This document shows, in pieces, positions 1 to 64,000 of a stretch of DNA of 64,000 bases. A model generated the notes under the pieces. That model was not told the origin of the DNA and ran no database searches. It saw nothing but the letters and a program-made list of their open reading frames with translations. Within the stretch, counting starts at the first letter, position 1; every line of letters starts with the position of its first letter. The DNA is from Archivesica marissinica (taxonomy: Eukaryota > Mollusca > Bivalvia > Venerida > Vesicomyidae): assembly GCA_014843695.1 (NCBI GenBank), contig CM026398.1, forward strand, positions 19,752,683 to 19,816,682. Direction: 5' to 3'. The position numbers and the translations under genes are program-made.

Positions 1-116
1 TCTTTGTTTGAAATATATACATAGGTCTATTTCTGCTAGAATTAATCAGCCAAATTTGTCAGGCAGACTAAATTATAAATCACAAGTCAACACCTCTTAT
101 ATTAAGATTAGATTGT

Positions 117-232
117 AAAACACCTGCGAGTCCTCCTAAAATAACTAATCTCTTCAGGAGGCGTTGCTCATATGGACAACCGGTAGCGACGATAAATAAA
201 CGTAAAAAAAAAAAAAAAAACACCTGCGAGTC
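117..232 (+). mobile_element. 5'-truncated SINE, family A, with target-site duplication
   Basis: Only the 3' end of SINE family A is present (CTCTTCAGGAGGCG, then GGTAGCGACGATAAATAAACG), followed by a run of about 17 A. The bases CACCTGCGAGTC occur just before the SINE (121-132) and again directly after the A-run (221-232), with A-rich sequence in front of each. That is a target-site duplication, the signature of LINE-type retrotransposition, and the clean TSD and A-run suggest a fairly young insertion. Fuller copies of family A are at 16,968-17,205 and 46,120-46,390. Confidence 0.85.
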
Positions 233-1640
233 TATTAGAATAATTACGGTATATCAAATAGAAATTCTCAGAATATCCCCATGTAATCCATTCCAATAAC
301 TTCATTGCTAACAGCCTCTTTCAGCTTTACACATCTCCTCTGGAAAAAAAAATCAGTATGTCTGATAGTGACAGATCTATATATGAAATCCTGGTTCCCA
401 ACTGGCATTCAAAGCCACTTGTCATCTACATATGCCTCAAGTTCTGCTGCCTTTTTAATATTGATATAATAACAGTTTCCATCAGTCCGAATCAATCATG
501 ATATGGCAGCTGGTTCCCAGTAAGTAAAAATCACATCAGTAGTGTTCTGGTTCCCAGTTCCCAAAATAAAGAATAATCAATATGATAGGTTCTAAGGAGG
601 TGAAAGAGCTTGTTTTTATCATACTTCAAAACCTGATTGTTGTACGAACCAAAAATAGCTCAGCACATACATGTACATACCAAACTACAGGCCCGTAGCC
701 ACACCGAGGCAGTTGCCTTGGTTAAAATTTCAAAACGCAAAAAAATAATGAAAAATGAAATAAATAAAATGCAAAAAATATCCCTTTGCTGTATAAAATG
801 TTGACTTCTAGAGAGTTGAACGGTCAGTACATAATTTTACGTCTAAACTCATTAATTCAGAAAGCAGGGAATTGCTTCTATACCCCAACAATTTTAAGGG
901 GTAACATGCCCCAGGACCACCCTATATTGTCTCGGTTGAAATTTGCCTCTAGCTACGGTACTGAACTATACTACATGTAGGCATTTCTTGGAATGACATT
1001 CCCAATGCAAACAAGCTGTTGGTTGCTATTGATAGTAAGGAATTATAATTAGTGTTAAATCATTTTTAGCTTTTGGCGTATACATTTTTTCTAATTTAAT
1101 TCAAGTACAATAACTCTGGAGTTACTGGGGGATTTGGACAATATATGGCCGATGACACATGAAAAGAGGCACTCGGACAGTAATTGATGATTACTAATAT
1201 TAGCAAAATATAGATAACAAGAATTTAGAACCAAAAAAAAACGAACAATACTAACAAATACAAATCAAGTGCCATATCATACAAAGTTCCCCAGACAAAT
1301 ATGTTACCAATATTGAGGAAGTTGTGAAAATATACCAAACAGAACAACTAAAATGCTAATGCACTATGCATTATGTGTATGGTAACAAATGGTAAACTAG
1401 GAACCAGTTTTAATATGCCTGTTCGTTCACCCAGACATTTATGTGGTTTTAAAGACCCTAAAGCATTTACCATTTTAAAGGAAGCTCCTTAACCCACAAT
1501 ATTCGCCTGGACGGACAGACAAACATCAAAACAATATCCCGCAAAATGGCAGCTAGAGGATAACGTTATAAACAAAAATCCAATAAATGTTCATCATAAA
1601 TCGTCATGTAATTTGAAAACAAATACACAGGTTTAAACAA
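233..1640. other. AT-rich non-coding stretch
   Basis: No coding exon, tandem array or recognised element seen. The only open frames are short and unsupported. Homopolymer A runs are common. Confidence 0.5.
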
Positions 1641-1788
1641 ATGTGAATGGGAACGAGAGGCCAAGAGCTCATATCAATGTGAATGGGAACGAGAGGCCAA
1701 GAGCTCATATCAATGTGAATGGGAACGAGAGGCCAAGAGCTCATATCAATGTGAATGGGAACGAGAGGCCAAGAGCTCATATCAATCC
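1641..1788. repeat. 36-bp tandem repeat, 4 copies
   Basis: Four essentially identical 36-bp units begin at 1,641, 1,677, 1,713 and 1,749 (key bases GAATGGGAACGAGAGGCC and AAGAGCTCATATC). Because 36 is a multiple of three, the array stays open in a 63-codon frame; there is no sign that this is a gene. Confidence 0.9.
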
Positions 1789-2239
1789 ATTGTTATTGAT
1801 CTCTCTCTCTCTCACAGAAACTGGTCACATGTGAACAAACCAGATCGGTTTCCAGTTTTACAGTGTATACCAATACAACTTATAATTCAGCACAATTTAA
1901 TCAGAAACACAGGCTTTTCACAACCTTACACTGATGTGAGATTATTGGTTAATGGGGTCTGGCAAAAAAAAAAGTCTTGCAACAAATGCACTGGATGACC
2001 TTCATAGATCAATCAACAATGTATAATTGTTAATTAGTTGTGATCATTATGGACTGCATCAGAAATGCAAATATAAGTGATCCCACAATAGCTACACTAT
2101 TGAACCAGCCTGCAGGTACCATTATACACAAGCATTATTTGCTTGGTTACATTAGTATTAATATTTGAGTCATAGACTGTTTGGTAGGTAAACAAACAGA
2201 GCATCAGTTCTGAGCATTCAAAGTATCTTGTCATGACCC

Positions 2240-3206
2240 CCCCCCCACTAAACACATATAGCTAGAAACAGGCTACCAACTAAACACATATAGCTAGAAA
2301 CAGGCAACCAACAAACAAATATAACTAACAACAGGCTACCAACTAAACACATATAGCTAGAAACAGGCAACCATCTAAACACATATAGCTAGTAACAGGC
2401 TACCAATTAAACACATATAGCTAGTAACAGGCTACCAACTAAACACATATAGCTAGTAACAGGCTACCAACAAACAAATATAACTAACAACAGGCTACCA
2501 ATTAAACACATATAGCTAGTAACAGGCTACCAACTAAACACATATAGCTAGAAACAGGCAACCATCTAAACACATATAGCTAGTAACAGGCTACCAATTA
2601 AACACATATAGCTAGTAACAGGCTACCAACTAAACACATATAGCTAGTAACAGGCAACCATCTAAACACATATAGCTAGTAACAGGCTACCAACTAAACA
2701 CATATAGCTAGTAACAGGCAACCATCTAAACACATATAGCTAGTAACAGGCTACCAACTAAACACATATAGCTAGTAACAGGCAACCATCTAAACACATA
2801 TAGCTAGTAACAGGCTACCAACTAAACACATATAGCTAGTAACAGGCTACCAACTAAACACATATAGCTAGTAACAGGCAACCATCTAAACACATATAGC
2901 TAGTAACAGGCTACCAACTAAACACATATAGCTAGTAACAGGCTACCAACTAAACACATATAGCTAGTAACAGGCTACCAACTAAACACATATAGCTAGT
3001 AACAGGCTACCAACTAAACACATATAGCTAGTAACAGGCTACCAACTAAACACATATAGTTAGTAACAGGCTACCATCTCAACACATATAGCTAGAAACA
3101 GGCAACCATCTCAACACATATAGCTAGAAACAGGCAACCATCTCAACACATATAGCTAGAAACAGGCAACCATCTAAATAAATATAACTAGAAACAGGCA
3201 ACCAAA
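2240..3206. repeat. 32-bp minisatellite, about 30 copies
   Basis: The unit is about 32 bp with core AACACATATAGCTAG and AACAGGCTACCA. Two monomer types alternate (CTAGTAACAGGCTACC and CTAGAAACAGGCAACC) and edge copies are more diverged (AAATATAACTA). The array starts just after a run of nine C and stops next to a SINE at 3,217. Confidence 0.93.
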
Positions 3207-3216
3207 TATTGCTTTA

Positions 3217-3480
3217 TTTTTTATGCATCTACAGTGTGTGTTTTATGTTTATTTATCGTCGCTACTGGTTGCCCATATGAGCGACGCCTCCTGAAGAGAT
3301 TAGTCATTTTAGATTTTTGGAGGATAGTGCAATGATACAGACATAGACCCATTCCAGAGTCTCCTCTGGTTCTTTTACGTGCACATGTGCAGTGTACAGC
3401 TTCCGACACGAGACCTCGGTTTAACGTCCCATTTGAAAGACTGTTAATTTTATTAGGGTCAGACAGGGGATCGAACCAGT
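3217..3480 (-). mobile_element. SINE family A, inverted, head truncated
   Basis: Read on the minus strand, this has the family A body: the B-box-like GGTTCGATCC, then the GGTCTCGTGTCGG region, then CCAGAGGAGACTCTGG, then the TATCATTGCACTATCCTCCA block, then GTAGCGACGATAAATAAAC. The tRNA-like head is missing upstream of the B box. Both sides abut minisatellites. The bases TTATGCATCTACAG next to its tail (3,219-3,233) also form part of the monomer of the array on the other side. Confidence 0.85.
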
Positions 3481-3912
3481 GTGTTTGCAGCAGGTTACGT
3501 GTATTTATGCATCTACAGCAGCAGGTTACGTGTATTTATGCACGTACAGCAGCAGGTTACGTGTATTGATGCATCTACAGCAGCAGGTTACGTGTATTGA
3601 TGCATCTACAGCAGCAGGTTACGTGTATTTATGCATCTACAGCAGCAGGTTATGTGTATTTATGCATCTACAGCAGCAGGTTACGTGTATTTATGCATCT
3701 ACACCAGCAGGTTACATGTATTTATGCATCTACAGCAGCAGGTTATGTGTATTTATGCATCTACAGCAGCAGGTTACGTGTATTTATGCATCTACAGCAG
3801 CAGGTTACATGTATTTATGCATCTACAGCAGCAGGTTACGTGTATTTATGCATCTACAACAGCAGGTTACGTGTATTTATGCATCTACAGCAGCAGGTTA
3901 TGTGTATTATTA
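3481..3912. repeat. 31-bp minisatellite, about 14 copies
   Basis: The unit is about 31 bp, TTTATGCATCTACAGCAGC then AGGTTACGTGTA. Copies differ by a few transitions (GTTACGTG, GTTATGTG, GTTACATG). The array is open in all three plus-strand frames over about 115-150 codons, a by-product of a stop-free monomer rather than evidence for a protein. Confidence 0.93.
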
Positions 3913-4557
3913 CCCCAGTTACTACTGAATATGTATGGTAAGGTCGGATATTTTTTATGTTTTGGTTTACGGTAGGTAGCAAGCATGGCTATTTTCTCAG
4001 AAAAGGGAAAACCTAGAAATTTCAGATTTGCTTTCGTTCTTATTTTTATCTTTTAACCAATGAGAATGACATTGTGACAGAAACTGGTTTTTTTAAACGG
4101 TGCCAAGCTTTCATCAGATAATTAACGAAGATTTCATTAAAATATGTGTTTGTGACGAAGTTTACATTCAAACTTGCAAAGTGGTGACGTTTTCATCAAA
4201 ATATGCATTGTGACGATGCCTTCATCAAAATATGCATAATTATGCAATGTGATCAAATGAAAAAACTATCAATGGGTAACATTGAACTTGTTTGTTTAAC
4301 CAACTCATCTAGTCTCCCTTTGGAATTTGGCGATTATCGACAGGAATCAAGAATTTCATCAAGAAAGGCAGATTGTGCACATACTCAATAAATATTGAGA
4401 CCATTACAGTGAGACGACAACACACCACACCCATCAGACAGTGTTTATGAAGCAGCATCTGTCACCAGCAGCCTACGTCTTAGCAGGCAGCGGACACCTC
4501 AATCAATGATGCACACAACAACCGACAACGCTACCGCCGACTGACACCGCTGATGGA
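3913..4557. other. Unassigned stretch with weak internal repetition
   Basis: At about 4,110-4,250 the phrase TTCATCAAAATATG next to GTGACGA recurs several times, suggesting an old, decayed tandem repeat. No exon or mobile element recognised. Confidence 0.4.
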
Positions 4558-5240
4558 CATTGCCACAGACGATGACCACCACCATAGGACACCGCGATCA
4601 ATTATAGACACCATACACCACCGACGATGGACACTGCCACCGATTATAGATAGACACCATGCACCGCCACCGATTATAGATAGACACAATGCACCACCGA
4701 CGATGGACACCGCCACCGATTATAGATAGACACCATGCACCACCAACTATGGACACTGCCACCGATTATAGATAGACACAATGCACCACCGACGATGGAC
4801 ACCGCTACCGATCATAGATAGACACCCCATGCACCACCGGCGATGGGCACCGCCACCGATTATAGATAGACACCATGCACCACCGACGATGGACACTGCC
4901 ATCGATTATAGATAGACACAATGCACCACCGACGATGGGCACCGCCACCGATTATAGATAGACACAATGCACCACCGACGATGAACACTGCCATCGATTA
5001 TAGATAGACACAATGCACCACCGACGATGGACACTGCAACCAATTATAGATAGACACCATGCACCACCAACAATGGACACCGCCACAGGCGAGGGACAAC
5101 ACCACTGCTGTCAGACACCACCACAGACAAGGGATAATGCCACCTACGACGAATACACATAGCCACAGGCGACGAACACCACCACCGATGACACCGCCAC
5201 CGGCAATGGACATAGCCACTGTCAACAACAATGGAGAGTC
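4558..5240. repeat. ~46-bp minisatellite with degenerate edges
   Basis: About ten copies of a roughly 46-bp unit (CACCGATTATAGATAGACA, CATGCACCACC, GACGATGGACAC) lie between about 4,600 and 5,075. Decayed trinucleotide-rich copies (CACCACCGATGACACC) extend to about 5,240. The units are CAC/ACC-rich, so long open frames appear on both strands by composition. Confidence 0.88.
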
Positions 5241-5276
5241 ATGGCAATAGCTTACAATTTAGTCAATAGCTGAGGT

Positions 5277-5498
5277 TTAACCCTTTGCCTGCTAAGTAAA
5301 TAAAATCACATTTGCAAACAACATAGATCCAGATCAGCCGCAGCGTAACACTGCATCTGATCAGGATCTATGTTGTTGGTTGGCTATTCAGACAAGTGTT
5401 TTATCTCCACTATCTCAATAGCAAACAGCAAAGAGGCTGATCGGACAGCACATTCTGTTCCGCCTGATCTGGCTCTATGTTAGCATGCAAAGGGTTAA
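5277..5498. mobile_element. piggyBac-type MITE, family 1 (TTAA...CCCTTTGC)
   Basis: TTAA at 5,277-5,280 is followed by CCCTTTGCCTGCTAA. The right end, TTAGCATGCAAAGGG, is followed by TTAA at 5,495-5,498. The ends are inverted copies of each other with a TTAA target duplication and CCCTTT termini, as in piggyBac-group elements. The interior (214 bp) holds a hairpin arm AGATCCAGATCAGCC facing CTGATCAGGATCT. A second, end-less copy is at 51,312-51,470. No coding sequence. Confidence 0.8.
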
Positions 5499-5934
5499 TT
5501 AAGCATTATTAAATGCAAATAATAAGTGGAGAACAAAATTTCAGCTTTGAAGATATAAAGAATTCTCTAAAAAAATGTACTGAGAAACAGATTTCTATTC
5601 ATGGGACAAGTGGTAACCATTAGCTTACCCACAATGCACTCTTAATGGGTTGAGTGCAACTGATGGCCAATATAAATTGCACTATTGATTATGCTATTTT
5701 TAACACATGGATGTTTCCCTGCCATGTCTCTCTAAACGTTGAATATATATGCCAGCTATGGATCATTTAATTCATGTTAGTTCAAAAATAAGTCTGCCTG
5801 AGTTCACAGGATGGGGAGTAACAATAGCTTTATGCAATTATCATTGAGGAAATAATAGGCCCAATGGTATCCAAAAGTGCTGTGTATGGTATGGGATGGC
5901 TGAAGTACAGAGACACTAAATTCTCCATCATTAA

Positions 5935-6405
5935 CCCTTTGCCTACATAGAGATTTAACCCTTTCCCTCATAGAAGCACCTCTTGACGCCATTACCAATG
6001 CGACATACATTGACAATGTAGTAGCCAAACCAATGTTCATAAACCCTTTCCCTCATAGAAGCACCTCTTGACGCCATTACCAACATGACATACATTGACA
6101 ATGTAGTAGCCAAACCAATGTTCATAATAAAGGCCAGAATCTCATGTAGTCCCAGTAAATGGTTGTCGTTTGTATTGAGATATAAGTATATTAACCTAAA
6201 TCTCTATGAAGTCCCAGTGATATCTATGGAGGTGGGATAGATATGGCGACTACTTATCCACTGCATGATAGCTAAATGGCTGTCGTTTGTATTGAGATAT
6301 AATAGTATATTAACCTAAATCTCTATGAAGGAAAGGGTTAAATGGCTGTTGTTTGTATGGAGATATAATAGTATATTAACCTAAATCTCTATGAAGGAAT
6401 GGGTT
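5935..6405 (-). mobile_element. MITE family 2 cluster, partly duplicated
   Basis: Several overlapping copies of the TTAA-CCCTTTCC MITE. The end carrying GAAGCACCTCTTGACGCC is present twice, about 87 bp apart (near 5,965 and 6,052). The other end (CCTAAATCTCTATGAAGG) recurs near 6,195, 6,310 and 6,378. Intact single copies are at 33,389-33,628 and 48,705-48,949. Confidence 0.75.
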
Positions 6406-7479
6406 AAGCAAATATAAACTACTATATATATCCACACTTACAATAGATACACATCCATTTAGCTATCAATCACTGTCAATCAGCATATCTGCCCTCACCT
6501 CCATATCACTACTGGGACTACATGAGATTCGGGTGGGTGGGGGGACTATGAATGTTGGTTAATACTACATTGTCCCAGGTCCTTCCTACACAACGTGTAC
6601 ATATGGCATAGCTCACAGCAGACAAATGGGTCAAGGACTTTGCTGACGGAAGCCGCGCTATCGGAACTGTAGAAGCCGCGTGACTCAGTATGAGTGTCAA
6701 CACACTAATTTACCTACTTAGCAAGATAGCAATGCTCGGTGCTGGCGATGGCGGACAGCAGGCCATTGTTTTTAGCCAACTCCTTCAAGGAGACGTGCCT
6801 TCTAGATAGCGAGAAACCCCAGCGAAGAAACCGGAATCATTATTGCTGCTGTGAGCTGACAAATGGTGGAGGATGTGGCCCTAAAAGGGACCGCCTTTGA
6901 AAGAAAGGATACAGGACTTGTCACCCTGGGAAGAATGAGTTTTAATAGTATGTTCCGGAAAATGATTTTGGTATCAACAATAAGATAAAAGCATGACCTT
7001 TTAATAAATATTCATCAGCAGAAAAGTTGTATTTTCATGTAAATTTGGCTCCAACTTTACGAGAATATATCTAGGCTTATGGTTGTTGGCAAATTTTACA
7101 GACATCTTCGTTCATTGGCCGAAGCCGGAGTTAAGGCGTTTATTTTTGGACAGACTCCGCCCTCTCCGATCGCATTTGACAGGCAGATTAGGATAATTAC
7201 ACTGTTGAGAAAATATTCGATGATGCTTGACCGCTCATCGCCCCGGGTCAAAGTTGACCCACTTCGCATTTTCACCAAGAGTCAAAATTGCATCTTTACT
7301 GATTTTCATGAGTCAAACCCCGGGAGCTCGGGTCAAATGAACGCCCTGGGAGTGAAAGAAGATTGTTGAGCAACCATCCATATACCTTACTGTCTTTGAG
7401 CCATCAACATGTTAGTTTAACCCCTCCAGCTAGGAGTAAACTTATTCTGTTAAATTATTTGTGACATGTTACATGTATC

Positions 7480-8400
7480 TGAAAATCCCACTATTGTTGG
7501 CTAAAATATACTCCGGACATGATAATCTTGACTATATTCATATCTAACAGCACAGGGCCACTTTGACCTCATAGTGTGACCGTGACCTTCAAAATAAAGG
7601 CCTGGTTCTTGCTTGTTGCCTTATTATGGTGATCATACCTGTTTGTGCAAGTTATTTTAAAATCCATCCACAGACAAACGAGACATACTCAGGACTCGAA
7701 AATATATTATATAGGGACACTGCAACTGTGACCTCCAAGTGTGACATTGACCATCAAACTATGGGCCTGGTTTCTTGTATGTGATACATCGTCTTATTAT
7801 GATCATCATTTGTGCAAATGACATATGAAAATCTGTACTATACCCCAACGATAACGTGATTCTCGCGAAAAAGATAGCACAGGCTAATATTATTATAACG
7901 GGTAAAAAGAAGTTTATTATCATTTATGTCTGCATTACTTGGCACACAGGATTATTTATTACACCCTACGTATTGATTTGGCTTATTCCAAACCTATTTA
8001 TAGTAATGCTTGTAAATAACATGTTATCGTTGGGCCATAGTACATGGACAATAAAGCATAGCACAGACACGGCTATGATGACAATATTAATATACAGTGG
8101 GACAGTACAACTCTAAATGCGATGACCTTCAAGTTATGGGCTTAGGTCTTGGGCACAACACATTGTCTTAATATGGTAATCATTTCAATAATGAAACTTC
8201 AAAATCCGTCTATGGACAACCAAGATTTGACTATATTCATAGACAGCGGGACAGGGCGTATTCCATATGTGACTTGACCTTCAAGCTACAGGGCATGGGT
8301 CTTGCATGTGGCACGTACTGTTTCTTATTATGGTGGTCATATATGTTATTTAATTTTAAAAACCTGTTATTTAGTCTCGACATGGAAATGATGAAGGACA
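7480..8400. repeat. Old ~200-bp tandem family, about 4 diverged copies
   Basis: The order TGTGACCTTGACCTTCAA-like block, then GGGCCTGGTTCTTGC-like block, then TTATTATGGTGATCAT, then AAAATCC...GACAAAC recurs about four times. Spacing is roughly 190-250 bases and the copies are well diverged. Related fragments appear near 16,150 and 28,410. No coding frame is conserved between copies. Confidence 0.65.
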
Positions 8401-8505
8401 TACATAAAAATTGCATATTAAAGAAGTGAAAGTGGCTATTCTTTTGTTCTTATAGCCATATAAACAGAATTGATAGCAACATAAAAGTGTTCATAGCCCT
8501 AACCC

Positions 8506-10048
8506 TAGACCACTAGACAGTAAACCTATTGTTCTCCTAGCTACTTTATGGGTGTGGACTGACGTACAGATATCGTCTAACCCTATTATAATTGTTCTGT
8601 AGACGGACGGATGTATGGTTATCGCCTAACCCTATTATAATTGTCCTGTAGACGGACGGAGGTACGGATATCGCCTAACCCTATTATAATTGTCCTGTAG
8701 ACGGACGGAGGTACGGATATCGCCTAACCCTATTATAATTGTCCTGTAGACGGACTGACGTACAGATATCGCCTAACCCTATTATAATTGTTCTGTAGAT
8801 GGACGGATGTATGGTTATCGCCTAACCCTATTATAATTGTCCTGTAGACGGACGGAGGTACGGATATCGCCTAACCCTATTATAATTGTTCTGTAGACGG
8901 ACGGATGTATGGTTATCGCCTAACCCTATTATAATTGTCCTGTAGACGGACGGATGTATGGTTATCGCCTAACCCTATTATAATTGTCCTGTAGACGGAC
9001 GGAGGTACGGATATCGCCTAACCCTATTATAATTGTTCTGTAGACGGACGGATGTATGGTTATCGCCTAACCCTATTATAATTGTCCTGTAGACGGACGG
9101 ATGTATGGTTATCGCCTAACCCTATTATAATTGTCCTGTAGACGGACGGATGTATGGTTATTGCCTAACCCTATTATAATTGTCCTGTAGACGGACGGAT
9201 GTATGGTTATCGCCTAACCCTATTATAATTGTCCTGTAGACGGACGGATGTATGGTTATCGCCTAACCCTATTATAATTGTCCTGTAGACGGACTGACGT
9301 ACAGATATCGTCTAACCCTATTATAATTGTTCTGTAGATGGACGGATGTATGGTTATTGCCTAACCCTATTATAATTGTTCTGTAGATGGACGCATGTAT
9401 GGATATCGCCTAACCCTATTATAATTGTCCTGTAGACGGACGGAGGTACGGATATCGCCTAACCCTATTATAATTGTCCTGTAGACGGACGGATGTATGG
9501 TTATTGCCTAACCCTATTATAATTGTCCTGTAGACGGACGGATGTATGGTTATCGCCTAACCCTATTATAATTGTCCTGTAGACGGACGGATGTATGGTT
9601 ATTGCCTAACCCTATTATAATTGTCCTGTAGACGGACGGATGTATGGTTATCGCCTAACCCTATTATAATTGTTCTGTAGACGGACGGATGTATGGTTAT
9701 CGCCTAACCCTATTATAATTGTTCTGTAGACGGACGGATGTATGGTTATCGCCTAACCCTATTATAATTGTCCTGTAGACGGACGGATGTATGGTTATCG
9801 CCTAACCCTATTATAATTGTCCTGTAGACGGACTGACGTACAGATATCGTCTAACCCTATTATAATTGTTCTGTAGACGGACGGATGTATGGTTATTGCC
9901 TAACCCTATTATAATTGTTCTGTAGATGGACGCATGTATGGATATCGCCTAACCCTATTATAATTGTCCTGTAGACGGACGGAGGTACGGATATCGCCTA
10001 ACCCTATTATAATTGTCCTGTAGGCGGACGGATGTATGGATATCGATC
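8506..10048. repeat. 49-bp minisatellite, about 30 copies
   Basis: The monomer period is exactly 49 bp (9,181 to 9,230, for example). Consensus pieces: TGTCCTGTAGACGGACGGA, TGTATGGTTATCGCC and TAACCCTATTATAAT. Variants (TTCTG/TCCTG, GGACTGACGTACAGATATCG, GGAGGTACGGATATCG) recur in the same order at 9,290-9,480 and 9,830-10,020. This indicates amplification of multi-monomer blocks. Confidence 0.95.
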
Positions 10049-10049
10049 A

Positions 10050-10600
10050 AACCGATAGACCCAGAAAGCATTCTAAGCGCGCATGACCCAGGCCTAATAA
10101 AAGTGAAGGCCAAAACCGTCCATGTTTATATAATACAGAAGAAACTGTAATTATTTACATTTTGCAATTGAATTTGTCCAATAAGCACAATAAAAAACTG
10201 TTGATTCATTTGTATAACCAGTTTACATTGATCAAATCTAAATCAGATAATGTAGTTTAGTAATTCCTTACAACCAGCTCTCCCTGAGGCCAGACAAAAT
10301 AAACTATTGGCTTTGTATTGTAATTCAGCCCTTTGGCTCTGGTTTAGTCTATATCCAATTCTTTAAAGGTCACGAAGAACTAAGCCATTCCTATGTACTG
10401 TACAGAGGGTATTACTTGCGGGTGTATTTTAATTTCAGCATATTTTAAACACATGTGAAATTGTTAATCCAGACGTGACAGATATATACTCGGAGAGATG
10501 AAAACACCGCGCTAGTATTTGACACTCTCTGTGGACACGATAACACAAAAAGTTGTTGATGAATATTGATGAAACATTGTGGATATATAGATGGTTGATC
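10050..10600. other. Non-repetitive AT-rich spacer
   Basis: No exon, SINE or MITE recognised between the 49-bp array and the GACA microsatellite. Confidence 0.45.
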
Positions 10601-10603
10601 TAA

Positions 10604-10759
<156 letters not shown>

Positions 10760-11344
10760 GATTTTCCCCCGCAAATTGAAGCCATCGCAAAAATGCTGAA
10801 GTTCAGAAATCCACGAAATTAAATGATGTCCAGAATAATTCAATGATAAACTGCAAGACTTTATAGTGCCTGTCAGGCACAAACTCTGTAACAATGCAAG
10901 ATTAGCCATCTTCTTAAATGTCACCGTGGCCTAGTATGTTAAGGTGTCCACATCAATATCTCTGTGGCCTAGTGAAGGCATCCATCTACATAGCGGGAGT
11001 TCATTCTGATATGACCGGTTGGTGAGCCGCAAGCTGGTTTATGCCTGCCCATTTTCCTTTTCTTTCAATTTTTTATATTTTACGATTTTTTTTACGGGTA
11101 GCAGATATTTATAATCTCTAACTTGTCCGCCCTTTTGCCCTATTGTCTTTTTGATCAAGCATAATTATCTGTCAATGACGATTTTCTACACGTGAAGTGT
11201 TAGATGGCTTGTGTGTGACGATTTTATGTCTACCCAAACTTGCAACGAAGAATTGCTCAATGACGTTTGCACCTACCCCAACAAAGCAGTGCTAATATTA
11301 TCAATTTACACAACAATTGGTGCCAATGTTTGCATTATTAACAG
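10760..11344. other. Spacer, no clear gene
   Basis: Near 10,925-11,040 there is a weak tRNA-like passage (GTGGCCTAGT, then GGGAGTTCATTC) that may be a decayed SINE head. Nothing else recognised. Confidence 0.35.
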
Positions 11345-11349
11345 GAGTA

Positions 11350-11645
11350 CAGGGATCATTCTAAGAGGGCGATGTGGGCATAATTGTCGCCCTAGGGACC
11401 CTGACATCGCCCTCTGGGGGCCCCACTTCTACCTAAAAAAATAATTTATTTTTTGGTTTTTACGATTTTCAAACAAAATTTTGTCTAGTAAGATACACTG
11501 GCTCATTATAAAGCACTCCTTCTATTCAAATGTTGTATTTAATGGTTGTACCTATTTTGCAAATGTATATTAAAGAACACCATTTAAGGAAGCGACCACG
11601 CGCTTTCTCACTTCTCCCAAAAATTCTGACCTAGAATGAACCTTG
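11350..11645 (+). mobile_element. hAT-like MITE (CAGGG ends), copy 1
   Basis: Starts CAGGGATCATTCTA and ends TAGAATGAACCTTG, an imperfect inverted pair. GGAGTA lies directly before the left end and (G)GAGTA after the right end, a 5-6-base target duplication. The same element lies inverted at 52,430-52,699 with shared internal blocks (GAGGGCGATGTGGGC, TTTTGTCTAGTAAGATACAC, CATTTAAGGAAGCGA). No coding capacity. Assignment to the hAT group rests on the CAGGG ends and is tentative. Confidence 0.75.
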
Positions 11646-11654
11646 GAGTATAGA

Positions 11655-11738
11655 TATATGTATACGGTGGTGGCCACATCGGACAGGTGGGTTTTCTACG
11701 GGTACTCCAGTTTCCTCCCACACGAATGACCACACATT
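11655..11738 (+). mobile_element. SINE family C core fragment
   Basis: Contains ACGGTGG..CCA..TCGGACAGG and a slightly mutated GTTTTCTCCGGGTACTCCGG core, then CCTCCCACACGAATGACCACA. Both the head and the tail of family C are absent. Confidence 0.7.
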
Positions 11739-11873
11739 GTACACAACACTGTATATAGATTTATGTTGCACCACACTGCGTCAGTACGAGGATATACTAG
11801 TAGGTGCCATGTACTTTAATGGAAGAAAACAAAAGAAGATAAGATTGTCACAAACACGACACCGTCACTTAGC

Positions 11874-12030
11874 ACATTCAGTTTTCAACATAACACCATT
11901 GATACAACGTTTTAGCTGTCAATTAACACATTTCAGTTTTCAACATAACACCATTGATACAACGTTTTAGCTGTCAATTAATACATTTCAGTTTTCAACA
12001 AAACACCGTTGATACATCATACTTTGCTAC
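11874..12030. repeat. 55-bp tandem repeat, ~2.7 copies
   Basis: The phrase GTTTTCAACATAACACC recurs at 11,881, 11,936 and 11,991 (55-base spacing), followed in each copy by ATTGATACAACGTTTTAGC or a variant. Confidence 0.85.
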
Positions 12031-12370
12031 ACATACAACGTATTAGCAATTACCGGTATTCACCCTGATTACTCATATGATCCGTAAATTATCAGTCAGT
12101 AGCTTAATTCGTGGACCGTTCTTTTTCATGCCCGCTGTATTGAATGAAACCTCTGTTTATAGCCCATATTCATTTATGGTCAGACGGGGATCGTATCTGT
12201 GATCACTGGATTCGCAGTCCGTGTTAGCCACTGACACGTCTACCCATGGTCGCAAACGTATATAGTCTGTAGTTTATACCTACCCACACACAATTAGTAG
12301 GCATTACCCATCGATGGACGTTTATTAATTGGCGTGGTGTATTATTAAGTGTGTTGAGAATCGCACACAA

Positions 12371-12552
12371 TACAGTTAACCCTGTGTTAGTAGTCACCTC
12401 TATTAAGCAGCCAACCTGTATTAACCAGCCAATTTCCAGATTCCCAATATGTTGTTTTATTATACATTTAACCTCTATTAAGCAGCCACCTGTGCTAAGC
12501 AGCCACTTTCTGTGATTCCCTTGGCTGCCTGCTCAAGACAGGTTTGACTGTA
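12371..12552. mobile_element. Tc1/mariner-like MITE, 182 bp, copy 1
   Basis: Starts TACAGT(T)AACCCTGTGTTAG and ends GACAGGTTTGACTGTA, inverted ends of roughly 16 bases bounded by TA. The interior repeats CTATTAAGCAGCCA and GCTAAGCAGCCAC. A copy of the same 182-bp length is at 53,169-53,350. TA targets and CAGT-type ends suggest a Tc1/mariner-group MITE; this is inference from the ends only. Confidence 0.75.
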
Positions 12553-12947
12553 TAAATTTGTAACGTCCGCCAGCACATCTTGTTCGCTCGCGTATGTATA
12601 CATGTATGTTTAACAGCGTAGATCCAAGCAGTACAGCACAACTATAAATCCAGGGTTCTGATTCAATTTCATGACGGGGAGAGATTACATAAGATACACA
12701 CAGTCTTAATGGAAGACTGGTCAGTGGCATAGAAATACATGTAAACTATGCGCTACCCCAGCATTAAAATAAGGGAAATTTCCATTGACACACCTAAGTA
12801 AAAGTTTTGGTAATTTTAGATACGTTATTTTTATCGTCGCCTACAGAAGTCAATTCAATAATTTTATTGGAGAATACGGGTACCTAAATAGTACTTTATT
12901 ACCTAGTCCTATATATAAGATGTCTACATCGATCTGTTATTGAATAA

Positions 12948-13195
12948 TGTGGAAGTCGTGATAGGTGTGAAATGTCTGGAGTTTGAGCCCCGCTGGAGCC
13001 GTTACGATTGTGCCCTTAGGCAAGGCATTTAAATTCCACATTGCCTCTTCTCTCTTCCTCGTGGCGATGAATTCCATCAGTAATGAGGTCTCGAGAGTGA
13101 TTAATATAAGTTGTAAGAACATGTTTTGCAATCGAGCTAAAATAAGTTTGTATAAACTATTGAATAATGCCTTGATAGCAAAATGTAACATTTTT
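12948..13195 (+). mobile_element. SINE family D, head rearranged
   Basis: The head TGGAAGTCGTGATAG is followed by a shortened tRNA-like part (GGAGTTTGAGCCCCGCTGG). Then comes the family D body: CCGTTACGATTGTGCCC, GGCATTTAAATTCCAC, CTCGTGGCGATGAATTCC, AGAGTGATTAATATAAGTTG and an AT-rich tail ending TTGTATAAAC. The A-box portion present in the 44.7-kb copy is deleted here. Confidence 0.82.
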
Positions 13196-13284
13196 CAAGT
13201 CTAAATATTCGGACTAATTATGATGAACATGGTCATGTGCCATAAAAATATTTCACATGTGACACCGATATGCAGATGTCGCAA

Positions 13285-13687
13285 ATTAGCAATTAACTAG
13301 GCTACAGAAACAGTACTACTTACTACTCGTCGCCAATTAAATAGGCTACAGAAACAGTACTACTTACTACTCGTCGCCAATTAACTAGGCTACAGAAACA
13401 GTACTACTTACTACTCGTCGCCAATTAACTAGGCTACAGAAACAGTACTACTTACTACTCGTCGCCAATTAACTAGGCTACAGAAACAGTACTACTTACT
13501 ACTCGTCGCCAATTAACTAGGCTACAGAAACAGTACTACTTACTACTCGTCGCCAATTAACTAGGCTACAGAAACAGTACTACTTACTACTCGTCGCCAA
13601 TTAACTAGGCTACAGAAACAGTACTACTTACTACTCGTCGCCAATTAACTAGGCTACAGAAACAGTACTACTTACTACTCGTCGCCA
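13285..13687. repeat. 44-bp minisatellite, 9 nearly identical copies
   Basis: Unit AATTAACTAGGCTACAG then AAACAGTACTACTTACTACT then CGTCGCC, period exactly 44. Apart from one AAATAG variant in the second copy the monomers look identical, so the array is recent or strongly homogenised. Confidence 0.95.
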
Positions 13688-13689
13688 TT

Positions 13690-14600
13690 TCATTTTGTTC
13701 ATTTAATTGTTGCTAATGGAGGCTAACAAACTACGGCCATTATTAATTAGCGGATTAGAATTAACTTTGGGATAATGAGAATGTGTTTTATATCGCCCAA
13801 TTAACAGATTAAATTCAGACAGATAAATTGTCAATGCTATTTATAATTACGCACAGGCATTTTTGATCATATGCTGATGAAAAGATTATTTTGTTGTCAT
13901 TATTGAATATGAACATAGATAATCATAATTAAATTGTGAAACGAATACCGGTATAATTGTTGTGCACAAATAGATGCGCACTAAAACGCCGCAGTCCGCG
14001 CAACCTGCCAGCGCTAATATCAACTAGGCCGCATCATTTTGCAGCAATTTCCGCATACATTTGCCGCGTCCCTCCCAATTACGAGTTCCATCTTTAATGT
14101 TTGCGCTAAGTAAAATCGCCGCGTTCCAGTATATTTAAGCGTTCCTCCTGATGTATACTGTAGATAGCGGTATTACAGAATGATATTGATCAATATAAAT
14201 GGAGATATTAGAAAATTATATCAGGGGGGGGGGGGGGGTATCATATTTACCCCTACCATTTACAAAAAACATGGCTCAACATGCTGCGGTCATAACATGG
14301 AATATTAACACATTGTCGCCTTGTCATAATTATAGTTACATATAATTATATCACAAGACAAAACGTCAATGGCTGTAACAGGAGACCATAGAAAACGTCT
14401 ATATCCCCCAGACAACATATTGAAATGTGGTCCAGACTACTGTACGAGACAGCTGCTGCAGTACATTCTAGCCATTCTTACAGCACAGCTGCTTCAAGCT
14501 TTAATAATATCATAATTATGAAAATATTCAAAGGTGAATTACTCAACAAATATTGAAACACCATTGCTTTTCTTCACTTTTTCAGTATGAGGGCAATGTC
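13690..14600. other. Spacer with a local CpG-richer patch and a G-run
   Basis: A patch at about 13,975-14,130 is richer in CpG than its surroundings (CGCCGCAGTCCGCGC, GCCGCGTCCC). It could be a decayed element or a relic regulatory patch; no exon is recognisable. A run of about 14 G starts at 14,224. Confidence 0.4.
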
Positions 14601-14605
14601 AATGA

Positions 14606-15180
14606 ATCATTGTATCTGAGTTTGGAGGATACTGATCAATGTAACTTAAGTTTGGAGGATACTGATCAATGTAACTCGAATTATGAGGATACGGATCAAT
14701 GTAACTCAGGTTTGGAGGATACTGATCAATGTAACTCAAGTTTGGAGGATGCTGATCAATGTAACTCAAGTTTGGAGGATACTGATCAATGTAACTCGAG
14801 TTATGAGGATACGGATCAATGTAACTCAAGTTTGGAGGATGCTGATCAATGTAACTCAAGTTTGGAGGATGCTGATCAATGTAACTCAAGTTTGGAGGAT
14901 ACTGATCAATGTAACTCAAGTTTGGAGGATACTGATCAATGTAACTCACGTTTGGAGGATACTGATCAATGTAACTCAAGTTTGGAGGATACTGATCAAT
15001 GTAACTCAAGTTTGGAGGATACTGATCAATGTAACTCGAGTTATGAGGATACGGATCAATGTAACTCAAGTTTGGAGGATATGGATCAATGTAACTACAG
15101 TTTGGAGGATGCTGATCAATGTAACTTAAGTTGGAGGATGCTGATCAATGTAACTGAGTTACGAGGATGCTGACTGATGT
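14606..15180. repeat. 30-bp minisatellite, about 18 copies
   Basis: Unit AGTTTGGAGGATACTGATCA then ATGTAACTCA, exactly 30 bp. A variant with TTATGAGGATACGG recurs every few monomers. Since 30 is a multiple of three, three frames stay open. One (14,553-15,173, 206 codons) encodes the decapeptide SLEDTDQCNS over and over. The minus strand is equally open (SYIDQYPPNL), which argues against coding. Confidence 0.93.
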
Positions 15181-15307
15181 AATCGTGATAGGAGGCTACT
15201 CACCAATGTAACCGAGGACGATACTCTTGGTTAGAAATGAGACATAACTCTCTGTATGCTAGCGGTGAAAATACAAGTTGAATATTTCATGCAATTTCAT
15301 GCAATTT

Positions 15308-15392
15308 CATTTGAATTGTGTCGTAACCGAATTGTGTTGTAACCGAATTGTGTCGTAACCGAATTGTGTCATAACCGAATTGTGTTGTAATG
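15308..15392. repeat. 16-bp tandem repeat, about 5 copies
   Basis: GAATTGTGTCGTAACC repeated with T/C changes (GTGTTGTAACC, GTGTCATAACC). Confidence 0.88.
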
Positions 15393-16680
15393 ACATAATT
15401 CTAATGAAATTCACGACATATTTCCAGAGTTTTCAGATACAAATAAGAAAAACACATAAATGAATTGTCGTCTGCTACAATTATTTGAATTATTTATAGC
15501 CTTTATTTTACCTAGCATGCAAAGCGTTAAAATATAATGAATGATAGGCATGTGAAGAAGTCATGTAGATGAAGGGCCATGTCACCAAGTGCATGTCAAG
15601 TGATAGAGGCCAAATGGCAATGGTTCAAGTAACATTTCTTCCAAATACATGTGAAGTTATTACTCAAAAGTCAAAACAGTGGGGGGGAAAAAGTATCAAT
15701 ATTATCCATTTACTCCAAGTTCAACAAAGTAATCATCCATTCAGCATCAAGGAATTCTCAAATATTTTGGGTATTGTTGCAAACTATCACGACCTATCAA
15801 CCAGTTCTGCCAATCAAAAAAGAATAAAAAGTTGCTAAGCAACATCTAGGAAATCATTACACTTCTCAAGAGATGAGGTTTGAGACCTGACATAAATCTA
15901 CGATTGATTGATCTTTTAATCAGAATGAAAATGGCTGCTTATAAATTAATTTGAAAAGAAAGTTTATCTAGTTTGTACAACGATTGATATAGCCTCATTT
16001 ATTGTTGTTCCGTTTGCTTCCCCCATGAAAAGAAAACACAACAACTTCTTTATTGCAATCATTTACCGTATATATTTATATGCACTGCAATCGCGAATAC
16101 TTACTGGCACTTTCCGTGGAATCCATTGCATGACAAATACATGAAATATGACCTTGACCTTGGAGATATGACCTTGATGAAAGTACAAACCTTCTAGTAA
16201 TCTCTAAACGGGTCGCCAAGATATTGTGAACACACAAACATATATATCATTTGGCATTAAATATCATCTAAGACTAAGTGTGACCTTGAAGGATGGATGG
16301 ATGTACAGTACAAACACAATCGGACTCCTGGCTTTTCCGGGGAAATAATAAATGTGATCGTTTTGAGGAGGGCATCTAAAATTGCCGGTCCTGGGCCGAT
16401 ATTTGACTCGGAATACCGATTATAAAACCCAAAACTGCTAGAAAATCGGTCTGTAAAATGTTCAATGTAAATATCAGAAATCATCTGAAACATTCCAAAA
16501 TATGCTTGAAAAACAAGATTCAATCAACTAAATCAAGTTACTGTACCTCTGCTGGATGACACATAGCAGCTGGATAATTGGTCCAATTGAAAGTCATTAA
16601 AACAGCAAACTGTCACATGTAGCAATACGGGTGTCATAAACATCAGACTAAATTTACCATTAACCAGTCAAAGCATAAGT
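15393..16680. other. Unassigned non-coding stretch
   Basis: Contains a short TGACCTTGACCTTGGAG fragment near 16,150, resembling the old 7.5-8.4-kb tandem family. Open frames here (89 and 88 codons) match nothing I know. Confidence 0.45.
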
Positions 16681-16684
16681 CGGA

Positions 16685-16880
16685 ATTTATAACAGTCTTT
16701 CAGATAGGACGTTAAACCGAGGTCTCGTGTCGGTGCTTTACATTGTGTACGTAAAAGAACCAGACAAGATTTTGGAATGGGTCTCTGTCTGTATCATTGC
16801 ACTATCCTCCAACAATCTAAAATGACTAATCTCTTCAGGAGGCATCGCTCATATGGGCGACCAGTAGCGACTCCATATGG
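16685..16880 (+). mobile_element. SINE family A body, no head
   Basis: Begins in the CAGTCTTTCAGATAGGACG block, continues through CGAGGTCTCGTGTCGG, CTGTATCATTGCACTATCC and CTTCAGGAGGC, and stops at GACCAGTAGCGACT without the usual AT tail. A fuller copy of the same family follows about 100 bases downstream in the same orientation. Confidence 0.82.
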
Positions 16881-16967
16881 TATATTCCAGACTAGATGTT
16901 ATAGAATCAATTACAAAAAATCAATATCCTGGGAGGAATCTACGTCTACTTGTATTTCATGTGCATC

Positions 16968-17210
16968 TCAGACGGATCTGTAGTCCAGTGGTTAACACGT
17001 TGGACTGGTAATCCAGGGATCGCAGGTTCAATCCCCCTGTTTGACCCTAATAAAATTACACTGTGCACGTAAAAGAACTAGAGGAGACTCTGGAATGGGT
17101 CTCTGTCTGTATCATTGCACTATCCTCCAACAATCTAAATTGAATAATCTATTCAGGGGGAGTCACTCACATGGGCAACCGGTAGCGACGATAAATAAAC
17201 GTAAAATACA
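16968..17210 (+). mobile_element. SINE family A with tRNA-like head
   Basis: The head reads GGATCTGTAGTCCAGTGGTT, then ACACGTTGGACTGGTAATCC, then GGTTCAATCC. It has an A-box-like TAGTCCAGTGG and a B-box-like GGTTCAATCC, as expected of a pol III promoter. The body shows an internal deletion after CCTGTTTGACCC and resumes at GTGCACGTAAAAGAACTAG. The tail GGTAGCGACGATAAATAAAC is intact. It is a SINE, not a functional tRNA gene, because the head continues into the conserved SINE body. Confidence 0.87.
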
Positions 17211-17383
17211 CATGTGCATTTTCCTCCACTTCTTGATGCAGATGATAACTAAAAGATCCTATAAAAATGCTATTCACTGAGTGTGAATGCACTAGTTTCA
17301 TATTTTTATTATCTACAGAAGACAGGCAATCCTATTATAATTATTGCAACGAGTCTGCACAAACTTATACTGTACCATCACAA

Positions 17384-17565
17384 TATTGGAGCCGTTACGC
17401 TTGTGCCCTTAGGCAAGACATTTAAATTCGACGTAGCCTATTCTCTCTCCCTCGTGGCGATGGATTCCATCAGGAATGAGGCTTCGAGAGTGATTAATAT
17501 AAGTTGTAAGAACTTATTTCGCAAAGGAGCTAAAATAAATTTGTATAAAATACACAAACACAATA
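17384..17565 (+). mobile_element. SINE family D body, head missing
   Basis: Starts at GGAGCCGTTACGCTTGTGCC and runs through AGGCAAGACATTTAAATTC, CTCGTGGCGATGGATTCC, GAGAGTGATTAATATAAG and TTGTATAAAA. The tRNA-like part is absent. Confidence 0.82.
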
Positions 17566-17691
17566 GTTTGGCGGTAACTTTGCTATACTGATGGTTGTCT
17601 ACATTAAAATTGTTTACATTTTAGAACATCTGATCATTTAGGCAAATTGTTAGTACAAAGAGAAACATTCACCAATATGGTAACATGCAGC

Positions 17692-18778
17692 TCGAGGTCA
17701 GATGTACTAACATAGCGGTGATGCTTACATGCACCCACAAACAACAACACACATGCAGCTCGAGGTCAGATGTATTAACATAGCGGTGATGCTTACATGC
17801 AGCTCGAGGTCAGATGTACTAACATAGCGGTGATGCTTACATGCAGCTCCAGGTCAGATGTACTAACATAGCGGTGATGCTTACATGCAGCTCCAGGTCA
17901 GATGTACTAACATAGCGGTGATGCTTACATACAGCTCGAGGTCAGATGTACTAACATAGCGGTGATGCTTACATACAGCTCCAGGTCAGATGTACTAACA
18001 TAGCGGTGATGCTTACATACAGCTCCAGGTCAGATGTACTAACATAGCGGTGATGTTTACATGCTGCTCCAGGTCAGATGTACTAACATAGCGGTGATGC
18101 TTACATACAGCTCCAGGTCAGATGTACTAACATAGCGGTGATGCTTACATGCAGCTCCAGGTCAGATGTACTAACATAGCGGTGATGCTTACATACAGCT
18201 CCAGGTCAGATGTACTAACATAGCGGTGATGCTTACATGTACATACAGCTCCAGGTCAGATGTACTAACATAGCAGTGATGCTTACATGTACATACAGCT
18301 CCAGGTCAGATGTACTAACATAGCGGTGATGCTTACATGCAGCTCCAGGTCAGATGTACTAACATAGCGGTGATGCTTACATGCAGCTCCAGGTCAGATG
18401 TACTAACATAGCGGTGATGCTTACATGCTGCTCCAGGTCAGATGTACTAACATAGCGGTGATGTTTACATGCTGCTCCATGTCAGATGTACTAACATAGC
18501 GGTGATGCTTACATGCAGCTCCAGGTGAGATGTACTAACATAGCGGTGATGCTTACATGCTGCTCCAGGTCAGATGTACTAACATAGCGGTGATGTTTAC
18601 ATGCTGCTCCATGTCAGATGTACTAACATAGCGGTGATGCTTACATGCAGCTCGAGGTCAGATGTACTAACATAGCGGTGATGCTTACATACAGCTCCAG
18701 GTCAGATGTACTAACATAGCGGTGATGTTTACATGCTGCTCCAGGTCAGATGTACTAACATAGCGGTGATGCAATGCC
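17692..18778. repeat. 44-bp minisatellite, about 24 copies
   Basis: Unit GGTCAGATGTACTAACATAG then CGGTGATGCTTACATGCAGC then TCCA, period 44 (17,821 to 17,865). Variants (TACAG/TGCAG/TGCTG, CTCCA/CTCGA, an extra ATGTAC) are shared by neighbouring copies, showing local block duplication. Confidence 0.95.
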
Positions 18779-19008
18779 TGCTGAGAGTATTGTAAATATC
18801 CGCAGCATATTTCTCATTCCAGTTAGGATACTCACTAGCCACCTTGTATGTTTCAGGTATAATCCACACACACTTGTAGTTTTTGAAGTGTATCCACACC
18901 CATTACAATCCTCATTCATAATTATATAAGTATGGCTCCAAAGAAGAATTTGTAACCGAGCTTATTTCAGCAAGAAATTGATTTTATTTCATGCTTTCCA
19001 ACGAAATA

Positions 19009-19313
19009 TAGAAATTTGTCAGTGAAATAAAGTGTGTTTATTCCCTGAAACAAACAAAAATCCAACTATTATTTAGTTTATACAAATTTATTTTCGCTCA
19101 ATTGCGAAACAAGTTCTTTCAACTTATATTAATCACTCTCGAGAATTCATTCCTGATGGAATCCATCGCCACGAGGGAGAGAGAAGAGGCAATGTGCAAT
19201 TTAAATGCATTGCCTAAGGGCACAATCATAACGGCTCAATAGGGACTCGAACTCCGGACCTTTCGCACCTGAAGCGAACGCGCATCGCATCCACTACGCT
19301 ATCACGACTTCCA
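19009..19313 (-). mobile_element. SINE family D, inverted, with extra ~65-bp module
   Basis: On the minus strand a complete head (TGGAAGTCGTGATAGCGTAG, GTTCGCTTCAGGTGCG, GGAGTTCGAGTCCC) leads into the D body and tail. Beyond the tail lie about 65 bases (plus strand GAAATTTGTCAGTGAAATAA, AGTGTGTTTATT) that are also present at the matching place of the 44.5-kb copy. They may therefore belong to the mobile unit. Confidence 0.85.
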
Positions 19314-19782
19314 CCCTTATTATTTGATGGATGAAGTTTGCTAATTATGCATTTTAGAAAGAAATATTGCGGGATATTGCAGGGATCTTGTTCTTCTTCA
19401 TTTATGTGTATTTTTATGCCCTAAAATTTGGTGTAAATAGTGTATAATTATGGAATGTGCATCTGTTTGTTTAAACTCTTGAATTGTGTTTTTTTATTAA
19501 AAGGGGGGCAACTAACGTTTAAATTCTTACATTGTGTTTTGAAATTGTCCATTGTGTATGAATATTTTTTCAAAATACATTGTTCAACTGAAAACACTGT
19601 CGTACCGTCATACCGTTGTACTTGCAGTCCATTATTATTAATATTGGACTGCCGTCAAAAGGCCAGAGTATTATAAATCCTACGCGGCGTACATGTACGA
19701 AATTATCAATTTTAATTAATAAGATCTTGTTATATAAGTGTGTGTTTTAAGTAAGATATAAACCTCAAATGTAAAATAATCC
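19314..19782. other. Spacer between two inverted family D SINEs
   Basis: AT-rich, no exon or other element seen. Confidence 0.4.
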
Positions 19783-19950
19783 CTCTCGAGAACTCATTCC
19801 TAATGGAATCCATTGCCACGAGGGAGAGAGAAGAGGCAATGTGGAATTTAAATGCCTTGCCCAAGGACACAATCGTAATGGCTACAGCTGGGCGCTAACA
19901 CTCCGGGCCTTTCGCACCTGAAGCGAACGCGCTTTCACGACTTCCACAAT
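19783..19950 (-). mobile_element. SINE family D, inverted, tail-truncated
   Basis: Minus-strand head (GAAGTCGTGAAAGCGCG, TTCGCTTCAGGTGCG) and body (CATTTAAATTCCACATTGCC, CTCGTGGCAATGGATTCC) end shortly after the CTCGAGAGGG block. The usual ATTAATATAAGTTG tail is lacking. Confidence 0.82.
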
Positions 19951-20809
19951 TTTAACAAGTTATTACCTCAATACACACCTAATTTGACATCTTAGGACAG
20001 GTGGTATCTTTATTGAGGTATTCTCTTGGGCAGGTTTGACTGTATTAATCAGTGTTATCATTATATGGTGCTTAGTTTTAAATATTATCATGATGGAAAA
20101 ATTACCTCCCTTACATTACGTTACTTATTTCCTGCATCAACAATGATGTTAATGAATACATATGAACATAATTAGATCTTCTATAATGTTGTAAAAGTTA
20201 TTTTTATATAATAATATGCCTGTTGTAAGCTAACTGACAAGCTACATACCGGTAGATTACAAGCTACATACCAGTAGATTTCCAACAGTTTTAAAGAAAA
20301 AGTAGGAAAATTGGCATGTTACAAATTAATTCATAAAAAACCCCGAAGTCATTAGCATACCAATTGTATGTAATGTTTTACTTAGGCATACATTGAACTA
20401 ATGATATGCAACATTTGAAGAAATTCTATTATTGTGAGAAAATAAATATTTGAAATTATATCCTAAATATTACATGAAAAATACAAAAAATCTCCCCAAA
20501 ATCAAGTATGCGAACATGGAAAATTCATGATTTAGGATTGTTGTATTTTACTTTTGTCGAGAAACTGAGAAATTATTGGCCGAAATGGAAAATAGGCATG
20601 TTATAAAAAAATTAAATTAAAAGTCATTAGCATATCAATTTTATTTCATATGTTGGTTAGTAATACATAGTACTAGTGATGTACCAAGTATGAACAAATT
20701 CTATTATTGTAAACTTTTTTTACAAAACTGCCTTTAAGTTTATCTATCAAAATGTTCAAAACTTCCTCTAGGTATTTTTAGTCTGGTTGTATAACTCCTA
20801 TATGAACAT
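19951..20809. other. AT-rich spacer left of the 4.3-kb transposon
   Basis: Near 20,000-20,045 the phrase GGGCAGGTTTGACTGTAT resembles the right end of the Tc1-like MITE. GAAATTCTATTATTGT recurs near 20,420 and 20,698 in a loose ~280-base duplication. No genes seen. Confidence 0.45.
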
Positions 20810-21184
20810 TTTGCAGGAAAAAAGTAAAGGAAAAATAATTCTTAGTTTTTCTGAATCAGTACACCCCATAGCACATCAGGAAAAAAATCCCCATGAATTG
20901 GGCTTGGGGAATGTTTTTCCCAGCACTTTGAAATTTCGGCTCCAAGACCCAATCGAAGATCCATCAAGATGAGGGGTAGGGCTAACAAATTTAAGTCTCT
21001 AGTCACTTCTGGTCTAGGTATGATAATGCAAATTGGCATGAGGTTACAAAAATGATTACTCTTCACTGGGGTCAATGGACCAAATTGATGTGATGACGTA
21101 ATCATGACGAAATCCAAGATGGCGTCCATTTTGGCGGGAAAAACGAAAATATTGGCTACCAGTCAACTCGCGTCATTCTGACTC
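20810..21184 (+). repeat. Left terminal inverted repeat
   Basis: Runs from GCAGGAAAAAAGTAAAGG to CGTCATTCTGACT. Its inner part, facing the interior, carries TGACGTAA (21,094-21,101), CCAAGATGGCG (21,114-21,124) and TTTGGCGGGAAA (21,130-21,141). Confidence 0.88.
21094..21141 (+). promoter_or_regulatory. Promoter-like cluster in left TIR (CRE, YY1, E2F motifs)
   Basis: TGACGTAA matches a CREB/ATF site, CCAAGATGGCG the YY1 core and TTTGGCGGGAAA the classic E2F site. The three lie within 48 bases. The mirrored right TIR keeps the YY1 and E2F motifs unchanged but has TGATGTAA in place of the first. Motif recognition only; activity is inferred. Confidence 0.5.
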
Positions 21185-21219
21185 ATTGTTTACTGTTTTT
21201 GTTTCATGTAGGCTACCAA

Positions 21220-24200
21220 TTATTCTTGGATATCGACTCTGACAGTGTTTTTACAGCTTACTCCATGACATCCTCCACAAGCCTCAACACACTGGAGTCC
21301 ATGCTTGAAACAGGTACACAAGTTTGTACCACATTGGTTGGGATTTTGGCTTTTACACTTGCACCTAATGAATTTCAACACACTCTCCGGTGCTACGCCC
21401 ATGTCCGTCATTAATGGTACAAGTCCGGAACGATCATGTTGCCAACCCCATGAGCATGGATCAAGCACTTCAGTATCCAAGTTCATCCATTGAATAGTTT
21501 GTAGAAATACCCTGAGGTTGTGGAAATGGGCGGCACGTACTGTCGGAGGCATTCATTGCGGTTCCAAGATGTTTGACTGTGCAATCATCGTCTGGTACTT
21601 GTGAAAGCGAATGGTCGTCAGAGTCCTTTCCTTGCAATATTCACCAAACAACAAAGTGAATAAATCTATGCCAAGCTTCCCGACTGTGTCCTGAGTTTCA
21701 GCTGAATAGAAATTGTCGGCAATCGCTTGAATTGAGCGGTCTTTTGCTATGTCCGAATGTTGAAGATGTTGTGTCACATCCACTCCATGCATGTATGAAC
21801 AGAATGTTTTTTTTAATGACTGAATCAACCTTTGATGACACATCCTTTACGGAATGAATTGTGGAAGGCCCCACTAGTTTTCGCCTTGTTCCTCCGATGA
21901 CCTTATGAACGTATATGTTCGCCATATCCTCTTTCCAGTGATGCAGAAACAAATGTCCGTGTCATTTGCGATTACTTCAACAGTTTGCTGGTTCTTGGCA
22001 TAATCTAGTGTGGTAGAGACTATTAGTGTATCGGCATCTGCTTGTGCTTGCTTTATGATATGACCATTTGCTTCCAAGTGATCAGTGAGCATAGCAATGA
22101 AGCCAACTTTATTTGCAATGTTAGCAAAGAACGCTTCCTGATCCTTGTACCTACGACGTGACGGGTTCACTTCTATTGTAGCGGCGGGAAGTCGATCTGA
22201 TTTGCGTCGGTGGTGTTCGTGATCCTTAGTTGAAAACTCAGGATATCCATCGAATACAACAATACACTGACCGAATTGATGTGTGAGATATGACGAGTAC
22301 TGCTCGAAGACTTCCTGGTATGTGTTGTGTTTCCACCGTATGTAGTGAAGAAGCCACCCGCCGTCGACAACACGCATTTGCTCACCAGATGGCCTAGTAT
22401 CTGCTACATCCTTATACAGTGCATTAGCTAATTCAGACTTCACCGGCTTCCTCATGAAATTGTCCTTGAACAAGGATGGAGGACTCACACACATTTCCCA
22501 TTGGAAATATGGCTCCATGTTCTCGCTGATTCTTTGTGAGATGGCCGAACATCGACTGAGTAGAATAGCCGGATCAATGTGCAGGGTTTTCTTTCGTCCT
22601 ACCCTTACTCCGGGTTGGAGATCTTGCAGTCTTAATTTGCTCAGATCGCTTAATCTTTGCGCCGTTATATGACACGGAGTCTATCTTTGACTGTAATTTA
22701 GAGCCAACTTCCTCGGTGATATCACAGTTGATACCATCCCCTTGTTCCGCTGTCAAACCGGTTGACAATGAACGCAAGTCACAACCGTTGCTGACTAATG
22801 GATTGTGATCAACAAACCAGTCTAACAGTTTATCAAGATCAGTGAGGTTGCGGTCTTTTCGAGCAATGCTGAGATCTACGTGTTGTTCGGACGTCCATAT
22901 CTTCTTCTGCGAGCGAGTTGTCATTGCATCATGGATTGCCACACAGATTGGTAAGGTGAACACCCATTGGTAACGGACAGATTCAGTCAGACCTCGTCCA
23001 TGTGTCAAACCACCACGACTTTTTAGCGAACACATGAGCGTTTGCTCTATCACCAAGTCTGACTAGAGTCCGTTAAAACAGTGTTCTGTTCTTACCACAG
23101 CATGAGCGCCTTCTATGTACTTCTGATATAGCAAGGGATGCTGTTCTGGTAGCTTGGCCATATTTTGCACATAAAGCCTTGCACTTTTTGCGTAGTGAAT
23201 ATGTCCTGTTGCTGCAAATAAGTTCAGAAACTCACTACATACTCTCAAATGTCTGTTCCAGTCCTTTAGTCTCTCACATGCTACAAAGTCTTCTATTTTC
23301 CGAATATATAATTCAGTAATTGGATCCATAATTTTGCTGTTCTAGACTGTGATGACAATGATATTTTCAATTCTTCAATGCATTTATCTAACAAGACAAG
23401 TGGCTCCGAGTTTACAATGTCATCACAACGAGTTTCAGCATCGGAATTCAATACGTTACCGAGAAGCTTTTGCAAGGCCTCCACATCCTTTGTAGTAAGA
23501 CTGGACTGATATTTCTCATTGATACCACCGTCATAATCATCATTCTCGTCACGATGTGCCTCGCAGTCCGGTATTATCTGTTCCAGTAATTTGGTGGTCA
23601 GGCATGCGTCGAGAAGATAGAGAACCCGTAGTGCCCGTGCAATGGCTTTGCCAGACAATATGTGCAAAATAGCATTGGGGCCAAATATCTGACCCAGAGC
23701 TTCATATATTCCAGATCCTCGCATCGTATGAAAGATGCTACTGATTGCGCTCATTAGTGTATGGAACCCACCCAGTCTAATCACAAGTTTGTTAAGCTGT
23801 TTGGTGGCAGCAATTTCAACAGCTTTAATGAAGAGCGGTTGGTCAAATGTTACTGATGTACTTGGCAGTTTCAGTTTCGGCACTTGGTCTTGTATGTAAG
23901 ACAACGTGGAGTAGATGCAGGTTTCATCACTAGGGTTCAGGTCTATGATTGGAAGCATCAACACTTCGTCCGCACTAATTCCATCTGTGTCGTTTTGATA
24001 GACACAGTGCATGAATCCAGACCAATTTGTCCAATCCGGGCTAGGAGTCATTTTGGTTGCAAGTACTTTGGCAGAACTCCAGAGCAGCTTTGAATAATAT
24101 GACACAGGTGGGATAGTGAATGGTAATATTGTTTCAAATATCGCATTGAACTTGAATGTTGACAAGGCGGGGATGGCTGGTGTGACATAAAGAATAATTG

Positions 24201-24780
24201 GTATGCCTTTATCGTAAGTAAGATCGGAAATGTTGACCCTTGCCATACGTTTTACACGCTGGTCGGTAATTTGCTGGCTACTTCGGCGTTGGTACCATGC
24301 AATAATACCCATACCGTGAAAGGTTCCGGTCCCGTCCAAGGTGCGTATGTTTGAATCTGCAATGTACTGTCCTAACGTCGGGAATGGCGGTGGGGACAAC
24401 GATTGCAATGTTTGCTGCTGAAGAATGGACTGCTTGAAAAGCTGAACTTCATTGTAGGTGATGGACAAGCCAAATGAGGAAAGTTCTTCTGTGAGCCACT
24501 TTGATCCAAAGACGTGATCTAACTCTATACCAAGACCGAACAGCAGTGGTGAAATTACAGAGTTCGGACGTGCGGCTTGTGTGATGGCTTGCCCAATTAC
24601 GTCACACTTTAGCTCATCTTTAATCAGTGTTTCCAGGAACACACGTAAACTAGGAGTCAAAAAGTCTCCGCATTCTTTCAGGCTGGTATAGAATATATTT
24701 CTCAAGTCAGAATGACGTGAGCTGACTGGTAACCAATATTTTCGTTTTTCCCGCCAAAATGGACGCCATCTTGGATTTCG
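21220..24780 (-). pseudogene. Broken transposon protein: unknown N-region, FEN/XPG-like nuclease, Cys cluster
   Basis: Read right to left, about 1,160 codons. The N-terminal ~470 residues (24,705-23,293) show LDGTGTFHGMG (residues ~123-133), TFDQPL (~286-291), RLGGFHTLMS (~310-319) and GKAIARALR (~352-360). From memory these recur in uncharacterised, often multicopy, proteins of cnidarians, molluscs and fish. Next come DLVIEQTLM and GGLTHGRG (23,056 onward). A FEN/XPG-like region follows, with VVFDGYPEFSTKDHEHHRR, QAQADADTLIV, ANDTDI and HAWSGCDTTSSTFG, comparable to the acidic FDG, EAEA, SxDSD and GCD motifs. The C-terminus is a cysteine cluster, CKCKSQNPNQCG to CGGCHGVSC, like a CXC/CRC zinc motif. 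Lesions: frameshifts near 23,310, 22,577, 21,950 and 21,740; stops at 23,063 (TAG) and 21,553 (TGA, possibly from CGA by CpG decay). The frame is open upstream to 24,780, inside the right TIR, with no ATG, so the real start or a 5' exon is unknown. Confidence 0.78.
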
Positions 24781-25072
24781 TCATGATTACATCATCACAT
24801 CAATTTGCTCCATTGACCCCAGGGAAGAGTAATCACCTTTGTAACCTCCTGCCAATTTCCATTATCATACCTAGACCAGAAGTGACTAGAGACTTAAATT
24901 TGTTAGTCCTACCCCCTATCTTGATGGATCTTCGATTGGGTCCGAAATTTCAAAGTGCTTGGAAAAAAATTACCCAAGCCCAATTCATGGGGATTTTTTT
25001 TCTGAGGCACTATGGGGTGTACTGATTCAGAAAAACTAAGAATTATTTTTCCTTTACTTTTTTCCCCGCAAA
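24706..25072 (-). repeat. Right terminal inverted repeat, promoter side
   Basis: Inverted copy of 20,810-21,184, ending ACTTTTTTCCCCGC. On the coding (minus) strand it keeps CCAAGATGGCG (24,774-24,764) and TTTGGCGGGAAA (24,758-24,747). These lie about 40-70 bases upstream of the point where the protein frame leaves the TIR, so this TIR is the natural promoter of the element. Confidence 0.85.
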
Positions 25073-25407
25073 TTCTCTTCTGCACCCTGACTATTTTGTC
25101 AGTGGAGATATTCTTCACTACCTGATAACTCAATAATTATTGTAACCTGTTAGGCAAACACACAAATGGTTATTATTAACACTTATCAATCATGTAAATG
25201 ACCATATCCCAAGCCATATGGTGTAATTAAAACAGGATGCCAAGCAATCAGTGTCAATATAGCACCTAATCTTTCAAATTCCATGTAGTCTGGACAAACA
25301 AATATTTGTCTGATACACACATTTTCAAAGTTTTACACCTGGAACTTGGAGCTGACAAAATCCTTTTGATGTTGCCTGGTCAGTCATCCAGTAGTTAATG
25401 CGTTGGT

Positions 25408-25602
25408 GTTGCCTCCGTGGTCCAGTGGTTAAGGTAGCTGGCTTGTATTACACTGCTACCTATCATCACTAATGATCACAGGTTCGAGCCCCACTCGACC
25501 GTGTCTCATTGACCTGCCCAGGAAAGATGTTATTAGGTAAACTGCCAGTCACTCAAATTGGGCAGCTGGTAGCGACGTTAAATAAACTTATTTTAAATAA
25601 AA
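25408..25602 (+). mobile_element. SINE family B, internally deleted
   Basis: tRNA-like head GCCTCCGTGGTCCAGTGGTT with B-box GGTTCGAGCCCC, then CCGTGTCTCATTGACCTGCC. The middle block (GGCAGTTTCTTACGG to GGTTAACCGCTGG) found in the 37,975 copy is deleted. The tail GGTAGCGACGTTAAATAAAC closely resembles the family A tail. Confidence 0.85.
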
Positions 25603-25665
25603 TAATAAAAAAATAACATGTTGGACTGTGGTTTGCATACATGTATCAGAACCTAATAATTTTAT

Positions 25666-25910
25666 TATCGGCTCTACAATTAGCGTAGTGGTTAGCACAC
25701 TCGCTTCTCACCCATGCAACCCGGGTTCGATCCTGTGAGCGGGAAGTATGTGAGATGGTACGGTGGTCACCAAATCGGACAGGTGGGTTTTCTCCGGGTA
25801 CTCCGGTTTCCTCCCACATTTACGCTTTCATCTGTGCCAACGAGAGTGATTAATATAAGTTATTAGAACTTGCTTCGCAATCGTTGTAAAATAAATAAAG
25901 TTAAACTTTT
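25666..25910 (+). mobile_element. SINE family C, full-length
   Basis: Head GGCTCTACAATTAGCGTAG, TGGTTAGCACACTCGCTTC, B-box GGTTCGATCC. Next a central core TTTTCTCCGGGTACTCCGG, TTTCCTCCCACA and TACGCTTTCATC. The tail is GAGAGTGATTAATATAAG, AACTTGCTTCGCAATCG and AAAATAAATAAAGTT. The core resembles a domain I recall from SINEs of many animals, though I cannot check which named one. The tail is shared with family D. Confidence 0.88.
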
Positions 25911-26025
25911 TTTTATATAATATTAACAGTATCTCAGTGATGTACATTACATGTACACACATTAATTTCATTGCTGTTATGATTTGTTAGGGAGAGACAG
26001 GAAGACAGCCAAATGACAAAAGACT

Positions 26026-26888
26026 TAACCCTTTCCTTCATAGAGATTTAGGTTCATATACTATCCATATCTCCATACAAACCACAGCCATTAACCCTTT
26101 CCTTCATAGAGATTTAGTTTCATATACTATTATATCTCCATACAAACCACAGCCATTAATTAACCCTTTCCTTCATAGAGATTTAGGTTACTATACTATT
26201 ATATCTTCATACAAACGACGGCCATTAATCCTTTCCTTCATAGAGATTTAGGTTAATATACTATTATACCTCCATACAAACGACAGCCATTAACCCTTTC
26301 CTTCATAGAGATTTAGGTTAATATACTATTATACCTCCATACAAACGACAGTCATTTAGCTATCATGCAGTGGATAAGTAGTGGCCATATCTATCCCACA
26401 TCTATAGATATTACTGGGACTACATAGAGATTTAGGTTAATATACTATTATACCTCCATACAAACGACAGTCATTTAGCTATCATGCAGTGGATAAGTAG
26501 TAGTACCTAATATCCCACCTGCATAGTTACTGGGACTACATGAGATTCTGGCGTTTATTATGAACATTGGTTTGGCTACTGCATTATCAGTGTATGTCGT
26601 ATTGGTAATGGCGTCAATAGGTGCATCTATGAGGGAAAAGGTTAACCCTTTCTTTCATAGAGGCGTAGGTTAATATTCTATTATATCTCCATACAAACCA
26701 CAGCCATTTATTTAGCTATCATGCAGTGGATAAGTAGTCGCCATATCTATCCCACATCCATAGATATAACTGCAACTACATGAGATTCTGGCCTTTATTA
26801 TGAACATTGGTTTGGCTACTACATTGTCAATAAATGTCGTATTGGTATTGGCGTCAAGAGGTGCTTCTATGAGGGAAAGGGGTTAAAA
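26026..26888 (+). mobile_element. MITE family 2, tandem/nested cluster
   Basis: The left end, TTAACCCTTTCCTTCATAG plus AGATTTAGGTTAATATACTA, is repeated about six times at 26,030-26,345 with ~60-bp spacing. Longer copies follow, with the interior GCAGTGGATAAGTAGT, ACTGGGACTACATGAGATTC and GGTTTGGCTACTACATTGTC. The cluster closes with CTATGAGGGAAAGGGGTTAA near 26,868-26,887. It looks like end amplification and repeated insertion of one MITE family. Confidence 0.78.
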
Positions 26889-27329
26889 CTTTGTCCAAAA
26901 AATGTTACAATTTTTTCAATGTTCATTTACATTAAACAATGTTACAATGGATGGAATTCCTTCCTGAAAACCTTTACTGATTTTGTAACAATGGTAGCAT
27001 CTTTTTTTTTAGAAAGTCATTTTGAACAGGAATATTATAACATTAATTCACCGAAGCACCTGGTATCTTAAACAAATACACATATTTTCCATAAATAAAT
27101 TCTGTCACATCATCATTCCCCAAGTGACTAAAACTTCCGACTGTTAATTTATCTTCTTAATTAAATATTTCATGCCTGTTTTTATGACAAAGTGAAATTT
27201 TCACAACATAATTTTTATGTGACAAATGTATGTGCCAAATTACAAGGAGTACTTGTTTTTCCAAACTTGACTCTATTTGCAAACATTTTTGATAATTTCT
27301 GCATTCAAATAGTTTTCTGTATTTTCCAT

Positions 27330-27540
27330 TTAACCCTTTCAACACCACAAACCTCTAAATAGGCTTACAAAAAGTGTAGATCCAGATGAGCCGGCTCGTG
27401 ACGAGCCGTCTCATCAGGATCTGCACTTTTTGCAAGTAGTATTACCAATTTTAGACAAAATTACCCATCTTGATAAATGAACTGGTCCAAATGTAATTTT
27501 CTTATTCATTTATTCAGTTACTTGGTGTTGAATGGGTTAA
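27330..27540 (-). mobile_element. piggyBac-type MITE, family 3, copy 1
   Basis: TTAA at 27,330-27,333 and 27,537-27,540 bracket 203 bp with ends CCCTTTCAACACCAC and GGTGTTGAATGGG, an imperfect inverted pair. The interior has a strong hairpin, AGATCCAGATGAGCCGGC facing GCCGTCTCATCAGGATCT across CTCGTGACGA. Other copies: 40,013-40,257, 48,431-48,639 and 53,681-53,926. Confidence 0.82.
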
Positions 27541-27659
27541 AGCAAACATCATTAATCAGAAGCATAATTTATATATATATATAGACATGTGTTCATTAAA
27601 CTTTATATATGTTGATCATTGTCATGCAAGCAAATAGATGGCATGCATGTGGTATGGAT

Positions 27660-27895
27660 AATGGATAAGCCCCATTCCATCCGGGCGTTGTTTCAGATGA
27701 ATGGTCCAGGGCACCCTAACAGAAGCACTGACCACACGCAAGCCATCTGAATAGCTCCTACCCCAACAGGTTATTTATTAGCAGGACTCGAATGCACAGT
27801 CAAATACTGTGATTAGAATCTAACCTACATTCAAAGGAAATGAGTTCAAGCCGGTTTCATTAGTGGGAAGTGAGTGTGCTAACCATTGCGCTAAT
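27660..27895 (-). mobile_element. tRNA-like SINE remnant, unnamed family
   Basis: On the minus strand CCGATTAGCGCAATGGTTAG and CACACTCACTTCCCAC look like a tRNA-derived head close to family C. The rest (CCATTCATCTGAAACAACGC and CGGATGGAATGGGGC blocks) matches no other copy here. Confidence 0.5.
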
Positions 27896-27899
27896 CGGA

Positions 27900-28715
27900 G
27901 GATCGAATGAGAGTAAACTTATGTGTGCATCATGAACTGCATACAGGTACATATAATTAATGAAATTCTAAAACTCGTCCAATCTTTAACTCTTCACCTC
28001 CCAAATGTTTGTTCATAGTGGCATAATACATCGATTCTTGGAAAAATAATTACTGCCAGAACATATCATAGATTGTGATGGCATATTATTTACTGCATGA
28101 TTTGGATCTTATGGAACATGTCTTGTGTGCTAAGATAAGGGTTACCAAGCCAAGAAGATCAGCGAGACTGGACACTTCCAAGTCTGTCGGGCATTCTACT
28201 TGATATCTGGAAAACTGGGAGACGTTGGAACTTCATCCCCCCTCACCAACAAACGGTGGAATCCATGTATGCTATCCTGTTCTATTACTTGATCGAACAT
28301 GTCTCTAGTGAATATACATCAGAAACATCTTCCTAATAATAGTATGTCTGTGAAGTTTGGGGAAATTTGTTTCATTACTTTGTAGCAAAACATATGTGTG
28401 CAATGCACCCATTTGACCTTAGGTGTGACCTTTACATAAACATTGAGAGTGGAGATCTTGATTGCCACACACAGCATTCTGTCTGATCAAGCTGAACCCA
28501 TGGTAACAATATAAATTATATTCTATGAACAAAAGTATCTTTCTGCCTCAAAGACTGAACTTGATCAAAGCAAATACCAATTGGATCAAAGAAAATAATA
28601 AACACAGTTTGCCTCTTTGAAATGTATCAACTAGAGCAAGTTACATCAATATGCATGCAGAGTGGAGGTAAAACAAGTTGTCGAAAAAGGACCATACATG
28701 TTATATTGTTATAGT
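27900..28715. other. Spacer, nothing recognised
   Basis: Mixed AT-rich sequence with a possible fragment of the old GACCTTAGGTGTGACCTT repeat near 28,410. No exon or element supported. Confidence 0.4.
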
Positions 28716-28719
28716 TATA

Positions 28720-28905
28720 ATTCGGGTTTTACGCCTGCATCAGCACCATTTTGGGCTATATCGCCGACGGGCAGTTTACCGAACAACACCTTTCCTAGGC
28801 AGGCTCCAGCGGTTAACCAGTACTTGGGTGCACCAATCTCCGTAAGAAACTGCCAATTTTTTCATATAAATGAGACACGGCCTGAGCGGGGCTCGAACCC
28901 GTATG
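28720..28905 (-). mobile_element. SINE family B, inverted
   Basis: Plus-strand order: CGGGTTTTACGCCTGCATCA, CACCATTTTGGGCTATATCG, CAGCGGTTAACCAGTAC, AATGAGACACGGCCTGAGCG, GGGCTCGAACCCGT. This is the reverse of family B from tail to B-box; the outermost head is missing. Confidence 0.85.
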
Positions 28906-28944
28906 GACCATACATGTACAATTAAATTTAGCAAATGTTCGATT

Positions 28945-29450
28945 GTTTTTGGGGTTTAACGTCACACTAACAGCTCACATCACATGGCGACTTCCTTCCA
29001 GCTATTACTGGTGGAGGAAGATTCCGGGTGCCCTATTGAGCAATATTTCAGGCACGGATGGGTATCCGGGTGGAACCACCAACCTGTTTTTTACCCCCTG
29101 ACCCAGATTAAAAAAAAAAATCCATATATTTCTGTACCCAAGAGTATGATAAAAAAAAGATTCCCTACCAACCAAGCTTTTTGTGTGCAGGAAACAGTAA
29201 ACACGTGGTTTTTTTTGCCTTACATGTGGAGGAAGATTCCGGGTGCCCCATTGAGCAATATTTCAGGCATGGACGGGTATCCAGGTGGAACCACGAACCC
29301 ATTTTTTTTTTTTACCCCCTGACCAAGAGTTTTAAAAAAAATATCCCATATTTCTATGCCCAAGAGTATGATAAAAAACCAACAAACCCTGCTTTTTGTG
29401 TGCCTGAAACAGTAAACACATGGTTTTTTTTTTTGGCCTTACATGTAACT
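28945..29450 (+). repeat. Duplicated SINE-like segment (~215-bp unit, 2 copies)
   Basis: GGAGGAAGATTCCGGGTGCC, CAATATTTCAGGCA..GACGGG and TTTTTACCCCCTGACC occur at 29,013-29,110 and again at 29,228-29,325. Each is followed by CCCAAGAGTATGATAAAAAA and GCTTTTTGTGTGC. The leading part (GGGTTTAACGTCACACTAAC) resembles the element at 36,780-37,018. Frames run through it but carry no recognisable domain. Confidence 0.7.
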
Positions 29451-29934
29451 CACTATATTGATGCATTTCGTACATTCTGATAACATGATAAATGTATTAC
29501 AAATGTTATATATTACCTTTGTTTGGCATGGACATTTTGAATGTTTTATATGCCAACAACACACACACACCGTCAGTAATTATTGTTACCTGACATATTG
29601 TAAAGTAATCCACTAAACACTAAAATAAATCCCTTTTCACAGATTACATATTTATATTTTTCAACACAATTCCTAGAAATACAACATCCTTCACACATGT
29701 ATATCCTCAGAATTATATGAACACTAGAAAGCACACCTGGATATATAATACATGAAACATAAAACATAAAAACATCGCCTCAAACGAGATGCAATCAAAA
29801 TGAGGGGAGTGAGTTAATCCCAGTGAGATGAAGATTAAGATTACACCATCATGATTGTTAAGCCATTATTCATGAATTAGTTTGAGATTCATCCCCAACC
29901 ACCTCTCCCTGTCATTCCAATTATGAACCATGAT
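29451..29934. other. Spacer, nothing recognised
   Basis: Short AT-rich stretch between the duplicated SINE-like unit and the 29/30-bp array; includes a brief (AC)n near 29,562. Confidence 0.4.
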
Positions 29935-32900
29935 CTCCTGTTCTTACAGTACATGTATGTGTACCTACTGTTCTTACAGTACATGTATGTGTACCTACTG
30001 TTCTTACAGTACATGTATGTGTACCTACTGTTCTTACAGTGCATGTATGTGACCTACTGTTCTTACAGTACATGTATGTGTACCTATTGTTCTTACAGTA
30101 CATGTATGTATACCTACTGTTCTTACAGTACATGTATGTGTACCTACTGTTCTTACAGTACATGTATGTGTACCTACTGTTCTTACAGTACATGTATGTG
30201 ACCTACTGTTCTTACAGTATATGTATGTGTATCTACTGTTCTTACAGTACATGTATGTGTACCTACTGATCTTACAGTGCATGTATGTGACCTACTGTTC
30301 TTACAGTGCATGTATGTGACCTACTGTTCTTACAGTACATGTATGTGTACCTACTGTTCCAGTGCATGTATGTGACCTACTGTTCTTACAGTACATGTAT
30401 GTGACCTACTGTTCTTACAGTACATGTATGTGTACCTACTGTTCATACAGTACATGTATGTGTACCTACTGTTCTTACAGTATATGTATGTGTATCTACT
30501 GTTCTTACAGTACATGTATGTGTACCTACTGATCTTACAGTGCATGTATGTGACCTACTGTTCTTACAGTGCATGTATGTGACCTACTGTTCTTACAGTA
30601 CATGTATGTGTACCTACTGTTCCAGTGCATGTATGTGACCTACTGTTCTTACAGTACATGTATGTGACCTACTGTTCTTACAGTACATGTATGTGTACCT
30701 ACTGTTCATACAGTACATGTATGTGTACCTACTGTTCTTACAGTATATGTATGTGTATCTACTGTTCTTACAGTACATGTATGTGTACCTACTGATCTTA
30801 CAGTGCATGTATGTGACCTACTGTTCTTACAGTGCATGTATGTGACCTACTGTTCTTACAGTACATGTATGTGTACCTACTGTTCCAGTGCATGTATGTG
30901 ACCTACTGTTCTTACAGTACATGTATGTGACCTATTGTTCTTACAGTACATGTGTGTGCCTACTGTTCTTACAGTACATGTATGTGTACCTACTGTTCTT
31001 ACAGTACATGTATATGACCTACTGTTCTCACAGTACATGTATGTGACCTACTGTTTCTTACAGTATATACAGTACATGTATGTGTACCTACTGTTTCTTA
31101 CAGTATATACAGTATATGTATGTGACCTACTGTTTCTTACAGTATATACAGTACATGTATGTGTACCTACTGTTTCTTACAGTATATACAGTATATGTAT
31201 GTGACCTACTGTTTCTTACAGTATATACAGTACATGTATATGACCTACTGTTCTCACAGTACATGTATGTGACCTACTGTTCTCACAGTACATGTATATG
31301 ACCTACTGTTCTTACAGTACATGTATGTGTACCTACTGTTCTTACAGTACATGTATATGACCTACTGTTCTCACAGTACATGTATATGACATACTGTTTC
31401 TTACAGTATATATAGTACATGTATGTGACTACTGTTTCTTACAGTATATACAGTACATGTATGTGACCTACTGTTTCTTACAGTATATACAGTACATGTA
31501 TGTGACCTACTGTTTCTTACAGTATATACAGTACATGTATATGACCTACTGTTCTCACAGTACATGTATATGACCTACTGTTCTTACAGTACATGTATGT
31601 GACCTACTGTTCTCAAAGTACATGTGTGACCTACTGTTCTCACAGTACATGTATGTGACCTACTGTTCTCACAGTACATGTATATGACCTACTGTTCTCA
31701 CAGTACATGTATATGACCTACTGTTCTCACAGTACATGTATGTGACCTACTGTTCTTACAGTACATGTATGTGACCTACTGTTCTCACAGTACATGTATA
31801 TGACCTACTGTTCTCACAGTACATGTGTGACCTACTGTTCTCACAGTACATGTATGTGTACCTACTGTTCTTACAGTACATGTATGTGACCTACTGTTCT
31901 CACAGTGCATGTATGTGACCTACTGTTCTTACAGTACATGTATGTGATCTACTGTTCTTACAGTACATGTATGTGTACCTACTGTTCTTACAGTGCATGT
32001 ATGTGACCTACTGTTCTTACAGTACATGTATGTGACCTACTGTTCTTACAGTACGTGTATGTGACCTACTGTTCTTACAGTACATGTATGTGACCTACTG
32101 TTCTTACAGTACATGTATGTGATCTACTGTTCTTACAGTACATGTATGTGACCTACTGTTCTTACAGTGCATGTATGACCTACTGTTCTTACAGTACATG
32201 TTTGTGACCTACTGTTCTTACAGTACATGTATGTGACCTACTGTTCTTACAGTACATGTATGTGACCTACTGTTCTTACAGTACATGTATGTGATCTACT
32301 ATTCTTACAGTACATGTATGTGTACCTACTGTTTCTTACAGTACATGTATGTGATCTACTATTCTTACAGTACATGTATGTGACCTACTGTTTCTTACAG
32401 TGCATGTATGTGATCTACTATTCTTACAGTATATGTATGTGTACCTACTGTTTCTTACAGTACATGTATGTGTACCTACTGTTCTTACAGTACATGTATG
32501 TGTACCTACTGTTCTTACAGTACATGTATGTGTACCTACTGTTCTTACAGTACATGTATGTGTACCTACTGTTCTTACAGTACATGTATGGATCTACTAT
32601 TCTTACAGTACATGTATGTGTACCTACTGTTTCTTACAGTACATGTATGTGATCTACTATTCTTACAGTACATGTATGTGACCTACTGTTTCTTACAGTG
32701 CATGTATGTGACCTACTGTTCTTACAGTACATGTATGTGTACCTACTGTTCTTACAGTACATGTATGTGTACCTACTGTTCTTACAGTACATGTATGTGT
32801 ACCTACTGTTCTTACAGTACATGTATGTGTACCTACTGTTCTTACAGTACATGTATGTGATCTACTATTCTTACAGTACATGTATGTGACCTACTGTTTC

Positions 32901-33220
32901 TTACAGTGCATGTATGTGACCTACTGTTCTTACAGTACATGTATGTGTACCTACTGTTCTTACAGTACATGTATGTGTACCTACTGTTCTTACAGTACAT
33001 GTATGTGTACCTACTGTTCTTACAGTACATGTATGTGATCTGAATGAATGAATGGTGTTTTACGGCGCATCGACATCTACGGTCATGTAGCGTGCATTAA
33101 AGTTATGTTTATTGTCGAGTGTATGAAATAAAATTCTATATAAGTATATGCATGTATGTGACCTACTGTTCTTACAGTACATGTATGTGACCTACTATTC
33201 TTACAGTACATGTATGTGAA
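29935..33220. repeat. 29/30-bp minisatellite, about 105 copies
   Basis: Unit ACCTACTGTTCTTACAGTAC then ATGTATGTGT (30 bp) or the GT-less 29-bp form. Submotifs vary (TTCT, TTTCT with TATATACAG, TCTCAC, TGCATG). The dyad TACTGT-TTCT-ACAGTA and the palindrome TACATGTA sit in almost every monomer. A 263-bp block is repeated in tandem (30,351 and 30,614 start equivalent positions). Unrelated sequence interrupts the array at about 33,040-33,150. Open frames on both strands (YVYLLFLQYM and CKNSRYTYMY types) are artefacts. Confidence 0.95.
33040..33150. other. Non-monomer insert inside the 29/30-bp array
   Basis: Begins GAATGAATGAATGG and holds GTTTTACGGCGCATCGACAT. The phrase ACGGCGCATC also occurs near 37,124, so this may be a small dispersed element that landed in the array. 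Two or three monomers resume after it. Confidence 0.55.
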
Positions 33221-33388
33221 ACACACAATTAATTATGGTCATTTGAGGCCATCCTGAAGCTAAGACGGCCTGATGTCATTAATTGCTTTGACCGTGATGC
33301 ACCAGATAAGCAAATGTCAACAAAATGGTGGCAGCTACACCAAATTAAAAAAATTATTAAATTTATACAGCTCATCAGAACCATTTGT

Positions 33389-33628
33389 TTAACCCTTTGC
33401 CTTATAGAAGCACCTCTTGACGCCATTAACGATACGACATACATTGACAATGTAGTAGCCTAACCAATGTTCATAATAAAGGCCAGAATCTCATGTAGTT
33501 CCAGTAATATCTATGGAGGTGGGATAGATATGGCGACTACTTATCCACTGCATGATATCTAAATGGCTGTTGTTTGTATGGAGATATAATAGTATATTAA
33601 CCTAAATCTCTATGAAGGAAAGGGTTAA
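33389..33628 (-). mobile_element. piggyBac-type MITE, family 2, single intact copy
   Basis: TTAA at 33,389-33,392 and 33,625-33,628. Ends CCCTTTGCCTTATAGAAG and TCTATGAAGGAAAGGG are an imperfect inverted pair; 232 bp between. Interior blocks (GCACCTCTTGACGCCATTA, TACATTGACAATGTAGTAGC, ACTTATCCACTGCATGAT) match the clusters at 5.9, 26.0 and 48.7 kb. No coding. Confidence 0.82.
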
Positions 33629-33639
33629 GGGTTCTTATC

Positions 33640-33895
33640 TCAGCTGACCTAGTGACCTAGTAGTTGACATACAGACTGCAGCTGAACAAAACTGATAGAT
33701 GCTGTTGTAAGGATGTTGCTGACCTAGTGACCTAAATTGTTATGCGGACAGCAGTTGAACAAAACTGATAGATGCTGTTTGTAAGGATGTTGCTGACCTA
33801 GTGACCTAAATTGTTATGCGGACAGCAGCTGAACAAAACTGATAAATGCTGTTTGTAAGGATGTTACTGACCTATTGACCTAAATAGTTATGCAG
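33640..33895. repeat. 74-bp tandem repeat, ~3.4 copies
   Basis: GGATGTTGCTGACCTAGTGA recurs at 33,711, 33,785 and (variant GGATGTTACTGACC) 33,859, followed by CAGCTGAACAAAACTGATAG. Confidence 0.85.
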
Positions 33896-34130
33896 ACTAT
33901 TATTTCTATCGGTTTTACCATCTATCTGTATTATTTATTTTGGTTTTATAACCTATGTCTATATTATTTATATCGGTTTTACAATCTGTTTGTATTATTT
34001 ATATCAGTTTTACAATCTGTCTATATTATTTATATCGGCTTTACGATCTATGTTTGTATTATTTATTTTGGCTTTACAATCTGTCTGTATCATTTATATC
34101 AGCCTTAGAATCGGTCTGTATTGGTTCTAC
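33896..34130. repeat. ~32-bp degenerate tandem repeat, ~7 copies
   Basis: TATTATTTATATCGG then TTTTACAATCTGTCTG repeated with changes (TTTTGG, TATCAG, GGCTTTAC). Open frames are short and unsupported. Confidence 0.8.
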
Positions 34131-34504
34131 ATTATCTAAATGTATGTCCAACATTATACATGTGACTATGGATTTTACTGACAATGTCTGTGTTCTTACT
34201 TATAATGACTCAGTATTATTTCTAAGGATTTTACAGTACTTGTTACAATGACATGGTCTCTACAATACATTTACTGTACAATTTCATTTTAAGTTTTCTG
34301 CAGGATATTACAGTGACGTACATATTTTATTGTTCATATTTAAACACAGACATGTGCTATTTACATTGTTACAATACATACATGTACACAAAGCTAGCAC
34401 CTTACTCCAACTCTTCACCACAACCCATTATAACACAGAGCCCAAGTTGACCAGCCCAGGGAAACGGGCTATAGTTGGTTACGGTGAATACTGCACATTT
34501 GATT

Positions 34505-35505
34505 ACCGTCCATACTCGCCTATAAGACGACTTTTTTACCACCAGATTATGGTCTCAAAGTGGCTTCCCGTCCATACTCGCCTATAAGACAAGTTTTTTA
34601 CCACCAGATTATGGTCTCAAAGTGGCGTCCCGTCCATATTTGCCTATAAGACAAGTTTTTTACCACCAGATTATGGTCTCAAAGTGGCTTCCCGTCCATA
34701 TTCGCCTATAAGACAAGTTTTTTACCACCAGATTATGGTCTCAAAGTGGCTTCCCGTCCATATTCGCCTATAAGACAAGTTTTTTACCACCAGATTATGG
34801 CCTCAAAGTGGCTTCCCATCCATACTCGCCTATAAAGCAAGTTTTTTACCACCAGATTATGGCCTCAAAGTGGCTTCCCGTCCATACTCGCCTATAAAGC
34901 AAGTTTTTTACCACCAGATTATGGTCTCAAAGTGGCTTCCCGTCCATATTCGCCTATAAGACAAGTTTTTTACCACCAGATTATGGTCTCAAAGTGGCTT
35001 CCCGTCCATATTCGCCTATAAGACAAGTTTTTTACCACCAGATTATGGCCTCAAAGTGGCTTCCCATCCATACTCGCCTATAAAGCAAGTTTTTTACCAC
35101 CAGATTATGGCCTCAAAGTGGCTTCCCGTCCATACTCGCCTATAAGACAAGTTTTTTACCACCAGATTATGGCCTCAAGGTGGCTTCCTGTCCATACTCG
35201 CCTATAAGACAAGTTTTTTACCACCAGATTATGGTCTCAAAGTGGCTTCCTGTTCATACTCGCCTATATGACAAGTTTTTTACCACCAGATTATGGTCTC
35301 AAAGTGGCTTCCCGTCCATACTCACCTATAAGACAAGTTATTTAACACCAGATTATGGCCTCAAAGTGGCTTCCCGTCAATACTCGCCTATAAGACGAGT
35401 TATTTAACACCAGATTATGGCCTCAAAGTGGCTTCCCGTCAATACTCGCCTATAAGACGAGTTATTTAACACCAGATTATGGCCTCAAAGTGGCTTCCTA
35501 TCTTA
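34505..35505. repeat. 62-bp minisatellite, ~16 copies
   Basis: Period 62 (34,561, 34,623, 34,685). Unit: CCCGTCCATACTCGCCTATA, AGACAAGTTTTTTACCACCA, GATTATGGTCTCAAAGTGGC. The last three copies share TTATTTAACACCAG, so variants spread locally. Confidence 0.95.
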
Positions 35506-35824
35506 TAAGTGAGTGCTAAAAACAATTAATAAAAACAATTAAGTAAAAAAACTACACTTTAGAAAAGAAAACCCATCTTATAAGCGAGTGCTAAAAAAAT
35601 GTGTTAAATGGTATCCATAATTACGTTTTAGAAAAGAAAGCACTCCTCCAATACTGAACATTTCTTCAACTTGCACTGGCCAAACATGCAATTTATACAC
35701 GGCCTGCTGTCCATTTGATCAACTCGTCTTATATGCGAGTGCATGCCAAAACCCTCAGATTTCAGGACTAAAGTACGGGGGTTATCTTATAGGCGAGATC
35801 GTCTTATAGGCGAGTATGGACGGT
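34505..35824. mobile_element. TIR element whose interior is an array of its own end
   Basis: The left end ACCGTCCATACTCGCCTATA (34,505 on) and the right end TATAGGCGAGTATGGACGGT (to 35,824) are perfect inverted copies over about 26 bp. From the left end to about 35,505 the interior is a 62-bp tandem array containing that terminal sequence. The right part (35,506-35,798) repeats the motif TCTTATAAGCGAGTGC in inverted orientation several times. No open frame of substance, so it is a non-autonomous element. The superfamily cannot be set from the ends alone. Confidence 0.75.
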
Positions 35825-36365
35825 ACTGTTCAAACATCCAGTAACTGTCTGTATATACTACATGTACACAGCTGAACAGATTGTACACACATCATGGCCA
35901 AGATATCCAGTACATATAATATATCCATAGGTCTGTCTATAAGGGTTTTATGGTTATAAATGATACATAATTTCTGGAGCATTTAAGCTTTTCCCTCTCA
36001 CTGAGCTCAAAGCACAATGTCTTGGCTTGTGATCAATTTGTCAATACCAATGTTAATTAACAACAGGTACTTGTGCAACACCAGTGATTACATCAATTTA
36101 CTGTAGTAGCTACATGTAGTATTCACATATGTCAGGCATATAAACATCTCAAGAATGCTATTCCAGCTACAGTGATATGTTATTCAAAGCATGGCATTAT
36201 TGCGGCCATTAATTGTTATATGGCTCTACGTGAAGTTTGTACGCGGTGACACAGCTTACCGGAATTGGTTTAATTACCAGAACCTACTAGATTACGTTCA
36301 AATTACCGGAAATGGCCTCATAACTCACTTTAAACAAAAAAAGTATAAGTAACAAAATTATTTAT
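35825..36365. other. Spacer, nothing recognised
   Basis: No exon or repeat family identified. Confidence 0.4.
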
Positions 36366-36368
36366 TGG

Positions 36369-36474
36369 CGAATAAAACATGGTTTGGTGTTCTGACGTGT
36401 AGGAATTATCCATGCAGGCCATAGGTCTAAGTGGTTAATTCCGGTGGCCAGAGCGACTAACCATGTTTTATTCG
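36369..36474. repeat. Perfect 16-bp inverted repeat around a 74-base loop
   Basis: CGAATAAAACATGGTT (36,369-36,384) faces AACCATGTTTTATTCG (36,459-36,474). This could be the ends of a very short MITE or a foldback; no second copy was seen. Confidence 0.7.
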
Positions 36475-36779
36475 ACTACAAATAACACAATTACAAATAA
36501 TATTTTTCGATTCTAACATGACCAAAATATCTAAAAAATGCATATATACATACGTAGGTGGTATTATTTTTTATTCTCGAGTGCATCGAGTTTGACAGCT
36601 AAAACAATGTTGTATTGCAGATTTAAACACTTTGCTTATTCAGACAAAGTGGAGTCATGTTACAATTAATAAACACATGATGATTCCCCGATTGATTTGT
36701 CTGAATTGTATTTCATGAATTTCTCTCGACATCACCTACATGTATGTTCTTCTGATCAAAGGTTGACTGCTTGGTTTTG

Positions 36780-37018
36780 CAGGTTTAAAGTAACGCCAAC
36801 AGCTTACTGGGACACCCCAGCTATTATTGATGGAGTATGACCCTGCAGTATTTCAGACACGGACGGTAACCCATGTAGAACCACTGACCTTCCATAAGCC
36901 AACAGGATAGCTTCCTCACATTATAGAATTCGACACCCCCAGTGGGTTTCTAACGTACAGTAGTGAGGGGCAAGTGATTTGAAGTCAACGACCGTAACCA
37001 CCCGGCCATGGAGGCCCT
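36780..37018 (-). mobile_element. tRNA-derived SINE, family E, inverted
   Basis: The right edge read on the minus strand, AGGGCCTCCATGGCCGGGTG then GTTACGGTCGTTGACTTC, is a tRNA-like head with an A-box-like TGGCCGGGTGG. The body contains CCCACTGGGGGTGTCG and runs to GTTGGCGTTACTTTAAACC. The far part resembles the unit duplicated at 28,945-29,450. Confidence 0.7.
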
Positions 37019-37299
37019 AAATGTTTAACTGTTATGCTTATAAATGTTAGAATGTTCATTGAATGTATATTATGTATATAATAGGGGATGGGATGGATGG
37101 TGAATGAGTGAGTATTTGGCTTAACGGCGCATCAGCACAGTTCAGGCTATATCGTGCCGGGTTAAGTATATTGTATATTGTTCCAGTTGTGCATCCTTTA
37201 TAAATAAAGACTTTCAGATTTTTATTATAATACAATTTTATGTCATGTTCTTTAGTGTGCATTTCCATCAAACAGGTATAATGCCGCTTATTATTAGTC

Positions 37300-37530
37300 A
37301 GAGATTAGTCATTTTAGATTTTTGGAAGATAGTGCAATGATACAGAGACCCATTCCAGAGTCTCCTCTGGTTCTTTTACGTGCACAATGTAAAGCACCGA
37401 CACGAGACATCGGTTTAACAGCCCATCTGAAAGACTGTTAATTTTATTAGGGTCAGATGGGGGGGGAGAGGATCGAACCTGCATTCCCTGGATTACCAGT
37501 CCAACGTGTTAACCACTGAACTGGTATGAC
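37300..37530 (-). mobile_element. SINE family A, inverted
   Basis: Body from GAGATTAGTCATTTTAGATT through CCAGAGTCTCCTCTGG, ACACGAGACATCGGTTTAAC and GGATCGAACC, then the head GGATTACCAGTCCAACGTG and TTAACCACTGAACTGG. The 3' tail (GTAGCGACGATAAAT) is missing. Confidence 0.85.
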
Positions 37531-37974
37531 TTGAAAGTGAACGTTTACTATAGGGTCAAAACGGTCATCTGGTGTTCGAACTCCCCCCAATGAAAATCAC
37601 TCTATATTACAGCAGCCACCTGGTGTCTGCGGCCAAATGCCATATATTACAATTGCATTAGCCGGCTGTGTGTCATGCGAAATATGTGACAATTCAATTA
37701 ATCGTGTCAGCTGTTGTGTATCGACCTTGACATTTAGTAAAATTTCATTGTGAATTTGTGACAGAAATACGAAAACTCTCGGAAATTTATGATTATAAAA
37801 ATTCAGCCGGGTTAGTAAATAGATTGTTTATTTGTGTTTCATTCAAAGAATCAGAGTAATTATTGTGCCACAATTATCGACCCTTGGCATAATCATAAGG
37901 TCTCATAATTATTGTGTTGAGAAGTTTGTTTTCACTTAAGTTATTTCAACATAAGCATAACAATTAAACATGTA
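37531..37974. other. Spacer, nothing recognised
   Basis: AT-rich; no exon or element identified. Confidence 0.4.
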
Positions 37975-38232
37975 GGGCCTCCGTGGTCGTGTGGTTAAGG
38001 TCGCTGACTTGTATACCACTGTAACCTATCATCACTGATGGTCACGGGTTCGAGCCCCGCTCAGGCCGTGTCTCATTAATATGAAAAAGTTGGCAGTTTG
38101 TTACGGAGGTTGGTGCACCCAAGTACTGGTTAACCGCTGGAGCCTGCCCAGGAAAGGTGTTGTTAGGTAAACTGCCTGCTGGCGATATAGCCCAAAATGG
38201 TGCTGATGCAGGCATAAAACCCGAAATATAAC
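37975..38232 (+). mobile_element. SINE family B, near full length
   Basis: Head GGGCCTCCGTGGTCGTGTGG, AAGGTCGCTGACTTG and B-box GGGTTCGAGCCCCGC. Body: AAAAAGTTGGCAGTTTG, GGTTAACCGCTGGAGCC, GGCGATATAGCCCAAAATGG, GATGCAGGCATAAAACCCGA. Closest relative in the window: 62,850-63,097. Confidence 0.88.
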
Positions 38233-38424
38233 ATAACATATAACATATAATAACGTTATTTCAAAAGACTGAAAAAGTAACATTTTCACACCCCATTCAT
38301 GCTTTTTGTGCAAATGATTTCAATATTCAATATTTCAAAAACTAAAAAACCTGACATTTACTTGGTCTTCATTCTTATAAAATGTATTTCATCATGCTAA
38401 TATTATATTTGCACATCAGTTTTG

Positions 38425-38610
38425 GAAATTACAGTCATGGGCGGCCGATTGCATAGATACGTCCCATGCAGCTCTGACATATATACATTTATGTGGTCAA
38501 CCTGTACCCTAGTCAACTCGACCCTAGGCCTGTCTTACGCCATAGTACCCCCCTGGCCGTTGTACATGGCGATTTTATTGAATTACCCGTACTTCACTGT
38601 GCTCAAATAT
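38425..38610 (+). repeat. Dispersed repeat, copy 1 of an inverted pair
   Basis: GGCGGCCGATTGCATAGATA, CCCATGCAGCTCTGACATAT, CAACTCGACCCT and GGCCGTTGTACATGGCGATT correspond, in inverted orientation, to 42,465-42,640. No tRNA-like or TIR hallmark was found, so its class is unknown. Confidence 0.7.
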
Positions 38611-38889
38611 CAACAAACTTTACAATAAAAGCCTTGTTTTAAAAATTATAAAACGATTGTACTTATTTTGATAATCCATCCCAAATCAATCCATATTGTA
38701 AAATGTCTGATCCCATCAAGTGATGAGAAGTTTGATACAATGATTGTTGCTGCAACATTTATTGGCGTGGTATGTTGATGATGATGATGGAAAATATGAT
38801 ACATAACAAAATGTATGTGTTATGTGATGATTGATTGCCGTCCCTTATCCAGATCACCCACACCTGCATTAATTGGTCACCTGTCGTAC

Positions 38890-38952
38890 GTAACCAGTCA
38901 AAATAGTAATTTCCCTCGAGTGGCTGCTTAAGACAGGTTTGACTGTATATGA
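38890..38952. mobile_element. Tc1-like MITE, right-end fragment
   Basis: GTGGCTGCTTAAGACAGG then TTTGACTGTA equals the right end of the 182-bp MITE; the left half is absent. Confidence 0.6.
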
Positions 38953-39285
38953 CAAGGTCATCTCCAGGATAGGCTAATTCTTGTGCAAAATATGGAATTA
39001 AACAATAAGTGGTTACTTTGTTATACAATCTGGCTGACTCTCTGGAGAAGCTTGTTTTTGACATTTAGCACCTTATAATTGGCTTATAAATTTCATCTAT
39101 TAGCACCCACAATTTCACATGTTTTCAGAGGAACAATAAAACATGTGATAAATACCTGTTCACCGGTTTGACAATGTGTTCAGGCATTGAGAATTTGAAA
39201 ATGCGAATGTTGCAAAGTTTGAAAAAATGAATGATGTCTATTTTACTTTCTATGAAAGATAAAATTACATAACCAAAAAAATAAG

Positions 39286-39917
39286 AGTGCTGGAACCTAT
39301 GCTGGAACCTATGCTCAGCATACATCCTACAGTATAAAATGTTAATTGCACTTGCAGTATATAATTATTTTCTTAAGTTGTGAAAACAACTTTCAAATCA
39401 CTCTTGTTGACAGTTTTAGCTTCATCACGTGACCGTGCTGCTCAATACAGCTATCGCAACGGTGTCAGTTTATATGGGGAACTGAAGACTTCAGGGCACC
39501 TATACACGGCATACTTGTTATTTTTTATTTATCCACCATAACTTGTTGAATATCTTATTTTGATATAGTACATCATTGAATAAAAACACTTATTGGTCTT
39601 AATCAGAAATGGTATAGAAACTATTTTTCGGGTTAGGTGTATATATTTTTAATTCGGATAGCTACCTGAATTGCTCATACACCTTATCAGTTTCAGTGGA
39701 AATATTCTCCCAATGATTTGCTTGTTTATATTCGTCTGCTGGACCAGTCACGTGACAGTTGCATCAGCCTAGCGATACACTCAACGGAATGCTATTGAAC
39801 CATGCTTCAGCTCTGTCAGTGAAATTAACCTAGAACTATATAAATATTTTAAATACGGATGAAAATGGAAAATATTCCGAGCATAGGAATATGCTGAGCA
39901 TAGGTTCCACCACTCTA
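39286..39917. mobile_element. Inverted-repeat element, ~630 bp
   Basis: AGAGTGCTGGAACC and CCTATGCTCAGCATA on the left face TATGCTGAGCATAGG and TTCCACCACTCT on the right. GCTGGAACCTAT is duplicated inside the left arm. No coding sequence; a TA-type target is possible but not proven. Confidence 0.6.
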
Positions 39918-40012
39918 CCATATTTTATTAAAAGAGTTTGGTAATTTTTATATTAAGCGAGCCATTCGGCACGTAGAAAGGCTTTCCTTTATCATAGAGC
40001 TAATAGTGCTTC

Positions 40013-40257
40013 TTAACCCATTCAACCCCAAGTAACTGACATGGACTGGTCCATGATATTTTTAGACCAATAAATTAATAAGAAAATTACCTTTGGGCCA
40101 GTTCATTTATCAAAATGGGTAATTTTATCTAAAAATAGTAATAATTATTACTGGCAAAAAGTGCAGATCCTGATGAGACGGCTCGTTACGAGCCGGCTCA
40201 TCTGGATCTACTCTTTTTGTAAGTCTATTTAGAGGCCTGTAGTTTTGAAAGGGTTAT
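40013..40257 (+). mobile_element. piggyBac-type MITE, family 3, copy 2
   Basis: TTAA then CCCATTCAACCCCAAG on the left; TTTTGAAAGGG then TTAT (a mutated TTAA) on the right. Contains GGTCCATGATATTTTTAGAC and the GATGAGACGGCTCGT / ACGAGCCGGCTCATC hairpin. Confidence 0.8.
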
Positions 40258-41616
40258 GGATTAATGATAAGAGGCAATAATCAGTGTAGTATACACCAAG
40301 TAATGTTTCATAATTCATGTACATATAATTTATGAGGGCATACTAGTTGTTACGTTACAATTTAACAAAATTATTTGCTCCCTAATCAAAATTACAATGT
40401 AAAAAGAACAATTTTCAACTGTATATTGAGAATCTATATCATTGCGTATTATTTTATGTTGTCAATAATGATATATATAATGTTATATATATGTGTTATA
40501 TATATTATTATTATCAAACAAAACACCCTGAAAATGAACCAAAATGCAATAAAACAAAAACAATTACCCTAGCCAATTCACACCCCCTAACATTTTGGGG
40601 TAAACTCCTAGCCAATTCACACCCCTTAATGCCAATTGCAGGAACCGCCACTGCATTATAGGCTCTAGTGATTGCCTCACTCTCAGGGTTTAAGTATTTC
40701 ATTGCTCAACTGTTAGGTCAGATATATGTACAATGTATAAAACTATAATGTACAATGTATATTCATAATATTGTGACAGATCTCTGATAGGCCTAATTAT
40801 AATGTTGTTTTTTCTTTAAAAAAAATCGAAGAGAAAAATGATGAATAGAATTTTCTTGGAAATTATAAATGGGCGTATGTCACAGTAATTTGGTAAATTT
40901 TAAATATTAGCAATTCTCGATAGCTGTTGCATTATTATACATTTACAATCGTGTACTGAGAGTGGTACACTTAACTGTTAACACACATTACGATTACCCA
41001 GTCATGTTGTTTCACTGTCAACACAATCATTGCTACGAATGATATAATTACATCTAAAACACAACACAAACATGACATTTCTCATATTTGAACAATGAAA
41101 GTTCGGCATACCTCGATCAACAGTTGTTGACATTGTGAAATATTCCAGGAAATGTTCTTATCCTCAATTTATCAAATGAACAGCGACTTCAGCATCCCTT
41201 CACCCGATCCAGCATCCGCGTAGCAAAACTTGAAATAAACACATTTTCGACACTATTGACCATACACATGGTATGTCATTAAGAAATCAATAATGGATTT
41301 TCGTATCAGCACATTTCACAGGTATTACAATGTAGCAGACGTCAACCAAAAGGTGCAAAATAATCTGTGAAATTTCACCGCAAGGCTTCTGTCACAGTCG
41401 ACCTGTTTCCTGTTCACTGAACCAAAGCAAATCGAAGTGAATATTGTAATGACATGAGATATAACAATGGATGCATACTTAAAATATTTATCGTTTATAA
41501 TTGATTTGTTATTAAATAAGAACACATGGCTTATGTTATTTAGGCTAAAGTTGCTGTTGTATTTCGACCTATCAGAGCGAAGCAACATTTTCTGCTACGC
41601 TGCATTTCATTCAAAC
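40258..41616. other. Upstream region of DCP1
   Basis: AT-rich, free of the tandem arrays that crowd the rest of the window. The promoter of DCP1 should lie in its right part, but I see no convincing TATA box or initiator. A GGCGGAAG motif of ETS/YY1 type overlaps the start codon itself. Confidence 0.4.
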
Positions 41617-41736
41617 ATGGCGGAAGGAAGAATGAATTTAGCTGCTTTGCAGCAAAGAGATCCATATATTTCGGAAATATTGGATACTGCATCGCAAGTG
41701 GCATTGTATTCATTTAGTTCTAAATCAAATGAATGG
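41617..41736 (+). CDS. DCP1: DCP1 mRNA-decapping activator, exon 1 (partial gene)
   Basis: ATG at 41,617 opens 40 codons ending in a Trp codon immediately before a 5' splice site, TGG|GTATGT. Key residues: MNLAALQQRDPYI, then SQVALYSF, then SNEW. They align with the start of animal DCP1 (LAALKQHDPYI, QVALYTF, NQW in human DCP1A as I recall it). DCP1 binds and activates the decapping enzyme DCP2 in cytoplasmic P-bodies through an EVH1-like fold, whose first strand and helix lie here. The frame is open further upstream to a Met at 41,467. That extension matches nothing, and family proteins begin just before LAAL, so 41,617 is preferred; the second Met, 41,632, is an alternative. Exon 2 is at 53,626. 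Confidence 0.9.
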
Positions 41737-41739
41737 GTA

Positions 41740-43340
41740 TGTAGACAGTTTCTGCACGTTTGTTGCATGACATGCACGGAATTCTATGTTTTAGTGAGAA
41801 ATACATTTTCATAATTTTAGCACGTTCATGAGAATTGGCTCAAATTTGTAATTATTTCAGGAATTATATGTTATCTCTATCTTTCAGAGATGGCAGACCA
41901 TTTCAACGGTATATCTTAACCATTGCATTATTTGGAATTAGCTTAAATAATAGTTATTCAATAGTTCAAGAAATTAGATGCAACAACATCATAAATATGT
42001 TACTTATGTAAAGCTTGATTTCACAATAATGCACGTTTTGAAGAGTAAGTACTCGATTTTAAAAACAGCACCTTTCTACTTGTCATTGTTTATAAGGGGG
42101 TAATCTTCTTTGAGGTCCTGTATCTTTCATTCTTTGGAATCGTTGAGGTTATTGTCATTGCTAAGACACTTTTTTGGAATATGACGTGTCATGATCGAAC
42201 GCTGGTATGGTCGGTCCTAGGGTTGAAACTGAGCCTTGTGGGTCGTTGGTAGTTTGGTAAATATAGGCAAAGTAGGTGAAGCTGTCCATATTTGTGTACA
42301 TATTGTGTACCATGTCAATATTTGTGTACATATTTTTATAATACTTTTTTTATTTATGATTTTTAAAACGAGGCTTTATTGTAAATTGTGTTTGGACTCT
42401 GAAGGTGTAGAGAATGAGTCCTTGAATGTGCATGCACTGGCACTCTGAAGGTGTAGAGAATTAGTCCTTAAACAGTGAAGTGCAGGTCATTCATTCAAAT
42501 CACCACGTACAACGGCCAGGGGTACTAATGCATATGACGAGGCAGAGGGTCGAGTTGATTAGTGTACTTACTGGTTGACAGCGTACATGTATATATGTCA
42601 GAGCTGCATGGGCATATCTATGCAATTGGCTGCCTATGTCATCATATCATCAAGTACACACACACACAACTCCACACCGTGTAACAAAACATGGAAATTC
42701 CATATCATGCACTGTTGTAATTTGAAGAAGCTCAGTAACGGTTACTTCCCTTATATACTATAATCTTATTGACAATTTAGTGCCTCGGGCAAAACATGTC
42801 TCGGATGGGTAATGTATTGCTTTGGGATTATCGGACAATAGGGGCAATTAACAAGCAGGTTGCATATTCATCTTAGACTGGAAACAGGTGTGAACATTTA
42901 TACACCTTATGGAGAAATTATATTTACCAAGTTAGGTTTGTTAGAAAATGTATTTGATAGATTTCTTGGTTTTTTTCAACAATTTTCTCAGCCGATTTTT
43001 TATGACGTTTGTTCTACAACCGGTCCGCCAGCTTAACATTCAGTCATGGACCAGGAGACCGACGATTTTAGAAGCGCTGTGTTTTATCAGGCCACTTATA
43101 TATATCTAGGACAATATAAAGACTGTGTATAAAATAAGATAGAGTTGAATATTGGGGGAACGGACAACATCCCCCCCATGTATTTTGACACAGGCAGACA
43201 ATATCATCCCATCAAATATCAGATATTGAAAAGTATAGATAGAAAATCTCGCAATTGCTCATTTTTTAAAATATTTGTATTTTCAACTGTTTATAGGCAA
43301 TATATTGTTTTATGTATGTATGTATGTATGTTCCTTTAAT
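41740..43340 (+). other. DCP1 intron 1, first part
   Basis: Intronic, mostly unique AT-rich sequence with the inverted dispersed repeat at 42,465-42,640. No alternative exon recognised. Confidence 0.5.
42465..42640 (-). repeat. Dispersed repeat, copy 2 (inverted relative to 38,425)
   Basis: Its reverse complement contains CCAATTGCATAGATATGCCC, ATGCAGCTCTGACATATATA, AATCAACTCGACCCT and GGCCGTTGTACGTGGTGATT, matching 38,425-38,610. Confidence 0.7.
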
Positions 43341-43344
43341 GTCA

Positions 43345-43532
43345 AACCCCTCGCATGGACTTAGACATGTTTTCCCTGGCAGGCTTAGCCAACCTAAGCG
43401 ATTAACCAGTACTAAGCAATGTGTGTGAGGTGCCTTGCTCAATGACACTACATACGTGGCCTGACCGAGTATCAAACTCGGGACCGTTCGATTCCAAATC
43501 CGACGCTCTACCACTGGACCACGGACGCCACT
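43345..43532 (-). mobile_element. tRNA-derived SINE, family F, inverted
   Basis: Minus strand: TGGCGTCCGTGGTCCAGTGG, TAGAGCGTCGGATTTGGAAT, GAGTTTGATACTCGG, a clear tRNA-like head with A and B boxes. Then comes GTAGTGTCATTGAGCAAGGC and GTTAATCGCTTAGGTTGG. Only one copy in the window. It is not a functional tRNA: the acceptor arm does not close and a long body follows. Confidence 0.78.
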
Positions 43533-43654
43533 AGCATGCCACTTAAAATGTTCTAATATTTCTTTCATAAATAGACATCTATAATTAGGAATATTTTTAA
43601 CATTTGGATTCATATTAATGGCATCAAAATAAATAGTTTGTCTAAAAAATGTTT

Positions 43655-43875
43655 TTTACTATTCGCTACTGCTTGCCCATATTAGCGACACCTCCTGAAG
43701 AGATTAGTCATTTGGAGGATAGTGCAATGATACAGACAGAGACCCATTCCAGAGTCTCCTCTGGTTCTATTACGTGCACACGAGACCTCGGTTTAAAGTC
43801 CCATCGAATTTTATTAGGTTCAGACGGGAGAACTTTATCAATCCAACGTGTTAACCACTGATCCACTGATCTACA
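43655..43875 (-). mobile_element. SINE family A, inverted, with internal deletions
   Basis: Plus order: CGCTACTGCTTGCCCATATT, CACCTCCTGAAGAGATTAG, GGAGGATAGTGCAATGATAC, CCAGAGTCTCCTCTGG, ACACGAGACCTCGGTTTAA, then CCAACGTGTTAACCACTG. Short deletions remove the GTGCTTTACA region and the B box. Confidence 0.83.
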
Positions 43876-44325
43876 GATCCACTATTTGCAATGTGATTAC
43901 ATTCTAATAAATAGTGACAGGTTGCAATGTTACAGGTATGTTTTTATTAATTGGTCCTTGCAAACTGCAATACTTGATCAGTGTCACTTGTCAATCACGC
44001 AGACTTTTATCCAATCTAATTGCTCAATCAGCCATAATCTTATTTGGCCGTTTACGTCGTTAACCCTTATGGCATTTGAAAATGTATACAAATACATGTA
44101 GATCTTTATACATGGACAACTTCATGGGTCATTGTTCGGAAGATAATATTGATATTTTTCAAAATCTGGAGAAATCGGTTTCAAACCCATTATCCGGACA
44201 GTTATATTTTCCGCAATGATTATATCTAACAGAATATGCAATAATACAATAAAAACATATGTGTGCAACTTGGTATTGATCAAAATAAGGCCATACATAA
44301 TACCGGGTAGTACAATATAAAACAA

Positions 44326-44825
44326 TGGCTGTCCGATTAGTGCAGTGGTTAGCGCTGTTGGACCGGGAAGTATGTGAGATTGTACGGTGGTCGCCAGATC
44401 GGACATGTGGGTTTTCTCCCGGTACTCCGGTTTTCTCCCACATGAATGACCACATATACGCTTTCATCCACGCCAACGAGAGTGATTAATATAGAAATTT
44501 GTCAGTGAAATAAAGTGTGTTTATTCTCTGAAACAAACAAATATCCTCTTATTATTTAGTTTATACAACATTAGTTTAGCTCGATTGCGAAACAAGTTAT
44601 TTCAACTTATATAAATCACTCTCGAGACCTCATTCCTGATGGAATCCATCGCCACGAGGGAGAGAGAAGAGGCAACGTGGAATTTAAATGCCTTGCCTAA
44701 GGGCACAATCGTAACAACTCCAGTGGGGCTCGAACTCCGGACCTTTCGCACCTGAAGCGAACACGCATCCACTGCGCTATCACGACTTCCAAACTTGCTT
44801 CGTTGTAAAATAAATAAAGTTTAAA
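44326..44825 (+). mobile_element. SINE family C interrupted by an inverted family D unit
   Basis: Family C starts at GGCTGTCCGATTAGTGCAGT, shows the core GTTTTCTCCCGGTACTCCGG, and breaks at AGAGTGATTAATATA (near 44,493). It resumes after 44,790 with AACTTGCTTCGTTGTAAAAT and AAATAAAGTTTAAAC, the missing tail of family C. The inserted ~297 bases are a minus-strand family D SINE plus its 65-base module. The family C copy is therefore the older insertion. Confidence 0.85.
44494..44790 (-). mobile_element. SINE family D unit, nested in a family C SINE
   Basis: Minus strand: GGAAGTCGTGATAGCGCAGT, TTCGCTTCAGGTGCGAAAGG, GGAGTTCGAGCCCCACTGG, GTTACGATTGTGCCCTTAGG, AATTCCACGTTGCC, CTCGTGGCGATGGATTCC, the GTTGAAATAACTTG tail and the extra module ending TTCACTGACAAATTTC. 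The same module order occurs at 19,009-19,313. Confidence 0.87.
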
Positions 44826-45414
44826 CTAAAACATAATGATAAAAATGATTTATTTACGTTTTCAGATTGATTAACATTTTCTATATTATTTCAACTTTTG
44901 TATTTGTTTATTTTGCAATACGTTTTATCATGCTTAGGACTAGTCTGTTGACATCTTGTCCTACCCCTTTTTGGGCTGCTTAAAAATTAAAAGAGTTATA
45001 TGCGCACACAATATGTGCACGCAATATGGGGTTTTCCCAGTGTACAGAAAATTTAATGCTCGAGTAAATAATTAGTTTATTCGGAAGAACAAAAACCATA
45101 CATGCAATATGAAGTATTTGTGAGGGTGGACGGAAATATACACTCCCATCATTGGGAAGAAATGCCTCCATGACCATGTGATCTAGCACGCCGTCCATGG
45201 GGATATGTGAGAAAGTCGTCCGTCGCTTACAGAGGTTGGAGAGTTGGTTCTTACTCAGGAAATGCAGGTGGTGGTCTAATAGAAATTGTCACCATAATGC
45301 TTGTGTAGATCCTTTTTTTTATGAATATCAGTACTGTCTACTTATGGAGAGTCACCTGTTGATGGATATAAAACACAAACACCTGATTTAAGGTTGAGAA
45401 TGACATATTCATCC

Positions 45415-45965
45415 ATTTTTTTGTCCGTTAAGGTTTTATAGCAAGGTTGCTATCTCTTTTGAACCCATTACTACATACGTTTTAAACTTCACACAGACAC
45501 AATTCAGTCAAGTTCCATAACTCTGTCTCATTATTATCCCCCTTTTACACTTTAGAACATCTTATTAAATATTTTTTAGCAAATTGGCTTTTCTCCTGAA
45601 CCACTCATTGTATGTTATTGAAACTTGACATAAATGTTTCTTGCCAAAATATAAGCTGCATGAGTCAAGTTCCATAACTCTGTCACGTAATAATAACAGA
45701 ATTGTGTCCCTTTTTACAATTGGAAAATGCGGTTTTAGCAACTTGACTTTTCTCCTGAACTTATTCATTATATGTCATTGAAACTTCGCATAGATGTTTC
45801 TTAACAAAATTTAAGCTGAATGAGTCCAAGTTCCATAACTATCATGTAATTTAGCAGAATTATGTTGTTAATGTTTTTTTCTCCAACTTGACTAGTATCC
45901 TACGCCATTCAGTGAATGAAACTTCACATGAATGTTCCTTATCAAACACTTAAATGCTACACAAT
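45415..45965. repeat. Old ~180-bp tandem repeat, ~3 diverged copies
   Basis: AAGTTCCATAACTCTGTC, CAGAATTGTGTCCCTTTTTA, GACTTTTCTCCTGAAC, CATTGAAACTT and ATGTTTCTT recur in order about three times. Copies are heavily diverged. Confidence 0.7.
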
Positions 45966-46119
45966 TGGGTAAGATGATCATTGGGGCAAACAGTTAAAAC
46001 ACTTTAGAGTGAACAATTATGCATGTATAATAGCATTTACCAGTGTCGGGGATTCAAAGAATCTCTGTCTGCAGAATTACCAGGTGTTTAATCACTAGCA
46101 CTGCCACAGCTAGCGACGC

Positions 46120-46395
46120 AGATGGATCTGTAGTCCAGTGGTAACACTCTGGACTGGTAATCCAAGGATCGCAGGTTCGATCTCCCGTAAAATTAACAGT
46201 CTTTCAGATCGGACGTTAAACCAAGGTCTTGTGTCGGTGCTTTACACCTTGCACGTAAAAGAACCAGAGGAGACTCTGGAATGGGTCTCTGTCTGTATCA
46301 TTGCACTATCCTCCAAAAATCTAAAATGACTAATCTCTTCAGGAGGCGTTGCTCATATGGGCAACCGGTAGCGACGATAAATAAATGTAAAAAAA
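46120..46395 (+). mobile_element. SINE family A, full length
   Basis: Complete from head (GATGGATCTGTAGTCCAGTG, CTGGACTGGTAATCCAAGG, GGTTCGATCTCCC) through CTTTCAGATCGGACGTTAAA, CCAGAGGAGACTCTGGAATG, TGTATCATTGCACTATCC, CTTCAGGAGGCG, to the tail GGTAGCGACGATAAATAAAT and A-rich sequence. Best reference copy of this family in the window. Confidence 0.9.
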
Positions 46396-47084
46396 CAAAA
46401 CAAAACAGTCATGTAGTTATACAAACAGTTGCAACAAGCAGTTCATGGTTTGTTGATAAGTTCGCAAGTTTAAAACAATTGTGTGACATTTTTAATTGTG
46501 TAGTGACAATGGATGCCTTTTTTTACACCAAATCCATCGAAATCGACAGTTCTATTTGCGGGTATGATGCAATGTGTCAGATTGTCTTTTATATGTGATG
46601 CAGTTGTAGTCATTATTCTATAATATAAACTAATCTTTAGCTGTAGACGAAATGAACAGATAACAAATTCAAATCGTCCTAAAATCATGCTCATTTCTAA
46701 ATGTTATAATGGCATAACTGCATGTGCATTGTATGTTATGGGATTTCTTCTCAGTCTTTGTATGTAAACCGTTGCAAAATTACTATTCAAACAGATAATT
46801 TCTATTCCAACAATCGGAGAAGCCATCATTGCTGTTGTGATGTGTTGTCGTCCAATGCATGACAATCTGCCGATTCCGGTTAATCACTATTTTGTTTATG
46901 GCATGTTCCAATAAATTCCGGTTATGTTCTGTATGGAAATTGCAGAGAGCATTATAACAACAATGTACGTTGTCCAATAGAAGTACAGTAAATTCCTGCA
47001 TCATTGTGTTTGCCATCGTTAAAAATATCCGAAAATTTATAAACGTGACAAATAGTATATCTGTCTGAGAATAATTTGATCATC

Positions 47085-47180
47085 GTATACAGGGCGATTT
47101 GGGCGAAAGAGTCGCCCTAGGGACCCTGACTTTGCCTCCACCCCCTGGGAGCCCCACTTTTCCCTAAATAAGTATATTCC
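47085..47180 (+). mobile_element. hAT-like MITE fragment
   Basis: CAGGGCGATTTGGGCG, GTCGCCCTAGGGACCCTGAC and GGGAGCCCCACTTTTCCCTA correspond to the left part of the element at 11,350. The right half is not recognisable. Confidence 0.6.
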
Positions 47181-47642
47181 AAATATTTTGCAACCTAAAC
47201 TGAGTATTTCAAGATAGAAGCAAATTTTGAATACATAAACAAGTTCTACAATAATGCATGACACAGCACATGGCTTGTATCATGAATGAAGATGTGTTGT
47301 ATCAAAAACTATCAATGATCAAAAAAGGGTTTTGTTAATATTTTCCACTGTATCTTCTCACCTTTTGCACCTGTAAATACTTATTTTTGGAGTAATGTGA
47401 ATTAACTTACATCTAAATGGCAGCATCACGCAATTACCTCCTCTGTATAGTAGGATGATAAGCAAATTTGTTATCCGTTTGGGAAATTCCTACTTTCACA
47501 TTTGCGAGTTTGTAGATCGCATAGCCCTTGCTTACTGGTGAAAATTAATTATTCAAATAATTTCTGAAGAATATATAATTATGTAATATCAAGCTTATTT
47601 ATATGTGAAATCATGCATTTTTGGTTGTTTGCGATGGTATGT

Positions 47643-47901
47643 AGGGTTCCCGCTGTCAGTCGCCAATTGCGACAAAAAAACAAATATTGGGGGGCTAAAT
47701 TTTGTGAATTGGTGAAAATATTTCATTTTGGCTCAACTTTTTTTTTTTGGCACATGTTTTGTCAAATACATGGCTTCAATTATTTATTTATGAACTATAT
47801 GGCTCTTAGTTGGTTGGCTCCATGTTTTTTAAATTGGCTCCAGTGTTTTTGAATTGACAACAGAAGTGGCGCAGACAAACATTCAGACAGAGGGAACCCT
47901 G
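47643..47901. mobile_element. hAT-like MITE with 7-8-base target duplication
   Basis: The left end AGGGTTCCCGCTGTC faces the right end GACAGAGGGAACCCT. GGTATGT sits directly before the left end (47,636-47,642) and again just after the right end (47,902-47,908). Length and TSD size fit a hAT-group MITE. The interior repeats GTTGGCTCCATG / ATTGGCTCCAGTG. It lies in intron 1 of DCP1. Confidence 0.78.
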
Positions 47902-48430
47902 GGTATGTCACTTACACTATTTTGCCCAAAGAACATCAAGTCAAGCAAATTGTATATCGTTAATTGAATATTTTCATGGCAGTGGACAGAAGATAAAATT
48001 AAGGATGAACCAACTGCGAACAACCAACACAACAAGCTGTGACTCAACATATCAGCATTGGGCCCAATTACCAGAATCAGCTTTGATTTGATGTTGCACA
48101 AACAAAAAAGCCATAAGCAAACTGAGAGTAATGCAAGTTTATTGTCCAAGGGAGGGAACTGTAATTGTATTCAGGTTTAGTAAGGGAGAGGTTGTCTGTT
48201 CCGAAACTGATATGTTTGGAAAATTTGTAAGTCGGTCAAATTGTTTGGAAACTGTTCAGGTATTGCAACAGCATGAAATCTTTCCACTGGGAAGGGCTTA
48301 ATGTACTGTTCTTAGAACTTGTTGCCCAACCCATCTGCTTTTGTTATGTTGTATTATTATTGTGTAACTGTACCCATGTATATACATAGGCAATGAAATA
48401 TGGTTAAACGAATCTTTCCATTACCTGTAT

Positions 48431-48639
48431 TTAACCCATTCAACACCAAGTAACTGACATGGACTGGTCCATGATATTTTTAAACCAATAAATTAATAAC
48501 AAAATTACATTTGGATCAGGTCATTTATCAAAATGGGTAATTTTGTTCTAAAAATAGTTATATTACTTGAAAAAAGTGCAGATCCTGATGACACTTTTTT
48601 GTAAGCCAATTTAGAGATCTGTGGTGTTGAAAGGGTTAA
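48431..48639 (+). mobile_element. piggyBac-type MITE, family 3, copy 3
   Basis: TTAA-CCCATTCAACACCAAG on the left and GTGGTGTTGAAAGGG-TTAA on the right, 201 bp. About 30 bases of the central hairpin are deleted (GCAGATCCTGATGACACTTTT). Confidence 0.82.
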
Positions 48640-48704
48640 CCATAGGAGTTTGAAATTTAGTAAATAGTTGTAAAATAAAAACAATTTGGTTCAAATGTTG
48701 AATA

Positions 48705-48949
48705 TTAACCCATTCCCTCATAGAAGCACCTCTTGACGCCATTACCAGTACGACATACATTGGCAATGTAGTAGCTAAACCAATGCTCATAATAAAGGCC
48801 AGAATTTCAGGTAGTCCCAGTAATATCTGTGGAGGTGGGATAGATATGGCGACTACTTATCCACTGCATGATAGCTAAATGGATGTCGCTTGTATGGAGT
48901 CCGAGATATAATAGTATATTAACCTAAATCTCTATGAAGGAAGAGTTAA
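48705..48949 (-). mobile_element. piggyBac-type MITE, family 2
   Basis: TTAA at 48,705-48,708 and 48,946-48,949. Ends CCCATTCCCTCATAGAAGC and CTCTATGAAGGAAGAG; the interior matches 33,393-33,624. Confidence 0.8.
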
Positions 48950-49339
48950 AAATGTGAGGTAAGTGAGTGAACAGTTAAATGAATTTGTCTCTAGATCGTT
49001 TTAGTTTGTATTTCTTATAAAGAATACAATAATATTATGTCTCATCACTGTTTGTAAATGGATTGGGTAGGGTAAAAAAACTGTTAGGATGTTATACAGC
49101 CATTTGAAAATGTGTCCTATTGTGCATTCATCTCCGACAGCATACACAATGATGTCCGCTCTCTAACAGTGTTTATCCAATCTTCACCGAACTACATGTA
49201 CCATACAATGTTTATTGGCATAATATCTCGGCCAAGTTCAATAACCAGCAGAATTTCCTCAAGTTGTAACATGTTGGATGTTAATTAAAATTTGCATTGT
49301 CAATGATTGTCAGTATTCGTACATTATGTACATAATTAT

Positions 49340-51310
49340 ATCCCTGCTAACACTGTGACATATATCCCTGCTAACACTGTGACTAATGTACAACCTGCTA
49401 ACACCGTGACTAATGTACAACCTGCTAACACTGTGACTAATGTACAACCAGCTAACACTGTGACTAATGTACAACCTGCTAACACTGTGACTAATGTACA
49501 ACCTGCTAACACTGTGACTAATGTACACAACCTGCTAACACTGTGACTAATGTACAACCTGCTAACACTGTGACTAATGTACAACCTGCTAACACTGTGA
49601 CTAATGTACAACCTGCTAACACTGTGACTAATGTACACAACCAGCTAACACCGTGACTAATATACAACCTGCTAACACTGTGACTAATGTACACAACCTG
49701 CTAACACTGTGACTAATGTACAACCTGCTAACACTGTGACTAATGTACAACCTGCTAACACTGTGACTAATGTACAACCTGCTAACACTGTGACTAATGT
49801 ACACAACCAGCTAACACCGTGACTAATATACAACCTGCTAACACTGTGACTAATGTACACAACCTGCTAACACTGTGACTAATGTACAACCTGCTAACAC
49901 TGTGACTAATGTACAACCTGCTAACACTGTGACTAATGTACAACCTGCTAACACTGTGACTAATGTACACAACCAGCTAACACCGTGACTAATATACAAC
50001 CTGCTAACACTGTGACTAATGTACAACCTGCTAACACTGTGACTAATGTACAACCTGCTAACACTGTGACTAATGTACAACCTGCTAACACTGTGACTAA
50101 TGTACAACCTGCTAACACTGTGACTAATGTACACAACCAGCTAACACCGTGACTAATATACAACCTGCTAACACTGTGACTAATGTACAACCTGCTAACA
50201 CTGTGACTAATGTACAACCTGCTAACACTGTGACTAATGTACAACCTGCTAACACTGTGACTAATGTACCACCTGCTAACACTGTGACTAATGTACAACC
50301 AGCTAACACTGTGACTAATGTACAACCAGCTAACACTGTGCGTCTGTGACTAATGTACAACCTGCTAACACTGTGACTAATGTACAACCAGCTAACACTG
50401 TGACTAATGTACACAACCTGCTAACACTGTGACTAATGTACACAACCAGCTAACACCGTGACTAATGTACAACCTGCTAACACTGTGACTAATGTACAAC
50501 CAGCTAACACTGTGACTAATGTACAACCTGCTAACACTGTGACTAATGTACAACCTGCTAACACTGTGACTAATGTACAACCTGCTAACACTGTGACTAA
50601 TGTACAACCTGCTAACACTGTGACTAATGTACAACCAGCTAACACTGTGACTAATGTACAACCTGCTAACACTGACTAATGTACAACCTGCTAACACTGT
50701 GACTAATGTACAACCTGCTAACACTGTGACTAATGTACAACCAGCTAACACTGTGACTAATGTACAACCTGCTAACACTGTGACTAATGTACAACCTGCT
50801 AACACTGTGACTAATGTACAACGCTAACTGTGATATGTACAACCTGCTAACACGGACTAATGTACAACTGCTAACTGTGACTAATGTACAACCTGCTAAC
50901 ACTTGACTAATTACAACCTGCTAACACTGGACTAATGGTTGTGTTGAACCTGCTAACACTGGACTAATGTACAACCTGCTAACACTGTGACTAATGTACA
51001 CACTAACACTGTGACTATGTACAGCCTGCTAACACTGTGACTAATGTACAGCCTGTAACACTGTGACTAATGTACAACCTGCTAACACTGTGACTAATGT
51101 ACAACCGCTAACACTGTGACTAATGTACAACCAGCTAACACTGTGACTAATGTACAACCTGCTAACACTGTGACTAATGTACAACCTGCTAACACTGTGA
51201 CTAATGTACAACCTGCTAACACTGTGACTAATGTACAACCTGCTAACACTGTGACTAATGTACACAACCTGCTAACACTGTGACTAATGTACAACCTGCT
51301 AACGGAATGT
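49340..51310. repeat. 27-bp minisatellite, ~73 copies, in DCP1 intron 1
   Basis: Unit GTGACTAATGTACAACCTGC then TAACACT (27 bp; 29 with ACACAACC). The variant CCAGCTAACACCGTGACTAA recurs at 49,641, 49,807, 49,973 and 50,137, a higher-order period of 164-166 bp. Between about 50,815 and 51,060 many monomers carry single-base losses. Because 27 is a multiple of three, many frames are open (TNVQPANTV); these are not genes. Confidence 0.95.
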
Positions 51311-51311
51311 G

Positions 51312-51470
51312 CAATCAAGAATTCAAGATAGATCCAGATCAACCGAGGCGTAACGCCATGTCTGGTCAGGATCTGTTTGCTATTAAGCCAAGTGTTTTAG
51401 CTCCACAATCAGAATAGTGTATTCTGTGCCATCTGATCTGGCTCTGTGCTGTTTACAAATACAAATATAC
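51312..51470. mobile_element. MITE family 1 fragment at array edge
   Basis: AGATCCAGATCAACCGAGGC, GTCTGGTCAGGATCTG, AGCCAAGTGTTTTAGCTCCA and CATCTGATCTGGCTCTGTG match the interior of 5,281-5,494. Both TTAA ends are missing. Confidence 0.75.
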
Positions 51471-51724
51471 TTGTTTCCAGAACAGTAAGGGCCTTACTGT
51501 AAGGGTTTATCCGTGTCAACATGATTTACAATGTGGTCCACAGGAATTTGTTAAAGCCCAGCACTATGGTGTGTGGTTGGGTATGAGAGGGGATTTATCA
51601 TCGAAGGATTAAGCCGCCGTCGCCTTTCATTTGACCTTATTTTTATGTTCGTGCAATTGTATTTAGCACTGTTACACCTACAACATAGTATAACAGGCAT
51701 TTGTGTACCATCCATTCTCACCAA

Positions 51725-51875
51725 GTCAATCTTGCCTATAAGACGACCCCCCCCCCATACTAGTTACTCGAGGTCGATAATTATACCTTAGTACAGAATA
51801 ATTATTAGGTGCTGCGCAGGGAAATTGCAGACGCTTTTCGCGATATCGGACTCCACTGTATCGTCTTATAATAAT
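51725..51875. mobile_element. Possible relative of the 34.5-kb TIR element
   Basis: AATCTTGCCTATAAGACGAC with a C-run on the left and ATCGTCTTATA near 51,860 on the right resemble the ends of the 34,505-35,824 element. Short and uncertain. Confidence 0.4.
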
Positions 51876-51952
51876 TGGTTAATAATTTCCAGGCTGGCAG
51901 CGCCATGCTTAATGTGCCTGTGAACCATCGTGATGTATTTCTTAAATTTTTT

Positions 51953-52130
51953 ATTTAAGTTTATTTAACGTCGCTACCGGTTTCCCATCTGAGTGACGGG
52001 TAGTTTACCTAACAACACTTTTCCTGGGCAGGCCCCAGCGGTTAACCAGTACTTTGTGCACCAACCTCTGTAAGAAACTGCCAACCTTTTCATATAAATG
52101 AGACACGGTCTGAGTGTGGCTCAATGTATT
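51953..52130 (-). mobile_element. SINE family B, inverted, internally deleted
   Basis: Plus order: AAGTTTATTTAACGTCGCTA, CACTTTTCCTGGGCAGG, CAGCGGTTAACCAGTACTTT, AATGAGACACGGTCTGAG. The tail is intact, the B-box end decayed, and the CACCATTTTGGGC block absent. Confidence 0.82.
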
Positions 52131-52429
52131 TGAGCAATAGCTGGTGAATGACACAGTTTTATGATGTATGCGATACGATGTAATTGAAGCAACCGTTCAA
52201 ATCACATGGTACAATTGGCATTGCGGTGCAATACAATTTGTTGAACGCAAATCATTTCACACCCAAACACACGCACGGTATAATATTCTACGATTCGATA
52301 AATGCAATACGCATCAGAACACACGATATAAGGAAACGATAATTATGTCCCCATACTGTATTTCACCATTTCTCTAAGATATATGTTGTTGATCAACTGG
52401 TTCTGGCCCCCTTCCCCCACCGATATACA

Positions 52430-52699
52430 CAGGGTTCATTCTAGGTCAGAATTTTTGGGAGAAGTGAGTAAGCGCGTGATCGCTTTCTTAAATGGTGTTC
52501 TTTAATATACTTCTGCAAAATAGGGTTAAATTGCACAGTACAACCAATACAACATTTGAATAGAAGGAATGCTTTATAATGAATGGACCAGTGTATCTTA
52601 CTAGACAACATTTTGTTTGAAAATCGTAAAAACCAAAATAAAATTGTGGGGTCACTAGGGCAACAATTTCGCCCACATCGCCCTCTAGAATGATCCCTG
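52430..52699 (-). mobile_element. hAT-like MITE (CAGGG ends), copy 2
   Basis: Starts CAGGGTTCATTCTAGG and ends TAGAATGATCCCTG; flanked by TATACA at 52,424-52,429 and 52,700-52,705. Inverted relative to 11,350-11,645 and collinear with it. Lies in DCP1 intron 1. Confidence 0.8.
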
Positions 52700-53168
52700 T
52701 ATACAGTACAATTAAGTCTCGCAATCTATTAAATAGTTACAGTTTTTCACAGTTTTTGTAACAGTAACAGACAATTTTTCAGCTCTGGCTACAGAGATAA
52801 TATTATGCTGCAGACAAACAAGATGATGAACTTCTACTGGAATTGTTATTTGAGGATAATAGAGTTGTCTACCTTTAATTAGGCTAATTGTTTAGTGGGC
52901 CTCTGGTCCTATTTGATGCCCATCACTTGCTAGTAGTCATTGAGCTTAAGCCCTGCTGGGATCATTGCCCTTTCAAACGATGAAGCTATGGAGCTGGCTT
53001 GTGGCAAGGTGGTTGGGAGTGCCAGGATGCCTTTAGGTACCAGTACAATGCTGGTGGAGTGGGGGCATCTGCAACCTTTCTCTACCATGCTTGATATGTT
53101 AATTGTGTGACACAAGATTAAAAACCAATGTATGCTACATGTATATGCATATCGGTGATAGTGTTATA

Positions 53169-53350
53169 TACAGTCAAACCTGTGTTAGTGGTCACCTCCA
53201 TTAAGCAGCCAACCTGTATTAAGCAGCCAGTTTCCAGATTCGCATTCGATTGTTTTATTATATATTTGACCTATATTAAACAGCCACCTGTGCTAAGCAG
53301 CCACTTTCTCTGACGCCCTTGGCTGGCTGCTTAAGACAGATTTGACTGTA
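53169..53350. mobile_element. Tc1/mariner-like MITE, 182 bp, copy 2
   Basis: TACAGTCAAACCTGTGTTAG to AAGACAGATTTGACTGTA, with imperfect inverted ends; same length as the 12,371 copy. Located in DCP1 intron 1, about 275 bases before exon 2. Confidence 0.8.
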
Positions 53351-53625
53351 TGTAACTTGATCAAATTATTTATTCTACCTTCATTCGTAATAGTGGTAAA
53401 AACTGCCTGCCTAATAAACTTTGCTTGATTAATCAGTGCTTAATAATCCTTTCGTGACATCATAATGCTGCGTGTATGACATCATATGTTCACAGATGGT
53501 ATGATGAACTTCAACAAGTCATATGAATATTCAGTAATCTTTCCTCTCTAAAACATCTTTTTTTCGGAAGATAGGATCAATAGACAATTAGGTTACTGTA
53601 AACGATATACATTACTATTTTTCAG

Positions 53626-53666
53626 GAGAAGACCTCCATAGAAGGTTCCTTATTCATCTACAAAAG
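53626..53666 (+). CDS. DCP1: DCP1 exon 2
   Basis: A 41-base exon preceded by ATTACTATTTTTCAG (pyrimidine-rich 3' splice site) and followed by AAAAG|GTAAGC (strong 5' splice site). It reads EKTSIEGSLFIYK plus the first two bases of the next codon. It joins exon 1 in phase 0 (W then EKT), exactly as human DCP1A reads NQW-EKTDIEGTLFVY. These residues form the next strand of the EVH1-like domain. The next exon should start by completing an Arg-type codon and lead into SASP-type sequence; I could not find it before 64,000. A MITE begins 14 bases after the donor. Confidence 0.9.
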
Positions 53667-53680
53667 GTAAGCTTTTCTTT

Positions 53681-53926
53681 TTAACCCATTCAACCCCAAG
53701 TAACTGACATGGACTGGTGCGTGATATTTTCAGACCAATAAATTAATAAGAAAATTACCTTTGGACCAGTTCATTTATCAAAATGGGTAATTTTATCTAA
53801 AAATAGTAATAATTATTACTGGCAAAAAAGTGCAGATCCTGATGAGACGGCTCGTCACGAGCCGGCTCATCTGGATCTACACTTTTCATAAGCCTATTTA
53901 GAGGCCTGTGGGGTTGAAAGGGTTAA
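53681..53926 (+). mobile_element. piggyBac-type MITE, family 3, copy 4 (abuts DCP1 donor)
   Basis: TTAA-CCCATTCAACCCCAAG to GGTTGAAAGGG-TTAA, 238 bp inside. The hairpin GATGAGACGGCTCGT / ACGAGCCGGCTCATC is perfect at about 53,839-53,872. The left TTAA begins 14 bases after the exon 2 donor GT. Confidence 0.85.
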
Positions 53927-54084
53927 TGCATACTACCGTAAAGTAATAAATAATGGTGCACAATAAAATTCCCAGAATTCTGATGGTAGATTTGTGGTAT
54001 ATGTCAGTATCTCTTCTCTTCATGATTTCAAGAGTGGCATCGTTCGCATCACGGGTACAAATACTCGTGCGCTATCTGCTAAAT

Positions 54085-54265
54085 ATGCCGACCGGGAAGT
54101 ATGTGAGATGGTACGGTGGTCGCCAGATCGGACAGGTGGGTTTTCTCCGGGTACTCCGGTTTCCTCCCACACAAATGACCACATTTACGCTTTCATCCGC
54201 ACCAACGAGAGTGATTAATATAAGTTGTTAGAACTTGTTTCTCAATCGTAAAATAAATAAAGTTT
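54085..54265 (+). mobile_element. SINE family C, head truncated
   Basis: Begins at GACCGGGAAGTATGTGAGAT, then GGTGGTCGCCAGATCGG, GTTTTCTCCGGGTACTCCGG, TACGCTTTCATCCGCACC, AGAGTGATTAATATAAGTTG, and AAAATAAATAAAGTTTAAAC. The core and tail are the cleanest of the family here. Confidence 0.87.
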
Positions 54266-54944
54266 AAACTATATGCCGACAAATAAATCATAATGCAAAT
54301 TATTGATTGCTTTGCAGTATGGAAATGTACATTATGAATAAATCATGAATAATTTACAGTAACCGGAATCATTTATTGGTTATGAAATAGTTTGTACAGC
54401 AGATGTGTTTACTCTATTGGTAGATTATAGAGAAATATTTAGTAACAATTCTTTGTATATAAAACCATAGATATTGGGGCTGAACAAATACCGTTACCAG
54501 TTGTCCCCCCTACCACTGCTAGCCAAATAGAGTGAAAATAACTTTTGTCTTCGATCTTGTCCGAAATTGCATATCCGAAATTATGGCAAGTTTGGTCAAT
54601 GTAGGAATAAATTGTATTTACTGAAATATTGTTCATTGTTACATTAATAACATTGTCTTACATTTATTTGTATCCTGTTTGTTGATAAACAGGAAACACT
54701 TAGAGTATAATCAAATTGTATCTCTAACTGCTGAAATTAATCACAACATAGCCGCTTTCTTTTACCGCATGTCCAGATAAAAATCTACCCTTCACTTTGC
54801 TTGGCCAGGAAAAGTAACAGAAGTAAAAACATATATGTACAATGTCATGTATGTTGTTCGACTGTATCTATTTATTACCATGCTATGAGATAGCATTGAA
54901 GAAACCTATGTGATAGCACTGAGAAAGCCCTGCGGGCACACCTG

Positions 54945-56330
54945 CAAAAATAGGCTAGTGTACTGTAATGCAAATGAATGTGATGTTTGTGTCTGTCTAA
55001 TAGTACTGTAATGCAAATGCATGTGGTGTTTGTGTTTGTCTAATAGTACTGTAATGCAAATGAATGTGGTGTTTGTGTCTGTCTAATAGTACTGTAATGC
55101 AAATGAATGTGGTGTTTGTGTCTGTCTAATAGTACTGTAATGCAAATGAATGTGGTGTTTGTGTCTGTCTAATAGTGTACTGTAATGCAAATGAATGTGG
55201 TGTTTGTGTCTGTCTAATAGTGTACTGTAATGCAAATGAATGTGGTATTTAGTGTCTGTCTAATAGTGTACTGTAATGCAAATGAATGTGGTGTTTAGTG
55301 TCTGTCTAATAGTGTACTGTAATGCAAATGAATGTGGTGTTTAGTGTCTGTCTAATAGTGTACTGTAATGCAAATGAATGTGGTATTTAGTGTCTGTCTA
55401 ATAGTGTACTGTAATGCAAATGAATGTGGTGCTTGTGTCTGTCTAATAGTGTACTGTAATGCAGATGAATGTGGTGTTTGTGTCTGTCTAATAGTGTACT
55501 GTCAGCAAATGAATGTGGTGTTTGTGTCTGTCTAATAATGTACTGTAATGCAAATGAATGTGGTATTTAGTGTCTGTCTAATAGTGTACTGTAATGCAAA
55601 TGAATGTGGTGTTTGTGTCTGTCTAATAATAGTGTACTGTAATGCAAATGAATGTGGTGTTTGTGTCTGTCTAATAATAGTGTACTGTAATGCAAATGAA
55701 TGTGGTGTTGTGTCTGTCTGCTAATAGTGTACTGTAATGCAAATGAATGTGGTGTTTGTGTCTGTCTGCTAATAGTGTACTGTAATGCAAATGAATGTGG
55801 TGTTTGTGTCTGTCTAATAATAGTGTACTGTAATGCAGATGAATGTGGTGTTTGTGTCTGTTTAATAGTGTACTGTCATGCACATGAATGTGGTATTTAG
55901 TGTCTGTCTAATAGTGTACTGTAATGCAAATGAATGTGGTGGTGGTGTCTGTCTAATAGTGTACTGTAATGCAAATGAATGTGGTGTTTGTGTCTGTCTA
56001 ATAATAGTGTACTGTAATGCAAATGAATGTGGTGTAACTGGTGTTTGTGTCTGTCTAATAGTGTACTGTAATGCAAATGAATGTGGTGTTTGTTTCTGTC
56101 TAATAATAGTGTACTGTAATGCAAATGAATGTGGTGTAATGGTGTTTGTGTCTGTCTAATAGTGTACTGTAATGCAAATGAATGTGGTGTTTGTGTCTGT
56201 CTAATAGTGTACTGTAATGCAAATGAATGTGGTGTTTGTTCTGTCTAATAATAGTGTACTGTAATGCAAATGAATGTGGTGTTTGTGTCTGTCTAATTGT
56301 GTACTGTAATGCAAATGAATGTGGTGGTTG
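54945..56330. repeat. ~45-bp minisatellite with an Oct motif in each unit, ~31 copies
   Basis: Unit AGTGTACTGTAATGCAAATG then AATGTGGTGTTTGTGTCTGT then CTAAT, 42-48 bp with small indels. Nearly every unit holds ATGCAAAT, the POU/Oct octamer, usually as TAATGCAAATGAA. Lies in DCP1 intron 2. Open frames (NANECGVCVCLI) are repeat artefacts. Confidence 0.93.
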
Positions 56331-56402
56331 TATGGAAATATAATATTATATTAACCTAAATCTCTTAAATTGTCAAACTTTTCCCTGAATGAAAGGGTTA
56401 AG
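56331..56402. mobile_element. MITE family 2 end fragment
   Basis: TATGGAAATATAATATTATA, TTAACCTAAATCTCT and ending GAATGAAAGGGTTAA. It abuts the Oct-motif array without a gap. Confidence 0.65.
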
Positions 56403-56782
56403 GAGAAGTGAATTTCCCCTGAACTTTCAGCCAAGCTTGCTCCCAGGAGCGAGGCAATTACTAGTACTAGAGATGATTATAAGATTGAATATTTTCGACT
56501 ATTGTAATGGCATTGTTTATAAATGCATTTACAGGTATACAGAATAATACAAATTTGGAAACACACAATTTGCCCAAAATCAAGTTAGCTTGATAAGCAA
56601 GTCGATGAACCCAAATTTGTTGGAAGATTTTGTTTTTTTTTATCTAGAAAAATATATTTATTGATTTATGTATAGGGTAAAAAGAGGTTGTGATCCAAGT
56701 TTGCGTTGCATTACTTTCCGACGTGTTCAAACACATATGAAGCTAGTACACATTTTTATCTTCGAAGTCATGCCTACATAGA

Positions 56783-56935
56783 TCCAACCCAGCCAGTAAC
56801 CCCCCCCCCTCCATCCATATCATTTCAGAAATACACAAGTTAAAAAAATGCGAAATTAACCAGCCAGTACCCCCCCCCATCCATATCATTTCAGAAATAC
56901 ACAAAGTTAAATAACTGCGAAATTAAACCAACATA
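56783..56935. repeat. ~73-bp direct duplication with C-runs
   Basis: CAGCCAGTA, a run of 9 C, CATCCATATCATTTCAGAAA, TACACAA.GTTAAA and TGCGAAATTAA occur twice in tandem. Confidence 0.8.
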
Positions 56936-57209
56936 CAGTGCTGTTTGATAGGCTGTAACACACACATATTTATCTATCAATTAATAACCCTCCTAGCTGA
57001 ACTCTCCCCTAACAGTTTACAGTGAATGTGTAAGCCATGAGTGTGTAATATGAAGTTTGTAATATGAAATCAAATCATATGGGCTGATGAGATTTTGGCA
57101 GAAGTTCTAAACCATTTAGTGCTGGGGAAAATCTGAAGGATGTGTGAGGATAACTACAGGCTTGCCAGGAATGTCACCGGGGATCTTCCAGGCACAAACA
57201 CATTTGCTT

Positions 57210-57415
57210 TTTGTTGTTTAGTTTATACATGTTCATTCTAGCTCGATTGCGAAACAAGTTCTTACAACTTATATTGATCACTCTGGAGACCTCATTCCTG
57301 TTGGAATCCATCGCCACGATGGAGAGAGAAGAGGCAACGTGGAATTTAAATGCCTTGCATATGGGCACAATCGTAACGGCTACAGCTGGGCCATTCGCAC
57401 CTGAAGCAAACCCGC
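57210..57415 (-). mobile_element. SINE family D, inverted
   Basis: Plus order: TTTAGTTTATACATG, AGCTCGATTGCGAAACAAG, TTGATCACTCTGGAGACCTC, GGAATCCATCGCCACGATGG, GGAATTTAAATGCCTTGC, GGGCACAATCGTAACGGC, then TTCGCACCTGAAGC. The outer head is lost. Confidence 0.85.
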
Positions 57416-58029
57416 TACCTCAACAAAAAAACCATGAAGGCAAAGTTGCAAACTATATGTCGAATGTGTCAAAAAGCAAACTGTCATGCTGCGACCAATC
57501 AGAATCATTCCTGGTTTTATTACTTACATATGTGTACATGCAAGACACAATGTATTAGCTATATGAAACTGAATACAAGTACAGTTATAAAAACACTTTC
57601 AAGAACTTGAAATATTATGACGCTGATTACTGTAAAACACTTAATTTTGCGAACACTTTATTTCACAATTTTGAACATTTTCAATTATTTCACGGGAGTT
57701 TTGAATTTGCGTATCACGAAACATAAAATCTGGTAAAATATGACTATTTTCGGATATAACTACACTTGGACATTGCAGTATTCACAGGAATCATTAATTC
57801 ACGGTCAACAAAAATTTGCAAAAATATAAATGCTCGCGAACAAAGAGTGTTTGTTCTACAGTAGGATAAATTAAGTGCTATTCATCTGGCAATGGCAAAG
57901 CAACCTTGCTGAATTGCTTGTGAAAACAATCAAATCTTGACAACAAATCTGACTTTAAGACCTCCTCCTTTGAGCATTATTCCGAACATAATACGGAACT
58001 CCATACATATAACTCCACAAGACTTGATC
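57416..58029. other. DCP1 intron 2 spacer
   Basis: AT-rich, no exon or repeat family recognised; several GCGAA/TTCGC phrases around 57,640-57,840 suggest an undetermined old element. Confidence 0.35.
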
Positions 58030-58378
58030 TATGCTATCTCCAATATTGATTCATCAAAAGAAAGCGACCTGGACAGTAAATGAGCGTCAAATGTTATTAG
58101 TACATCATTTACATCTTTCTTTAACACTTTTCTCAGCAGATGATACTTTCCAAACAATTGGAAGCTGGCAATTGTTAGCCCAATATATAAAACAGCAGAC
58201 TCATCTAGTCTGTGTATTTGTAGACCAATTTCCGTTTGGAGCTGTGAAGGAAAGTTAATGGAGCGGTGTGTCCATAAACATCTATATAATTGTATCATTA
58301 TAAATACTTTACTGAGCAATCATCAATCTTGATTTTCGCATAGAGGACTCTACTACAAACCAACTTGTATACATATAC
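58030..58378 (+). pseudogene. LINE reverse transcriptase, N-terminal half (broken)
   Basis: Read across frame breaks this gives NWKLAIVSPIYKTADSSS, then RPISVWSCEGKLMERCVHKH, then NTLLSNHQS, a stop, and TTNQLVYIYRGICKTMD. These are the fingers/palm blocks of non-LTR reverse transcriptases (WK.A.V.P..K, NYRPIS.LS, K..E, HQSGF). The NYRPIS block is altered to CICRPIS. Style is closest to the jockey/CR1-like group. The frame then runs straight into the minisatellite at 58,380. A decayed fragment, sense to DCP1. Confidence 0.8.
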
Positions 58379-58379
58379 A

Positions 58380-59330
58380 GAGGCATCTGTAAGACAATGG
58401 ACTAGAATTCCAAGATGGTCTTCTGCAGACAATGGACTAGAATTCAAGATGGTCTTCTGCAGACAATGGACTAGAATTCAAGCTGGTCTTCTGCGATATA
58501 TCCGTGTAAGACAATGGACTAGAATTCAAGATGGTCTTCTGCAGACAATGGACTAGAATTCAAGATGGTCTTCTGCAGACAATGGACTAAAATTCAAGAT
58601 GGTCTTCTGCGATATATCCCTGTAAGACAATGGACTAGAATTCCTGATGGTCTTCTGCAGACAATGGACTAGAATTCAAGATGGTCTTCTGCAGACAATG
58701 GACTAAAATTCAAGCTGGTCTTCTGCGATATATCCGTGTAAGACAATGGACTAGAATTCAAGATGGTCTTCTGCAGACAATGGACTAGAATTCAAGATGG
58801 TCTTCTGCAGACAATGGACTAAAATTCAAGATGGTCTTCTGCGATATATCCCTGTAAGACAATGGACTAGAATTCCTGATGGTCTTCTGCAGACAATGGA
58901 CTAGAATTCAAGATGGTCTTCTGCAGACAATGGACTAAAATTCAAGATGGTCTTCTGCGATATATCCCTGTAAGACAATGGACTAGAATTCCTTCTGCGA
59001 TATATCCCTGTAAGGTACTGGACTAGAATTCAAGCTGGTCTTCTGCGATATATCCCTGTAAGGTACTGGACTAGAATTCAAGATGGTCTTCTGCAATATA
59101 TCCCTGTAAGGTACTGGACTAGAATTTCTTCTGCGATATATCCGTGCAAGACAATGGACTAGAATTCAAGATTGTCTTCTGCAGACAATGGACTAGAATT
59201 CAAGATGGTCTTCTGCAGACAATGGACTAGAATTCAAGATGGTCTTCTGCAGACAATGGACTAGAATTCAAGATGGTCTTCTGCAGACAATGGACTAGAA
59301 TTCAAGATGGTCTTCGGCGATATCCAAAGT
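58380..59330 (+). repeat. 34/48-bp minisatellite derived from RT motif A
   Basis: Short unit GACAATGGACTAGAATTCAA then GATGGTCTTCTGCA (34 bp). The long unit ends TGCGATATATCCCTGTAA (48 bp). They alternate mainly as short-short-long (about 116 bp). The long unit translates as DNGLEFKMVFCDIS, matching the reverse transcriptase block that leads into motif A (xVFCDISKAFD). The array replaces precisely the place where motif A should be between the two LINE halves. Confidence 0.88.
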
Positions 59331-59760
59331 TTCTCATTGAGATTGTCATTGCCATCTCTGACACAAACTATCATCTATTGGTAGTCAAGGATCCTTTCTA
59401 AGTTGGTCTAGATCTGACCTCTCCAATAACAACAAAAGTGTACTGATAAACAATAACAATAACAACAAAAGTGTACTGATAAACAATAAAAAGTTGAAAG
59501 TGAACAACAATAAGAGATGGTGTCCCACAAGGTTCTATTTTAGGACCTCTCCTATATAGCATTTACATAAACAACATCCAAGGTAGCTCTGATATGAAAC
59601 TGTTTGCGCATGATACTGTTCAATACTTAATACGATGACAAGACACGTTGTCGATACATCACAGAATGCAGCAACAAAACTGAATATTGTAGTGACTAAT
59701 CAAAATACACAATGACAAAAACTCGATCTATCTAAGCGTACTTGTGAATAATGTACTAAT
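59331..59760 (+). pseudogene. LINE reverse transcriptase, C-terminal half (broken)
   Basis: GSQGSFLSWSRSDLSN, then VLINN, then RDGVPQGSILGPLLYSIYIN (59,513 on), then SDMKLFAHDT. GVPQGSILGPLL is motif B. FAHDT is the FADD catalytic box with one Asp changed to His, so the enzyme would be dead even if joined. At 59,424-59,485 AACAACAAAAGTGTACTGAT is duplicated. Later NNVLIKNVDEHK (near 59,745) fits the family's thumb region. Confidence 0.82.
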
Positions 59761-60058
59761 TAAAAATGTAGATGAACATAAATAAACACCTGTAAGTATA
59801 GTAGTTTCCAATGGAATCCACATAATTACTGTTTCACTGGTCATGCATGAAAGGGACTCCGTATGTTGCATAAATTACCGGTAAATTTATTCTGAAATGC
59901 AACTTTTCATTTATCCTTCCTATGTTTTTGCAACATTGTTTGGGGAGTATTTAATTGTTCTCGACATCAAATGATTGAAATAAGAATAAATCCAGAATGA
60001 TGCAGCTCAAATTGTAATGGGGGGGCATCAACAATTATGTAGTATAATCGATAAATTA

Positions 60059-60149
60059 TTAATTGACTTACATGTAACATTGGAAACAGTGCCCACAAGA
60101 AGAAGCAGACATCATCAATTGGTATTATTCTATTATAAGATGCAAATTA
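60059..60149 (+). repeat. 91-bp unit, left copy flanking the piggyBac element
   Basis: TTAATTGACTTACATGTAAC, ATTGGAAACAGTG, GAAGAAGCAGACATCATCA and ATTCTATTATAAGATGCAAA recur at 61,673-61,760 on the far side of the element with few changes. The site before insertion was therefore a tandem duplication. Confidence 0.85.
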
Positions 60150-60153
60150 TTAA

Positions 60154-61672
60154 CCCTTTATATTCGGGATACACATCCGTGTGTAATTACCCTTTCCATT
60201 CGGGATACACATTCATGTGTATTTTTGAGAGGTGACATGTACACAGCTGATTTTTGTCAAATTTGTCGTAAATAATAGCTCTTCCGGTTTCGTTTTCACT
60301 GCGCAACGTTTTGCGCAGTTAGACAGGTACTCGCCGCGATTTTTAAAACAGCCAGGAAGTGAGAAAAAAAGCATTTTTCGAAGCGATATTTTCCGAAATT
60401 TCGATCGTAGAATAATAATGGCAGATGGATCTGACTTGATTAGCGATGGGAGCAATGTAGAAGTGGATTTTGATGAGACTATCGACGATTTTGTTGGGAA
60501 TGGGCATGATAGAGGCCGTTTAATCTTTGACGAGATTGATCGGTACCGTGATCCATTGTTAGATGGTTTTTTTGCGTCGGATTCGGAGGAGGACGATGAC
60601 GATTTTGATGGGTTTCACGAGCAATGGGTCCAGGATGGGTTTACCACTCGTATGAAACGCCGATTCACCATGCATCCAGGTGCTTCAGAACAACACCCTG
60701 AAGAAGCCCAACCCATGCATTATTTTGACATCCTTTGGGGGCAGGAACTCTGGAAACACCTGGTAACAGAGACCAACCATTATGCCGAACAGGAAAGGAC
60801 CAGAAACCCGCCTCCACCTTTTGCACCGAAGTGGACGCCTGTTGATGTGCCTACCACAGTGGCTGTACCCAGTGCCAGGTACCAGTGTGTACCAAGTGTG
60901 TTGCTGAACACATACTTAGTGCAGTCTGACAGTGCTTAGTGCAGTCTGACAGTGCTTACGACAAACAGACAACAATCAAACAGATGTAGACATGTATAGT
61001 TCAGGAACAAATCAAAAATACCAACAACAAAACAATACAATTTTTAAAAAAATTCAATGATATTTTAAGTTTTAAATAAAATAATTTCATTTGAACACTA
61101 ACCCAGCTGTTATATATTATAAAATATGGAATACCAGCAGAATAAACAGAAGAAGACCTGTGTATATAGTGTGAATACCAGTGTAGTGTTTTGTGTTGTT
61201 TTTTTATCTCAGAAGTTCTTTCCAAATTGGAGAGGCAGTGGTTTTATTCAAAAATTCATATCTTTGGAAATATATGGAATAATTTAATTTTTTTGGGGTG
61301 CTTTTGTAATGCTTAAAATTGTGCATAATCCATACATTGGATTATATTCTTTATGTTGGATGGTAATACCAGTAATAAAGCCTGAAGACGGGAGTAGCAT
61401 TTTCGTTGTGGCCCAAATTTAATTTTACCCAATGTTTTTACTAATATTCCTTTTTATTGTGCATGCCAAATTTTATTATGTTATATGCATGATATGAAGA
61501 ATTTTATTACCTTTCCAAAAATATATAGTTATATGGGTGTTTATGAAGCATAATAAACAGCATATGCATTTAAATGTAACTACCATCAAAACAAAAGTGG
61601 ATTAACAGATTTCTGATAAAATGTCCAGATATTCAGAGGTCCTTATCTGAAAGGGGTCCAGAATACAAAGGG
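60154..61672 (+). mobile_element. piggyBac element, internally deleted
   Basis: TTAA lies at 60,150-60,153 and 61,673-61,676. The ends CCCTTTATATTCGGG and CCAGAATACAAAGGG are inverted with two mismatches. Subterminally the left end repeats CCCTTTCCATTCGGGATACA. At 1,519 bp it is shorter than autonomous elements (usually more than 2 kb), and the transposase is cut short. TTAA targets, CCCTTT ends and the protein agree, so assignment to piggyBac is firm. Confidence 0.9.
60418..60939 (+). pseudogene. piggyBac transposase (PGBD-like), N-terminal remnant
   Basis: ATG at 60,418 starts an acidic region, MADGSDLISDGSN and then SDSEEDDDDFDG (~60 residues in). It leads to PMHYFDILWGQELWKHLV and TNHYAEQERTRN, the conserved start of the piggyBac transposase fold (FF...L...I..ETN.YA.Q). 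After KWTPVDVPT the frame leaves the family and stops at 60,939, so the catalytic DDD core is missing; about 173 residues remain of a usual ~550-600. GTGCAGTCTGACAGTGCTTA is nearly duplicated at the stop, probably at a deletion junction. The frame is open upstream to 60,232, but the ATG preceding the acidic region is the typical start. Confidence 0.85.
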
Positions 61673-61763
61673 TTAATTGACTTACATGTAACATTGGAAA
61701 CAGTGACCACAGGAAGAAGCAGACATCATCAATTGGTATTATTCTATTATAAGATGCAAAATG
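61673..61763 (+). repeat. 91-bp unit, right copy
   Basis: Counterpart of 60,059-60,149; ends AAGATGCAAAATGG. Confidence 0.85.
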
Positions 61764-62048
61764 GTCAAATTAATGCCTACAATTAATGTAAAAGTCGCAA
61801 TTAATGTAAAAGTCACAAACCCTGGGCCAGAAATCACATCTGCTGGTTTCCTAACTATGTTCGATGCACAGGAATACATGGCTGGTCCAATATATTGTGG
61901 GAATTGACTTTGGAACTCCTTACCCCAACATAAATATGACCATTTTAAGAATATAATAAATGCTGGTGTTGTGGAGAGCTGCACCTCTACCTCATGTTCT
62001 ACCTAGAACGTTCGCCTTTGTTGATGATTACTTCCATTATATACCTGA

Positions 62049-62448
62049 CAGGCCCGTCGCTGGGCATACGCAAGTACGCACGTGCGTATCATTGGTCTCA
62101 GAAAATGAAAAAAATGAAAACTCCAAAAATGCATTAAAACCCCAGGGGGTAGTAGGGATACATACGTGATGTGTGGAGTGGTGGAATAATTGAGCCCATT
62201 GCAAATATACTTGTTTAATTGATAAGGGCGATAGATCATGTATATTATACATCTAGCCTTAATGTATACCTTTATATGGATTGTCGTCCTGCAATTGTAT
62301 GTTACAAAATGCATTGAAATGCAGGCAATTGCTTCATTATATAAACAATATCCGGGGGCATACCATCGGACCCTATCGTACTCGCTCACTCGACAAACAA
62401 GCATATTTGGCCGTGCGTATCATCAAAATAGCTCCAGCGACGGCCCTG
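62049..62448. mobile_element. hAT-like MITE, 400 bp, with 5-base target duplication
   Basis: Left end CAGGCCCGTCGCTGG and right end CCAGCGACGGCCCTG (one mismatch over 15). CCTGA lies at 62,044-62,048 and 62,449-62,453. Subterminal CACGTGCGTATCATTGG on the left and CCGTGCGTATCATCAAA on the right are direct repeats. No transposase. Confidence 0.82.
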
Positions 62449-62524
62449 CCTGACTTGTAAGTGCTGCTTATATAATTATATGTTTTAGATCAAATATGCT
62501 GTCTTAATCTCATGATTAAAAGTG

Positions 62525-62770
62525 TGTGTGTTTTACGTTTATTTATCGTCGCTACCGGTTGGCCATATGAGCGACACCTCCTGAAGAGATTAGTAATTTT
62601 AGATTTTTGGAGGATAGTGCAATCTTTTTGTAAATGTAAAGCACCGACACGAGACCTCGGTTTAAAGTCCCATCTGAAAGACTGTTAATTTTATTAGGGT
62701 CAGACGGGGGATCGAACCTGTGGTTCCTGGATTACCAGTCCAGCTTGTTACCACTGGACTACAGATCCCT
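62525..62770 (-). mobile_element. SINE family A, inverted
   Basis: Plus order: TTTACGTTTATTTATCGTCG, CACCTCCTGAAGAGATTAG, AGGATAGTGCAATC, ACACGAGACCTCGGTTTAA, GGGGGATCGAACC, GGATTACCAGTCCAGC, ACTGGACTACAGATCC. The CCAGAGTCTCC block is deleted; head and tail are both present. Confidence 0.87.
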
Positions 62771-62849
62771 CCCTTTGTATAAGGAAAATTTTATGATTAA
62801 AAATTATTATGTGTCTTTCTTATATGGGATACATCATTGGCAGCATTGA

Positions 62850-63097
62850 GTGGTCAAGTGCCTGTGGTTAAAGTCGCAGACTTGTACCGGTATACCACTG
62901 TAACCTATCATCACTGATGGTCACGGGTTCGAGTCCCGCTCAAGCCGTGTTTCATTTATATGAAAAAGTTGGCAGTTTCTTGCAGGGGTTGGTACTGGAT
63001 AACCGCTGGAGCCTGCCCAGGAAAGGTGTTGTTAGGTAAACTGCCCATCGGCGATATAGCCCAAAATGGTGCTGATGCAGGCGTAAAACCCGAACAA
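62850..63097 (+). mobile_element. SINE family B
   Basis: GTGCCTGTGGTTAAAGTCGC, GGTCACGGGTTCGAGTCCCG, AAAAAGTTGGCAGTTTCTTG, CTGGAGCCTGCCCAGGAAAG, GGCGATATAGCCCAAAATGG, CAGGCGTAAAACCCGAACAA. The A-box side of the head is shortened. Confidence 0.87.
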
Positions 63098-63529
63098 ACA
63101 AACGTAATGCTAATGTTGGTCAATATAATGCTACAGGTACAATTCTACATTCTACATTCTATTATAATAAGTGGGTGTGTGTCGGAACCCAATGTCACAA
63201 CCCTAAATGAATACATTACTAACATCTCATGGGATGCAAATGAAACCTGTAATGATAATCTATATGGCAGACGATATTTTCCGAGAATAGATTTAATGAA
63301 TGTATAATAGAATTCCGATAGGTTTTAGTGCATTGACTTGGTGCAGTATTTACAGCTACACACTGGTTTATGTTCGCCATATTTCACATGCACATATTAT
63401 TGCCATAGTTGATGTGAACCCTTGGGAGTCTCAGTATTTCTTGGAAAATATGTGTTTCTTGGAAAATAGAACAAATTATGCAGATGGGCGCAGAATGTTT
63501 CCATATTATTATAAGATAATAGTGATCAT

Positions 63530-63815
63530 CTATAATATATATACACCGGTATTATCATTGAAACAACCTTGGTACCGACGTCCCTAGGAACATATATAAT
63601 ATATATACACCGGTATTATCATTGAAACAACCTTGGTACCGAGTCTACCGACGTCCCTAGGAACATATATAATATATATACACAGGTATTATCATTGAAA
63701 CAACCTTGGTACCGACGTCCCTAGGAACATATATAATATATATACACCGGTATTATCATTGAAACAACCTTGGTACCGACGTCCCTAGTATCATATATAA
63801 TATATATACACTGGT
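63530..63815. repeat. ~64-bp tandem repeat, 4 copies
   Basis: TATATACACCGGTATTATCA, TTGAAACAACCTTGGTACCG, ACGTCCCTAGGAACATATAT repeated. The second copy carries an extra GTCTACCGA. Confidence 0.9.
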
Positions 63816-63817
63816 AT

Positions 63818-64000
63818 TAGGCCATAATAAAATAAATCCTAGATTTTCATCCAAATTTATGCTGATAAAATGGTGTTTTGACAAGATTCAACTTGACAAG
63901 ATTTTTTTTTTTCAAATAGTAATAAAAAAAATCGGGGCAGGCCCTAAAAACGGGGGCGGGCGGGGATGAAAATCTAGGAAATATTTTATTATGGCCTTAG
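63818..64000. mobile_element. Short TIR element (MITE) at the window end
   Basis: AGGCCATAATAAAATAAATC then CTAGATTTTCATCC on the left, and GGATGAAAATCTAGG then TATTTTATTATGGCCT on the right, inverted copies over about 33 bases. Whether the right end lies exactly at the window edge cannot be seen. Confidence 0.75.

Follow-up and report, generated by a model that had tools for sequence, protein, structure and literature searches.

At this locus, within the 64,000-nucleotide stretch of Archivesica marissinica DNA analysed here (the window), lies a minus-strand element of 4315 bp (20779..25093), an internally deleted derivative with ends TAGTC...GACTA. TAGTC is read inward at both of these ends (20779 and 25093), and the element is flanked by TTTT on the left (20775..20778) and on the right (25094..25097), a target duplication of 3 bp, or 4 bp in the window copy. 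About 30 bases inside the ends lie the arms of a long inverted repeat, one on the gene's 3' side (20816..21183, plus strand) and one on its 5' side (24705..25065, minus strand), which are 92.7% identical over 368 columns and thus bear out the repeats of about 370 bp described in the initial annotation. The bounds of 20810..25072 given there did capture the element, but its true ends lie slightly further out.

The one long, broken minus-strand frame reported earlier, with its listed motifs, was recovered as seven open pieces running from 24780 to 21220. The first (23293..24780, 495 aa) carries most of the presumed transposase core, including the TFDQPL, RLGGFH and GKAIARALR motifs; its initial part is a read-through of the terminal inverted repeat and its first acidic motif is three residues short. 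This is followed on the same strand by a second core piece (LFAATGHIHYAKSARLY; 23063..23341) and by one bearing the presumed catalytic glutamate (DLVIEQ) and a linker (22574..23062). An EXO1/FEN1-type nuclease occupies two further pieces, part 1 of 268 aa with VVDGG, VVFDGY, ADADT and ANDTD (21874..22680) and part 2 with GCDTTSS (21698..21961), and is separated by another open piece (21553..21846) from the C-terminal piece with a CXC-like cysteine cluster (21220..21552). Relative to a 5657-bp genomic copy (L042), the window copy is about 1.3 kb shorter through an internal deletion, with bases about 421-1716 of that form gone at a junction placed approximately at 24677..24679, and it is without the N-terminal zinc-finger region of the complete gene. 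On account of this missing N-terminus, the loss in the acidic motif and the broken frame, the window copy should not make an active enzyme.

A search of the source genome (1.54 Gb) with the element, in which 33 of 127 candidates were scored, returned 126 matches, many of them partial pieces or stretches from one terminal repeat to the other, with the long matches 94-98% identical. These matches, together with the at least 653 protein relatives of the 495-aa piece, indicate that the frame in the window is not a chance product. Comparison of 33 copies, including the window's own and with the flank extended for six stretches, was a step suggested in the initial annotation, and it both fixed the ends and revealed the 3-bp duplications. 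Copies devoid of terminal repeats had been named there as evidence that would speak against a transposon; both ends were found in 25 of the 33, and the other eight (L016, L029, L032, L033, L035, L039, L040 and L041), in which one end was not recovered within the fetched stretch or is masked by N, were left out of the duplication count. Identical 3-bp flanks are seen in 16 of the 25 copies, whereas 5000 shufflings of the right flanks among copies yielded 2.02 on average and 8 at most; at 1, 2, 4 and 5 bp the flanks are identical in 11, 3, 2 and 0 of the 25 (shuffled means 8.39, 4.13, 0.33 and 0.04). The duplicated triplets differ among copies, and an exact 3-bp duplication is absent from nine of the 25.

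Among the copies are recurrent deletion derivatives. The deletion junction of the window copy is found, give or take a few bases, in nine of the 33 copies (L009, the window copy itself, to L015, L034 and L035), and a second deletion, of L042 bases about 530-1492, is present in 19, at the identical place in 15 and within a few bases in four; different deletions are found in L021 and L046, the sequence of L044 is broken by N, and L042 and L045 are near-complete. Identity to L042, taken over the longest aligned piece of each copy, has a median of 97.7% across the 32 others. The presence of an identical deletion in copies with differing flanks implies that it was the shortened forms that spread, presumably mobilised with protein supplied in trans. 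The three-residue loss in the first acidic motif is shared by the window copy with L010, L021 and L033; the motif is kept in 21 of the 33 copies, substituted in two and without a pattern match in six. Separately, L043 (G000:C4:37113500-37122545) contains a 435-bp internal piece four times in tandem, which may be an assembly error.

Given that several genomes list relatives of the protein as ordinary proteins, one might picture a duplicated host nuclease gene that came to be flanked by inverted repeats by chance. However, dispersed copies with common ends, 3-bp duplications and recurrent deletions are at odds with such an origin and for practical purposes rule it out. The same common ends and duplications uphold the earlier identification of the element as a DNA transposon with terminal inverted repeats.

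An uninterrupted full-length frame is found in none of the 33 copies. The frame of L042 extends for about 1496 codons from the first ATG with a single TAG interruption and contains the longest open stretch, of 1238 codons. Searching proteins with the 495-aa window piece, another step put forward in the initial annotation, gave the above-mentioned relatives (at least 653 at E <= 0.001, with 7999 candidates scored, of which the best 120 were listed). The nuclease half of L042 retrieved 167 proteins; among the best 120 of these, 77 measure 1400-1610 aa, and the species represented include Dysidea avara, Patella caerulea, Littorina saxatilis, Venturia canescens and Acanthoscelides obtectus. With the core of a divergent member as query, 489 proteins were retrieved, the best 120 of which include representatives from Mytilus, Pinctada, Mizuhopecten, Lytechinus, Porites and Bradysia. 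From these, alignments of 31, 78 and 30 relatives were built, picked for length and spread. A complete member encodes a single protein of about 1,500 aa that combines two N-terminal C2HC-like fingers, a presumed DDE core with an all-helical insert, an EXO1/FEN1-type 5' nuclease and a C-terminal cysteine cluster. Some of the relatives are annotated as 'Tesmin/TSO1-like CXC domain-containing protein' and one as '5'-3' exonuclease'. The proposal that uncharacterised animal proteins of this kind derive from transposons gains strength from their being the same protein end to end, as judged from the proteins alone; entries from molluscs, corals, a sponge and insects that are labelled 'uncharacterized' or 'Tesmin/TSO1-like CXC' are probably products of this type of transposon rather than of host genes. 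Scans with two and three short peptide patterns gave 17 matches in viral contigs and 97 in prokaryote genomes, respectively, none of which was confirmed as a relative. One 992-aa relative (P0124) is recorded under a bacterial metagenome-assembled genome, Sedimenticola sp., and probably represents host DNA contaminating a symbiont assembly.

The N-terminal region of the complete protein contains two C2HC-like clusters (positions in L042 frame numbering, in which the first ATG is residue 15). The first comprises C36, C39, H85 and C88, each conserved in 30 of 31 relatives, and the second C127, C130, H190 and C193, conserved in all 31. For the remainder, an AF2 model of residues 330-1509 was computed from 78 sequences (pLDDT 89, pTM 0.75; model numbering plus 329 gives L042 frame numbering), and an AF2 model built from a 681-aa L018 piece as single sequence was set aside for its pLDDT of 31. 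In model numbering, the core consists of two strands (117-128 and 137-148), an insert with short helices that separates them from the third strand (256-263), a helix, a fourth strand (292-296), a helix, a fifth strand (316-320), a helix, a long all-helical stretch and a final helix (557-570). This layout of elements matches that of RNase H-type DDE transposases bearing a helical insertion. D123 and D126 fall in the first strand, D297 (of TFDQPL) follows the fourth strand and E562 (of TDLxIEQ) lies in the last helix, all four of these residues being identical in 78 of 78 relatives. The order of the predicted elements, rather than a fold match, suggests that the core may adopt an RNase H-type DDE transposase fold, in keeping with the earlier suggestion that the N-terminal region holds the transposase. 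The structure prediction which the initial annotation had called for recovered the nuclease fold in the model and, for the core, an element order that fits RNase H. The structure-search lists, filled by nuclease matches, contained no solved transposase for the core, and from this neither the presence nor the absence of the fold follows. Membership in the hAT, P, MuDR, Kolobok or Dada superfamilies was rejected: the C/DxxH pattern between the second D and the E, given as a criterion for these groups in PMC9587614, is present in no more than 11 of the 78 sequences at any column.

The EXO1/FEN1-type nuclease sits in the same protein as the core, and both the predicted fold and the acidic motifs place it in the FEN/XPG/EXO1 family, in agreement with the original reading. 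Pfam XPG_I matches are weak (2 of 31 and 1 of 30 relatives), and the profile of the A4 set, 30 relatives chosen as kin of one that matches DUF6589 (see below), gave no match to EXO1. Unlike EXO1, FEN1 and XPG themselves, the nuclease here follows a presumed transposase core within a larger polypeptide. Further, the acidic motif of FEN1 reads EAEA, and in place of its glutamate pair the nuclease of the element displays D-A-D. The terminal CxC cluster that had been noted after the nuclease proves to be a CXC-like cluster in which nine cysteine columns are conserved in 75-76 of 76 relatives; the C-terminal piece of the window matches Pfam TCR below the cut-off (E 0.091).

All 78 relatives have a complete nuclease active site. 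This, together with the lack of a match between the core and a solved transposase, could be taken to mean that the FEN-like domain itself makes the cuts and that the N-terminal region only binds DNA. We deem this very improbable, however, as the core's acidic residues are equally invariant and occupy the positions seen in RNase H-type transposases; additionally, DDE strand transfer typically leaves a fixed short duplication, such as that observed here.

A link to a known superfamily is hinted at by DUF6589, which we take to be the Academ core in fungi. L042 does not match this family, and the literature found by our search does not name it; weak matches are seen in 7 of 31 relatives and in 12 of 30 in the A4 set, the best relative reaching 26.3 bits where the cut-off is 27. 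These weak matches would agree with an Academ core. Within Academ, the AcademH and AcademX lineages are reportedly due to Kojima in 2020. As described in PMC10045372, AcademX encodes a nuclease and makes target duplications of 3-4 bp, whereas AcademH encodes a helicase and makes duplications of 9-10 bp. The element resembles AcademX in encoding a nuclease together with the transposase and in its 3-bp duplications, and no difference from this lineage was found in a comparison by published features rather than by reference sequence. Further, its length of 5657 bp is close to the mean of 5565 bp for bivalve Academ elements, which are expanded in these animals according to PMC10294476. AcademH, although of the same superfamily if the Academ filing is right, is ruled out by the 3-bp duplications and by the absence from L042 of any helicase family at E <= 1. 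Likeness also extends to Kolobok, a group of DDD/E transposons in which, according to PMC9587614, nucleases or helicases are present. However, Kolobok duplicates TTAA, in contrast to the varying triplets here, and its nucleases have His-Me finger, lambda-exonuclease-like or DEDDh folds as opposed to the EXO1/FEN1 type.

On these features, the element is probably a cut-and-paste DNA transposon of the nuclease-bearing AcademX lineage within the Academ superfamily, present here as a degenerate, non-autonomous copy, and Academ membership by descent may be inferred. Counting against this assignment are the nine of 25 copies that have no exact 3-bp duplication, the short-helix insert separating strands 2 and 3 of the core, and the lack of an EXO1 match for the A4 profile. 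An unlikely alternative, to which we accord a modest probability, is a separate superfamily which gained the nuclease and the 3-bp duplications independently and whose core has no more than a distant kinship with Academ: the filing was made by published features, and the DUF6589 matches are weak and under the curated cut-off. Set against this are the combination of a nuclease with a 3-bp duplication, as published for AcademX in PMC10045372, and the length and abundance in bivalves, which fit Academ as described in PMC10294476. The initial annotation knew of no named superfamily with this architecture. That none has it is not supported, as an architecture that seemed unnamed fits a named transposon lineage. 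In our literature search for a nuclease-bearing Academ element, AcademX was named solely in PMC10045372.

Under the preferred AcademX assignment, the most likely course is that the zinc fingers and the cysteine cluster would bind the long inverted repeats, and the DDE core would free the 3' ends and join them, staggered by 3 bp, to target DNA. At the ends, 5' strands or flaps would be removed by the fused nuclease, with host repair filling the gaps to give the 3-bp duplications, while shortened copies such as that in the window would be moved in trans by the full-length protein. The division of labour between core and nuclease, including the removal of flaps, is likewise presumptive; the catalytic residues of core and nuclease alike are strictly conserved, which suggests that the two activities are both of importance to the element. 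A more specific version, which we regard as tentative and rather doubtful, is that the nuclease is a dedicated second-strand enzyme: the core would free and join the 3' ends only, and the nuclease would cut the 5' strands as flaps, converting what would be a co-integrate into cut-and-paste transposition. In Tn7, the transposase machinery includes the TnsA/TnsB pair, of which TnsA has a restriction-enzyme fold; were this version true, the element would be a eukaryotic functional counterpart of that pair in a single polypeptide, with a FEN fold replacing the restriction-enzyme fold. The family is also of interest as a clean case of a presumed DDE transposase permanently fused to a repair-type flap nuclease, and since both catalytic sets are strictly conserved, it is directly testable which of the two enzymes cuts the second strand.

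Elsewhere in the window, a 236-aa open frame (60229-60939, plus strand) has a short match, below the cut-off (E 0.0029), to DDE_Tnp_1_7, which is presumably piggyBac-type; the frame is probably the N-terminal part of such a transposase. Long minisatellite arrays, whose units measure 27-62 bp, are present at 8571-10045, 17751-18772, 29931-33037, 34506-35498, 49343-51303 and 54956-56331. Two tandem arrays (5957-6407 and 26025-26886) have units, AACCCTTTCC... and CCTCATAGA, which as judged by eye are related and lie on opposite strands. Additionally, two tRNA-like matches (16974-17048, plus strand, and 62696-62768, minus strand), with low bit scores that are over the Rfam gathering score, may be tRNA-derived repeats.
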